Source: Rhizopus arrhizus (taxonomy: Eukaryota; Mucoromycota; Mucoromycetes; Mucorales; Rhizopodaceae). From it: a stretch of DNA of 64,000 nt. Made by a program: the position numbers and the translations under genes. The stretch's first letter is position 1. Each line of letters opens with the position of its first letter. This document shows positions 1 through 64,000 of this stretch, in pieces. The stretch spans positions 1,488,001-1,552,000 of the forward strand of contig JAKZZE010000010.1 of the NCBI GenBank assembly GCA_024220505.1. The letters run 5' to 3'. Under the pieces are notes generated by a model, which was not told the DNA's origin, searched no databases, and saw nothing but the letters and a program-made list of their open reading frames with translations.

Positions 1-2954
1 CGTTAAGTCATGCTGAGGCCCAGCTCGATCAAATGGCCGATTTCTCAGCAAGTACCCTTGCCCTAAGATCTGGTTTACGTTGGCGAGAACACGGTGAACG
101 CTCCAACTCATACTTCTATAAGACGATCAAGACCCGTACTCAAAAACAGACTATCCACGAACTTCTTTCTTCAGAGGGATACTTGGTTCGCTCTCCAAAC
201 CAGCTCAACAATTGCGCCAAACAATTTTACGAGCAGCTATACTTTCCTGACCCAATTGATAATGAGGCGTTGGAGGGACTGCTGACACAGATTCCTCCCT
301 CAACTTGCTTTGATGCAGCTACAAATAATGCTTTAACATCTGAATGGACCGAAGAGGAGGTACTTACGTGCGCTTCTAAAGCACCATCCCACAGCAGTCC
401 GGGCGTGGATGGCATTCCTTACGAGTTGCTACAACTCCTGCTGCAGCACCCTTTCTGTATTCGCTTATTCACGAAAGTACTCAACAGTGCTCTCCAGCAG
501 AGTAAATTTCCCGCTACTTGGCAACAATCAATTGTAATCCTTTTACCAAAAAAAGGAGATCGAAGTCAATTAAAAAAGTGGAGGCCTATCTCTTTGATAT
601 GTGCGGATGCAAAAATCTACACTAGATTGCTAGCAACAAGAGTCAATGACGTCCTGCCTCACCTGATAGACATGCACCAGACGGGATTCATGCCTAAACG
701 TTTCATAGCAGACAATGGGGCTACCACTAGACTCGTAATGGATGTCGCTCAAAGAATGAAGCTCCCTGGTATTGCTTTACTTTTGGATCAAGAGAAAGCT
801 TATGACCGAGTGCATCCTCAGTATTTAAAAGCATGTCTAGATAAATATGGCTTCCCACAACCATTGGTTGTCAGCATCATCTCCCTGTTTTTTGGAACTT
901 CTCTTTGTATAAACGTTAATGGTTTCCTCACGGCACCGATTTCGCAAGATAGAGGCTTACGCCAAGGAGACCCCCTTTCTCCCCTACTTTTCAATTTGGC
1001 AATAGAACCATTGCTACGCTCTATATGGTCCTCTCCACTTATCTCGGGATTTACATTCCTTAGACCGCAATGGCCTAATTTTACCTCTCTGCCAAGATCA
1101 TCGCCACCATTGAAAGCACTAGCCTATGCAGACGATGTCCTAGTCTTCCTTACACAACCTACAGAGTTGCAGACATTACTACATTTAGTATCTCTATACG
1201 GCAAAGCTTCCAACGCTCGTTTGAATCGTAGCAAGACTATGGCTGTCTCCCTTTCAGGGGAAGACCACCATGATTGGAGACAAACGCTCAGTGCTAACGG
1301 GATCACCCAGTGGCATGACAAACGGGCATCTTCAGCTACCATTTATCTTGGATATCCTCTCACAAGCAGTCCTCAACAACTGTCTAGCTATTTAGATAGC
1401 CTTATTGTAAAAATCGAGAAACATGCTACCATCCTATCACAGCGACGGTTGTCCATACTAGGGCGCAGCATGATTGCCAACTCACTCCTCCTTAGTCGTG
1501 TTTGGCATAGTATAAGGGTTTTGTCACCTCCTCAAAATTTCTTTCAGCGGATACGTACGGTGATTATATCATTTTTGAAACAAAAGAACTTTCCGTTTGT
1601 GAAATTCCAAGACTGTCAGCGATCACGTAACGAGGGCGGTATCGCTATACTGGACCCATCGACACAACACTCTGCCTTGCAGTTACGATGGCTTACTCCA
1701 CTGCTCCTCTCATCCGACCAAGCAACCAATCCAGATTTCTTTGCTACCAGCCTCATGAAATACACTCTCTGTGCCTTCTCATTTGCGCCATCACCACTAT
1801 TACCTCTACTATTTCCTGAGCGACGCACCACCGATTTACACAGACTTGGTTGTTTTAACTCATTATTCAACACTTTTGATAAAATAGATTTTGAGATCGA
1901 TTGGACGGCACTGAACGCTGGTATAGCTTCAGAGATCCCCTTGAGCCGTATATGCCCATTACTGCTTACCAACGATCCTTACCACACTTGCAACTATTGG
2001 AAATCAAATTTGGTTAAAGACTTATATAGATTTAGCGCTGTAGATGGAAAGCTTACCCCAATCACCTCCTTTCTATCGAGAAAACAACGTAATCGATCTG
2101 AAACATATTTTGACCTCCTCTCACTAGGTCACGTTAAGGAAGAAAACTTTTTTGCAGCTCTCAGAAGCACGTCTGATCTCTCACTTGGTCTTATTATCTC
2201 CTCTTTGGGTTTCCCACCCCCTGAACCGGAATTTCATTCTCTACTTCGCTCACCTTTACCAGATGGCACACCAATTGAAAACATATCAACAAAATGGTTC
2301 CGTCATATTGACAAGCTGCCACTAGATAGTTTACCTTCTCATTACCCTCGAACCAACAAGTCATCCTGGACACAGTTTTGGCACGCCTCAATTCCGCATC
2401 CAGCACGAACCATTCTTTGGCGACTCTATCATTCCAAGCTGCCCACAAGATCCCGATTGCACAAAATCATGCCAAACACTATTACTGATGACAGATGTAT
2501 GCTGTGTGGCGCAATCGAATCTGATGAACATTTCTTCTGGTCTTGTCCACTTAAACAGCCTATGTGGGATACACTTTCAACTCGTTTCTTAGAACAGACC
2601 CCACGTCTGACTTTTGAAGAAATCTCTCGACCCCACGCAATCTCAGCCATAGTGCGTCCGCAATGGCAACTTGATTCTTTCCAAGTAATCGCCTGTGGTG
2701 TACTGTGCCTCTGGCGAACTCATTGGAAACATATTTTTGATGGATCGCCCTTTTGGCCAAATGAAGCAGCTGCTAGAGCTACTATGCTCCTCCGCAGAAT
2801 GCATCAAGAAAATCTTTATCAGAAAGAATCCCAAGACAATAATCAGATATCACATTAATTTTATACTTTTATTCTATATATTTAAATGTTTTCCTACAGT
2901 GTACGTCTAAAGGCGGCACAAGAATAAACTCCTCATACATAAAAAAAAAAAAAA
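1..2954 (+). mobile_element. LINE (non-LTR retrotransposon), 3' part
   Basis: The left edge of the window lies inside a non-LTR retrotransposon on the plus strand. The coding part (next entry) is followed by about 80 bp of 3' UTR and a run of 14 A at 2941-2954. The end of the UTR reads GCGGCA..GAATAAA.TCCTCATAC before the A-run, and the same tail occurs in the neighbouring SINE. The 5' end, the endonuclease domain and the left target-site duplication lie outside the window. Confidence 0.9.
3..2858 (+). CDS. LINE ORF2: reverse transcriptase with C-terminal zinc-binding domain (5' end outside window)
   Basis: The frame is open from the window edge through the first ATG (base 33) to a TAA, so the ATG is probably internal and the protein starts upstream with the usual AP endonuclease. 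The visible part carries a complete RT domain: a finger region near residues 90-200, the palm motif YADD near residue 366, and the thumb. A C-terminal zf-RVT module (CMLCGAIESDEHFFWSC, about residue 830) is typical of L1-like plant and fungal LINEs. The product would copy element RNA at a nicked target. No stop or frameshift is seen in 952 codons, so the element may be recent. No RNase H domain was recognised. Confidence 0.92.
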   Translation, partial: LSHAEAQLDQMADFSASTLALRSGLRWREHGERSNSYFYKTIKTRTQKQTIHELLSSEGYLVRSPNQLNNCAKQFYEQLYFPDPIDNEALEGLLTQIPPSTCFDAATNNALTSEWTEEEVLTCASKAPSHSSPGVDGIPYELLQLLLQHPFCIRLFTKVLNSALQQSKFPATWQQSIVILLPKKGDRSQLKKWRPISLICADAKIYTRLLATRVNDVLPHLIDMHQTGFMPKRFIADNGATTRLVMDVAQRMKLPGIALLLDQEKAYDRVHPQYLKACLDKYGFPQPLVVSIISLFFGTSLCINVNGFLTAPISQDRGLRQGDPLSPLLFNLAIEPLLRSIWSSPLISGFTFLRPQWPNFTSLPRSSPPLKALAYADDVLVFLTQPTELQTLLHLVSLYGKASNARLNRSKTMAVSLSGEDHHDWRQTLSANGITQWHDKRASSATIYLGYPLTSSPQQLSSYLDSLIVKIEKHATILSQRRLSILGRSMIANSLLLSRVWHSIRVLSPPQNFFQRIRTVIISFLKQKNFPFVKFQDCQRSRNEGGIAILDPSTQHSALQLRWLTPLLLSSDQATNPDFFATSLMKYTLCAFSFAPSPLLPLLFPERRTTDLHRLGCFNSLFNTFDKIDFEIDWTALNAGIASEIPLSRICPLLLTNDPYHTCNYWKSNLVKDLYRFSAVDGKLTPITSFLSRKQRNRSETYFDLLSLGHVKEENFFAALRSTSDLSLGLIISSLGFPPPEPEFHSLLRSPLPDGTPIENISTKWFRHIDKLPLDSLPSHYPRTNKSSWTQFWHASIPHPARTILWRLYHSKLPTRSRLHKIMPNTITDDRCMLCGAIESDEHFFWSCPLKQPMWDTLSTRFLEQTPRLTFEEISRPHAISAIVRPQWQLDSFQVIACGVLCLWRTHWKHIFDGSPFWPNEAAARATMLLRRMHQENLYQKESQDNNQISH

Positions 2955-2955
2955 T

Positions 2956-2969
2956 ATACTATTTTCAGG
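2956..2969 (+). repeat. Target-site duplication, left copy
   Basis: ATACTATTTTCAGG is identical to 3179-3192 and flanks the SINE-like insertion. It also directly follows the LINE poly-A. Confidence 0.75.
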
Positions 2970-3178
2970 GGGGCAAAGGCCCCTAGCGAAGTGGTCAAGT
3001 CCTTTCTGCTGGATTAGTCTCTCGTCTGACAGCACAAGTTCCAATCTCCATGGTCGTTTTCTGTTTGTTTGTTCGTGGGTTTAAGCCCTGTTATTAAAAA
3101 AAAATGTTTCTTATGATGACCAGCTAAAAATGCGGCATCCGAATAAAATCCTCATACAAAAAAAAAAAAAAAAAAAAA
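2970..3178 (+). mobile_element. tRNA-like SINE with LINE-shared 3' tail
   Basis: A stretch of about 209 bp lies between two perfect 14-bp copies of ATACTATTTTCAGG (2956-2969 and 3179-3192), which fits a target-site duplication. It begins with a tRNA-like region: TAGCGAAGTGG at 2984-2994 matches a pol III A box, and AGTTCCAATCT at 3037-3047 resembles a B box with one mismatch at the purine position. The 3' end, GCGGCATCCGAATAAAATCC then TCATAC and about 22 A, closely matches the 3' tail of the LINE just upstream. This is the structure of a SINE mobilised by the LINE's reverse transcriptase. The tRNA of origin (possibly Ser-like) is a guess. Confidence 0.72.
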
Positions 3179-3192
3179 ATACTATTTTCAGG
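3179..3192 (+). repeat. Target-site duplication, right copy
   Basis: This is the second perfect copy of ATACTATTTTCAGG. It overlaps the left arm of a palindromic element (3181-3278), so the SINE landed in or next to that element. Confidence 0.75.
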
Positions 3193-3278
3193 ATTAAATG
3201 TCGCATTCTTACAAAGTTTACAATACAATTTATACATAAAAACGGCAAGTTAATGCGACATTCATTCCTGAAAATAGT
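3181..3278. repeat. 98-bp palindromic (MITE-like) element
   Basis: The left arm 3181-3207 (ACTATTTTCAGG, then AATGTCGCATT) is matched by the reverse complement of 3251-3278 with a few differences, around a loop of about 43 bp. This could be a miniature inverted-repeat element or a transcribed hairpin. No transposase with matching ends is recognised in the window. Confidence 0.6.
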
Positions 3279-3304
3279 GTACGTCACAAATACAGGGTTT
3301 TTTT

Positions 3305-3583
3305 TTGAATGATTTGTATACCCTTACTTCCATTCAGTTAGAAGAATTTCCTTTGGGATCAGGATTTTTTATTCATGTACATTACATTCAAGATTTTTAT
3401 GATCGCGAACTGATACTACAAATAGTACCAAATCGGTCTTGCACTCATTTTGATACATTGATATTAGATGTAAATATATCAGACAGAACACTAAGCGATG
3501 CGTTCCCCTTGTTAAAAGAAACGCCGTTTTTGAAGAGTTTAGGAGGTATAAACATCATAATGAGGGATATGATATTGAATTAA
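3305..3583 (+). pseudogene. Unrecognised coding fragment without ATG
   Basis: A 92-codon open frame whose amino-acid composition looks protein-like, with a hydrophobic/charged alternation. It has no ATG until its last seven codons and starts right after an eight-T run beside the palindromic element. I do not recognise the family. It may be an exon or a relic of a host gene broken by the repeat cluster, or a chance ORF. Confidence 0.25.
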
Positions 3584-3801
3584 AACAAAAAAAAATTAAA
3601 AATTACAGGTGCAATAGAATCCTCAAAGAGATCGAAGAAGCTTGAAAGACAAGAGAATAAAGGACGACAGTGTTAATCATTCTGTAATTGTGCTCAAATA
3701 ATAGGCGCAGCAGTATTCGCAACAGAAAATGGGAGATAGGAGGGGATATAAACAGGAAAGTATTTGCATTTTGCATTTTTATTATACAAAAAAACTTGCA
3801 A

Positions 3802-3914
3802 GAGATGCTTGAGTCAGTAGTCCATTATTTGAATGGAAGAACCTCTCTCGACACCAACCCCTGGGTCTTTATCACCTTTTATAGCTCATAAATGACTCTT
3901 GGACTTGGGTTCTC
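3802..3914 (+). repeat. 113-bp direct repeat, copy 1
   Basis: Starts GAGATGCTTGAGTCAG and ends GGACTTGGGTTCTC. It is identical over 113 bp to 3925-4037, with only 10 bp between the copies. The similar bases just before each copy (CTTGCAA and TTTGCATGAG) suggest the duplicated unit may be slightly longer. Confidence 0.95.
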
Positions 3915-3924
3915 TTTGCATGAG

Positions 3925-4037
3925 GAGATGCTTGAGTCAGTAGTCCATTATTTGAATGGAAGAACCTCTCTCGACACCAACCCCTGGGTCTTTATCACCT
4001 TTTATAGCTCATAAATGACTCTTGGACTTGGGTTCTC
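3925..4037 (+). repeat. 113-bp direct repeat, copy 2
   Basis: Perfect copy of 3802-3914. No divergence was found when read side by side, so the duplication is recent or kept homogeneous. Nothing coding is recognised in the unit. Confidence 0.95.
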
Positions 4038-4546
4038 CTCCGCACAATATTTGTTTTTAATGGAAGTAATACTAATATATTACTATTTTTCTATACAAGG
4101 TCCCAATAATACAAGTGCTTACGTCGCAGTCAGTTACCTTGCCAAACACCTTTCATTATAACTAGTAAAGCGATAACGAGGATAAAGAGAAAGTAGTACA
4201 CCGTAAAGGTAACCCATTCATCTTACTATAGCAAATTTTATAAACTATTATTATAAATCCATGTCCTCTCTAACCATTTATTCATATTGATAAGGCTCAA
4301 GATATTTGTTTGAAGCCACATCAGAAATAATTGTTTTTGCCTGACCATTTTAGCCAATATTTCCATTATTTAGAATTCTGATGCACTTAACAAAGATTGA
4401 TCAAGGGCTTTAAATAAAGAAAACTTTTGCAGTCACCCGCTAATTTCTGTATTTTCAAATGCGAAAGATTGTATTAGACTAAAAGGTATCTTTTGCGCTT
4501 TCCTGGGAGTGGTTTAAAATAGCAGCTCGTAATTTGATGGCTCAGT
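4038..4546. other. Non-coding stretch upstream of transposase relic
   Basis: AT-rich sequence with no recognisable gene. AATTGTTTTTGCC followed by ATTTTAGCCAAT at about 4332-4360 resembles the inverted AATTATTTTTGTC/ATTTTGGCTGG motif at about 5368-5395 downstream of the transposase. These could be the remains of terminal or subterminal repeats, but the match is weak. Confidence 0.3.
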
Positions 4547-5286
4547 TTGTGTAATACAGGGCATGAATGGTTTATGAAATGGAAGGACTCTAACCTTGAT
4601 TTTACAAAGAATTGTGTTTTCATTGATGAGGCTCGATTTCACATTTACATGAGGAATAATTGGGCAAGACCAAAAAAAGGCAGTCCAGCTATTGTAAAAC
4701 GACCAACAACTAGAGCAATAACACATACTATTATCGGTGCTATCCATTCATCTAGTGTTGTTCATGTTGAGATGAAAAAACCTCCTCCCAGAAAAGAAAA
4801 GAAACCAGCGAGTAAAAAGAGAAAGGTTAAGAATGGTGCAAAGAAAAGGGAGACTGAGGTTGATGAAGAGGATCAAATGATAATAAACCAGCAAAAAAAG
4901 GCACAACTACTGCGCATTTCGTTAAATTTATGAATGCGCTTCTTGATATAATGGATCTTGATAAAAATTTAAAGGGAAATTATATTGTAATGGACAACGC
5001 CTCGATCCATAAATCCCAGCCAATGATAAGGAAAATTGAACGTAGAGGCTATAAGGTGATGTATCTCCCTCCGTACTCACCAGAATTAAATGCAATCGAA
5101 CAGTTCTGGGGAGTAGTCAAAGGCAAAATGAAGCGCGATCGATTATTGGCCGAAAAAAATTTATTTGCTAGAATTGCAATGATGTGCTCATCAGCGACCT
5201 CTATAGTTTCTGTAATCACTCAAAGCGTCAGATTATTAAATGTTATAAAAAAACATCATTCTAATACATTTACATATCTTCAATAA
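4547..5286 (+). pseudogene. Tc1/mariner-type DD34E transposase, N-truncated and frameshifted
   Basis: Two overlapping frames (4547-4933 and 4930-5286) together encode the DDE catalytic core. The first Asp is in FIDEARFH, the second in VMDNASIH and the Glu in ELNAIEQFW, with 34 residues between the last two (DD34E); YLPPYSPELN is the typical family signature. The helix-turn-helix half expected upstream is not found. A -1 shift at the A-run 4893-4899 (A AAA AAG) restores continuity, giving KKGTTTAHFVKF before the second frame. The simplest reading is a dead copy with a one-base indel in a homopolymer. Programmed frameshifting is an alternative. Confidence 0.8.
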
Positions 5287-5560
5287 AGGATTATATTTAA
5301 AACGACAAACATTAATGATAAGCTTAAAAGTGCCAAATTTAATTAGCTGTTTCGGACAAGAGTTTCCAGCCAAAATGACAAAAATAATTGAGCTTGTGGC
5401 ATTTATTTTTCAATTTCCGCCGATTATTTTTGCCTTTAGGCCAATCATTTTTGTTTAAACATGGTATTTTATTTATTTATGATCCATTTGAGCGCTAAAA
5501 TATACAACAAATAAGTGTCCGCCCGGACCAGTTCAATCCGTTTGGAAGTGAGTGCTAAGA
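5287..5560. other. Non-coding sequence with several AATTATTTTTG-like motifs
   Basis: Contains repeated motifs ACAAAAATAATT (about 5377), GATTATTTTTGCC (about 5423) and AATCATTTTTGT (about 5444). These may be subterminal repeats of the transposon or of sequence flanking the LINE. No gene seen. Confidence 0.3.
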
Positions 5561-5630
5561 AAAAACCCCTTATGGGAACAAGGGTAAAAAATGAGAAAGG
5601 AAAGTAGGATGCATAGAGAGACGTTTGAAG

Positions 5631-8600
5631 TTAGTTGAATTGTCTCAGCCATTCAATTAGCTTTTGACCATGAGGTGCCTTGCATGGAATGGTTGTATAG
5701 TGTTGTAGTTGATCTAATTCATGGAGGATAGAACATATAACGGGCCATCGCCAGGTCCAGGACAAAGCAATACTAGAGGAAACAAATGCGCGTGTCGGAA
5801 GCATATTCAAAAGGAAAGATATAGGGTCGGCTATTGTTTCAGGCATACAGAGTCGGCGATGCGTATTGAGGCAACTGATGGCGTGTCGTCTTGACAGGTT
5901 ATTGTTGGGATGACGGGGGCAGGGTTTGGGGGCCCCACCCGGTAACCAACCAAGGCGCCAGCGTAGACATCGACTTCTTTCTTCATGAGTCATTGGTAGC
6001 CACAAGATGGGGTCGAGGGTGATTGTTGGTCGACAGCTGGATAGCAGTTTGGAGTTCTTACCTTGGATCTGTTTTTCAAGGTTAGAGTGAAGAAATTTCT
6101 TTTTTATCGCTCTAAAGCCTCGAGCATCTAAGTCGGCTATCGTCGGCGGCATCAATCTCCACAGAGCAGTTTTTGATAGTCGATACCATTGATGACCTCT
6201 TGTGTACTGTATGTGTGGCATTAAGAGATATAGTAGTGTGTCTTCAGGTAAAGATAATGAACGAAAGAGGAATTGGGCTTGCAGGATAGCTATCCTTTCT
6301 TTCATTGTGGGTAACTTAGCCAAATGCAGCATCACCTTGGTGGATGTGTTTCCAGATGCGCCATAGATCTTACGTATGCATTTGTTTTGTGCCTCTTCTA
6401 GAGTTTTCAGCTGAGTGTGATTGAAGCAGTTAATAGCTATGCCGTATTCCATTTGTGGTCGAACTATTTGAGCATAAAATCGAGAGCATAGGAGCTTGGA
6501 GAATCCTGAAGGATTTACCCCAATAGAAGATAGAGCATTCATCGTAGCCATGGCTTTGAGAATATTGCTTTGTACAAGCTTCTCCGGATCAAGTTGACCA
6601 CCTGGTTTGAAAGGTATTCCTAGGTAGTTAAAAGTTGTCGCTTGCGGTATAACTTGGTCATAGATCGCATATTCTATTGTTTGTGGTTGGTTATCCAAGA
6701 TGACACATTTTGAAGGATTCCACCGGTATCCCATTTGCATACTGTGTTCTTCGCATTTTTGTAGTAGGTCAACCATTGTTGAGCTATTGGCTATTAAAAC
6801 CACATCATCCGCATAAAGTAAGCAGTTCAAGAGTGGTGCTAACTGTAATGGCGATGTATCCTCCTTTATGGTTTGAGGGCGTAGGTATACCGGAAGTTGA
6901 TTTATATATACCGAGTAAAGATAGGGCGAGAGGATGGATCCTTGGAGTACTCCAGTCTTTGGATGGAAACGCCTAGAAGTTGCGTTTGAGACAAGTACTT
7001 CTATCTGAACTTCGTCGAACAAGTTGCGTAGAAGACCTAGGAGTGGAGCTGATATACAATGTTGTAATACCTTCCATACATGGTTTCTGTCAACAGTATC
7101 ATAGGCGGATTTTATATCCAGAAAGGCCAGAACGGGTTTGCTATGGTAATGTGAACGCAGTATATGGCATATCTCTGCAAGACAAAGTGCTTGGTCTAAC
7201 GCACCACGGGATTCTCTAAAGCCCCCTTGTGCAATGTCAAGCGAGGGTCCGTCAGTTTGCAAATTATATTGGATGCAACGTTCCAAGATCTTTCTAAAGA
7301 TAGAAGTTAGGCTGATAGGTCGGTAATTACTCGGTTCGTCAGTGGAGCCTTTTTTATATATCGGGACAACTTGAGCAACACGCCAAGATTGTGGAGTATA
7401 AGACCACATCCAACACAAACGGAAGAGCGAAAGAAGAAGCGGTGTCAGTAGATGTTGTATTGGTCGGAGCATTTCATTCCGTAGGTGATCCACACCAGGT
7501 GCTTTCTTTGTTGGTAAGTTTCTAATGGCTTCTTGGATATCCTCTGCAGTAATTGGGCATTCTATCTCAAAGGGTAAAATTGGATTATAAATATTGTTTA
7601 TTTGAACTTCCCTTAGCAATTGTCCCGAAAAAACATTCTCTAGATGTGAAGCCATTATGTCTGCAGCATGCTGAGGGCCTTGTGGTGTAGAGAAAGCTGG
7701 CCGTAGGGTACGATGTTTACGGATACGACTAAGTCTAGAAATAGCTTTTGTGTACTCCCCAATTGCCATCTGATGACAGAACCTACGCCAGTTTTCTCGA
7801 CGTCGTTGATGGATAAGGCGCCTTAGCATTGCACGTGCTTGTTGGTGTTGTAACCAGAAATGGAGTTTATTCAGACCGTATGCTTTACGCCATTTCCTAT
7901 AGTAATATTCTCTAGCCTCGTATGCTTGTCTCATTTCCGCTGTCCAAAAGTCCTTCATTGGGTCGGTTTGTTGGCATATGCGTCCACAAATGCTATCCAG
8001 TGACATATATATTGCTTGGCAAATGTCATCATTTAGCTTTTCAATAAAACCTCTTGCTGACTGTTGATCTTGAGGCTGTAGGTTATTGTTCTCGATAGAC
8101 ATTGATATGTTGTTGGTTGCATTTTGGAAACTTTGGATATATTGATTCCTTGTTTTGGCTTCTTGCAGCTTTGTGAGCCTCCAAGTGATACGTGGTTGTT
8201 GGTTACGGACTTCTGGTAATATGCTGGGATGAAATGAAAAAGATATCATCTTGTGGGCAGAATCCAAAGAAAGATCTTCCCATATTGTTAAGGAAGGGTT
8301 ACATAGCTCAGTATCGCTCATGAAGAAGTCTATGATGCTGCTACCTTGGTGTGCTATAAAGGTGGGTTTTCCATATGCAAGGCGTTGGTTCCATAATATG
8401 AAATTATGTTCTTGCAGCCATCTATATATCATGTTGCCTCTGGGGTTTGTAGAGCTATCTCCAGTATAAGATCCCATTCTTGCATTAAAATCGCCACAGA
8501 GGATGGTATACTTGACATCGGGTGCTGTACGTGGTAAGGAATCCAGGACTTGACTAACAACTTGATTGTTAAGTGAGGGTGGGAGATAAACACAATGAAC

Positions 8601-8915
8601 GAGAGTGTCTGCGATAATGAAGGAGAGTTTGTATTGTGAAACCGACGTGTTGTCGTTCGGTAGGTGATGAACATGATATGGGCAGGTTGGGTTAATAAGG
8701 AGACTGATACCTTGATGTCCCTTAGTGGCTAGGGGCTGTGTTTTGATGCCATATGTGTGAAATTGTTTCCAGTGAGTAGGGTATTTGTTGGGTGGCAAAA
8801 GCCAAGTTTCAGTAATAAGTAGAACCGAGGAAGATTGGGCAAGATGGAGTATTGGTGATATGACCTGTTTTGCTAGGCCTGTGGCATTGAAGAGAGTAAT
8901 AGTGATTGGACTCAT
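5631..8915 (-). CDS. LINE ORF2: AP endonuclease and reverse transcriptase
   Basis: A 1,094-aa ORF with no internal stops. The N-terminal APE-type endonuclease shows the LITETWLLPP, CGDFNARMG and SIIDFFMSD motifs (about residues 33-200); the usual SDH near its end reads SAH. The RT domain (about 470-760) has GVLQGSILSPYLYS and the catalytic YADDVVLI. The C-terminal part has conserved W/R-rich segments seen again in the decayed copy next door. The protein nicks target DNA and primes reverse transcription there. The absence of damage in either ORF makes this copy a candidate for recent or current mobility. Confidence 0.93.
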   Translation of the reverse strand: MSPITITLFNATGLAKQVISPILHLAQSSSVLLITETWLLPPNKYPTHWKQFHTYGIKTQPLATKGHQGISLLINPTCPYHVHHLPNDNTSVSQYKLSFIIADTLVHCVYLPPSLNNQVVSQVLDSLPRTAPDVKYTILCGDFNARMGSYTGDSSTNPRGNMIYRWLQEHNFILWNQRLAYGKPTFIAHQGSSIIDFFMSDTELCNPSLTIWEDLSLDSAHKMISFSFHPSILPEVRNQQPRITWRLTKLQEAKTRNQYIQSFQNATNNISMSIENNNLQPQDQQSARGFIEKLNDDICQAIYMSLDSICGRICQQTDPMKDFWTAEMRQAYEAREYYYRKWRKAYGLNKLHFWLQHQQARAMLRRLIHQRRRENWRRFCHQMAIGEYTKAISRLSRIRKHRTLRPAFSTPQGPQHAADIMASHLENVFSGQLLREVQINNIYNPILPFEIECPITAEDIQEAIRNLPTKKAPGVDHLRNEMLRPIQHLLTPLLLSLFRLCWMWSYTPQSWRVAQVVPIYKKGSTDEPSNYRPISLTSIFRKILERCIQYNLQTDGPSLDIAQGGFRESRGALDQALCLAEICHILRSHYHSKPVLAFLDIKSAYDTVDRNHVWKVLQHCISAPLLGLLRNLFDEVQIEVLVSNATSRRFHPKTGVLQGSILSPYLYSVYINQLPVYLRPQTIKEDTSPLQLAPLLNCLLYADDVVLIANSSTMVDLLQKCEEHSMQMGYRWNPSKCVILDNQPQTIEYAIYDQVIPQATTFNYLGIPFKPGGQLDPEKLVQSNILKAMATMNALSSIGVNPSGFSKLLCSRFYAQIVRPQMEYGIAINCFNHTQLKTLEEAQNKCIRKIYGASGNTSTKVMLHLAKLPTMKERIAILQAQFLFRSLSLPEDTLLYLLMPHIQYTRGHQWYRLSKTALWRLMPPTIADLDARGFRAIKKKFLHSNLEKQIQGKNSKLLSSCRPTITLDPILWLPMTHEERSRCLRWRLGWLPGGAPKPCPRHPNNNLSRRHAISCLNTHRRLCMPETIADPISFLLNMLPTRAFVSSSIALSWTWRWPVICSILHELDQLQHYTTIPCKAPHGQKLIEWLRQFN

Positions 8916-10156
8916 ATGGAGGCTGTATCATCCATAGGAGTCGTAGTTTCGTTCATGTCCTTAGGTTCTTCAAAGATGTTCATATGGTCATCATCGGAAA
9001 AGAATATGTCTATATCTTGCTGTCTGTTTGTTGTTCGTGCTGGTAGAGTTTCTTGTAAGAGCTGTTTGCTGATCCAGCCCTTCGAATAAAAGTATCGGGC
9101 AACGGCAAACTTGACTGGGGCTCGAATGTATTGCAGAGCTCTTTCAATGCGGTTACAGTGATGCATAAAAGCAAGATTTTCTCGCTCTTCAGGGGTGTGG
9201 TCAGCATATTTTGGATCGCGAAGCACTTGGGGATCACAAGGATTAAAGTCCTCTTTGATGGTTACTTTGAAGCGTTGTAGTTGTTGTCGTAGTTCGTTTT
9301 CGTAATCATTGTGGATCAAAAGGGCGATAATGTTACGATCAGGGTAATGTATGTCAATGATGCGGTTATTGTTGATATCCAATTTGCGCAAGCGGGAGCG
9401 TATCTGTCCAATAGGTACTCTAGCCTTCGTAGGCAAGTAGATATATTTAAATCCTTGGTTGGTAGAGGGTGGCTGTAACAGACGTGCGGCTGCTTCTTGT
9501 CGTTGTAGGCATCGTTGTTGTTGTTGGGCGGTCAGTTGGTCTTTAATTTGCTGAAGTTTTGCAGGTTGGTGCCATGGAGTTGAGTGTAAAAGTGTTGTTG
9601 CGGTGTTCTGAAGAGGAGGAAAATCGGACGGGTTCAAGCGGTTTGTAGGATTCGAGGTGTTGTTCTGTTGATTTAGTTGTTCTTGGAGATGTGCTGTCTG
9701 GGCTCGAAGTCGTTCGATTTCAGTTCTTGCGGAAGCTAATTCTTTTGTTAATAGTTGGATCATGTTAAGGAGAGACTGTGAATCATTTTGGTTGCTGTTG
9801 GTTTGTGTCACTTGGGATGACATAGCACCTTGGAAAGATCCAGAAAATTCAGGATTCATTGATGTTTGTGTGTTTGCAGGAGTAGACTGCGTAGAATTCA
9901 CAATGTTTAACATAGTTTTGGCTCGGAAGCTACTGCCGCAACCATTGCAACGGAAAATAGGTTGTGGAGGCTCAGATTTAGTAGAGCCGTTTCGGCGGAA
10001 AATACCCTTTTTCTCGCAATTAGGACATCTCAGAGATTTGCGATGGGACTCGAAATGAGAAAGTAAGTAATTAATTTCATCCTGTGATAGGATATTATTA
10101 ATATTAGACAGTTTAGTGTTGCTATTATTATCAGATATAGCAGAGTCTGGAGGCAT
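8912..10156 (-). CDS. LINE ORF1: zinc-ribbon, coiled-coil RNA-binding protein
   Basis: A 414-aa protein preceding the reverse transcriptase ORF. Near residues 43-75 it has two CxxC pairs (CPNCEKKG and CNGCGSSF) that form a zinc ribbon. A glutamine/leucine-rich coiled coil follows at about residues 130-165, where multimerisation of LINE ORF1 proteins normally occurs, and then a basic C-terminal half. It has no classical L1 RRM that I can recognise. ORF1 proteins coat the element RNA and accompany it to the target. Its TGA overlaps the ORF2 ATG as ATGA (8912-8915), which suggests stop-restart translation of ORF2. Confidence 0.82.
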   Translation of the reverse strand: MPPDSAISDNNSNTKLSNINNILSQDEINYLLSHFESHRKSLRCPNCEKKGIFRRNGSTKSEPPQPIFRCNGCGSSFRAKTMLNIVNSTQSTPANTQTSMNPEFSGSFQGAMSSQVTQTNSNQNDSQSLLNMIQLLTKELASARTEIERLRAQTAHLQEQLNQQNNTSNPTNRLNPSDFPPLQNTATTLLHSTPWHQPAKLQQIKDQLTAQQQQRCLQRQEAAARLLQPPSTNQGFKYIYLPTKARVPIGQIRSRLRKLDINNNRIIDIHYPDRNIIALLIHNDYENELRQQLQRFKVTIKEDFNPCDPQVLRDPKYADHTPEERENLAFMHHCNRIERALQYIRAPVKFAVARYFYSKGWISKQLLQETLPARTTNRQQDIDIFFSDDDHMNIFEEPKDMNETTTPMDDTASI

Positions 10157-10549
10157 AATTAACGTTCTTTAATGTTTTATTGTTGTTCGTAGTGTGTGTA
10201 ACGTATAAATTCGCGAAAGAACGACAATTATTTTTGTGAAAACGCCAATTTCCATAGGTTTGACTGTATTACAAACTTTAAACTTTCGCTCAATAGGTCC
10301 GTGTTAACAATAAGATTTGATTAAATAATAATTTTATTTATATTTTAAATAATCATAGTGGAAGTATGGTGTCTTGTAGACATCATTTCTCCTGGACTCA
10401 ATAAAAAAAAAAATAGAATAAAAAGTAATTGAAAATCCCTTAGAATCAAGGATAGAAATAAAAAGAAAGGAAGAGTAAGAAAGGAATAAAAGAAAATTAA
10501 TTTGGACTTTTAGATAATTAAGAGTCTTTGCTCTAGTTGTAGAGATTAT

Positions 10550-11740
10550 GATGAATCGTCATCATTATGAGAAAGACATCCTAGTTTAGGCAGGATGTGG
10601 CATATAACAGACCACTGAACAAATCAAGAAGAGGCCTTTTGAAAGGGACATGGTCTGAGAGTAGGTAGTATGTTCAAAAGGAAGGACAGGAGATGATTCA
10701 TAACCTCTGGCATGTGTAGGCATCGATAGGTCTCAATAAGTAGCAAGATTCTTGTTGAGCAATGGATCAGTGTGGCAAAGACGAGTTCACCAAAAAGCCA
10801 GCCAAGACGCAATCAGACACATCGACCTTGTTTCGCTCGAGTCACTGACGACCAGAGGATTGGATTTAAGAAAAGCACTGGATGGCAGAGAGAAAGAATG
10901 TTGGTGTTCTTTTTCTGCTTGTCTTTTGATCAGACTCTCTTGTAAAATTCCAAGCGTGTTTTCTTGAAAAGCTTCGTGTCGAACGAATCAATAAACCATA
11001 AATAGCATTTCCACAGGGATGCTCTGGAGAGCTTGTATCGTTGCGATCGACTGTTTAGCTGTAGAAGAAACGAAAAGATTTTATCAAGGAGTGTATCATT
11101 GGATAAGATGAGGAATGGAAAAGAAACTGGGCTTGTAAGATATTGATACGCTCTAGTGTACTGACAGCTTTGCCATAGATAGCATCAATCAGTAGAAGAA
11201 CGGGAAGAGCCACCCAAAAATTTCGCAAAGTTGTTTGTTCTGGGCATCTTCAAGTGCATTGACCTTGAAAGAATTAAAGGCGCTAATGATCTTTCCATAT
11301 TCCAGTTGAGCTCGAACAATTTGAATATAGAAACGAATGGCATGTGGCTGATCAAAACCTTTGGAATGAATACAACCAGCAGAAAGCTGGTTGAAGGTCA
11401 GTATCACTTTGTTAATATTAGTGTTGATGAGCTCAAGAGAAATAATATATTTACAAAGTTTGAAAGAGGTACCAAGGTATAGGAAGAGTCTGACGAAAAA
11501 TGAATTCACGGTATAATTGGCAGTGAACTGATTGGTCAACAATGTTATCAAGGGTAATACATTTGTTAGAATAGCTATTTGCAATCAAAATTATGAGGAC
11601 TAATTTTTTTATGAAGGTGAAGACAGAATTGTTGATGAGAGTGAAGCCAATGCTATGGAGTGAAAGAAAGAAAAAATTGATATTTACAACGTATAAACCA
11701 TGATTCATTTCAGTAAATACTGTGAATCTCAAGTACCTGA
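10550..11740 (-). pseudogene. Decayed 3' half of a LINE related to the 5.6-10.2 kb element
   Basis: Broken minus-strand frames read like the C-terminal half of the neighbouring LINE ORF2. The piece at 11189-11584 contains RFYIQIVRAQLEYGK and LEDAQNKQLCEIFG (compare RFYAQIVRPQMEYG and LEEAQNKCIRKIYG). The piece at 10624-10812 contains MRLGWLFG and HMPEVMNHLLSFLLNILP (compare WRLGWLPG and CMPETIADPISFLLNMLP). Many frameshifts and stops separate them. The relic is old compared with the intact copy. Confidence 0.82.
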
Positions 11741-11955
11741 ATTAGACTTGAATGATAAAATGCTAAACCGAAATAGAAGGATTAGTTGACAAGTATGGAG
11801 AGGCCATGAAATTAATTTTCAAAGAAGACAAAAAGTATTTATGGCCAACCAAAAATCGGATACGTTTAACCTTTTTGGGAAATGAACATCCGCTAATTAG
11901 TCCGTCCTAAGCTACAAAATGGCACCAAGGCACTGTAAGTTTATTATTGTTCAAC

Positions 11956-13033
11956 TTAGAATTCAATATCATCTTGTGCAAACATGCCCCCTAATGTAAT
12001 TTTTTCACCAGCATTGAAGGCAGGCATGCCCAAGTAAGGACAAGTTGAGCATCTAAAAGCATCACCCAAAGCACAACTACCGCAGCCACCTGTTTTCTTT
12101 GGTGTAGGATCAACTTCTACAATTTCATCTTCTGTGGTATCCATCAAGTCTAAAGAGACAACTTGATTTGGTTCTTCTTCTGCTCTACCGCATGTACAAT
12201 TCTTACATGCCTTTCTCTTTCCGTCTGTCAATTCACAATCGTCAGGTCCTAATGAATTGTAAGTATTTACGATTTTTATATTGTATTGTCATTGTTTTTA
12301 CTTGTAAGCGATTCTTTCGTTGGTTTTACTAAATCAGCATCATCCAGTAATGTATCTTCATCTTCAAGATCATCTGCAGCCACAGAAGCCCAAACGGCCT
12401 TCTTGTTGGTATTCTTCTTTTTAAAGTTTAGTGTCATCTTTTGTCCAACTTCATAAGCAGGCTTCTTGGCCTCAATCTTTGCCAATCCAAATTTACCACT
12501 CAATCGACTCACACCTTGTTCATATTTTGTTGTTCCCCACAAACGAAAGTAGGCAGCCAATGTTTCATCAGAAACAGGTTGAACTTCAGTGACTCTAACG
12601 TCCACAAAGCCAGCCAATTTGAGCATTGACTCAAGATCAGAAGATTTACGAGTAATTGGACAAACTGTGTTGGCCAAGTCGACTAAGAGTACAACTTCTT
12701 CTAAAAACAAACGTCCGCCTGCTGCCAAAGTAGACAGATAGCGAGAGAGCATGGCAGGTGTGTGAGTTGAAACAGAAGGAGAAAATGTGTTGGAATAGAT
12801 AACACTATAAGCTGATTTATTCAGTGGAGCTATAAAAGAAGAAGAATGAATTCAATGAATGTATAGAGGTTATTGTTATCAATACCTTCAGATACTCTAT
12901 CAATTACTTCAAATGCAGCCTTTCCAGAAGAACCAACTTGTTCTTGAGCTGCCTTTTGTGTTTGAATATATAATGATTGATCTACTGAAGCAGGAGCTAC
13001 AAATAAGACATTATCACCAGTATTTAATGTCAT
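11956..13033 (-). CDS. DRE2: Anamorsin/DRE2, cytosolic Fe-S cluster assembly factor
   Basis: Three exons: 13033-12886, 12829-12302 and 12248-11956 (introns 56 and 53 nt, GT-AG, phases consistent), giving 322 aa. The N-terminal half is the methyltransferase-like fold without SAM chemistry. The C-terminal half has the Cys motif CELTDG..CKNCTC that binds the 2Fe-2S cluster and the twin CX2C motifs [19 protein letters not shown] that bind the second cluster. DRE2 works with the diflavin reductase Tah18 to pass electrons to the cytosolic Fe-S assembly machinery. The acidic linker (about residues 200-230) is usual. Two of the apparent separate ORFs here are only exons of this gene. Confidence 0.95.
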
Positions 13034-13981
13034 TGTTTAATGTAAGATTTTTTAAATAAAAGTAGAATAAAGAAAAAAGAAAAGGACGAAAAAAAAAAAA
13101 AAAAAAAAGGAAAAAAACTGTAGATTGATTTCTCAGCAAGGAAAAAGCAGTGACATTTGATTAGATAAGCATTGGAATGATTGGTTGTGTCATCCGGATT
13201 CAATTTGATTGGATGTTTACTTTTGAATATCAATGGTATTTTTTTTTATTGTAAAATCAAGTCAATTTTATTGACAAATAGAAAAGGAATCATACGTCTG
13301 AGAGCGATATCCATCAAGAGGAATAAATTAGAGTGAATCGAAATGCTTGTCAAGGTCGAGTCTGTCCTTTTTGAGGGTGACAAACTGCGATATAGCACCA
13401 GTGATCTGTTTTCTATCTATAAAAGTCCGTCAATAGCAACTCTTCTGTGGATCCGCCAGATAACTAAGAGAACACAGTAGGCAAAGGTCCAGATAGCAGT
13501 GTTGTCGACAAAAAAAAAAAGAAACAACTGAAAAGTCCAGAGGATCAAGCATACATTGTCTTGAGGAAAAGTGAGATATGAACTAAAAAATTGAAAACAT
13601 CTATTTACACCCTCCATTTCTTAAGGTAGACCTGGATTTAAAATACAAAGAGGTCATGCTGTTGACAAATTTTGAGAGAAACAACAGACTAAAGAACTTA
13701 TGGTGGAATAGACGATACTACAAAAACCAACTTTCAGGCAAAACGGGCAGTTTCCAAAAAAAAAAAAAAAAAAATGACGATTGGGATATTGGTGTTTGTA
13801 ACAACCGAAACAGTCTAGGATTGTAATTAATCCACTGAGGCAATGAATAGAAATCATCGGTGAACGATGGATCATTTACTTTGTCAGAAAGTCGGAAACA
13901 GGACATGAAGAGACCGACTTGTAACAGTTATGCGTCCGTCTATTCAATGCTACGGGCCAAATTCGTCAAATAATCTCTCCT
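13034..13981. other. Intergenic, no gene recognised
   Basis: AT-rich, with A-runs at about 13090-13108 and 13757-13774. The short open frames here are T-rich and lack homology I can recognise. Confidence 0.5.
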
Positions 13982-14256
13982 TTACCCAAACTTCATCAGC
14001 TGCATGGGCGATGCAGATTTACCAGGCATGTTCAGAAGGACACGACCTGGAGAACGTCCTGCTCTTGACGCTTTAGAATTAATCACATTGCTTGTGTTAC
14101 TTTTGTGAGTGGTATTGTCAGAATCTGTATGCATGAGCGATGCTTGCTTCTTGGAAATAGGGCGTACTATTTAGTTTATTAGGATGCTCTGGTACCTGTG
14201 GTAATCATAGGACTGCGTTGGTCGAACTGTTTAGATGTTTTATCGGAGAGAAACAT
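13982..14256 (-). CDS. Possible small two-exon gene of unknown function
   Basis: A minus-strand frame from ATG at 14256 runs to a stop at 13982 if 14167-14195 (GT...AG, only 29 nt) is removed. The result would be about 81 aa, basic and Ser/Thr-rich, ending in RAGRSPGRVLLNMPGKSASP and QLMKFG. The second part (13982-14166) is clearly open and looks protein-like. The 29-nt intron is shorter than any other in the window, and the ATG lies only 45 bp past the DGAT2 stop. The sequence may therefore be 3' UTR, or the last exon of something I have not resolved. Confidence 0.3.
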
Positions 14257-14300
14257 GAAGATCAATGTGTATAGAACAGAGTTTATTTTAAAAATGAGGT

Positions 14301-15522
14301 TTAATTGACAATACGAAGGTCTTGTTTACGGTCTACTGCATAAGTGTCTTTGTATTTATCATAAATACGCTGTAGTTCCTTGATGTATAAATCTTGAACT
14401 GCCAATAATTGTTCTTTAGTGGGTTCTGTTTGTCCATCTTCTAAGACAGGAACAGGAATAGGCTTTCCGACTAAAAGTATTACCGTATTAGTAATGATAT
14501 CTTTTGATCTTTTTTATTGATCACACTTACCAACTGTAGCAATCTGATGCCTAAAAGGAACAATTCCGATGTCATCTAATAAAATGATGAATAAGAATAC
14601 AGTTGTATTTTAAAAGATAAAACTTACAATTAAAAATGCCTCTAGCATGAAATAAAGGTAAAGCCCATCCAACGATGGATTGAAACTTCTTTTGGATCAT
14701 GAATAATTTACTATTTTCATCATTTTCTAATTGATCGTACAAATCATTTTCACCAAATGAGAAGACAGGGACTAAAGGAGAACCATGTCGAATAGCAATC
14801 CGAATGAAACCTAACCGCTTCTTCAAGACCAGATCACTGAAACCAGGACGAGCATTGAGTGACTCTGCTGCACCCCCGATCACAATCACAATAGAGCGAC
14901 CTGGATCAGATGAAAGGATGTTTTCACACGAAGTACGGGATACGGAAGCCATGCCGAGAGCCAAGATCAAATCACGGTAAATGGGTATTCGAAAATTTTG
15001 AGTTAAGGTTAATAAAGAGGGTTTGATACCAGGAAATAGTTTAGAAAATCCAGTGGCTTCAGTAGCAAAGTTAGCAAAGGCACCCATTGAGATAATACCA
15101 TGAGGATGATATCCTAACAGATAATTTTGTTTAGGATCTAATTCTGCTTCCTAAAATAGAACTTGTTATTTCACTATAAAGTCTTGTTTCATGTTTGCCT
15201 TGATCAATTTTATTGGGAAATAGTTTGCAAAATATTTCCAGAGAATCCAGTGACGTGTTCTTTCAAAACATCTTCCTCCATTTTCAGGTGCCTTGTCGAC
15301 ATATAGAAAGGTAACGTAAAGGATCAATACTGGCCACAGAAAAATATAAGTGAAAAGATAGAGAAAGAAGGCAAAGCAAGAAAATGCAAGGACAATCCAG
15401 ATACACACAGCTGTTGTTTGAAGACGTCGTTCTAAAGGAATACCTCTTAAAGGGGCCCAGTGAATAGGATGACGATCTTCTTTACTTTTATCACTCAAAT
15501 CTTGTTTTGTAGTTTTCATCAT
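14301..15522 (-). CDS. DGAT2: Diacylglycerol O-acyltransferase type 2
   Basis: Four exons: 15522-15199, 15150-14628, 14575-14531 and 14470-14301, encoding 353 aa, the usual size. DGAT2 makes triacylglycerol from diacylglycerol and acyl-CoA at the ER and lipid droplets. The N-terminal region holds a hydrophobic hairpin (about residues 37-66). The family signature YHPHG follows at the start of exon 2, then GVxxxF-type and RxGFxxxA-type blocks, and EPTKEQLLAVQDLY near the C-terminus. Intron 1 (15151-15198, 48 nt) appears to use a GC donor (AAG|GCAAAC). The alternative GT donor would give a 24-nt intron and an insertion not expected between KLIK and EAELDP. Introns 2 and 3 are GT-AG. Confidence 0.93.
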
Positions 15523-15849
15523 CGTGTTTTTCGATAAAAGAAAAAGAGAAGAAAATCAGCAAAAGGGAAATAAGTTGAACAGGTCTGTACGACAGTTGTA
15601 AACCACAATCACATGCAACACGTGTAGCTTTTATAATTCATATTTTCATCTGTTTTTAGAAAAAAGCATTCTATTTCGTATCCTTTAGAAATAAGCATTC
15701 CTTTATTTTCGTTATTAAATGTGCTGACAATAAAATCAATGTTTATTCATGTGAGAAATAAAACAATGCTTAGTGTGTGTGTGTGTACAACTCTATTTTT
15801 ATCTTGTAATAAAAAATCAGTTCATGAGTCTATTGGATGTAATATGATT

Positions 15850-16650
15850 TTAATGAATTTTATAAGAAAATGGATGGTTGATAACACCATATTGAATATC
15901 AAGTATGGCTTCATTAATTCTCTTTGTTAAGGGACCAGCCTCAGATTCAGGTTCTGATGGATCAAGTGGAATATGAATATCTTGGCCCTTGTATCCAATA
16001 CATTTGATAGGACTAACGACACAGGCAGTACCAGCACCAAACATTTCAATCACTCTACCTTCTTTTGATGCCTGAAGGATATCCTTCATTTTAATCTCTT
16101 CTTCTTTCACCACAATCCCTGTCTCTTTCTCCCATGTTTTCACTAGCTGAATGATACTATCACGATTTACACCAGGCAAGATCAAACCATTCAGAGGAGG
16201 CGTTATAAGTTCATGACCTCCACTGTCAGGGTTTTTCCAATACATGAAAAAGTTCATTGTACCTGCTTCTGTCACTTGGTCGTCTTCTCCAAATAACCAA
16301 AGATTCTGCTGATATCCATTCTCGGCTGCGATACCAGCCGGTTTAACACAAGGTGCGTAATTACCACCCACTTTGGCATCACCCGTTCCGTTTGGCCATG
16401 CACGGACGTAATCAGTCGATGCCAGTAGGCTTACAGCTTTGAATCCAGTAGAAAAGTAAGGACCGACAGGAGAAGCAATGACAAACAGGAGAGCTTTGTC
16501 AGGCACACGGACTCCAAGAGCATTTTGTGTACCGATGATAGTAGGACGAAGATAAAGGGAATAACCACGCTTTGAAGAAATCCAACGGTCTTCGATAGAA
16601 AGGTACTTGGAGATCACCTTGATAAGCTCTTCTGATTCAAAAGTCTAACA

Positions 16651-16681
<31 letters not shown>

Positions 16682-17110
16682 AGATTAAGCAGTGGACTAA
16701 AGAAATGCTTTTCATCTACTTACAGGCATACCTAAACGAGCAGAAGATTTGTTTAGTCTTGCCATATTCATCTCTGGACGAAACAATCTGATCTGTCCAT
16801 CCTTATCCCTGTATGCCTTCATACCTTCAAAGCACTAGATGGCTTTGTTATTTTATTTATTTTACTTTTTTGTTTTCATTATTACCTCGAATCCATAGTG
16901 AAATACAACAGCACTTGGTTCTAATTCCAGTTTACCATATGGCTTAATGTCAGGAGCACTCCAACCATGTTTATTATCCCACTCAATTGATATCATATGG
17001 TCAGTGAAATATTTACCAAATTCTAATTCATCTTCAGGTACTAATGGCTTAAGTCTCTTGGCTCTTTCGACCTGAAGTTGATCTGCATAAAAAGTTTTGA
17101 ATGAATCCAT
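15850..17110 (-). CDS. BAT: Branched-chain amino-acid aminotransferase
   Basis: Three exons: 17110-16886, 16834-16724 and 16644-15850, encoding 376 aa, the standard length for fungal BCAT (class IV, EC 2.6.1.42). The PLP lysine lies in [22 protein letters not shown] and the substrate-binding [11 protein letters not shown] are intact, as is [10 protein letters not shown] across the exon 1-2 junction. The enzyme transfers the amino group between Leu/Ile/Val and 2-oxoglutarate. No clear mitochondrial presequence is seen, so a cytosolic form is likelier. Intron 2 contains a run of about 28 T in transcript sense just before the acceptor. Confidence 0.95.
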
Positions 17111-18230
17111 TATGATCTTATTTTCTCACGATAATAAAAAAGACTTTAAATATATTTTTTTACTGTCCGGAAAAATAATAGCTTCATTTTTTAGAATAGA
17201 TAAGGGAAGCCTATTCTTTCCGATAAAGGATTTCTATCGTTGACTTGTCATTAAGGTTTGATTGATAATTAAAAGTAATTCTATTTAATCCAATTGCAAT
17301 CATCATTATTATTATTGTAGAGGCAAAATTACCCTAGTCTTTACCAATCATCATTTACATGTCAATTTTTTTTATTTTTAGTTGATAATCAGCCTGATAG
17401 TTCTGATGATTTGGATTAAAAAAAGACATTAGGCTTACACCCGAAAAAAAAAAAAAAAAAAAAAATTGTATTACCTGTCAATAGATATTGCACAATCTTA
17501 AATATCATTGTATACATAGAGTAATAGTTCACTCTTTTAGTAAAAAATACAAATGAAAAATGTTTCATGGCAAATTACTTTTTTTATTTTCAGCATAAAA
17601 AAAATAAAAAGCTCATCAAACTCAAAGTGAATAAATGCAACTATACTCTTTGAAAAGAAACGTAATAACACAGGTATCCTTCTGCTACAGTTACATGTAT
17701 TTTTGCACAAATGATTCCTTGACATTTTGTAGGCTTAAAATTATACTTATTCTTCAGTTATTTTCTCTTTTGTCTCTTGTAGAATATTTTGCCAATTCAT
17801 TCACTTTATGCACTAGAAGGAGACATATCGATTGTTTACTTTCGTACCTATCAGCAACTGGCTTCATTTCCTACAAAAATCAATTTAGTTCCTTCCTTGC
17901 TATCTGAAAATGTGCAGTCCTGCTTGTGTATTTGCCTATGATTACAAAACATTGTATTTATCGATCCATAAGCATTATCATCTCCAGATCGCAATTGATA
18001 TATACACTGCTCTTTTCTAGCTTCATTTACTTTTATTATTAAATGCTTTTTTCAGAACATGGAATTATGCTTCATATCGATTTAACAAATGAAACCTATG
18101 ATCGTTGAAGACAGCATCCTGAATCGCAACAACTATCTTTACTGATATTGAGTCATTGCCCTTCAAATAACCTTTTTTTTTTTTTTTTTTTTTTTTTTCA
18201 AAGCTCCGAAAATTTGGGCAAGGTTGAAGC
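17111..18230. other. Intergenic, AT-rich, nothing recognised
   Basis: Contains an A-run at about 17445-17464 and a 27-T run at about 18173-18199. Short ORFs here have no recognisable features. Confidence 0.5.
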
Positions 18231-18875
18231 TTTTCCAATCCTTTGGGCAGCAATCTTTTGATGACTTCTGCCACTCTCTCTGGTAAAACCAGCTATTGAT
18301 CAACATACTTTTGTAATCATGCCAAAATACTTCCGAATGAAGCGTTTAGATACATTAGCTCGTTTCATTTCCTGTCCTACAAGCTTCTTGAAATTGTTTT
18401 CAAAAGGAAACACTTTTGGAATATGGACATTTCCTTTGTCTGTTCGCAATCCTTGGTTTCGCCTCCTTCACCAAAAGCTACCTAGTGCAGCAATCGTTAA
18501 CAAGATGATACCTGATATCTTTAAATTTTCTTGCCGTCTGTGTGCCTCCACTGATGTTATGGAAAATCCTAAACATTTTTTTTTTGTGTCTCAAGAAGCT
18601 CGCCATCTGGCGTTTGATTTGGCGTCCTCTTTTTGATGTTGTAGATACTGAGCTGTCCGGTACTCGTCAGGCTCTTTGCAATCTGACCTTTCCTCGACAG
18701 AAACTTCGATTCATCCGAAATGCCAGTATCGTCGGCTATGCCTTTCTTGGGATATAGAAGGCACACTGGCGATTTATATTCGATGATGTTCCATTTGATC
18801 CCATCATTATCTATCGCCAAATTTTGCTTATGATTGTGTCAGTGCGATCTAACGCATTGAATGCACTACTGTAAT
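18231..18875 (+). pseudogene. LINE remnant (C-terminal zinc-binding region of RT)
   Basis: Broken plus-strand frames resemble the C-terminus of the LINE at 1-2.9 kb. The piece at 18319-18636 holds FRLLHQKLPSAAIVNKMIPD and CRLCASTD...KHFFFV, the counterpart of WRLYHSKLP...KIMP and CMLCG..DEHFFW. Further on, after frameshifts, HWRFIFDDVPFDP resembles HWKHIFDGSPFWP. There is no RT palm domain. It is an old, 5'-truncated, mutated copy. Confidence 0.72.
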
Positions 18876-19263
18876 ACTCGCGTATCTCCAAGTTAATTTT
18901 ATTTTGTCTATTCAAAGTCAAGAAGTTCACTGCTATCTAACACATGACTTGATTTATCTAGTTCGCACAATAAAAGTCGACCTTAGTGCTTTTCCCTTTG
19001 ATTTTTTTTTGAGAAACTCTGAGCCTTTCGCAGTGTCCTTGTACCTTTTGGAGGAATCTGAAAAAAGCGCATAGTTTTATTTTTTGTCAAGTTTCCAATT
19101 ATTTTTGAATACACGTATTGTTTACACGATAGTAGAGATGTCATGATAAACGTTGATAATCGTTGCTAGCAGTATTTATTATTGATAGGAAAATAATAAA
19201 GAAATGAAACAAAGAACAGTGAAAATTATGATTGGGGCCATGCATTTCTTATTGAATATAGCA
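18876..19263. other. Intergenic, nothing recognised
   Basis: AT-rich sequence between the LINE remnant and the stop codon of the P450 gene. Confidence 0.5.
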
Positions 19264-20971
19264 TTAATAAGAAACTCGTTTTGTCCATAAAGTCATATTT
19301 GGTACGGGACGAGTGACAATAGTTTGACTTTTTTGTACCTTGAATCCTGGTTTTTCAAAGAATTGAATGTCCCTGATTAAGATTGACAGCAGAATTTTTA
19401 GCTCGACAGTAGCAAATTTTTGACCAATGCACTGACGTCCACCAGCCAAAAAGGGGAAATACTCATAAGGGTTGCCAATGTGGTCCGTCTTTTCCCAGCG
19501 AGAAGGCTTGAATTCCTTTACGTCCTCCCCCCAAATCTCTTTGGAGTGATGGGAAACAATGGATGGGATGTGGAAAATGGTATCTTTGGGTAAAACATAA
19601 GGTCCCAAGACAACAGGTACACGATTGACTCGAGTTGTCTGAGGAACAGAGGGAATCAGACGAAGAGTCTCACAGCATACATGGTCAAGATAAGGAAGGG
19701 CATTGACTGCATCATAGTCTGATATTTTGTTGTCTTTAAAGAGACCACGTATTTCTGATCTTAGCTTATCTTGGATATCTTGATGTTGAGCAAGCAACCA
19801 AAGACACCAGCATAAAGTATTACTTGTTGTTTCATGACTATAAACAAATGATATTGTCAATTACATGGTTATACTATCTTTATGATGTCTTACCCAGCGG
19901 CTAAAAAGGTCAAACATTGGTGTCTTAATTCCTCTTTAGTAAAGCCTTTACCAGTATCTTCATCAATCAAATTCACCATCAAAGCCAACAAATCCTGGCG
20001 TTGGCTGGTCTTTCCCGATTTCTTTTCTTCTGCATCTCTTTGTAAACCAGCCTCAACCAAAGCCTCGCTTTCCTCTTTTAACCACCTCAACATTTCAGCA
20101 TTCTCTCTATTTTTCTTTGTAGGTAATAAACCCAGAACAGGAAAGGCTATTGTCAAAATTTGTATCAAGGACATACCTCGAGAGAAAAGTTTGAAGTAAG
20201 CCTGATTCAATCGATTCATTTTACCTGTGTCATAATACGCTATTGATTCAAAGTCTTGGCCAAAAGCTGTGATACCAATAATATCTAGAGTAGCTAGTGA
20301 GAGGCCTCTGGATACTTCAATTTCTGTATATTCCGTGTGATTGTTGCTAATCAATTGAATCCATTGATCACGTAAAGTATAACAAGGGCCAATCATTAAC
20401 GGAACCATGGCACGAATTGATTGGACAGAGAATGCAGGATTTAACATCTTACGCTGAACACGATGAGTATGACCCTAATGAGAAGCATCGTTAACCATAC
20501 TTATTTTTCTTCTTTATTTACCTCAGCCACTATTAGTCCATTGCCTAGTATCCTTGAAATAACTTTGGAGACAGCCACTGGTTTTTCAAAATCGTACATT
20601 TGACTAGTCAAAATTTGTTTGACCAGCTTGTCATCGCTTACAACTACACGAGGTTGATTCCAATAATAATGAACGGTGAAAATACCACCGTATTGTTCTG
20701 CCCATTTTATGAAAGGAGATTGATCGGGGTCAGTTTTCAAGATCTGGAAGAAATTACCCATAAAAGGGATCCAACCAACACGAGGACCTGGGATCTTGTT
20801 AGCAGGATGAAGATAGAGCCTGTAAAGAACTGTCTTGTACAGAAAATAGGCTGCCACACTGGATAGGCCGAGTTTGGCAGCAAGTGTAGCGTCTAGCTTT
20901 TCAGACGGTTTCCATTTTTCAAGATAGTTTATCATATTCTTTCGAATAATTTTCAAGGTTTCTTCATTCAT
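19264..20971 (-). CDS. Cytochrome P450 monooxygenase
   Basis: Three exons: 20971-20522, 20474-19894 and 19837-19264, encoding 534 aa. I start at the second Met (20971) because it precedes the membrane anchor (about residues 30-52, AAKLGLSSVAAYFLY) and a proline hinge, IPGPR. The I-helix reads AAGHETTS across the exon 2-3 junction and the K-helix ETLR. The PERF region is KPSRW. The heme loop is FLAGGRQCIG with the thiolate Cys near residue 480. It is a microsomal class II enzyme needing a P450 reductase. The substrate and CYP family cannot be assigned from sequence alone. Confidence 0.94.
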
Positions 20972-22569
20972 GATTTGATATATAAGATGATACTTAAAAG
21001 AAAGAGAGTAGTTTCTGTATGTGTTATATAAAAGTATCAATTGGAATTTACCGAAAAACGGCTAGATTTATCTATAAAAGGAAAATTGTAAGGTCTTAAG
21101 ATATTTCCGCGCCAAAAGGATTACTGTTTCCGGTAAATTGGACTACCATTAAACTACATCATGCTGTTTCTTTGCACTAATTTACCTATTTTGTATAATT
21201 CCATATTAAATAATTATTTATTAAGCTTTTCAAGAAAATTGAAAAATCAAAATGGATTGATTCAGAAATAGCAATTATTATTCAAAGCAACGGAGCAAAA
21301 CATATATGCTTAGCGATCCTTCATGACATAAATGAATTATTTTTATTAAATAGTTATCTTTTTACTCTAAAACTTAACCCGGATCACTCACTTTTTCAAT
21401 TTCTTTACCTAACAGCAATAAAATAAAATAATAACAATAAAAAAAAAACTTCATTGTTCATCGGCTTTCATTTACTTTTCCTCTTCTTCTTCCTTTGGTT
21501 TGCTTGTTTATGTTTCAGCTGAGGTTTGAAATTACAAGTTGGAGTCAACGATATTTAAAAGCTACTTCATTAAGAACAAAACTATGGTTTTCTTCAAAGA
21601 AAAAAAGATGTATTTTTTTATTTAAAGTTGAACCTAATATGGTGATAATGAATTTAGGCTCTGCTGCATATGACTTATTAAGCTTAGATGTAATGTACTG
21701 TTTGTTATGGCTGAATTAACTTGTGTTAAATCAAATTCGATTGCTTGTGTTTTCATCTTGTCTTATTCTGATAAATAGTTTCATGAAAACTTTTATTTTG
21801 ATAGAACAAAATAATCTAGAGCTTTTTCTCTCATCTCCTTGTTTGCTCTTTTTATATTATTCACAAAAAAGGATATATTAAAGTGATTGACAAAAGATTT
21901 ATGCATAATAGATCAAAAGTTAGTTTCATTAATTATCTCCCTACTATGAAGTGATGTCTGGGAGTCCAAATGTTCCTTAGAGTAGAACAAAAAGACCACA
22001 GCAAGTCTCGATGATTGTCAACCGGGTACATGACGGATTTATACAAGAATAACAAAAGAAGACGTGGTAACTGGGCTGTAAAAGAAAAAGATGAATAGAA
22101 TGAAAAGATAGCTTATTGGTAAAGTGTGTTTAACTCGTTGTATTGTGCTACAATTCATCATCCTTTTCCATTTATAATAAATGGTGTTACACTTTAATAT
22201 GTCAAACTGCATTCTTTGACTGCTTTACCCCTCTTTTTTGTGTTATTCTTTTTTTTTTCCCTCCTCCTTATTTCTTTTTTTTTAACTTTCTTTCTTTTAT
22301 TATTATTATTTATGACAGTTATTGAGAATAAGGTAAATCAATAAAACGAATAAGAATAATTTATTTATTTCATTTGCTTAGACGACAGAAATACAAACTG
22401 AGTCAAAAGGTAACTAAAAAAAAAACAGATTTTATCTTGAAAGCTAAATAAACAATTTTATTTATAAAAGATGTTTCCGGAATAAGTAAGGGCATAGAAA
22501 AAAAAAAACGTATCGGAAAGCGGCGTATTCATTCATTTGATAGACACAATCAACCCTACACGTGAAACA
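20972..22569. other. Intergenic, about 1.6 kb, nothing recognised
   Basis: AT-rich divergent region between the P450 (minus) and the NDP-kinase-like gene (plus). It presumably holds both promoters. No tRNA or repeat family recognised. Confidence 0.5.
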
Positions 22570-24841
22570 ATGGTAGCCATAATCAAACCCGACGCTTTGT
22601 CTCATAAAGACGCCATTGTTCAACGTATTCAGCAAGAAGGGTTTAATATCTTGAAAGAAAGCATATTTAAAATAACAATTGAACAAGCCAGAGAGTTGTA
22701 TGGTAATCAAAAAGATTATTCTGCCATAAACGAATTCATTGAATGGGTGAGCAGGTTAGCTTATATCAAATGACATGTGTATAATCTCCTTCTAAAAAAA
22801 AACTATCCTAGTTCCGACCTGTGTGCTTTAGTCATTGAAAAAGAGAATGCAATCAAAGATTTTACAGAATTATTAGGTTCAAAAAATAGCAGCAAAGCAA
22901 AGAAGAAGAAGCCTAAATCGTAAATCTTTTTTCTTAACCGCCCCCTTGTTTTTTTTTAAACTTTTTTTATAGCTTACGTGCCTTATATGGTAAAGATCGC
23001 TTTTATAACGCCGTCGATGGAAGTGAAACTTTAGAAAATGCTCAAAAAGAAATCAAAATACTTTTTAGTCAGCCTAAACAAAGCTCTTCTAATGGTTCTA
23101 CTGAGATGATGAATGAAATGATGAGTGATCCTCTTCCTTCTCCTGCTGCATCACCTGTCATCGAAGGCAGTCAATCCAGGGAGATAGCCTTGTGCGACCA
23201 ATCGGTCCCTGCTGCTAAGGAGAAGGATACCGCACAAAATGTTTTAGAAGGCGCTTCTGAACAGCAGAAAGATATCTCTGACACTGTAACTGAGTCTACT
23301 ATTATCTCTGTAAAAATTGAAGAGACAAGTAATCCTGTACAGATTGCTTTGACAGATGCTTCGGGAAAAGTTAAAGAAGAACAAACATCCGAATCGGCAG
23401 TCCAGGAAGGGCCAAACATGGATGCTGCTACACATGATGTTTCTGTACAACAAGATAATTCAGCCAAGGTAGAAGAGCCGTCTGAACCTGTCACTCAGGA
23501 AGAAATAAAGACAGACGGTGCTACGGAGAACATTTCGACAGATGTTTCTGTACAACAGCGTGTTTCAGAAGAAATAGAAAAAGTTCTGCTTATTGCCAAA
23601 GAAGAGGTCGAGATCAACGATTCTGGAGCCACATCAAGTATTTCAAAAGATGATTCTGTGCAACATAGTGGCCTGGCCAAGGAGCAAGAGCAAGAATCTA
23701 TTTCCGATATTAAAAATGAAGAAAAATCAGTGGTGGCCAGTGCCACTGATGTCATACATGAGCTTTCTACGGAAAAACAAAACGACGTAATTGAAAAAGA
23801 AGAACAAGACCAAGTGCTTGCTACCAAAGAAGAAGAAAAGGAAATGAATGTGGAAAAAAAAGACGACATAAATGCCTCACAGGAAGCTTTAGAAGAGATT
23901 TCTTCCCACCTGAACGATACAAGCAAAGCTAAAGAGCAGATTTCTATAACTGAAGTTAAAGAAAAGACAAGCATTTCTGATTCCACACCAGATACTGTGA
24001 TAGATAACTCTTCAGAGCAGCAAAATGTAGCATCTAACGACAGTTCAACGAAAACGACCGAATCATTTCAAGACAAATCAACAAAAGCATCTGAATCACT
24101 CAAATTAAGTCCTGTTTCATCCAACAACTCAGTCGGTAACGAAAGAAGACGTGTTAAGGTCCCGTTGGAAAAGCCTGCACCCTCAAGCTCTCGTCTTCGA
24201 CAGCCTTTAATAAAAAATACCGCCAAGTCATCTATCAATCTAGGAAAGCCCACATTAAGAAAAGTAGATCGTAAGCCTATTCCCAGCGAGCTTCTCAAAG
24301 ACGTAAAAGGCACAAGCCGCATTGCTAAACTTTCACCTACCAAAACATCTGAAGAAAAGAAGAGTACGGAAACAGAGCATTTGGTGAAAAAGAAGGCAGC
24401 GAAGCCCTCAAAGAATTTACCCAGAGTAGCCCTTCTAGCCAATCAAAAGCCAAAACCGGAAACTGAACAACAGGAAACAAAACAACCAGAGGCCAAGAAA
24501 AAGAGAACGTCTTCAACAAAGGATTTCATTAATAGGCTAACGACACCTACTGTGGCAAGCATAAATAAAAAGTCCGAGACAAACAATGATGCACAGCCTG
24601 CGATGCGGGTTAAAAAGCAGACGAATACTGTAAAAAGTTCCAAAGTATCTCCTCATGACATTGTAACAAAGGTAAATGACTAATATCCAAAAATAAGAGA
24701 AAGATACTAATTCTATTGTGTTAATGAAGCGCTCTTCAACAGTTCAAGTTAAAGAAGCAAGATCTTAAAGCTATTTTGATACGAAATCAAACATATACAA
24801 AACTTACCCCTCCGCAAACACAAGAAGCCTTTCCTGCATAA
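22570..24841 (+). CDS. NDP-kinase-like domain protein with long charged tail; catalytic His replaced
   Basis: Exons 22570-22754, 22812-22919, 22973-24671 and 24743-24841 give 696 aa. If the last intron is not removed, the frame stops at 24683 (667 aa). Residues 1-125 read as a nucleoside diphosphate kinase fold: the N-terminal IIKPDAL with the conserved Lys, ALVIEKENAIKDFTELLG, then LRALYGKDRFYNAVDGSETL. The active-site His of the NAxHGSDS motif is Asp here, so the usual phospho-histidine chemistry should be lost. An insert of about 20 residues (rich in K and S) sits before LRALYG. The rest is a low-complexity Glu/Ser/Thr/Lys region with loose repeats around DVSVQQ, then a basic segment. The role is unknown; a binding or scaffold function is possible. 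Confidence 0.8.
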
Positions 24842-24929
24842 AGAAATCAAATCTAAAAATAAAATAAAAAAAAGTGTATAAGCATAATCATATTTATTGC
24901 ATAAGTTAAAAGGAGGCAAATGAGTGGAT

Positions 24930-25298
24930 TTATTCTTCGTCAGTATCCATGGTATCCTCTTCTTCATCGTCTATTTCTTCGCTTGTCAGTGTTGGAGTTT
25001 CTTCAATTTGTTTGTCTTTAAGCCAGTGCTGATATTTCTTTGTATGTCCTACATCAGTTTGATTGCGACATTCTCTTCCATAAATACATAATGGTCTTTG
25101 ATGTATTGATTCTAGCGAAATATAAAAAATTAATAACAAATTACTTAAAAGATTAATTTGTATTTACCAGGAATATCAACAGAACAATTGTTGCTTGTCA
25201 TGCGGTTTTCGAGGATCATGGACAAAACATAATCTGAGCAAGAATTACATACTCTGCTATCCAAATTCACGTCAAGAGGCGTATTCCATTTTTTCTCT

Positions 25299-25343
<45 letters not shown>

Positions 25344-28300
25344 TTATTGATTGAATATGAAAGCAGTGTTTCTTCCACTTACTGTAGAGGCCATTAGTTA
25401 TGTAACTGTCAATATCTGAATCAAATATATCTTTTGGAGTCTGTTGTTGATGTATAAGATAGGCTTTTAATAACTCCTTTTCATATTCATTGAAATGATC
25501 GTATTGGTATTTGCTAAATTCACAGTCCTTCAGCTTGACGTTATCATGAACCATTGAGCAAAAACACAAGGCACACATTGAAGAATCTTTGATGACGAGT
25601 AGATAACGAATTCTAACCCTGTTTTCGTCATGCACCATATATTCGTTATGATTTAGTACAATGTCATTTGTTTGTTCAGTAAAAGTGTTTTTGACGCAAG
25701 GACCAAATGTAATACGGGTCTATTTATAAATTGTGTTTTTAACATTTGCTGCACAGACTTTTTAAGGAAAAAAAAACTTACACCGTTCTTATCAAATACA
25801 GTATTGAATGGATCTGGTACTTGCTGACCTAATGCTTGCACAGAATCATATGGTGCTGAATCTGTTTTTTGTGAGCTACTAAAGGTTTGTATTCGACCAA
25901 GGGCTACTTCACAGAGCAGCATGATCTTGTAAGGAGAGCTGGCAGACATGTAGCTGTCATGACAATAGCTCAATGATTTCATAAAGTTGTCAGCAAAATA
26001 TACGCCTGTTCCTAACATAGCGCCCTATATAATTTACACAAGTCAGTCATTTCTGGATTTTAAACCAATATCTCTTACATTGGTCTGGGCTGTATTGGGT
26101 GCACCGCGAAGGCCTTGCTTTAAGATACCCATAATGTTACCAATTCTTGACCCATGCCATAATAGCATACGGTTTGGGCAACTTTCATAGGGACGGAATC
26201 GAGCTTGCTCTTCAGCTCTTTGAACATCAAAAAGGTGAACCAGATCATGATTTTTTGACGTAGAGTTCATATAAGACATAACCATATCGTATTCTGCTTC
26301 GCTACTGGTTATCTCTTTCATTGAACAGTTCAAAGCACGATAAGCGTAATCTAGAGGACTAATTTCATTCATACGATGCTTGGCAGCCAGGATTACATTA
26401 GCCGCAAAACCAACATAGCTGAAATCCATTAGCTTTTCAAATTCATCTTCATAATTAAACGCTGTATTATAATAGCGAGAGCTAGGCTGAAACACAGCAG
26501 TTTTGGATTCATTAGTTTTTGGCATAAGTTGAGAGTATTCAATAAGCTTTTGAGCCAGTTGGAAAGTGTATACTATCAAAAAGAAAAGTAAGAAATGCAG
26601 AAATAAATGCATTTTTTTTAGCTTACATTTGGCTAGTTGTATTTGCGATTTATCATTATAATTTTTCCTTGCAACTTTCAATTTATCGTTAAGCTCTTTG
26701 GCTTCTATCAAGAGCTGGCGGGCTTCTTCAATTCGTTTTTGCGGAACTTGACCCAGTGGCATATCAATCATTGTATCCTTGTAAACCTTTGATAGATACT
26801 GATAGTTGCAAATAAGTTTCATGACATTCAAAACGCCTGATGGTAAGTAAGATGGTGTAGAGGAAGCCATAAAGTCAAAATCATTTAAAAGCATATCTTT
26901 TGGATGCTCAGACTCTTTGAGTAGGTCGTATTTCCCAGGCTTCGCTTCAAATGATGAAAGGTCCTCCCAAGCATTAGAAGTTTTGGATCTAAAGATCGAC
27001 TTAAACTCAGCAACAGCTTCTTCTTTTGTTAAATAGGGTGTACGTTGATGTTGACCTTCTTCTCCAAATGGCCCCCAGCGTGTCCAGAGAACGTATAGAT
27101 CAAGTACCTTGTTATAGATGATACTCATTTTATAAGATCTACAATTTTTATTAATACTACCCTTCCACATGTAATTTATACACTTACGAGCTTTCAATTT
27201 CATTCCATGAATTAATATTTACTTTTAACAACATGATATCATAGGGCTCATCTGCCTCATCACACTCTACGTAGCCGACTTTTTCAAGCTTCGAGTATGG
27301 GTCAACTTTAGCTTTCATATCAACTTTTTCTTTAATTCCATCCTTTTTCTTTTTGGCATTATGCTCTTCTTGAAGAAGCTCCCTTTCTAATTGTGCAGCT
27401 TCATCTATTTGATGCATAGAAATAAAATCGACTTCCATCATATATTCCGTGCCATGGCTAGTATGGTCTTCTTCTAAAATGGTATTTTTGATTGTAGGTT
27501 CCAATCGAGTTAAGCATTCAAAAAGCTGCTTATTGGACCTTTGATATGCGTATGTGATAGGTGTATTTCCTTGACCATCTATCATGTTTAAGGCCATACG
27601 AAAGGTGTCATCGCCCATTATATCCCTAAGATATTCAAGCATGAACGTGTTTTCAGAAGAATAACCATTCAAGCAGCCAAACAGATAGGACAACATATTT
27701 CGTTCTTCATGATCATGCCACAACCAATGGATAGGAACTTGGGTTTTGTTACAAATGAGCATAACCATATCTAATTTGTTCTGCAATATAGCATGTAAAA
27801 TAGAGGGTATTTTTGTTTGTGGCAAGTTTAAGAAACTTCTGAAACCAGGCAGTGGACAAGTATGACAGCTTTCAATATTTGGATCAGCATTCAGGAGGAG
27901 CAACCGCTATATATAAAATAAATAAAGTTTTTTTCTTTCTTTCTTTTTTTTCTCCTACTTCAGCTATGACAAGATTGTTTTTAGAGATAGCTAGCTCTAA
28001 AGGGGTCATACCAGAAGCTGCATCTACAAGAGAAACTTGGGGTTCAAACTCCTGTATCATCTTGTTAAAAACAGAATCCTTAAGTTTCTTGTTATGAATC
28101 CCTCTGTCTTCTCCGCCCTTGAGTTCTTCCTCGCCGAGTTGCGCAAATAAAAATTGATAAAATATGCTTCGATTATTGGGACCATCTGACATGTTTAAAT
28201 CTACTTTATGCTCAAGAAGTGTCTATCATAGAAGCTGTATTAATAGGAGAAAACGCTCTGGACTGATTATGTTTTTATACTTTACTTCTTGATTTTGAGT

Positions 28301-31300
28301 TTTGCCATTATCCACATTAAACATAAATAAGGATCTTCCATGTTCTGGGTAGCAGTTGGGACCATACACATTGGGGTTGGCCCCTGATCTGAGCAATAGC
28401 TGATAATGAAATGAGATGTCTCTTCTTTTAAATAAGTTGATTGTGGGTTTACCTTGAATATACTTTCATCATCTTTCAAAGATGCCACAAATACAGGATG
28501 AACTAGAGATATGAGCTTCATACCGCATTCATCTTTTCTTTCAATCATTGAGGGTGTATCCAGATTTGCTTTTGCGTCTATCAATAGTCTTAGAATATCA
28601 ATATTTTCATTCTGACAAGCTGTCATGACAGCATTGGGACGGTTGTAATGACTGTCTTCGTCAGTATCTACATTATGTTCCAACAGAAGACGAACAATAT
28701 TGATGTGGTTTGCCTTGACTGCTTTCAAAAGCATAGAATCATCCTTAGGCTTATTTTGTCCACAAATGGATGCGCCTGAATTAATCAAGATCTATACATT
28801 GAAAACCAGAGAAAAAGTTTAGATTTCCTATAGTGACATTTTGATGTACAATTACTTTAACGCTTTCAGTATTCCCAGACTCAACAGCATAGTAAAGCTC
28901 AGATTTGCCATTTTCATCAAAGAGATTGATTTTTCCAGATTCTAACAGGTATTTTAATAGATCAGCTTGGCCGTGCTTTGCTGCATAATGCAAAGGAGTC
29001 CGCATAAATTTATCTGGGTAAATACCAAGATTCAATGGAGCGATTCTTGTAATAATTTCATGCAAATACTCGTGCCAGATCTCACTATATAGATCACAAA
29101 GATAGTTTAGATGAGTTATAAAGGTTTTTGTGTATTGCTTCCTTTAATACCTGTCAAATGGTGTAAAATCAGAGATAACATGCCATAAGTTTTGATTTGT
29201 ATCTTGAAGAACATCAGAAAGGGCCTCATTCTGTACAGATTGTAATAAAAGTTCAACCATATGAAATTTTCCTAAATATTAAGCAAGTCAATACAAATAC
29301 AGTAAATTTAATCATAAACAAATCTTTTACCATTGACAAGAGTGTCTCTTACAGACTCTGTATGAAAAAATATATAAGTTTAAAAATAAAATTTTTCTTA
29401 TTTTTGTTTACCGAGTAAGTTTATTCCTCTTTCCATGATCAAGTATGCCAGATTTATAACTGATTTGGATAAACTGTAGCCAAATGTTGTCATATCTTTG
29501 CCGTTCTTCAATGTAATCTTCTCTTTGAAAGATGTGCCAGAGTTACATAGCATAACAGCATAATCGACATGACCATTTTGAAGAGCTAACTGAAGCGCAC
29601 CATTCTATAAGATAAAGAGTTCATATTAGACATCACTTCTCTAAAAATAAAAGCTGGGCTTACATTGTCTGCATCCATGGCGTTGATGTTGACCTTTCTG
29701 TCAATAAGCATGGTGGTACAACTAAAAGCGCCTACACAAGCAGCATAATGAAGAGGTGTTCTTCCAAATTCGTCTTGTGCCTCGCAGTCGATATCTTCAT
29801 GATTGAGCAGGTATTTCACAATATCAATGGGATCAAATCTTTCGGCGATGTCTAATTCACCCTCAAAAATACAACCTTCATATTCCTTAATACGCTCCTT
29901 TTCTTCATTCGTCATATCAATTTTTTCTTGAGGGTTATTTTTCTTCTTTTCTTTGATTGCCTTTTGCTCCAGCTGTTTCTTTTTACCGGCTATCAACCAA
30001 GAATCGGTACAGGAATTGGAATCCAAAGCATAGGTGTTAGAAAACTTATCCAAAGCATGTTCTATTTCTTTTTTGCCTTTGAGTTCTTTCGAAATCTGAC
30101 GAAACTTTTTGGCAACAATGATAGTGTGACGATTCAGAGGTACAAAGTCCATTTTTGTGAAGACATAATGAAGTGGTGTACGACCTGTAATGAGAAATTA
30201 AATGATAAATTTTCAGGATGCTCTATTTTCTTGCAGAAAACTTACCAAAATTATCCTTTGGATTCAAATGAGCACCAGCATGTATTAACAATTTTTCAAC
30301 TCTGAATGAACGATTATTTTGCCTTTTTGTTGCTTCTATTGCAAAATGGAGTGGTGTTTTTTGAGCATTGTTGACAGAGTTACAATCGGCGCCGTAATTT
30401 AATAAGAGTTTAACTACTTGGTGTTTTTCGGTTAGAACAGCGATATGTAGAGCAGTATTTCCTTCTAATGTTTTATATGAGACATCTGCGCCTGCATCTA
30501 AAAGAGTTTGCACAACTTCAATTTTTTTGCTTTTGACAGCTTCAGCTAGAGAGGATACACCATAATTACAGAAATTGGGATCAGCACCCAAAGAAAGTAA
30601 ATCTTGAACAATTATAAGGTTTCCATTACGAGCAGCAGAAGACAATGGAGAGTTTCCTTGAAGATCACATGTATTCAGAAGAAGGGGGCATGAGCAAACT
30701 GTAGCTTTTAAATATTTCACATAGCTATCCACGATTCCTTCTTGATTCAATGAGCAAGATAAAATCAATGCTGTTTCACACTCTAATTTTAAAGTTATAG
30801 CGACAATAACAAAAATTACTAATAAACTCCTTACGCTTATTTTTCAAATGGTGTTGTAATTCCACCTTTGATTGTTCAAGTATTGTCTGAGCCAAAAGAG
30901 CATTAGACGTACTTATCGCTTTCATAAATAACGTGTTCCCATCTCCATACTGAATATTAGGGTCAGCACCAGTATCCAGAAGTAGCTTTACGATTTCAAT
31001 GTCAAAAGCTTCTTTTTTCTTGATATGATTTGAGATATTATCAATAGCGACCAAAAGTGGAGTTTGTCCAAGCTCATTTAATGCATTTATATGAGCGTTT
31101 TCAGATGGAATAGCTTTGCACATGCTCTTGAGGTTTTCAATGTCCATGTTAAAAGTGGCCTTCATAATTGGAGAGTCATGATCTGTTTTGGCTGTATAGG
31201 GGCAACCATGATATTGTATGAGGATCTCAATTGTTTTACAGAGCATAGCAGGAAAATCAGGTTTAGTGATAGTGAATTTCTGTTTTAGTGCTTCTATAGT

Positions 31301-34300
31301 CTCCAATCGTTGATTGGGAAGCTCTTCAGATTTGTCGCGTTTTTTATGATAGGCAATAGTCATGGGTGTGTTTCCAAGTATACCTTCAATATTTACTCTA
31401 AGATTTGCGTCACAACCATGCTGTAATAAGAACTGAATAAGATCAAAGCATTGTGTTTGAGCAGCTAAGGTTAAACAAAAAATTAATAACTAAGAATAAA
31501 ATATTGACAATGCATATTACCTAAGTGTATAGCGCCATAACCTGTCTGTTCAGGATATTCATATATTTTGGCCTTTGGGTTGTTCTTTTTATAATCTTTG
31601 GGGAGGGCTATAACAGCATCCATATTGCATGAGAATTTGGATAATACAAGCTTCATATATTTAATCTATTATAAAGTTGTTTAACGAAAAGTATCTTTCC
31701 AACATACTAAAATAAATAAATGTTTCAAATTTTACCCAAATGTCGAAGGAAAGAGTCAAATTCACCGGAAGGTTGCGAGCCGCTTCTTCTGCAACATTAT
31801 GTTTTTGCATATAATTTGCGCTGTACGGAGGAGTATAGCCTAGCATATCACGAATCATTTCTTTTTCTCGAACCATAGATGCTTTCTGCATGCGAATAGC
31901 TTGAGAAACTCCATAGACAATCGGAGGATAGCCTTCGTTATTTACTGTGTTAGCCTATTTACTGCATGCATTAGACAATATTTTATATAGGTTATTTATA
32001 TGTTCATGTACTATCAGTTTCAGGTCATCATTTGCAGGCTGATTTTTCTCAATAGCTTCCCACATAGCATCTGCAGCTGCCAGCAACCTATTTTTTTGAA
32101 TACAATCCATTTCTCTATGGGGCTGCAATTGCTCAATGTAGGCAATGAACCTACTGAAATAGTGGATAAAGTTGTTTCCATTTGCGTCGACATCTTTCCA
32201 ATATTTGGCACCAGACTCAATTAAAAATGTGACCATTGAATGATTATTGAATCGCATTGCAGAAGCCAATGGTGTTTCACCTTCTTGATTCTGTATATCA
32301 ATATCCGCACCATAGGCTATAAGCATTCCAGCAAGCTCTTTATGGTACATGATTCCATCCTGGTCATCATTTTCGAAAACTCTTGTTTTCTTATTAGCGT
32401 TACTACCATACCCATATGTATTCCGTCTCTTCTTTGGGTAAAATGATTCATAGAAACTAACGAGGCATTTTATATATGTCGTGTCTTTAGCGAGCGAGTG
32501 TAGACAACTATCGCCTGTGATTATGATAAACAATTAGTTACGAAGTATGCTTATTGCAAATAATCTTACCATTAATATCAGTACTATTGACATCTGCATT
32601 CATCTGCAGGAGAAGTTTAGCTTTCTTTAAATTGAGTTCTTGGTCATGTTTGCTTGAAACAGATTCGGAGACAGTGTGCTGGAGCATACTTCGTCCTTCT
32701 TCATTTTTAAAATTCACATTGATATGATGTTCAGGTAAGTCCAATAGATACTTGACAATGGCCACATGACCCTTAACATTAGCAATGGAACAAGGTGTAG
32801 TTCTCCATACATTACTCAAACCAGGGTTAGCTTGACCATAACCTATGAGTAAATGAAGAATACTAAGATGGCCAAAGGCGGCAGCATAGTGTGAAGGCCG
32901 ATTTGCGGAGCTATCAGATGCATCTGCATCTACTCCCTGTGACAAAAGATACTTGACTACATCAAAGCGACCATCAATACAGGCCAAATGCAACGCATTC
33001 TTGGAATACTTGTCACCCTTTTCAGGATCAGCTTTGCCTTCTTCCATCAGAACACGAACACATTCAAGGTGACCATTCTTAGCAGCATACATCAAAGCCG
33101 TGCGTTTATCCAAGCTTTCTATGGCATCAACTGGGCAACCATACCGGATCAAGATGCGACAAGTTTCAGCGTGTCCAAAGGATGCAGCTAAATGGAGAGC
33201 AGTCCTTTTGTTTCGGATAAGAGACTGAAATATAACGGAAGGATCTTCAGTGTCTTTTTTCTCGGACAAATGTTTGATAATAAGCTCAACGTTGTGTGTT
33301 CTGCCAAACCGAGCTGCCTGCATAAGAGGCGTCATTTTGTATTTATCTATTTGAGTTACGCCGACGCCTTGAGAAATCAGGTATTCTAAACAATCACTTG
33401 TCTCACTGGCAGCTGCAAAGAATATTACAGTTCGTCCAAAACTATCAGACGTTAATCTTTCGGCAGCATCCAAAGTTTCATAGAACTCTTGAAGATAAGC
33501 TCGAGAAGGATTGATAGCAGCACAGTGAAAAGGCGTGATTCCATAGGCATCAAATGCATTTTTCAAAATTTGAGGTTTACGATAGGATCCCAAAGGCTGG
33601 CCATCGACAAACTGGTATGATCATAGTTTAGAATACCAAATTAGGTTATAAGCTTAGAACTTACTTTCAAAGTTTCAACGTGAAGTGTATTAAAAGTGGT
33701 TCTTCCGAATGAATCAGTCTGCATTAGTTCGCAAGCCAATTTTCTACTTCCAGCTTCTACTGTATAATAGATACACCTGGGGTAACTTGAATCATATATA
33801 TTTGCCTTAAAGCTATTAATTGTACTCATTTCTTGAAAAACTGGCTTGGTAATGTGAGACATAAAGCCTTTTATAATTTCGCGAGATAATTGAAAATCAA
33901 TATCTAGCTGAAGTTTGTATTCTTGGCACATAACGTTTGAACCATGATAAAATGCGGAATCACCTTCTCGGTTTCCTCTTGATTCTTGAACTTGCCTATT
34001 TATCAACATTGGTAGGTATATACCTTAAAAAAGGGATAAAATATTTGTAAAATGTTACCTGAAAGCCATCTGTCCATAAGCACCTCTTCCATAATTTCTT
34101 CCTGTATAAGCACCATATTGAATATATCTAACAGGGATTTCTGGTCGCTTAACAGATTTCGAATGAAATTCTTCCATCTTTTCTTTAATAGTCTTTGTGA
34201 ATTCCTCCTTCCCAAGAACGATTGAATAGCTTAGAATTCCCAATTCATATTCATCATGATTGGGTGGTGCAGGCATATGCTCTGTATTATCGAATGCTGC

Positions 34301-35108
34301 CACAAATCCTTTTAAATCATCTTTCTCAATACATTCCTTGTAATATCCAGCAGCGCACATTAAGCAACATTCTTTTTTATCAACAGATTCGATTTGCTTC
34401 ATAATCTCCGTAATGCTAATCCCTTCTCTTAGAGCCCTTCTTACTTTTCTTTCTTCCATCTGGGCTTCCAAAGTGACAGCTGCCTTGGTTTTTCTATTAC
34501 CGATAGATTTTCCTTTTTTGACCCCCGTACCACCATCACTGGATGATGTTTTACGTTTAGTGCCACTTCTGTGATCCTCTTCATCGTTGTACGTCAAGAT
34601 TTCAACATAGTCTGCGCTCTTAAGGGTCATTAATGCACGGGCCTTGGATGCACGTAATGAGCGACTCTGGAAAGAGTAGCCTGATTGTTGATGTACTTTT
34701 TCTTGATAGGCAGAGAGTACATCTGATGCTTCAATAGATGCCTCATTCTCCCATAAAGCCTCTTGATCTCCTTCACGTTGTACCAAATAAACAAATTGTC
34801 CCTACAATCAGTTCAATGAAAGTCAATTCTATCCAGTATACAACGCACTTACTGATTGAACTTTAAAATCAAGAATACTGATAACTTTTCTCTTTGTGTT
34901 ACCAGCAACTGCAGCAGCAGATCTTTTAATTGTCTTGCGAATGGTGTCTCTTTTTGCAGTATATTTGTCCATGACACGGTTCTATTTTGAAATTATATTA
35001 AAAATCGGCATGTTATACTTTAATTTTGTTTCTACTAACGTGATCTCTTTGGGGTTTTGCAATTTTTGTCAATTGCTTTCTTTGGCGTTTGGATGATGTT
35101 ATCGTCAT
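24930..35108 (-). CDS. Giant chromo-like/ankyrin/WGR/PARP/PBZ protein, poly(ADP-ribose) polymerase
   Basis: I joined 25 exons (transcript order): 35108-35040, 34981-34853, 34801-34059, 33995-33665, 33611-32570, 32514-32012, 31954-31736, 31665-31521, 31464-30835, 30782-30246, 30184-29664, 29604-29412, 29357-29331, 29271-29151, 29084-28856, 28791-28453, 28399-28286, 28222-27959, 27906-27188, 27138-26627, 26572-26079, 26024-25782, 25719-25383, 25296-25168 and 25111-24930. All introns are GT-AG with matching phase, and the product is 2,923 aa. Domains: basic N-terminus (NLS-like); chromo-like module about 56-106 (ILDFKV..GQFVYLV...LW); more than twenty ankyrin repeats about 430-2150; WGR about 2270-2370 (LWTRWGPFGEEGQ); PARP regulatory domain about 2375-2490 (MPLGQVPQKRIEEA); catalytic domain about 2490-2770 with H2602 (LLWHGSR), Y2636 (GTGVYFAD) and E2734 (HNEYMVHD), the polymer-forming triad; a linker with CALC and CNSC pairs; a PBZ-like finger with C2872, C2878, H2886, H2892; and an acidic tail. 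It should build poly(ADP-ribose) from NAD+, probably on chromatin or DNA ends. Confidence 0.9.
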
Positions 35109-35372
35109 AATTAATCTTAAAAAGAAGTTGGATGTGACAAAAAAAAAGTGATGTGTAGAAGAAAGAAGGCCCCGTGAAAGCATTCGTATTTATATTTTTT
35201 TTTTTTTTTTTTTTTTTTTGCTAAATTACTGTGCAACAAGAGCTAAAAAGGGGCTGTGAACAATAGATATATTAGAACACGGGGTTTAAAAGGGTTTCTA
35301 TGGTAACCAAGCTGCAATGACTATTGCGTAGTCATATAAACAAACCATTTTCATTTATTAAGAATTCAACTA

Positions 35373-37259
35373 TTATAATTTCATGATTTCATAATAACGA
35401 GAGATAGGTACAGCTGTAAAATCACCATCAATTTCTTCTGCATTAAAATCGACCGGTATCTTTTCAAACACAATAAAACAAGATGTATCATCACACTCTT
35501 CAATTACATATTTGCCGTGTTTTGAAAATAGTGCTTCCAACTTTTCAGTATTAAGAGGTGTCTGTTTATATGTGACGTAAAATGCACTTCTTTGGTTTGT
35601 TATGGTTTCATTATTGATAAAGTCCAAATAGTCAAAAGCTGATCTGACTAAGGCTGCCTTGTTAATACTATTTTTCAATATAGGATTCACTGCATTGTTG
35701 TCAACGAATAAATCAACTTGTGTAGATCCATAGTTGTATATCTCTTCGTCTTCACCATCCTCATGCCAATTGCCCTTATCCTCTTCTTCTTCATCGGTCA
35801 CCTCCCATCCATCGCTATGCAGCTTTCTGGCTTCGATTTGCTCTGGTTCCTTCTCCTCTTCAACAATAAATTCTGGCGGATTTCTTATTTTATCCAAGTA
35901 CGATGTAAGTCTAAGGAATGCAGCACCTGTCATAAAAGCATCATAGCCAGCTTCATGTGCCTTTTCAGTCAAGTATCGAGGAAATTGAGGGTGCATATCA
36001 ATACGAGGGTTAGCAAAAGCTTCTTTACTTGTTTCAAATCTAAGCTGTTCTAGTGCTGTAGCAGTTCCGAATATTTTCTAATAAAAATATGGCAAAGTCA
36101 GCTTTGCACATCTTAGACTAATAAGGAATAGGCTCTTACAAATAGTTCGGGTTCAGCTGCACACATATATTTTGTATCAATCAGACTACAGACGTCTATT
36201 AGTAACTTTCTTTAAATTTCCCTCTCTTATTACTTCGGAAAAAGTCTATGTGTCAATACTTTAAACTCTGCCAGTGTATCAGGTAAAGGCTGAACGAATT
36301 GTCCTATAACATGGCAAATATCTAACAACATATTATGGCCAACAATCATCTTTTTGGATTCTGAAATCATATCAATGACCTTCCTAAATCCTACAGCCTG
36401 TCTACAATCATTTTCAAACTTTTCAAACTTTTCCTTTTTGCGTTCTTTTTGCTGCTTTTCGGTTAATTTGGTGATGCGAATAAATCCTTGCATACCAATG
36501 GCTGTAAGCTCCCTATAGCTATATTTCATTATTGTACATTAGTCTTTTTCTCTTTGCAAAAAAAAAACAAAAAAGCTTGGTACTTTAAGATTATTTACTT
36601 GTTTCTGACCTCTTGGTATATTAATCTTCTCTGATATGCATTTTTTGCCACAATATTGACTCCATCATCCTTTCTGTTATCCTTTAGCCATTCTTCAATT
36701 TTTTGCTTTGCAGCCTTCATAAATTCAAATTCTTTTTCGTCCACAGGGATAGTAGGCATATCGTCTGCCATTCTTTTCTCTCCTTGTTCTCGATATACTT
36801 TTTCTTCTTGCTTTGTCAGATAGGGAATGCCTTGATAGACCCATTTGTTGAAGTCAAATGATTGCTTAACCAAAAAGTCGAATGCTTGTGCCTGTGTCAT
36901 GAAGATACGATTGGCTTGAACTGTTCCTGTAGTGCTCGTAGGAAAAATATAAAAATTGAAAGGCTTGGCAATATACCGGCCAGAAGACGCGTCCCACTTG
37001 AAGGTGCACAAACCAAATTGAATGACAATGAATCGTTCTGTGGCCTCTTTATATTCAACATATCGATCTTGAAGAGAATATAGTCTTTTATTATTTAACG
37101 GACGGTGAAGACCTAGATATGTTCAGTTATATTGTTGAGAAGTTAAACAGAGATAAGTTTACCAGACAGCTCTGTGTCAATCGCAATTACATCACATTCC
37201 TTAATGGCTTCTTCAACTATTGAAAGCTTTTCCACAAATTGTTGTCTCGAGATCTCCAT
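35373..37259 (-). CDS. PARN: Poly(A)-specific ribonuclease PARN (CAF1/DEDD deadenylase)
   Basis: Five exons: 37259-37163, 37112-36599, 36512-36234, 36185-36140 and 36077-35373, encoding 546 aa. The DEDD nuclease starts with IAIDTELSG (first Asp and Glu). VGHNMLLDICHV and FPNLIDTKYM follow, the latter formed only if exon 4 begins at 36185, and HEAGYDAFMTG supplies the last catalytic residues. An R3H-like insertion (QRRLIYQEV) sits in the usual place and an RRM-like domain near the C-terminus (about 415-490). PARN trims poly(A) tails of mRNA and small non-coding RNAs from the 3' end, in nucleus and cytoplasm. It lies in tandem, 265 bp downstream end to upstream start, with the PARP gene. Confidence 0.93.
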
Positions 37260-37424
37260 TAAAAAAAGATTGAAATATGGAAAAGGAAAAAAAAAAATAC
37301 TTACTGCAAATTCGGTGTTCCGATCATTTTGAGATGCAGATATTTTTGTATTGCAAAATAGTGTTCTAAAAACAAGGGGTATCTGTAATTTATTTTTTTG
37401 TATACAAGGAGGAAGAGAGATATT

Positions 37425-38791
37425 CTAATGATCAGAAAGATGGCGTACGAGCAATAGTGTTTGTTCATATACCAAGAAATTAAGTGAATGAATAGGAAAA
37501 GCACGTATCAGGGTGACTGTGATACCTCTATAAAAACCTGCAAGTCCTCCCCTTTTATAAATATCTTGCACACAATTTCTGGTATTACCGTATTTTGGTT
37601 TTGTCTGCAAAGTCTCTTTCTGAATTAGGCTTTTCACGAGATCCACAGGAAACACGACAAGCCAGCACATAATACCACAAATACCACCTGCCAAGAATTG
37701 TATACCTGGTCCGGCTGATTTGTTTTGAAGCTCACTTAAAAGATATTTTGTAGTTTCGTATCCTCCGAAATAGACGCCTGTCCCAACAGCATCCCTTACT
37801 GTAATACAGTTTAGTTGGTCTATTCTTCCTTTTAATGATGTCACTTACGCAAATGTAATTTAAATCCGCTATATAACCCCATGATTCCTCTTTTTTTAAG
37901 AATTTCTCTTGCGGAATGTAAACTTGAAGTAGAAGTACGCATACCTCTTTTATGTATATTACAAGGAATAGTATCTCTTGGCAAGGGAGGGATTGATGTC
38001 GGTGTCACAGGGAGACCAGCACCGACCGTTCGATTGATTGTTGGTTTTAGCTCATTCACAGGACGCGTCATTGTTAGATCACCTGTAGATATACTACTGG
38101 CTTGTAGCAAATACTCCAATTGTTTTTGTATCTTCACTAGCTCAAATGGACAGCTAAGAGCGGCAATAAACGCACCACTAATTGAACCTGCTGTTGTGGA
38201 TACGGCCATAGTTGATAGAACATTGTGTCTATCAAAAATAGAGGGTTGCGTCTGTTTTGCAAACGCCTTTGATCGTTCATAAACTGTAAACGAGATGGAT
38301 TTGATAATACTGACAGTGATCAGGGGCGGAACGACACCTAACATAAAAAGAAGGAGAAGGAAATTACATAAAGAAGTTGACACGACGTCTTTTATATTTT
38401 TAAGCTGTGTCTATACCTCTAAAAAACCCTCGTATACCTTCTTCTTTGTAGGTTTGCTTGACACATGCAAGGATGGAATCATAGGGTTGAGTCTGAAGTC
38501 TTGTCTTTACAGAGTCAAACTATAATAACAATAGGCATAATTCGTGATCAATACAAATAAATGGTCATTCTTTTTATTTCTTTACAGGATAACCCGATAT
38601 CACGCCAACAACAGCTGCTGCAGAGGCTGCAATGACTGTTCTATTGGCTATGTATTTTTAAAGCATGAGACATAAGCATTCAAAATTAAAAAATAAAAAA
38701 AAACACAACTCTCACCCCATAGAATTTCTCTATATAAAAATGGAAAAGGTAAAGGATGTATTTTTCTTTCCAAATTATCTTCGTTCGACAT
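37425..38791 (-). CDS. Mitochondrial carrier family (SLC25) protein
   Basis: Five exons: 38791-38716, 38647-38586, 38519-38417, 38337-37849 and 37798-37425, encoding 367 aa. All three carrier signatures are present: P-FDSVKTRLQ (split across exons 2 and 3), CPFELVKIQKQ, and FPVDLVKSLIQ. The third repeat has GTGVYFGGYE, typical of the carnitine/ornithine/basic amino-acid branch, but the substrate cannot be assigned. A Pro/Thr-rich insertion of about 60 residues lies in the second matrix loop, making the protein longer than the 300-aa norm. It should sit in the inner mitochondrial membrane. Confidence 0.92.
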
Positions 38792-39579
38792 GTTGAAAAA
38801 CAAAAAGAAAAGGAAAGATTCATTATAGTTCAATGATAATTCGGTTAAATTTTTCTTCCAATCAAATACCAGAAACACGTCTATGGGGTATTTTCCAAAA
38901 AAAGAAAAGCAAGTACAGTACCTTCAAGTTGGACCAATAAATAAAATATTGAGCTCAACTACTGTTGATTTCATACTCAAAAGGAGATACGATATTCCTT
39001 TTGAACCCTTAGTCTCTTCTCCCATTTGTTAGCAATATTATATTCATAACTTTTACATTTGATACAATCGACAATGCATCGTAAAACAGAGTGGATCTTT
39101 TTCGACAAGCTCGTTTAATTTTTTAATTTACAAGGCTTTGATAAAATGACCTGACCTAAAGGCTGCTGTTTATCTAGCGCATATATTGAACACTGATTCA
39201 GCATAGATTCAAGGTAGTGCATAGATTGGCTAACTGCTTTTACAATAAGATCCTCAGTACAAAAAATAGAAACTTGAATATAGCCAAAGTTATTTTTGCT
39301 ATATTTTACTATATGTGTATGTAAGAAGTCGGTTACAAGCTAAATCATCCAAATAGAAGAAACAAGCAATGTACTCAAGAACAAAACATTGTAGACAAAC
39401 AATACATATTCAAGCGATATGATTGGCTATAATCTATACCTACGAACTTTTAACTTATTTATTGCTGACGTAATAATGACTGCTTTTTAATTGGTGTGTC
39501 TTTGCTGCAGTTTTTTCGCTTTTCTTTTTTTTTTCTCCTTTAGCCTGTATTATATTATATCCGCCATCTTTTTGTAATT
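38792..39579. promoter_or_regulatory. Divergent intergenic region between carrier and SPF30 genes
   Basis: 788 bp between two start codons on opposite strands, so both promoters must lie here. AT-rich; TATTATATTATA-type sequence occurs shortly before the SPF30 ATG. No specific site is recognised. Confidence 0.4.
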
Positions 39580-40358
39580 ATGAGCTCAACAGAAGAAATA
39601 GAATCTTATAAATTCCAATTAGAACAAGTTGAACTTGCTCTTGCATCTGATCCAGCCAATGAAGAATTAACAAAGCTCCAAAACGACTTGAAAGAGCTGA
39701 TTGCCATGTTTGAAGCACAACTACCCGAACAGACGAACAGCAAGCCATCTCCAGCAAAACATAATAAAACAGAAGCACCAGCAGCTACTGCACTAAAGAC
39801 CCAAACATTCGCTGTTGATCAGGAAGTGATGGCTAGATGGTCGGGCGATGGACAGTTTTATAAGGCCAATATTACTGCCATTGGAGGTGCTGATCAAGTA
39901 TTTTCGGTTCGATTCAAAGGATACAATGAAACGGAATTTGTTAAAGCAGAAGATATAAAAGCAATCCCCAATAAGAAACGTGTTGGTATCTTTGAAAACA
40001 TTAAGGATAGCCATAGCAGTAACGCCAGCAGTGACGAAAACAATAAAAAGAGAAAAGCAGCAGACCAGCCAAAGGTCAGCAAAAAGAAACAAGCATCAGA
40101 AATTGAGCATAAAAAGAATGCCTGGTTAAATTTTGCTCAAGTGGGTGGCAAAAAGAAACACTCGCCTATTAACAAAAAGAGTATATTTAAATCACCCGAT
40201 AATCCAGAAGGCAAAGGTAAATGTATAAAAATTTGGTTTTAATATAATCAAAAACTAACAACAAACACCTTATAGTGGGTGTGATTGGCAGTGGAAAAGG
40301 CATGACGAGTTATCAACAAAGAGGGAAACATATTTATGCTGCTGCTGATGAAAAGTAA
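39580..40358 (+). CDS. SMNDC1: SPF30/SMNDC1-like Tudor splicing factor
   Basis: Two exons, 39580-40216 and 40276-40358, encoding 239 aa, matching the usual length of survival-motor-neuron-related splicing factor 30. An N-terminal helical segment (about 5-50) is followed by a Tudor domain (about 85-137, MARWSGDGQFYKANI and FVKAEDIKAI). Its aromatic residues would bind symmetric dimethylarginine on Sm proteins. A Lys-rich nuclear region follows. The short last exon encodes VGVIGSGKGMTSYQQRGKH, a conserved C-terminal block. It acts in U4/U6.U5 tri-snRNP addition to the spliceosome. Confidence 0.93.
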
Positions 40359-42295
40359 ACTTTATTTTTATACAAAAAATAAAATAGTGGCTAATGATGC
40401 TATTGTTAAAGGGTTTCTATCAAACATGAGAAAACATATACAATTTGCAATCTAAACAATTTCCTACTCGGCTTATGTTAATTTTGTAAGAAGCTTGTGT
40501 CTATTGGATGCTATATAGTTTAATGACTTCTTTTTGAAGGTTTTTACGCACCCTTTTTCTCTTTGTTATTTCTTTTCTATACAAAGATAAGTATAGGGGA
40601 GAGGAAGTTCTCAAACAATGCCTAAGCTAACTCTTTATTATTACTGAGAAAAGTATCCTGTCTTTCATTCATGAAAATGCAAGGCAAATAATATGTACAA
40701 TTATTTTGCCGTACTATATAACCAGTTATTTAGTAATAATACAACAAATAACCCTTTTTAAGGCATCTTTCATGGAAACTAAAAAGACAATTTTATATGG
40801 AGTTTTCATCTTTCTTTGACAAGTAAAAGATAATGTCTCAATGAACAAAAGTACTGATGTACTATTTTATAAAAATTTTGAAATATTTTAGGCTATAGGC
40901 AATAATCTTATTTAATTCATATCTACTTTAGAAGTATACAATAATCATCCTGATATCTTGCCAGCCTATTATTTTGTATCTATTCATCATATTCAATCAA
41001 AAGGTTAAAAAAAGTCCTTATTGACAGTCTACATTATAGTTGTACAACACTGCATAAACGTTATTTCTTTTTTTGTTCATCAGAATTCCTGCAACAACCC
41101 CTTTTGTAGCAGTCACACTTCGATGAATGTTTTTGATTTATCAATTGCCATATTCACAGGTACATGCTTTGACTGACAACAATATTTAAAATGTTGTCCT
41201 CTTCATCCATCAACATTTCTCAATACCTTTTTGCTCAAAGAAGCTCTCTTGAATATATTAATGAACCTTTAGCCAGTATCTCAGTTTGCAGACAAAATGG
41301 AATTTGATGCTTGATATTCCAATGTTGCTATTCATCATGCCAGTTGGATCAAAGTTCAGACTCATGTTAATAAGAGAAATTCTACTATTATTTTCCATAT
41401 GTCCAAAGAGGTAGTGAAAGCTTGTTTGTTGCCAAAGGAAACGCGTTACTTCATATCTGAACACGGTAAAATAAAAATGGTAAAGAAGCAACCAACGTGT
41501 CAGTATCAGAAGGCTTACCTTCTGCTGAAGCATCTGAATCAAATGAAGCAACTACTAAAAAAAGGAGAGAGAAAAAAAAAGCTTTTTATCAAGTCTTTTA
41601 AGCTGTTAAAAAATCGTGTTTGCTGCAATATATGGTTGTTTAAAGAGATTCTCTTTCATCTGATGTCTACTGCACAGTAGCTGAGTTCCTTTTCCTAAGA
41701 AAAGGCTTCATAGCTTTGATGAAAAGACAGTGCTAGTAAAGCTCGCCTCATGACAGCTGCGGATCCTTTTCCTATATACATAAAAATATGTATATTAACT
41801 AAGGGCCAGCTATTATGTTTATTAATATTCCTTTTGACTTTCTTTGTTGGGTCATTATATGCTAATGATCGACGGGCTTTTGGTCTTCACGTTTTGATTA
41901 GCTCCAATATATGCTAAGTGTAAATCCCAAAAAAAAACCTACAAATTTAAAAGATAAGTATAATAATTAGTAAAACTGACCTTGTATTCTAGTATTTTCT
42001 CAATATACGGAGTACACTACTTGAAGACATCAAAGCTTGGTGTCTATTCTTGTAATTTAGTTAGATTACTTATATTGCTTGAAACAGAAGTTTGGTATGG
42101 CATGCAGTCAAAGAGTTATAGAATCAAAAGTTAATGTTTTCAAACTATTGTAAGTTGCAGCAAATGTTTTGGTACAGCATGTTTACAAATGATTGTAGAA
42201 GCAAAGGTTCCAGCATTGTAGCTTCAGGGTTGATATTATTTTCTTTTTAAATGATTTATTACTAAAAACAATTCCTTACTTTAATAGTTAGAAAT
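40359..42295. other. Intergenic, about 1.9 kb, nothing recognised
   Basis: Very AT-rich. One 93-codon Lys/Leu-rich frame (41399-41680) is compositionally biased and I do not consider it a gene. Confidence 0.5.
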
Positions 42296-42302
42296 TGATT
42301 CA

Positions 42303-42775
42303 TACTATCATCTACAATCGACCTTCTCTTCACCCATCATCACCTTCTTACTCTATCACACCCACTATTTAACAGATCTTCTCAAGCACCTTATCCTCGT
42401 TTCTCTATTCACCAAATTTTTGCATGCACTCTTCAAGGAATTTGGCGCTCAAATTGGCAATTTACCTTCCACAACACCCCTTTTCCCTCCCAACAAATCC
42501 TAAAAACTATTCAAAATTCCCTCCACATACTCCATACAGAAGAACTCAAACGTGATGAAACTGATGCTAACTCAGATGATTCTCAAGACGAACTTTCTAT
42601 CGTAGCCTAGAACCCACTGTTTTCCCCTACGTACTCATATAACTATACTTTTCGTACTCTCCTCCTCTTTAGAATCCACTTCCTAACCTCTCGTTATTTG
42701 TATACCCAATCTTTTTTATCCCTCTATTTGACATCTAAAGGACTTTAAATAAAACTCCCTTACAAAGAAAAAAAC
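42303..42775 (+). mobile_element. 5'-truncated LINE insertion with target-site duplication
   Basis: The sequence is GC-richer and C-rich compared with its surroundings. It encodes the last part of an RT ORF (IFACTLQGIWRSNWQFTFHN, then PSQQILKTIQ, stop at about 42608). This matches the C-terminus of the LINE at 1-2.9 kb (CGVLCLWRTHWKHIFDGSPF). The 3' UTR ends CTAAAGG..AAATAAAACTCCCTTACAAAG plus A-run, like the other LINE tail. TGATTCA at 42296-42302 and again at 42776-42782 fits a 7-bp target-site duplication. Confidence 0.8.
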
Positions 42776-42782
42776 TGATTCA

Positions 42783-43377
42783 CTCGTTTGAAATTATCAA
42801 AAAAATATTTTTCAAATGTTTGAACATGGAAAGAATATAATAAAATAAATTTTATTTTTACCAGCTTATTTTTCTTTTTGTTAGCTTTATAATATTTTTT
42901 ATTGCTAATAGGAACAATTTATAGGTTTATAATATTTGTATCAATGATGAAAACACTTTACTGGTCAACTAAAAATTTTACTGACCAGCTTCATATTTTA
43001 TTCAACTCAAGAAAATTTTATTGATCTTCAAGATTTTTTTATTAATGGTACCAAGTTTTTTTTATTTTCAAACGCAAAACACTGTATTGTCTAACCATTC
43101 CATTTATAAAAAACTCTTTCAACTATAATATATTTCATTCAGCTTGCCTTGTAATTTTAGAAAATATTTTTAATGTTCTATAAAAGTATGGTGAGACCCA
43201 TTTAAATCTTACCTATCATTCAATTGCTGTTTCATAGTGCATTATTTTTAAAGTGCACGGCTCGGAGATCAATGTCTAGAGTCCGACCGGAAGTTATTTA
43301 GGTACGTGCAATCAGAAAATAAGAGCAGAGGAAAAAAAAGCTTTTTTTTTCTTTACATTGTTTTTATTATTTCCTTT
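42783..43377. other. Intergenic, promoter side of the Sds3-like gene
   Basis: Highly AT-rich. No coding sequence recognised apart from ATG-less frames next to the Sds3-like start. Confidence 0.4.
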
Positions 43378-43625
43378 ATGCTACCTCAATTTGGCTTTAT
43401 TGTCGCACAAGCTGGTGCAGATTCACAGCAACCTCCTTATTACGCGAGGCCTTATATACAACCATCAAACGAATATTATGAAAATCGATTTTACCAACAA
43501 CCTTTACCGCCCATTGTACAACCTACTGATTGGAGTTATTATCAAGAGTGGCAGCAGCCACAACCATTTGGAGCACACAAACCTATTCAAGAGGTTGAAT
43601 CACATTGGCAGGGTAAATCTTTTTC

Positions 43626-43665
<40 letters not shown>

Positions 43666-44599
43666 TACATATAAAGCTTGAAAATAATCCATTGTAAAGA
43701 AGAATCCGATACATTATATGAAAGTGAAAATATACGTCAAAAGCAAGAATATAATGATCTGATGCTTTGGATGGATAACGAGTTTTGGGAACAGCGTGAT
43801 GAGTAAGGGATTTGTTCTTTTTTATATGGTATTTAATTTTCACTCATTCTTGTTGTATAAAAGCACATATAAAGAAAGGCATCAATACTTAAAAGACGAA
43901 TTGAAAACAGTAGAACAAGGTTTAATAGATTTTTGTTTGAAAATTCTTGCTTAACGAATAAAAAATAGGAACGCATTCAGCATTTGAAGATGCAATATTG
44001 GATATTGAAGTTCGAAAAGAACAAACAATTGAATGCGCAGAAAATTTCAAAGATTATGAACTATCGCTAATAAATTATCAATATGAGATGGAAGTGAACC
44101 TTTTACAAGAAGAATATAGAGTATATTGAATTCAGATATTTATATGAGATGCTATCTAATTATCTGCTATAGACTGAAAAGAATGGCCTTCAAACATTGA
44201 TGCTACAAACTATTGCAGAAAAGAGAAAATTAATAAAAGAAGACAAAGAAGATTATGAAGTGAACGATGTATTTGATGAAGCGTACAAAAAGATAGCCAA
44301 AAACAAAAGGATTTTACGCAAGAAATCGAATTTATATGAACGGCATGCCTCTCCTTCAAGACTGGAACGAAGAAAACAAAGTAAGAAAATTGTGTTTTGT
44401 CCATTATCATACTAACATTTTGATAGATCGAACACAGATGCTATATAACATACATGCTGCTCCAAGTTCAGTGGAACAAGAAGAATTGGAAGCAGATCTG
44501 TTACAAATGAAGGTATATAATAGGATTTGCTGATTTCTGGTCACTCAGTAGATACATTTCTAGGGTAAAAATCCCAACAAGTTAAAGAGCAAGTTTTAA
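43378..44599 (+). CDS. Sds3/BRMS1-family protein, likely Rpd3L histone deacetylase subunit
   Basis: Seven exons: 43378-43612, 43700-43802, 43864-43919, 43969-44120, 44173-44380, 44427-44512 and 44564-44599, encoding 291 aa. The N-terminal third is rich in Pro, Gln and Tyr. Residues about 110-230 form a long coiled coil with the Sds3 signature: YKERHQYLKDELKTVEQGTH, SAFEDAILDIEVRKEQ, then LINYQYEMEVNLLQEEYR. Members of this family hold together Sin3-Rpd3 deacetylase complexes that repress transcription. The start is uncertain: 43378 is the first in-frame ATG, but an upstream exon is possible. Intron 1 carries a run of about 34 A. The frequent short introns explain why no long ORF is visible. 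Confidence 0.8.
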
Positions 44600-44793
44600 A
44601 AAATGATCCAATGCAGGCGATAGATTCATGCACCACAGGTTCTGAGAAACAAAACAACCAAAAACACCGCAATGTAACAGCAAGTACACGGTTGTTTCTG
44701 CAATATGCCCGAAAATCATTTTTGTCTCTCCTTTTCTATATTTTTATTTGTGTTCTTTCTTTCTTTCTGTGTAATATATTAAACCAAGAGACA

Positions 44794-45987
44794 ATGATAA
44801 TTTTATTATTATTCTGCCTTTTCCCATTTAACTGGGCTGATGTTATCAGCACTAGTTCAATTCAGTGCGATTGTGGCTTTCAGGACAACTTGACCACGAC
44901 TTGGTCAGATGTGTGGCATATGAATTTTCAAAACAGGCCATCTCCTAGCAATCTGTACGCTATAAACGACTTATTCTTTGCTAATTATATTATTGAAGCA
45001 AAGTATAATGATTCTTATGCACGCATATTTCATAAAGAGAATGTGAATACATTAGAAGATGCTATTCAAATAGCCATCACTGTAAATCAGACAAGTAATG
45101 AAATCATCTGTGGAGGATTTGGTACGACAAGGTATGTATATCTCCTCATTTGATCTTTTTTTTATTTTTAGTAACATTCTATTCAGACAGGATTTTTTAT
45201 ATGGATCATTTAGGAGTTTTATGAAGTCAACCAGTGTCAATGGATCAGTTGCTAGTATGTTTGCTTATCACCCTCAAGGAGAAATTGACATTGAAATAGT
45301 CTCTGCATTACATCCACCGCAAGCTTATTTTGCTGTGCATCCTGGTTTGACCGTACAATCAAGAGCGTCTCCTTTAACACATGGCAATTGGTTTTTCTCT
45401 TTTGATCCTTCTCTAGTAAGCACAGCAATTTAAATGCTGGATTTTCTTGTGCATTAACATACATTTAAGGATTATCATGAGTATAGATTTGATTGGTTAC
45501 CAGGTCTTACTATATTTTATGTTGATGGCATTGAAAGATACAGGATGACAACCAATATATTAAATCAACCGAGTCGAATTATGTTCAATCATTGGACAGA
45601 TGGTAATATCAAATTTAGTCAAGGTCCTGTTAAACAAGATGCTTCTCTTTATATCAAGAATATGACATTCTTCTTCAATTCAACAGATACACAACCTAGT
45701 TGTCTAGTAACCAACCAGGCGTGCAAAGTTCAAGGTAACTCCTCTTTCAAATTTTAATTTTATTTACAAAATGTACCCTGTTTATAGATGTCATTTCTTT
45801 TATAAATAATAATTCTACAACGCTTGAAAAAACAACACCTTCTTTGGTATCCCCTTCTTCTTCTTCTTCTCCTTCAAGTATAATGGCTACTACAAATGCT
45901 TTCTCAATGACTACTAGTTTAAAAGAACAACAAAATATATCATTAATAATAATAATATCATGCACATTTTCTTTTATTATTTCATAG
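44794..45987 (+). CDS. GH16-family glucanase/transglycosylase, secreted and C-terminally anchored
   Basis: Four exons: 44794-45131, 45214-45415, 45470-45734 and 45788-45987, encoding 334 aa. A signal peptide (MIILLLFCLFPFNWA) is followed by the GH16 beta-jelly-roll. The catalytic motif is GEIDIEIV (ExDxE: nucleophile and acid/base Glu), and HEYRFDWLPGLTIFYVDG and MFNHWTDG are conserved strands. Four to five Cys could form disulfides. A Ser/Thr/Pro linker and a hydrophobic C-terminus (SLIIIIISCTFSFIIS) suggest membrane or GPI-type anchoring. Such enzymes hydrolyse or transfer beta-glucans (or chitin-glucan) in the cell wall. The gene starts about 195 bp past the Sds3-like stop, same strand. 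Confidence 0.9.
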
Positions 45988-47296
45988 TAACAGGCAACAT
46001 AAAGATTTGTTTCTTTTCTAGTGGCATTATATCTTTTTTATATATATTTGAATTATTCTCTTTTTATTTAATTGCTCTACAGTTTACATGTAATTTAATA
46101 CGTGAATTTTCTATTATCACATATTGGAATACAATGTTTTCTGTACCAAATTCATAATAAATTATGGAAATCAAATGTCAGTTTGCGGCTTTGATATTCC
46201 TTGTTAATTGTTTATATATTTTGACAAGAAATATGTGATGATTTTGGTAATTGATTACAATATCTTCTCCGATTGCTATTAATGAATTTCAACCTTGTTT
46301 ATATCTGAGCAACTGTTATTAAGAGCTAAGATCAATTCATATTTTTTGCAGATCCCAGTTGTTTTTTATATGATATGTTGAATCCCAAGTTATCTTTTTA
46401 TACTTTTAAAGCATTCTGCTTACACATTCAACAATAGTTTGAAATCTTTTTGGGATCAAGCCTCGTGTCGATTTATGCATCAAAACTCTTCAAGTAGTAG
46501 ATAATCATCGACATTGACGTAGTTATCTACATTCTACTCAACTGCAAACTCAGTTGATCGATCACAAGTGACGAAAAGATCCTTCCGTATTGTCTTTTTC
46601 AAGTATCATTCAAGCCTTTTTATTGTTTCCTTGGGTCTTTTGGTACTCTTTCTGGGAGTATCAGGTCAGCTTCTTTGTATCGACTTGCTATCAATCTGAC
46701 AGTTGTCGATCGCATCTCAATGATACATGCAATATTAACTACATAAATTCCCATTTTTGTGCATGTATAGTTTTCCTGAATTAAAATTGCTATTTTCATG
46801 ATGTCCTAAAGATATGTTTGGATAGGACTTTAGCTGAAAATATTTATATTCATCAATTGATTGCTTAGAAATAAAAGTTTCTTGTTAGAAAAACGACAAC
46901 TTGGTTTGTGTAACTGTATATTCGCGTGTAAATGAGCGAGACATTGCTCAGTGTTCAGTTAATGATGTAAACAACTAAATTGTTATTCATTTGTTGCTTT
47001 TAATTACATACGAACTAGTTTGTGAAATTATTTGACTTTAAAGAGTTGATCTAATTTTGCATGTCTCGAGGATTATTTAATGAATGAATCTGCTTAGAAA
47101 TAAAGATCTAGTATTTTTCAATCGTTCGATTTATTTTGAGAAAAGTCTTTGAAATAAACTTTTTTTATCATTATGTTGGGCTTCTAAAGAAGATATCAGC
47201 TTTGAATAGTATTTTGGATTTGTGGCAGGCATTAATATTTTTTCAGAAATAGGATACTTTAATAAAATTATTAGTTTTAATAGTTAAACATTTGTT
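45988..47296. other. Intergenic, about 1.3 kb, nothing recognised
   Basis: AT-rich sequence between convergent genes. No repeats or RNA genes recognised. Confidence 0.5.
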
Positions 47297-47530
47297 TTAT
47301 GTTACCTTTTCTTGAAACTTGTTATCTAATAAATAATCGAGTGCTTTCATTTCTTCTTTTGCTTTATAATAATCCAATGTTTGTGGCGATCTAAATTGTT
47401 CTTGCACTTTTTTAGCCAAGACTTGTTTCATACCTCTGTTGGGTCTAATTTTATCTTCTGGCCATTCTTTAATAATACGAAGATATGATCTGTATAAAGA
47501 TAATACCTCTCGTTGAGTAGGTTTTGACAT
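47297..47530 (-). CDS. LYR-motif (LYRM/complex 1 LYR) mitochondrial assembly protein
   Basis: A single exon of 77 aa from the ATG at 47530. An in-frame upstream ATG at 47602 would add 24 residues (101 aa), but the LYR motif then sits unusually far in. The motif REVLSLYRSYLR is near the N-terminus, followed by a Phe in VQEQF, the LYR...F pattern that recruits the HSC20/iron-sulfur donor or acyl carrier protein. Small three-helix proteins of this kind help mature respiratory complexes. Which member this is (SDH, complex I or III factor) I cannot say. Its neighbours are a complex I subunit and a cytochrome oxidase subunit. Confidence 0.8.
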   Translation of the reverse strand: MSKPTQREVLSLYRSYLRIIKEWPEDKIRPNRGMKQVLAKKVQEQFRSPQTLDYYKAKEEMKALDYLLDNKFQEKVT

Positions 47531-47639
47531 TGAGGAAGAAATAGAGTAGAACCCTTTCCAAACTTTTTTTTTTCTTTCATCCTCATAAAAACTCCGCGAC
47601 ATCAGTGTTCAAGTTTTATGCAATTTAATAATATTTTAT

Positions 47640-48140
47640 TTATTCTCTGGTTTTGACAACAGGCTCCCAAGCGTACAATTTAGGAGTAGTTGTATTGTAG
47701 GTTTTATACCCTTTTACTGTACCAGAAAAGTTTGGAATAGGCTCTCCCCACCACTTTTGAGGTTGAATATTCATTTCAGTAGGTGGTTCTTGAACAATAC
47801 GTGAAAGCCACATGTGCCTATTTATTATAGGAATCAGAATGAATTAAAGGTCACTTTCTTGCTTTTTACCAATCAGGTGCAATGTCACCGGCTTCGGGAA
47901 AATCACTGGCATATTCAACCCAGCGTTCACGGCCTACATATAATCTTGTTAAAAGTAATTCTTTTTTTAAGAATCATTTCTACCTGAAACTTCATCGTTG
48001 TTTTCAAAATATTTATTTCCATTGGCATCAATACCAGCAAGTCGGCCCCACTTTGTATCACCAATGTTGTTCATTTGTTTAATGTAGCTGACAGGCCCAA
48101 CCTTAACAAAATTCTTTAATGTACGTCCAATAGTAGACAT
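47640..48140 (-). CDS. NDUFA12: NADH:ubiquinone oxidoreductase subunit NDUFA12 (B17.2)
   Basis: Three exons: 48140-47984, 47933-47870 and 47817-47640, encoding 132 aa. Family blocks are clear: GRLAGIDANGNKYFEN, GRERWVEYA (across the first junction), DWHMWLSRIVQEPPTE (across the second) and YKTYNTTTPKLYAWEP. It is an accessory subunit on the matrix arm of complex I. It stands head-to-head with the COX4 gene, with 167 bp between the start codons. Confidence 0.95.
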
Positions 48141-48307
48141 GGTGTTGAAATGTAAGAGTTGAAAAGAAAAATAAGATTGCTCAAAGCCATTGTGCCATTT
48201 GTTGACGTCACACTTTTGCAACACCGTCTGTCTGAATTTTTTATTTTGCAGGGTTGAAATCAGTTGATAATTTTTCCACTCTTTTTTCTTTCATTAATTT
48301 TATAACC
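48141..48307. promoter_or_regulatory. Bidirectional promoter with a perfect CRE (TGACGTCA)
   Basis: The 167 bp between the NDUFA12 and COX4 start codons must drive both genes. At 48203-48210 lies TGACGTCA, the palindromic binding site of CREB/ATF-type bZIP factors. CCAAT-like or other boxes were not obvious. Co-regulation of the two respiratory genes is an inference from the layout. Confidence 0.65.
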
Positions 48308-48861
48308 ATGTTTGCTCTTCGTCGTGCTGCTGTTAAAGCTGCTCCTCTTGCTGTTCGTGCTAGACCCTTCTCTGTTTTAGGTGCTCGTTTATGTAAATAT
48401 CAATAATTTATGTATAAACAACCACCACTCATTTATACAATAGCTGGTGCTGTCGGTCACAGTGCTGAATCCAATTTAGGTCCTGGTGCTCAACCCGGTC
48501 AAATCCCCACTGATCTTGAGCAATCTACTGGTTTAGAACGTATGGAATTACTTGCTACATTAGAAGGAAAGCAACTCTTTGACATGGAACCTTTGAACAT
48601 GACTCATCTCGGTACTGTTAAGAACCCTATCGTTGTCAAGTCACATGACCCCATTCGTTTCGTTGGATGCACTGGTAAAGAGAAAAGGAGGAAGAAGACA
48701 AAGTCAAAAGCTAATTTATACGGTTTATAGGCTTTCCCGCTGAATCTCACGATACTATTTGGATCAACTTGGATAAGTCTCACGAACATGACCGTTGTCC
48801 TGAATGTGGCTCCGTTTATACTATGGACTTTGTTGGCAGTGAAGAAGATCATCATCACTAA
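48308..48861 (+). CDS. COX4: Cytochrome c oxidase subunit 4 (Vb type), zinc-binding
   Basis: Three exons: 48308-48392, 48444-48674 and 48731-48861, encoding 148 aa. A mitochondrial presequence (MFALRRAAVKAAPLAVRARP, Arg/Ala-rich, no acidic residues) leads into the mature domain with QIPTDLEQSTGLERMELLA and FVGCTGFPAESHDTIW. The zinc site is DRCPECGSVYTMDF. This nuclear-encoded subunit faces the matrix side of complex IV. The protein ends in a His-rich tail. Confidence 0.95.
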
Positions 48862-49427
48862 AGAAAAAAAAGAAACAAATTGGATAAAGAAAAAAAAAAG
48901 TTTTTTTGTACAAAACATTATATAACCACACAACTCACAATAAAAAGATATAATATACAAGCATACATATTACAAAGGAGAAACTCCCTTTTTTAAATAA
49001 TCTTTTAGCAGGTTTATTCTTTCGCTCCTTTTTTTATTATATATTTGCTTTTGTCAATTAAAAAAGCTGCCCTTCTTATGTGTGTATGATTTTGGACTCC
49101 TTGAATCCACGTATAGAACCTTTCTTGTATTCCAAGTTACACATTGACATCAAAGAACAAAGTATGCCTTATTTTTTCATAAAAAAAAAGGTCAATGTTT
49201 ATGTTTTAATGCAAGCTTTGTATCACAGACCAAAAAAATAAAAATAAAAATAAAAAAGCTACAAAAATCTTCTATTTTTTACATCAAAAGGAGGAAACAT
49301 TCTCCTTATTTTAGGAACTAAACAATTAAACTTTTTCTTTTCAGTAACGCAAATATTATTCTTTTATTGGCGCATTCTACGCATACAGAATTTATTAGGG
49401 CTTTCACGTCTATTTTTTGGGCTTTGA

Positions 49428-49458
<31 letters not shown>

Positions 49459-49521
49459 CAAAGGCCTTTGTTCTCTCTGTATTTCTCTCTTTTTTCATAT
49501 TCCTCTTTTTTCTTATTTTTA
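48862..49521. other. Intergenic, with a T-run of about 29
   Basis: Homopolymer T at about 49431-49459, shortly before the mucin-like gene. Nothing else recognised. Confidence 0.5.
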
Positions 49522-50836
49522 ATGCTATTTGATGAACCAAGTAACACTTCTTCTTTATTTGGCCATTATTATAACCAATATTTGTTTGGTATTAGGTATT
49601 ATTTATTTTAATTAACAATAAGATCTGTTTATTTAATCTGCTTTATAGCTCGAAATAATAACATCACTGAAAACCATCTCTCTTCTTCAACGGCAACCAC
49701 AGCAACAGCAACAACGAGTATAACAAAGTCAGGTACACTCACATATAAAAACCCCGTTTTTTAAGAAAAAGAAAAAGATTCGAATTCTCATATTAGGACA
49801 TATAAAATGCAAACACCTATCCACCATTCACTGTTGGCGCTCAACAACAATATTAGATTATTCAGAAGCAACAGTAATTATTAAAAAATGTACCACTCGA
49901 ACAGTAACTCACCACTGTCCGACTCCGATCATCATCACCACTGTTAGCCCAACTGAAGAAAGCACTACTCCAAGGTACCCAAAAACCAAAAAGTCAAGAT
50001 ACACAAAGAATAATACTTCAAGCCACAATAACTTTAAGCACGCAAAAAATACTTTCAATTATTCAGCAACAAGGATGGCTCCTACAGCTACCACAGCAAG
50101 TAGTACTGAAACTGTGATCACAATAACAAAAACTGCTACTGCAATTACTACTACAACTAATTTAACGCCTATCACTAGTCTTCCTACAACCACTGAAAGT
50201 AGTAATGATGGTAGTAATAGGGTTAGTAACCATCAAAACAATGATAACAGTAACGATGATGGTGAAGATGATAACAGCATAGATAATGAAACCACTGATA
50301 ATAATAGCGATAACAATGAAGATGGTGATGACAGCAGAAACAACGATAGCAACGGTAACGACGATGACAATAACGACGGTGATGATGGTGATGATGGTGA
50401 TGATGGTGATGATGGTGATGATGGTGATGATGGTGATGATGGTGATGATGGTGATGATGGTGATGATGATGATGAGAGCGATGATAGCAACGAAAGCTCT
50501 AGCATTGTAATTGCGCCTACGCAAAGCATACAACAATTTGCTCCAGCCCAGCCTTCTGAACCTTCTATCTTCAATAATAATGAACTTCCAGTATCCAACA
50601 GTGTAAGTAATAAAGCACTTGGAATTGGACTCGGTGTTGGTGTTGGTTGTATGGCTGCTTTAGGTCTCGCAGGTTTGCTGTTCCACAATAAGAGAAAGAA
50701 GCAAGAGGTAGTCCTTGAAGATGAAAATATTGGAACACGATGGACACCTCAAAACTTTATAGGCGTCGTTGCCTCCACCGTTTCTAACCTGCCCCGCTCT
50801 CCTTCTCAGCGAAGTAGAGCATCTACAAACCGTTAA
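49522..50836 (+). CDS. Ser/Thr-rich, Asp-repeat single-pass membrane protein
   Basis: Three exons, 49522-49588, 49649-49732 and 49797-50836, encode 396 aa if the first ATG of the open frame is used. A Leu/Phe-rich stretch just upstream of that ATG suggests that a signal-peptide-coding start may be further 5'. The middle is mucin-like (Thr/Ser/Pro), with several Cys near residues 50-90. It is followed by an Asn/Asp-rich stretch and a perfect DDG repeat. A single TM helix (GIGLGVGVGCMAALGLAGLL, about residue 320) and a basic KRKKQE stop-transfer precede a cytoplasmic tail of about 60 residues. The layout resembles fungal wall-stress sensors, but I see no WSC domain. Function unknown. Confidence 0.7.
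50378..50475 (+). repeat. In-frame GGTGATGAT minisatellite
   Basis: About ten tandem copies of the 9-mer GGTGATGAT, coding for Gly-Asp-Asp in the membrane protein. It then degenerates to GATGATGAT. Because neither strand of the unit contains a stop, long but spurious antisense frames arise here. Confidence 0.95.
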
Positions 50837-51101
50837 TACATTGATAATATATAAGACATGTATCTTTTTTCTCTTATTTAACATTTACACTTTTTGTCGT
50901 TTATATAGAATATAATAAAGTATATGTGAAGAATATTTTGATAAGCCCCGCCATCATAAAAAAAGGGAGATATGGCAAATATTCAACTGCTCTTACTAAC
51001 TAATTAGAAGCAAAAATTATAAGACAACACTAATTCTGAAACTACATAAAAAGATTTGTTTATCCAGCAGCTAAATCATGATATATGCATTCAATAAAGT
51101 C
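50837..51101. other. Intergenic, nothing recognised
   Basis: AT-rich 3' flank of the membrane-protein gene. Confidence 0.5.
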
Positions 51102-51472
51102 CTAAAAAGCACGCTGAAAAGGGGCTTTGCCATGTTTTATTATTGGCGGAGACTGAGGATGTATAACATCTGATGATTTGAGCTTCTTTTCTTTACGCTT
51201 TTGTTTCTAAATTCGTAATTAATAAAGCAAAAGCAAATCAGCCCTTTTCCGTGTATTAAGTTATACTCCCTGAATTCGGCTTGTATGATTTTGTAAACTT
51301 AATCTGACTGCGTTGCTAATTTTTATTTGAAGATTGATTGATGTAATATGAAGAAAAGGGTGGGGAACATGAAGCCCTTGTCTAAAGTCCTCAATTACGC
51401 AGCTTTTCTAGCAGTATCAGTGATTATATCAATGTCATCAATATGTAGTATAGATGAGAAATGGAAATTTTG
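51102..51472 (-). CDS. Possible small spliced gene, basic C-terminus (5' end unresolved)
   Basis: Three minus-strand exons join in phase: 51472-51399, 51315-51267 and 51206-51102 (introns 83 and 60 nt, GT-AG). The peptide contains HIDDIDIITDTARKAANAVR, then SLQNHTSRIQG, a Lys-rich KQKRKEKKLK and ends GKAPFQRAF. The consistent phases and composition suggest a genuine gene. The first exon boundary (acceptor ..CGAG) is weak and no start codon is placed. An ATG at about 51655 with MDGILLSAAKSY could belong to it. No family recognised. Confidence 0.35.
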
Positions 51473-52091
51473 CTCGTAAAATTATGATAAGTAATGTAAT
51501 CATAGTTAATGGCAATATGATTTAAACAAATACTATATAAACTATATATTTTGATTCACAATCGATCTATTCGCTTTACTCTTTATTCATCAACCCCAAC
51601 TGATCTTCCCTTCCGATAAGAGTAAGATTTTGCAGCACTGAGCAATATGCCATCCATATCAAGCACCCTACAAGTCACTGTGTTGACTATTTTATTTTAT
51701 TTTTCACTTTAAAACAGTGCCTCTGATTCCACGTGTACGATGCATTATCGAGTACAACGCAGCCATTTTGACTATTCCCTTGTTTTGACAAGTATATCAT
51801 TATTTCTAGACTACTTAAAGCAGGCAGTCCTAAGGTCTGACTTTAGTACATACCCGATGCACATATCTCAGCGCAGCGACCCCACTGTACCTCCTTTGTC
51901 CAACATTTTCTCTCCCTGACTAAGACCGTTTACCTGTCATTTACAATAAAATGCCTGATCAAAGAATTAAAAAAGCATGCTAAACTTTCAAATTTAAGCA
52001 GTGTCACGTGAGATTAATTGCTCGGCATAAAATGATGAAATAAAACTTTTTCCCCTTTTTTCTATCAAAGACATATTATTTGCTGCCCATT
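51473..52091. other. Intergenic / possible 5' part of the tentative 51.1-kb gene
   Basis: No clear gene. It should contain the promoter of the TMEM184-family gene. Confidence 0.4.
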
Positions 52092-54131
<2,040 letters not shown>

Positions 54132-54673
54132 TTTTTTTTTACATGAAAATTCAAAAAGACCTTTATCCACTTAAACCGCGATTAACTTGAAACACAATAT
54201 AAATCAAAGCAAATTACAATTTAAAATTCAATTAAAATTCACATGAAAATGCATTAGAGTATGTTTATTAGTCTTAGTGTACAGCATAAGAAAGTAAAGA
54301 GGAATAAAAGGCTAGATAAAAATAAGAGGTTGGACGCCAAGGATAACGAAAGAACCATATAAGACATACCCTTAATGCCCTGGGTTACTGAATACAATGA
54401 AAATTAGTTTAACTAAATCTGGTAAATGAGTAATGACTGTTACTGAAATTTGATGTGTATGATATAATACAGCAATAACTTTATAGAATCAATTCTTTTA
54501 TTTGACTCTGAATTCATATTTGTTTTCGGTCTTGTTTTACTTTTTATAATGCAGATAGTAGCTGCAACTTGAAAAATTTTTGTTGCACAAAACTCTTCAA
54601 TTTTCAGCTTTGAAAAAAAAAAATTCATTAACACGACATTTTATTTATTTCTTTTGTTTAATCTAATTATAAA
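54132..54673. other. Intergenic, nothing recognised
   Basis: AT-rich. It separates the TMEM184 stop from the BTB start on the same strand. Confidence 0.5.
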
Positions 54674-56470
54674 ATGTCAACACTGGAACGCCACTTACTG
54701 GAAAATATGTTTGAACAGTCTCTCTTTTCTGATCTTTCACTAGAGTTTCTTCACCCTTCATTTCCATTTTCCATTCGATTTAATGTTCACAAAGCCATTG
54801 TCAGTCAGTCACCCTTTCTACGACACCTGTTAACAGAGGATAACACTTGTTCGAATCACATTATACAGGATGGACGTACTTACCTAACAGTGCACCTTGC
54901 AGAGGCATTCACTCAGTGTGGCTTTGTTCTCGTACCATTTCAGCACATCATTCGTCGGCACTGGCAGAAAGTCAATACGCAACAAGTTACCCTACCCCTT
55001 CTCTCTACTCACCTCCGATTTGTACTCGAGTGGCTCTACAGTACACAGAAGTCAACTCTTTTAAAAAAAATGCAAGATCAAGATACCCTCCGCATCCTCT
55101 CAGTCGCCGTTCTGTTTGACCTTGAAGATCTTGTGCAAGCCTGCGTGCAACGATATACGCAAAACCAATTATCCCTAGAGAGCATCATGCGTGATTTGGA
55201 GACCATCTGTCAGCTACCTCGAGGGCATCAAGCCTATCTGCGCCTGCGAGATGCTTCTCTTTTACTCCTGTTGAGGTATGGGCCACAGGAACCACGTCGA
55301 CTATCTGAACTCCCAGCAGACTATATGGCCGATGTGCTCAGTGCTGATTGTCTCTTTGTGTCAAGTGAGTTTGAACGCTACAATTTGTTGAAATCTGTGC
55401 TGATGTCATTTATGCAGTCGGTGGGTGATATCAAATGGACATCCAAGGGTCCTGTCGACCGGGATGAGAAACGGCTTTCGGGATTTGTTCGGCCACTGAC
55501 ACCTGCTTCAGTACGCGCGGTAAAGAGAAGGCGAATTGGTTCAGAAGAATTGGAGCGAACTCGTCAGGGACAAGCAAATCGACTGAGCTTTACTGCTCTC
55601 GTTCCGTTTGAGACGCTCGTCGCCGATGCGTCTTCGGGAGGTGTGATTGACAAAGCGACTGTGCTCTCATATCTTCTCAAAACCACAGTACACTACAGTA
55701 ACATGACGTTTGATCAACTGAGTGACGTGCGACGGGACGGCATTGTAGATGAGGCTATTGTCTTTCGTGCTCTTTGGCAACGGGAAGCTCTTGAACGCGT
55801 CTTGTATCCTTATTACACTGATGCTGCTCTTTCAGCTGCATTGAATGAATACTTTGACGTTGATCCATCGGATGTGAAGCGAAAAAAACTATTGTTAGGC
55901 ACACCCAGATTCCGTTTCTGTGCATCAATTGATATAACACCACCTTCAGAAGGGAATGGATGGGTTCAAGAACAAGATGTATTTAATGAGAATGCAAGTG
56001 AAGATGAAGATGGAGAGTGGAGATCAGATGATGAGGAGAGCAACAAAACAATGAAGGTCTTGAAAAAGACTTTTTATTCAAAAGCAGAGACAATCTTAGG
56101 TGTAACGTATCGTGTGCAGATAGAGGCTCAGACTACACTGCAAGACGATATGTTTTTCTGTCGATTTGAATTACAAAAGGATATCGGGCGAACAAATACG
56201 AAACAGCAAGAGGAGGAGATGACAAATTCAGCTGTAGAAAACAAGTCAAAAATTCACTATTGGATACATTGTCTGAACCGACATGAATGTATTGTGAATC
56301 ATCATCAAATTGACCCAGAAGATAGAGTTCTCTTGGCTGTAACAGAGCAACGCGAAGAAGATCCAAATATAGGCTACGTTGAACAAGTATTAGTTCACTC
56401 TGATTCGAAAAAGGGGGTTACTGTGGATGTGACGATTGCTTTGGAAATCTTTGGATCAAATCAAGCGTAG
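54674..56470 (+). CDS. BTB/POZ domain protein with BACK-like region
   Basis: A single uninterrupted exon of 598 aa, unusual in this intron-rich window. A BTB fold is seen at about residues 15-160 (SLFSDLSLEFLH, FNVHKAIVSQSPFLRHLL, LRFVLEWLYS, LSVAVLFDLEDLVQACVQRY) with a large insertion of about 50 residues in its middle. A helical BACK-like region (160-260) follows. The C-terminal half is a beta-rich region of unknown fold with an acidic patch (about 440-460). BTB proteins often act as CUL3 adaptors, but this is not shown here. Codons are GC-richer than in the neighbours. Confidence 0.82.
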   Translation: MSTLERHLLENMFEQSLFSDLSLEFLHPSFPFSIRFNVHKAIVSQSPFLRHLLTEDNTCSNHIIQDGRTYLTVHLAEAFTQCGFVLVPFQHIIRRHWQKVNTQQVTLPLLSTHLRFVLEWLYSTQKSTLLKKMQDQDTLRILSVAVLFDLEDLVQACVQRYTQNQLSLESIMRDLETICQLPRGHQAYLRLRDASLLLLLRYGPQEPRRLSELPADYMADVLSADCLFVSSEFERYNLLKSVLMSFMQSVGDIKWTSKGPVDRDEKRLSGFVRPLTPASVRAVKRRRIGSEELERTRQGQANRLSFTALVPFETLVADASSGGVIDKATVLSYLLKTTVHYSNMTFDQLSDVRRDGIVDEAIVFRALWQREALERVLYPYYTDAALSAALNEYFDVDPSDVKRKKLLLGTPRFRFCASIDITPPSEGNGWVQEQDVFNENASEDEDGEWRSDDEESNKTMKVLKKTFYSKAETILGVTYRVQIEAQTTLQDDMFFCRFELQKDIGRTNTKQQEEEMTNSAVENKSKIHYWIHCLNRHECIVNHHQIDPEDRVLLAVTEQREEDPNIGYVEQVLVHSDSKKGVTVDVTIALEIFGSNQA

Positions 56471-56739
56471 AAACAAAGCTCTGATTTTCTTTATCAACTT
56501 ATGCTATATTGTAAACGTCGTTGTAAAGCATCACTGCATAACATTAAATTATTTATGAGGAAGAAAAGCGTGTGCGTTTAATATCAGATATACCTTTAAA
56601 AAAATAAAATATAAGCTTAAGGGCGCTATCTACATGAGTCAGCTTTTCGAAATTTAGTAGCTTAAAGCTTCCACAATTTGTAGTAAAAATTAGTATTCAT
56701 CTTTTTTCACAGTAGATATTTCCCATTTTTTATCATTCT
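56471..56739. other. Intergenic before the Fanzor relic
   Basis: No coding sequence recognised. Confidence 0.4.
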
Positions 56740-58180
56740 AATCCATCTTTCATCGAAGTTTCTTTTCAAGATCGTATTTACAACCAAGCTTTGCAAAGAC
56801 TAACATCTATCTTGACTTCGTATCCAGTCCGATACACGTTCAAACAGAATAATGTTTATGATGATGCCAAAGCCAATCCATGTAAACATATAATAGCCTT
56901 CTACCAATTTGCTTGTTTCTTTGAAGCTCTCGGATTACCTATTTTTAATTGCTTTCCTCTTCGCAGAACCTGGATACCTGGCTATGCAACGACTGATAGT
57001 AAACTTCTCTGTCAAAATATTCTTGGTGATGTGTGAACCACTGATACCAATAAAATGAATCTCTGAGCAGAGATAATTAACATGGATTCCACAGTTTTGA
57101 AGCCTCAAGAACTTGGTATGCTTCAATTTCATGGAACAATCCAAACAGGTGGTACCCTTAAAAAAATACGGGATAGAAAATATTGAAATATTGGTCTTCA
57201 AAGTACTTTCGTGGAACCCACGCCTTACATAACAAACCCTAATGCTCAACAACACAGAGAAATTACTGGCCGCTGTGTTACTATTGACCCAGGAAGACGA
57301 GATCTTTTATACTGTGTACATGAAAATTCCACTGCTGATGAACCACGCACATATAGATACACCAAATCTTGTCAAAATGGAAAAAACAAAGAAGTATAGT
57401 GACATCTGTGAAGTCGTTAAGCCACAAGAAGTACAACATGATGAAGATACTCTTGCAAACTCTCGATCTTTATATTTACAAAATTTTGAAGAATAACTTA
57501 GAAACTGTGCATTGGTTACTGGATTATTACAAAAGCATTACACTGAAACTACAGCTAATCATTTGACGATGCATCTCTTGCATCTAAAATTGAAGCTATC
57601 CAAGTACATTATAAGGCAGAAAGCTAGCTTTATTATAGGTAACTATTCCGCTCCAAATACTCGGTATCAAACATGGATTCTTAGTGTATTTGATTGATGA
57701 GTTTCGAACAAGTCAGTGCTAACCCTCTTGTGAATATCGTAGTGTGGCATCCTTCAAGAGGATACCGAATCCACGGCCATATCAAAGACAAAATAATCCT
57801 GAAGATATTTGTCATAGTTTATTTTGGTAATCAAATACTCTGATCAATAATTTTTAAAATTATTCGCTGCTTTGCTTTTCTTTTGTCTCTTAGATATACA
57901 AATCAAAATTGCAAAGTGACCGTGCAAAATAGTTCAGGTGCTGAAAAGCTTTGTGAACGTTTATGGAATGCCTAAATATGATTCATATTGTTTGCAACCT
58001 TCACTTAAATGGTGAAATACCAGAGTGGTTTCAGCATGCTGGGACTGAAAGAAGAGGTCCAACTAGAAGAAGATCTGAAGAGCATGAAGAACGACGAGCT
58101 TTACCTAGAACCCTATAGCTATCCTACACAGTTGTCGCTGTGTTATCTCAGATACATTTTGGTAAGCTTCATATTGATAT
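56740..58180 (+). pseudogene. Decayed Fanzor (eukaryotic TnpB-like RNA-guided nuclease) gene
   Basis: Pieces in three frames line up in the order of a Fanzor protein. N-terminal part at 56791-57036 (FKQNNVYDDAKANPCKHI, FFEALGLPIFNCFPLRRTWI). RuvC-I at about 57262-57320: ITGRCVTIDPGRRDLLYCV. A charged helical block: KPQEVQHDEDTLANSRS. Then GNYSAPNTRY. RuvC-II at about 57681-57725: LVYLIDEFRTSQC, followed by a stop where the Cys-rich zinc ribbon begins (PSC). NPRPYQRQNNPED; CKVTVQ; a broken RuvC-III, LWN (the WNRD motif is lost). At least four stops/frameshifts make it inactive. An intron with intact GT..CTCTTAG ends appears at about 57825-57894. Fanzors are RNA-guided DNA nucleases carried by eukaryotic transposons. 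No element ends or guide RNA were recognised. Confidence 0.8.
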
Positions 58181-59445
58181 ATTATCTCTTTTCTACTTAC
58201 TAATTTTTTCTTTTATTATATGCACCCATTATTGCTATTATTTTTATTCTATCTTTTGCACCATCTTTTCTATTTTTTATTTGCACGAATTTTTCTCAAA
58301 ATAAAGTGTACTACAAATATTACTGATGGTTCAGGCTTTGAGCTGCTTTATGACATAAATTTATACATTTGATTAACGTTTCTATTCAAGTCAACTAAAG
58401 ATTTAAGTAAACTGTATATAATCCACCCTTGCTTTCTTCGAACTATTAAATTGGATACTTTTGGTTACGGAATATATAATCTATCTCAGTTATAAATAAT
58501 GAAAAAGTTAACTATATAGAGAGCATCTACTTTCAAATATCTAGAATTGTACATTATTGATGCCTTCAATGAAGGCCAGTGATACTATCAAATCACACTC
58601 ACAAATTATATCGACTTTAGTTGTATTTTCTAAACGTTATTATTTTGGTCGTATTCTCACTGATGCTACCAAAGACAGTAGGCAAAAGTGTCCAATCAAA
58701 ACAAATTTATATAACCTGCTTCCACGTACATTGATACGTATTTTAATATAAAAATTGCTCCTCACACAAAAAACATATATAGATTATATTATATCTAATG
58801 ATGCCATTCGATGCTTAACGCTTAGTTAGTCACCTCCTATAGCAGCTTCTTATGATGATAGATTATTAATACGCAAATGATGTACGAATCCTTACTTGCC
58901 TTTTGGATAGATATTTTATATCAAAGGACGATGGTAGTATTTAATTTTAGAACGTGTTTATTTACAGAATGACATTGCAGTAGGTTTCATTAAATCTGAT
59001 TATTTAACAAACTTGAATAATTTCAGCTTTGGTAATTTAAAAGAAAATAAATACCAATTTGGAACTAGCTGCAACTTTCCTTGGTTCATAAAATATGCTA
59101 ATTCTAATACATTACTATAAACAGTATAAGCCTTTCTTTTTTTTTTTCAAGCACTAGATTGACACACAAGTTTAAAGTGGAATCTAATAACAATCGATAA
59201 GAGCTATTACAGGCTTGCAAAAACGTGATGAAAACAGTGCTAACATTTTTGAAGATATGAAGAAAGGATTAAAGAGTATAAATCAGAAGTACGTCCAGGA
59301 CTTGCTAACTATTCATGATATAATGAATCAAGTACTATATCACATGTACCTACTATGCAACCACTAGCATATGGCTAGCATATATTTAATTTCTTCGAAA
59401 CTTGTGTGAAAAATGCCAGTTCCCTTAAACAATCGATTCCAAGCC
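58181..59445. other. Intergenic, about 1.3 kb, nothing recognised
   Basis: Very AT-rich. It could contain the downstream part of the Fanzor element, but no inverted repeat or coding sequence was found. Confidence 0.4.
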
Positions 59446-59599
59446 TTGTACTGTGCTTCCACTCCCAATTTACCGGATGTTTGAGAACTTCGCCCAGTTT
59501 TTTGAAAATTTTGGACATTTGCGTGAGGTTAAATTGCCCAAAAAACTGGGCGAAGTTTTCAAACATCCGGTAAATTGAGAGTGGAAGCACAGTATACAA
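59446..59599. repeat. Long near-perfect inverted repeat (hairpin), arms about 58 bp
   Basis: The left arm 59446-59504 (TTGTACTGTGCTTCCACTC...CGCCCAGTTTTTTG) is the reverse complement of 59539-59599 apart from two or three substitutions and a 2-bp TA indel. The loop is 34 bp. Candidates are a MITE or foldback element, or a transcribed hairpin feeding the RNAi pathway that Mucorales have. No coding content; the ORF across it is a by-product of the palindrome. Confidence 0.9.
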
Positions 59600-59773
59600 C
59601 GAATATGACTGATTTACGTGATGACGGTCACACTAAACTTGGCAAAAACTGCTTTCGTTTATGTATGACATGTAAGATATAAAAAGATTTAGAAAAAATT
59701 AAAAAAAAATTAAAAATACCTCTTTCTATAAGTCTAGTCGATGACTAAAATAAGCTCTTTTTCACAATTTATT

Positions 59774-61589
59774 TCAAAAAGGAGGCTGATAAATAATTGG
59801 AAACTCTGTTCCTATAGTCCCGTTATTCGGTGCTGCGTCTATGTTTAATAACTCAGCCATGAATCCATATACCTCAATATTGAAAAAGGGTGCCAAAATG
59901 GTACCCTCTTTATACATTCTATTTAATTTGGGACCTTTGGCCAAAAATATGGCTCTCATATCTTCTGCTAAATTATCGTAACCGTGATGATCGCCACCTT
60001 CTTGAATCGCCGTTTTATGCGTGACAAACGTGTAACCAATATCTGGGATGACTTGAATAGGAGCAATACGGTTGGAGTGTTTATAGTGAAACCGATTAGG
60101 CATATCCTTTTGTAAATATACTTGGAAGTGATGAGTTTGGGTATAATTCGCTAGGTGATGATAAATTTCTTGAATGATATCCTCCGAAATGTTACGCTGA
60201 AAATGAAGGATGGAGGAAGGCGATATGTTTTCCACATACTTTAACAGATGCAAGGGAAGGATATTGTCATAATATATAAGCTTGTCCTTACCAATAGATG
60301 ACATACCATGATCGCTGACCTATTGTTTGTCAGTCGGTTATTTCATCATGCATTGTACATTCGTCACTTACAACAACAATATGGGCATGAGTATCGAGAC
60401 TTCTTTTAGCTAATTCGCTTGTCAAAAACCCAATAGCATTATCCACCTCTTGGATATACCCATTCATCTAAACATTGCTGAGTTACCAATGCACCAAAAT
60501 ATATAAAAGCCTTTACCTTTGGACTGTCAGGTCCTCCTCTGTGGCCTTCCTGATCTACCTGTTGTATGTATACAGAGATCATCTGCGGCCTTTTATCGTA
60601 AGGCAAATCTAACCAATCTATTGTCGCCTGCATCTTTTCTTTCATTTCCATTGAATTATTGAAAGGAATTATATAATCTGGTGTATCGTGGTGTGTATTG
60701 CACCCTGGCCACATTATAGACGCTGTTTTTTGGCGGTGTCTTCTTGATGTAAGCCATATCTAAAAAAAAATTAGTATATCATTTTAAAAAGAAAGCTATA
60801 TACTTACTGGTTCTCCTTTCCACCATCGATGATCAGATGTAATTGTTGCATTTGCATGTTCAAACAGTCCAATATCTGGATCATAAAACGTATTGCCTAC
60901 AATGCCGTGTGTTTCCGGATAAAGTCCAGTAATTAATGTCCAATGATTAGGAAATGTACTTGGCTAAATCTGCTATTTTAACTTTCTCTTTTTCTTTACG
61001 TATAAATTAGCTTACAGGGAATGCTGGATGTATATATTTAGCTTTAATGCCATCATTTGCTATGTGCAAATGTATAAATTGAGAGTTAAAAATGATTAGA
61101 AGCAGTACAAAGTACTTTTACCTAATTCATTTAAATGCGGTGTAACATTTCTTTCCAAATAATCAGGTCGAAATCCATCCAAAGAAATTAGTATAACGGT
61201 TGATGCAAAATAGTCTGATCCATTATAATATAATTTCTCAGTTGGTCTCCGCATTGGATGCTCGTGTGTAATAAAAGTCAAAAGTATTTTAACGACAATA
61301 AATGAAATCCCAATAGCAACGGCGAGGCAAATATATCGCATAAGTGGATTATCCTATACTAATGTCAGTGTTTCAAAATAGATTTCGTGCATTCTTCGAA
61401 ATTTACTGGTTGCAATTCAGGCTGCTCGTCATTTTCTACAATGATTGTCCACTCTTCGTCTTCTGAAGAATCTTCTTTATCTAATAAGTTTGCCTCCTCT
61501 TCGTCTTCATGGCCGTAATCCTGACCCAACCTTTCAGAATGAGAAAGTGTCATTTCATAGACTTCTTCGTTTGTGGCAATAGACTGCAT
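59774..61589 (-). CDS. Ectonucleotide pyrophosphatase/phosphodiesterase (NPP family), type II membrane
   Basis: Seven exons: 61589-61407, 61353-61122, 61059-61016, 60963-60808, 60759-60517, 60467-60372 and 60319-59774, encoding 499 aa. An acidic cytoplasmic tail of about 65 residues is followed by one TM anchor (about 67-90). The alkaline-phosphatase-fold domain comes next: metal ligand D120 in ILISLDGFRPD, nucleophile Thr156 in PSTFPNHWTL (formed across exons 3 and 4), VDQEGHRGGP, VVSDHGMSS and GGDHHGYDN. These cover all the expected zinc ligands. The enzyme should hydrolyse nucleotide phosphodiester or pyrophosphate bonds outside the cell or in the secretory lumen. Exon 1 must use the GT at 61406; reading on gives a premature stop. 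Confidence 0.93.
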
Positions 61590-63281
61590 ACTAAAAGATT
61601 GAGTGGAAAAAAGGCTTTAATTTTTTTTTCCACTAAAAAAGTTACTCCTTTTTTGTATGTACTGTATTTTTTTTCTCCTCTATCTTAATCTATAATGTTT
61701 TTATAATGTAAAGCTATGCTTACTTTTTTGTATTGAGCTTTCTTATACAGTCAATGAATAATGGTATATACATGTATTTTATGTTGTAAAAGCTATTTAA
61801 ACGGTAGTTTTTTTTTCAGCCCTTTTGTGTTTTCATCAAAGGCTGGATAGCGTATTTGATATACTTCTTATTCTTAAATATAAGAAAGCAGCAAAATACC
61901 TTTATCTCCAAGTGCCTTGCTTCAGGTATGATTATGAACTACACTGAGATATCTGCTTAATGCTTAATATAACGGCTTATAATTAAATTAACTACTTGAA
62001 ATAAATTAAGTGAATAAAGCTAGTAAACTTATTATCGGTGCTTCTTGTTACATTTTTATCTATTGAAATATATTCATTGTTAAAAAGATCTAGCTTTGTG
62101 CTTTAGAATACATTCTCAAAAAAGTATTTAAAACTTAAAATATTAATATTTTTTCCCTTCTGCTTCATAAACACGGAAGGATAGGGAACACCATAGTCTT
62201 ATGTTATGAAACTTCCTCTAATAAACAAATATCTGCTAATTTCAGCTGAATTTAGTTGGCAAAGCCATTACACTGATTTTCTCAGGTCTATTTTGCAAAT
62301 AGAACAATTTTTTACAGGAACTTTTTCTTAAATCTTCCGTATCCAATCAGCACAGAGATGGAAAGAAACTGTATTCTTTGGGTTTCATTTTGCAGTTGCA
62401 GTAATAACTTCTGAAGTACTATACATTGATAATTAAAAGCTTCTTATTCACACAAAAAGGCAAAGGTCATTTTTTGTACTGTTAAAGCATAGCTTTCTTG
62501 TTTTCATATTACGGAATAGAAAAATGATAAATATTCTTCCAACTCTTTACCGTCCCATTGAAAAACACGCTCAATTTCTCCGTTTATGGATCTTATGAGA
62601 AAAATTAAAGCAGGAAAAGTACTGGCAATTGTACGCTCGTTCATTTTGATATAAGAAGTTAAAAAGAGAACGAGAGAGAAAAAGTGATTGATTCATTAAT
62701 CATTATATACTACGTGGGATATCTGCTTACAAACAAAAAATGTCTTAATTAGGTCGTGTGTATATAACCCTATGCTCTTTTCAGTATAGCAACTTGATAG
62801 AGTAAAGCACTTTCATTTCATAAAAAGATATATACGCAAGAATATGAGTGATCATGCTTTGTTTCCATTAATATTGTTGAACATGTTCAGTACAGATTAA
62901 AGCTTCCTTGAATGTAATCATAAGAATATATAAATTAAGGCTGCTAAAGTAGAAAATACTTTATGGGTATGGGGACGCGAATGCCATTGGCAGGGATGAA
63001 ATTATATCGTCATTCTTCTCATTTTTAGGAAAAGTTAAAAACATGGATACTATCGAGGCTATCTGTACTATATAATGCAACAACTTAGTAAATACTAAGA
63101 GCTTATACACCTCTTGAATCCTTACATCCAATGTTAGATAGTCTTTTTTTTTGCATTATAATGTAATTTGAGAACAACTTCAAGAAAAAGTGGAGAACGC
63201 TATTGTACTACTTTCCTTTCAGATCTTTTTTGGTAAATTTGTATATTCTTTTCTGTGTTGCATGGAACACAAAACTTCTTA
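61590..63281. other. Intergenic, about 1.7 kb
   Basis: AT-rich divergent region between the NPP gene (minus) and the acetate channel (plus). Apart from one small minus-strand frame (62504-62644) nothing is recognised. Confidence 0.45.
62504..62644 (-). CDS. Small ORF, 46 aa, unknown
   Basis: An ATG-started frame with balanced codon use in otherwise AT-rich spacer. It includes IFLIRSINGEIERVFQWDGK, which looks like ordinary protein sequence, not translated spacer. It may be an exon or a relic of a larger gene; nothing contiguous was found. No family recognised. Confidence 0.22.
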   Translation of the reverse strand: MNERTIASTFPALIFLIRSINGEIERVFQWDGKELEEYLSFFYSVI

Positions 63282-63289
63282 TATAAATA
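63282..63289 (+). promoter_or_regulatory. TATA box of the acetate channel gene
   Basis: TATAAATA stands 43 bp before the ATG at 63332, preceded by AT-rich sequence and followed by a pyrimidine-rich leader with CAAC just before ACCATG-like context. Confidence 0.55.
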
Positions 63290-63331
63290 CCACTTTCTTT
63301 CACCTTCCTTGTATATTTCTACGATTCAACC

Positions 63332-64000
63332 ATGTCCCCCATCGACCAAAAACCAGAAGTTAACCATCATGAGACTATCACAATACCTACAGAAAGTAGT
63401 TACTCCGAAGAACGCCATATATCTCAACATCCTACTTCACACTCACAAATCGGCAGTGCAGCTTTTATGAAACTAAATCCGGCTCCTCTTGGCTTCGGCG
63501 CTTTTGCTTTATGTGCTTTTGTACTTGGTCTCTACAACACAGGTTTGATCACCAGCTTGCCACAAGTCGCAGTTGGTGTCGCCTTTGGTTATGGAGCCAT
63601 GGGCCAATTTATCTGCGGCATTTGCGAGCTGATTATTGGAAACATGTTTGCGGCTACCACTATGCTTACATACTCTGGTTTCTTTCTTACTTTTGGTATC
63701 ATGATGGTACCAGGCTCTGGGTTTTTGTCAGCCGCCATTGAGAACGGTGGTGAAGCTGCTGTTGGCAAATGCATTGGACTTGTTGAACTTGGTTATGCTA
63801 TCGCCGCTTTTTTATTCTTTCTTGGTGCTCTTCGCCAACCTATTCTGGTTCGACTTGTTCTTTTACAAGTATTTCTGGCCTTCTTCTTTGGTGCTATTGG
63901 TGGATTAGGGGGAATAGCTAAAATGAACATTGCTAGTGGGTGGGTGTCATTTACCTTGTCAATAACAGCTTGGTATGTTATGTGCGCTCTTTTATTTACG
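63332..64000 (+). CDS. AceTr (GPR1/FUN34/YaaH) acetate/ammonium channel, 3' end outside window
   Basis: The frame is open for 223 codons to the window edge without an intron. The N-terminal 45 residues are hydrophilic. The family signature NPAPLGFGAFAL follows at about residue 50, then alternating membrane segments. Five to six helices are visible, including GMGQF-type YGAMGQFICGICELIIGN, TYSGFFLTFGIMMVPGSG and FLFFLGALRQPILVRL. These hexameric channels take up acetate (and related monocarboxylates) or export ammonia, and are typically induced on acetate. The start is supported by the TATA box and by the conserved position of the motif. Confidence 0.93.
   Translation, partial: MSPIDQKPEVNHHETITIPTESSYSEERHISQHPTSHSQIGSAAFMKLNPAPLGFGAFALCAFVLGLYNTGLITSLPQVAVGVAFGYGAMGQFICGICELIIGNMFAATTMLTYSGFFLTFGIMMVPGSGFLSAAIENGGEAAVGKCIGLVELGYAIAAFLFFLGALRQPILVRLVLLQVFLAFFFGAIGGLGGIAKMNIASGWVSFTLSITAWYVMCALLFT

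Follow-up and report, generated by a model that had tools for sequence, protein, structure and literature searches.

A predicted ankyrin-type PARP of Rhizopus arrhizus with a chromodomain-like N terminus and a CHFR-type CRD-PBZ tail

A single gene in the analyzed stretch of Rhizopus arrhizus DNA (64,000 nucleotides; "the window") is predicted to encode a PARP whose domains follow the order chromo-like, ankyrin (ANK), WGR, helical domain (PRD or HD), ART (the catalytic domain, CAT), CHFR-type cysteine-rich domain (CRD), and PBZ finger. We interpret it as a Clade 1A (ankyrin-type) PARP that was rebuilt in early-diverging fungi as a chromatin-associated writer and reader of poly(ADP-ribose) (PAR) and is not activated by the canonical WGR route, a reading to which we assign a probability of about 50%. 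While the ankyrin-WGR-PRD-CAT arrangement is already known, the CHFR-type CRD-PBZ tail, the degenerate N-terminal chromodomain, and the fungal loss of the WGR arginine are new. The features are as follows:

24930..35108, minus strand: PARP gene, 25 exons, 2,923 aa (ATG at 35108, end of the stop codon at 24930)
34685..34891, minus strand: chromodomain-like stretch, degenerate (residues about 54–105, exons 2–3)
27463..33611, minus strand: ankyrin region (residues about 425–2200, exons 5–19; Ank_2 2.7e-95 and 2.8e-46 for its two halves)
26898..27279, minus strand: WGR domain (residues 2262–2372; W2313-G2314-P2315; Pfam 1.2e-13)
26340..26852, minus strand: PARP regulatory (helical) domain (residues 2388–2540; Pfam PARP_reg 7.4e-9)
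25588..26297, minus strand: PARP catalytic domain (residues 2555–2752; Pfam 1.8e-45)
26156, 26000, and 25644, minus strand: catalytic triad H2602, Y2636, and E2734, within the catalytic domain
25104..25575, minus strand: CHFR-type cysteine-rich domain (residues 2757–2866; Cys 2757, 2760, 2837, and 2840)
25026..25088, minus strand: PBZ finger (residues 2872–2892; C2872, C2878, H2886, and H2892)

The gene model was obtained by chaining exons through dynamic programming (24 exons, 2,853 aa), followed by manual correction at three places: the 3′ end of exon 7, the addition of a 27-nt exon 13, and exons 16/17. All 24 introns of the resulting model are GT..AG, and the in-phase exons, protein length, and triad positions given in an earlier note on this DNA were reproduced. 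A search of other Mucoromycota for the same architecture, suggested in that note, returned predicted Mucorales orthologues, as well as chytrid ones, with the same domain order; because of this shared order, and with most junctions ungapped, the region very probably holds one gene, as had been claimed. In a model from another R. arrhizus assembly (P0019), junctions 1 to 19 are joined identically, and 2369 of 2450 aligned residues are identical; the model ends before junction 20 and is probably cut, since the longest contig of its assembly has only 8,632 bases. When 22 fungal homologues (P0001 to P0022, themselves gene predictions as well) were compared, letters were present on both sides of junctions 4 to 24 in 17 to 22 of them, free of gaps in 13 to 22, while junctions 1 to 3 were weaker (letters in 12, 14, and 19; ungapped in 1, 8, and 7). 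These N-terminal junctions, and the fact that the model is a prediction from sequence, are what could speak for an artefact in which exons of two or more genes were joined; however, the conserved order in all 22 models from other assemblies, with mostly gap-free junctions, makes fused gene models very improbable.

A Pfam scan of the full-length protein reported ankyrins, WGR, PARP_reg, and PARP, all above cut-off at the E values listed above, and the PARP_reg match spans the full length of the family. Together with the complete HYE triad, this confirms the PARP core described earlier, and the combination of WGR, PRD, and catalytic domain with this triad is that of Clade 1. The best sequence match in the PDB is human PARP2 (4.3e-51 across WGR and CAT). 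For the R. stolonifer orthologue (P0047, 914 aa), a confident predicted model of HD plus ART was available, and the fold comparison listed this part only; the fold of the tail is assigned from sequence profiles. Ankyrins located N-terminal to the WGR, and grouping with ankyrin-WGR PARPs, place the protein in Clade 1A (Clade 1-ank), defined in 2010 by ankyrin, WGR, PRD, and CAT with members in Dictyostelium, fungi, and Paramecium. In our tree, 46 rows (26 fungal and 20 others, the latter including P0051, where ankyrins were not matched) are separated from six PARP1/2-like rows with a support of 100. The tree lacks ADPRT3 and PME-5, which were not among the retrieved sequences, and leaves out P0019 (too short), P0030, P0036, and P0038. 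The earlier statement that no PARP with this full set had been described therefore has to be narrowed: the ankyrin-WGR-PRD-CAT part was already defined in 2010, fungi included, and what stands is that the literature searched yielded no Clade 1A PARP extended by a chromodomain and a CHFR-type CRD-PBZ.

The ankyrin region is covered by 13 three-repeat Ank_2 stretches (10 + 3), which fits the more than 20 repeats noted earlier without giving an exact count; our own ankyrin-repeat HMM recovered 10 repeats only and is too strict for counting. The best conserved part of the region is block I (residues 425–935). A specifically tankyrase-type array, the module with which the earlier note compared these ankyrins, is disfavored: in the PDB ankyrin ranking for block I, a weak test, tankyrase occupies row 35 among the best 60 of 320 matches, whereas all 21 non-fungal ankyrin-WGR PARPs can be aligned with block I as a single stretch. 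A tankyrase-like scaffold that is indifferent to DNA and recognizes its substrates through peptide motifs would account for the length of the array, for the missing WGR arginine described below, and for a block I identity slightly above that of CAT in Mucoromycota (0.51, n = 15, versus 0.48, n = 18). We nevertheless consider it unlikely, since in three chytrids block I falls below CAT (0.34 versus 0.37), the PRD is present, tankyrase ranks low among the PDB ankyrin matches, and the long alignments of block I are with Clade 1A-type proteins. Furthermore, SAM had no Pfam match in the full-length protein at E ≤ 0.1; the arrangement of tankyrases (Clade 4), with SAM between ankyrins and CAT and without WGR or PRD, is thus not that of this protein.

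The WGR motif reads WGP in the window protein (2313 to 2315), a point absent from the earlier note. The arginine equivalent to R140 of human PARP2 is Pro2315, and none of the 27 fungal members has it; of the non-fungal ankyrin relatives, 20 are readable at this position and 16 retain it. According to PMC4081085, R591A, R140A, R103A, and N116A abolish DNA-dependent activity, the WGR arginine having been mutated in PARP1, PARP2, and PARP3, so that the earlier proposal that the protein senses DNA ends is doubtful. This arginine links DNA binding to the opening of the helical domain; with its replacement, the known WGR route probably no longer activates the enzyme at DNA breaks, or does so only weakly. 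DNA binding itself may persist, because W2313 and Y2362, the WGR residues that approach DNA, are retained, and other residues may compensate for the lost arginine. A conventional DNA-break PARP, in which such compensation allows the WGR to open the helical domain at 5′P ends and the tail holds the modified enzyme at breaks, is accordingly a distinct possibility, though one we rate below the preferred reading. It is favored by the two retained residues, by the full-length PARP_reg match, and by the WGR being the best conserved of the larger domains (identity to the window of 0.58 versus 0.48 for CAT, 18 Mucoromycota). It is also favored by PME-5, which is tied to the DNA damage response and which, like other ARTs in Dictyostelium linked to DNA damage, counts against our reading. 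The family-wide arginine loss, at a position whose mutation abolishes the DNA-dependent activity of three human PARPs, argues the other way, as does the N116 equivalent, which is Ser in the window protein, although 12 of the 27 fungal members have Asn there. The strong conservation of the rest of the WGR is counted for our reading as well. A highly conserved WGR without its naming arginine across a fungal group amounts to a natural experiment on WGR roles beyond DNA-end sensing.

The tail alignment (A1) combined the window with 15 further fungal members out of a possible 26. P0001, P0007, P0009, P0016, P0049, and P0050 (incomplete), P0019 and P0048 (tail absent), and P0003, P0015, and P0047 (complete tails, not added) were left out. 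The resulting profile matched CHFR at 3.4e-13 (window sequence alone, 5.9e-5), all 16 tails hit Pfam zf-CRD at E ≤ 1 (the best at 6.8e-8, the window at 0.0011, which is below cut-off), and the presumed zinc ligands of the CRD-PBZ are invariant in these 16 complete tails. The PBZ pattern is C-x5-C-x7-H-x5-H with an aromatic-Gly after the first Cys; the window protein carries it, though with a sub-threshold Pfam score on a 49-aa piece (18.5 bits versus a cut-off of 22.7), and it arose in 0 of 20,000 shuffles. The full-length Pfam scan at E ≤ 0.1 left PBZ, zf-CRD, and Chromo all unreported. We conclude that the tail is a CHFR-type CRD directly ahead of a PBZ, of a predicted PAR-binding kind. The PAR-binding tail of the earlier note gains support from PBZ conservation and the CHFR match; the CRD was absent from that note, and a lone PBZ is superseded. 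Of the 27 fungal models, 8 lack part or all of the PBZ or of the tail as a whole, which we take, without proof, as gene-model or contig ends; in one of them, P0009, the second Cys of the first CxxC is also missing in the alignment. When 56 candidates for CRD-PBZ in other proteins (~255 to 812 aa) were scored, none reached E ≤ 0.01. In P0039, a non-fungal ankyrin PARP, the PBZ is internal. In contrast to a 2014 survey, which finds no PBZ in Fungi and takes the presence of PBZ to indicate PAR metabolism (PMC4245714), a PBZ is indicated in Fungi after all, fused to a PAR writer.

At the other end of the protein, residues 54–105, absent from the earlier note, resemble a chromodomain. A profile of 14 fungal N-termini (alignment A2) matched CBX1 in the PDB at 1.6e-13, as well as the MPP8 chromodomain, and a family profile built without the window matches the window. 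The window stretch alone reached 0.0054 for Pfam Chromo, below cut-off, and the N-terminal 321 aa alone matched no Pfam family. The methyl-lysine aromatic cage residues, KW..F in CBX1, read QR..D in the window (W to R and F to D). The cage W is kept in 3 of 3 chytrids, two of which also keep the F, and in 0 of 11 Mucorales; judging from these residues, the degenerate Mucorales chromodomain may not read histones.

In searches of the 50-Mb R. arrhizus genome, this gene was the only PARP found and, at a sub-threshold score, the sole PBZ match, the controls being silent in both cases. The genome also contains a single macrodomain match, and two of its loci account for three ADP-ribosylglycohydrolase matches; PARG, bacterial-type PARG, HPF1, and zf-CRD gave none, and neither did the control genomes. 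Phycomyces blakesleeanus, tabled without a PARP in 2010 (PMC2964712, Table 1), has a family member, P0011. The lack of a PARG match, weak evidence given the silent controls, is what could suggest that the protein transfers only mono-ADP-ribose or is a catalytically dead scaffold, its tail reading ADP-ribose from a different enzyme; with the HYE triad complete and no second PARP catalytic domain in the genome search, this is quite improbable.

According to the preferred reading, a chromatin-associated writer-reader, tethering to chromatin partners would fall to ANK block I together with the chromo-like fold, and the ART would make PAR on the enzyme itself or on bound partners. The CRD-PBZ, ~five residues past the catalytic domain, would bind this PAR in cis or on a neighbor and so keep or spread the enzyme locally. 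Its trigger would more likely be a partner, chromatin, or PAR itself. Tentatively, and with considerable doubt, we extend this to a Mucorales PAR system residing largely in one polypeptide: the genome's only PARP, which also carries its only detectable PBZ and would no longer respond to DNA breaks now that the whole family has lost the WGR arginine, might, in the manner of histone read-write enzymes, recognize the PAR it has made on chromatin and thereby hold or spread that mark. Since two Mucorales in the 2014 survey showed no obvious PARG (PMC4245714), the on-switch and the erasure of such a system are directly testable.

Among known systems, the Clade 1A PARPs (Dictyostelium ADPRT3, C. elegans PME-5, and those of Paramecium and Saprolegnia) likewise combine ANK, WGR, PRD, and CAT, and the precedent of PME-5 cited earlier is upheld. 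ANK block I is common to the retrieved members, those of Paramecium and Saprolegnia among them, which also group with the fungal PARP against the PARP1/2-like rows; in contrast to the fungal PARP, the 21 retrieved non-fungal ankyrin PARPs gave no hit to the chromodomain profile or to that of the full tail. Tankyrase also joins ankyrins to a PARP catalytic domain but, according to PMC2964712, has SAM instead of WGR and PRD, the reverse of the fungal PARP. Human PARP2 has the WGR-HD-ART core in common with the window protein, in which the equivalents of R140 and N116 are replaced and the ankyrins, chromo-like part, and tail are extra. MPP8 of the HUSH complex has ankyrins and, like the fungal N terminus, a chromodomain. 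Its partner TASOR, a pseudo-PARP, differs from the fungal PARP with its intact triad; two chains and an inactive PARP fold make this pair a parallel only, with no homology implied. CHFR, an FHA and RING-finger ubiquitin ligase, ends in a CRD followed by a PBZ, as the fungal tail does, and the fungal protein fuses this module to a PARP.

The model set out in the earlier note, a single PARP gene of 25 joined exons, was reproduced exactly: the exons run on the minus strand from 35108 to 24930 and encode 2,923 aa, with H2602, Y2636 and E2734 at the positions reported. The same domain order (chromo-like domain, ankyrins, WGR, helical PRD, CAT, and a tail made of a CHFR-type CRD and a PBZ) was found in predicted orthologues from Mucorales and from three chytrids. 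The window protein is 96.7% identical (2369/2450 aligned residues) to the Rhizopus arrhizus protein P0019, so the window comes from a source closely related to that fungus. In the alignment of 22 fungal homologues (P0001–P0022), junctions 4 to 24 have letters on both flanks in 17 to 22 sequences and are ungapped in 13 to 22; junctions 1 to 3 are weaker. Three other features were recorded in the window:

35376-37122, minus strand: CAF1-family ribonuclease gene, directly upstream of the PARP gene and on the same strand
3-2855, plus strand: long open frame with a reverse transcriptase domain, LINE-like retroelement
5634-8927, minus strand: long open frame with a reverse transcriptase domain, LINE-like retroelement

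The ribonuclease is presumably PARN-like. A CAF1-family ribonuclease (121/174 residues identical) also lies ahead of PARP in P0008, a predicted Apophysomyces ossiformis protein that may be a false fusion of two genes; the gene order is therefore conserved between the window and Apophysomyces. The reverse transcriptase frames were found among the long open frames scanned (10/20), and one of the two additionally carries an endonuclease domain.

Beyond CAT, the protein continues for ~170 residues. This tail alone matched CHFR in the PDB (5.9e-5), and a profile of 16 fungal tails picked for completeness (the window and 15 others) matched CHFR at 3.4e-13, spanning both the cysteine-rich domain and the PBZ, and the APLF PBZ at 0.0017. 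At E ≤ 1, Pfam zf-CRD matched 16/16 tails and zf-CCHH 12/16; the window's own scores for both families are below the Pfam cut-offs, and neither was reported in a full-length Pfam scan of the window protein. Columns C4, C7, E35, C84, C87, C119, G122, C125, H133 and H139 are invariant in all 16 tails and take in both CxxC pairs and all four PBZ ligands. The second Cys of the first CxxC pair is missing from P0009, a homologue with an incomplete tail that lies outside this set. An HMM built from the 15 other tails, without the window, detected a full tail in 19 of the 27 fungal sequences (15 by construction, being HMM sources, plus the window, P0003, P0015 and P0047), a partial one in 6, and none in 2 (P0019 and P0048). 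No full tail was detected by this HMM in the 21 non-fungal ankyrin PARPs, one of which, P0039, gave an internal PBZ match only. That PBZ (residues 1390-1415) sits within the ankyrin region of an ankyrin-WGR PARP and is apparently an independent gain.

At the other end of the protein, residues 54-105 resemble a chromodomain. A profile of 14 fungal N-termini matched CBX1 at 1.6e-13, and when 56 proteins were searched with a chromodomain profile built without the window protein, that protein was detected at 4.5e-17. Pfam Chromo matched 9 of the 14 N-termini at E ≤ 1 (best 3.4e-12; window 0.0054, below the cut-off), and the window's 321-aa N-terminus alone returned no Pfam family. In chromodomains, KW contributes its W to the methyl-lysine cage and KGF/Y its F/Y. 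In the N-terminal alignment, the cage W is kept in 3/3 chytrids, two of which also keep the F, and in 0/11 Mucorales. Ahead of the ankyrins, at residues about 205-235 (exon 3, 34059-34801), lies a Cys-rich stretch, CCLMC, that also appears in the alignment A3 consensus. It is a possible zinc site; in P0018 and P0019, it weakly resembles the tail profile (E about 0.3).

Ankyrin block I (residues 425-935) is conserved about as well as CAT (0.51 versus 0.48 in Mucoromycota, 0.34 versus 0.37 in chytrids). Since it aligns in a single stretch of 307 to 533 columns with 21/21 non-fungal ankyrin PARPs and the three chytrids, it looks ancestral to the ankyrin-WGR PARP clade. When residues 425-908 were compared with PDB ankyrins, tankyrase appeared at row 35, a rank that is a weak guide among designed and long ankyrins.

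The WGR motif of the window reads WGP. Its Arg is replaced in 27/27 fungal members (P 8, S 7, A 5, G 4, K 1, Y 1, E 1), with Trp kept in 25/27 and Gly in 27/27; among the non-fungal ankyrin PARPs, this position can be read in 20 of 21, and 16 of those have Arg (otherwise Q 3, M 1). According to PMC4081085, R591A in PARP1 and R140A/R103A in PARP2/3 abolish DNA-dependent activity, the PARP2/3 Arg mutants retain DNA-independent activity, and N116A in PARP2 has the same effect as the Arg mutants. PARP1 R591C is reported to be recruited to damage sites with no trapping there (PMC5945626). The equivalent of PARP2 N116 is Ser in the window and Asn in 12/27 fungal members. As read from the alignments, the WGR of the fungal variant thus lacks the residue through which DNA breaks are known to be coupled to catalysis. 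Nevertheless, no other larger domain of the protein is as well conserved as WGR: its mean identity to the window protein is 0.58 across 18 Mucoromycota, where CAT has 0.48 and the short PBZ stretch 0.44, and 0.42 across 3 chytrids (CAT 0.37, PBZ 0.43). WGR is therefore under constraint, but probably for a changed job. Against a changed job, the window protein retains W2313 and Y2362, the equivalents of residues that contact DNA or come near it, and the loss of Arg may be compensated.

In a quick tree without bootstrap (52 proteins, 502 columns, four rows removed beforehand), the 26 fungal rows grouped together in a single, moderately supported clade (SH-aLRT 81). This clade adjoins other ankyrin-WGR PARPs and is split from PARP1/2-like rows with a support of 100; the 20 "other" rows include P0051, which has no ankyrin match. 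A six-frame search of the own genome (50.26 Mb, 41 contigs) revealed one PARP catalytic locus, with no match from the control, and one WGR. The sole match of the PBZ profile at E ≤ 10 was the window PBZ (17.2 bits, E 0.43, below the cut-off; silent control). PARG, bacterial-type PARG and HPF1 were not found in this genome, where the controls were equally silent. Candidate ADP-ribose erasers were present:

G000:C33:200583-200747 (L003), C18 (L005) and C38 (L006): one macrodomain match and two ADP-ribosylglycohydrolase loci

The best explanation, to which we give a probability of about one half, is a chromatin-associated PAR writer-reader that would not be activated by the canonical WGR route. 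Two results count against it: the sub-threshold outcome of the full-length Pfam scan and the ankyrin figures for chytrids.

Part of this architecture has been described before. Citarelli 2010 places ankyrin + WGR + PRD + CAT proteins in Clade 1A (Dictyostelium, fungi, Paramecium), a subclade of Clade 1; its passage on that clade does not specify which fungal members bear ankyrins, and its Table 1 enters Phycomyces blakesleeanus, the source of the full-tailed family member P0011, as without PARP (PMC2964712, in part). The relevant portions of Perina 2014 (PMC4245714) describe Clade 1-ank PARPs and PARP+PBZ combinations outside fungi. For Fungi, they state that PBZ "could not be found", and they report that Mucor circinelloides and Rhizopus delemar have no obvious PARG. 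By title and abstract start, none of the papers listed from the open-access literature describes a PARP that combines a chromodomain and ankyrins with WGR and CRD-PBZ; subscription papers were outside this scope. The earlier note was thus correct in what it observed, and the architecture is richer than it claimed; its view of a wholly undescribed kind of PARP was too strong because the ankyrin-WGR-PARP core was already known. Relative to that core, the fungal form is a real variant, in which a predicted PAR writer is joined in one protein with a putative PAR reader of the CHFR type and with a chromo-like domain.
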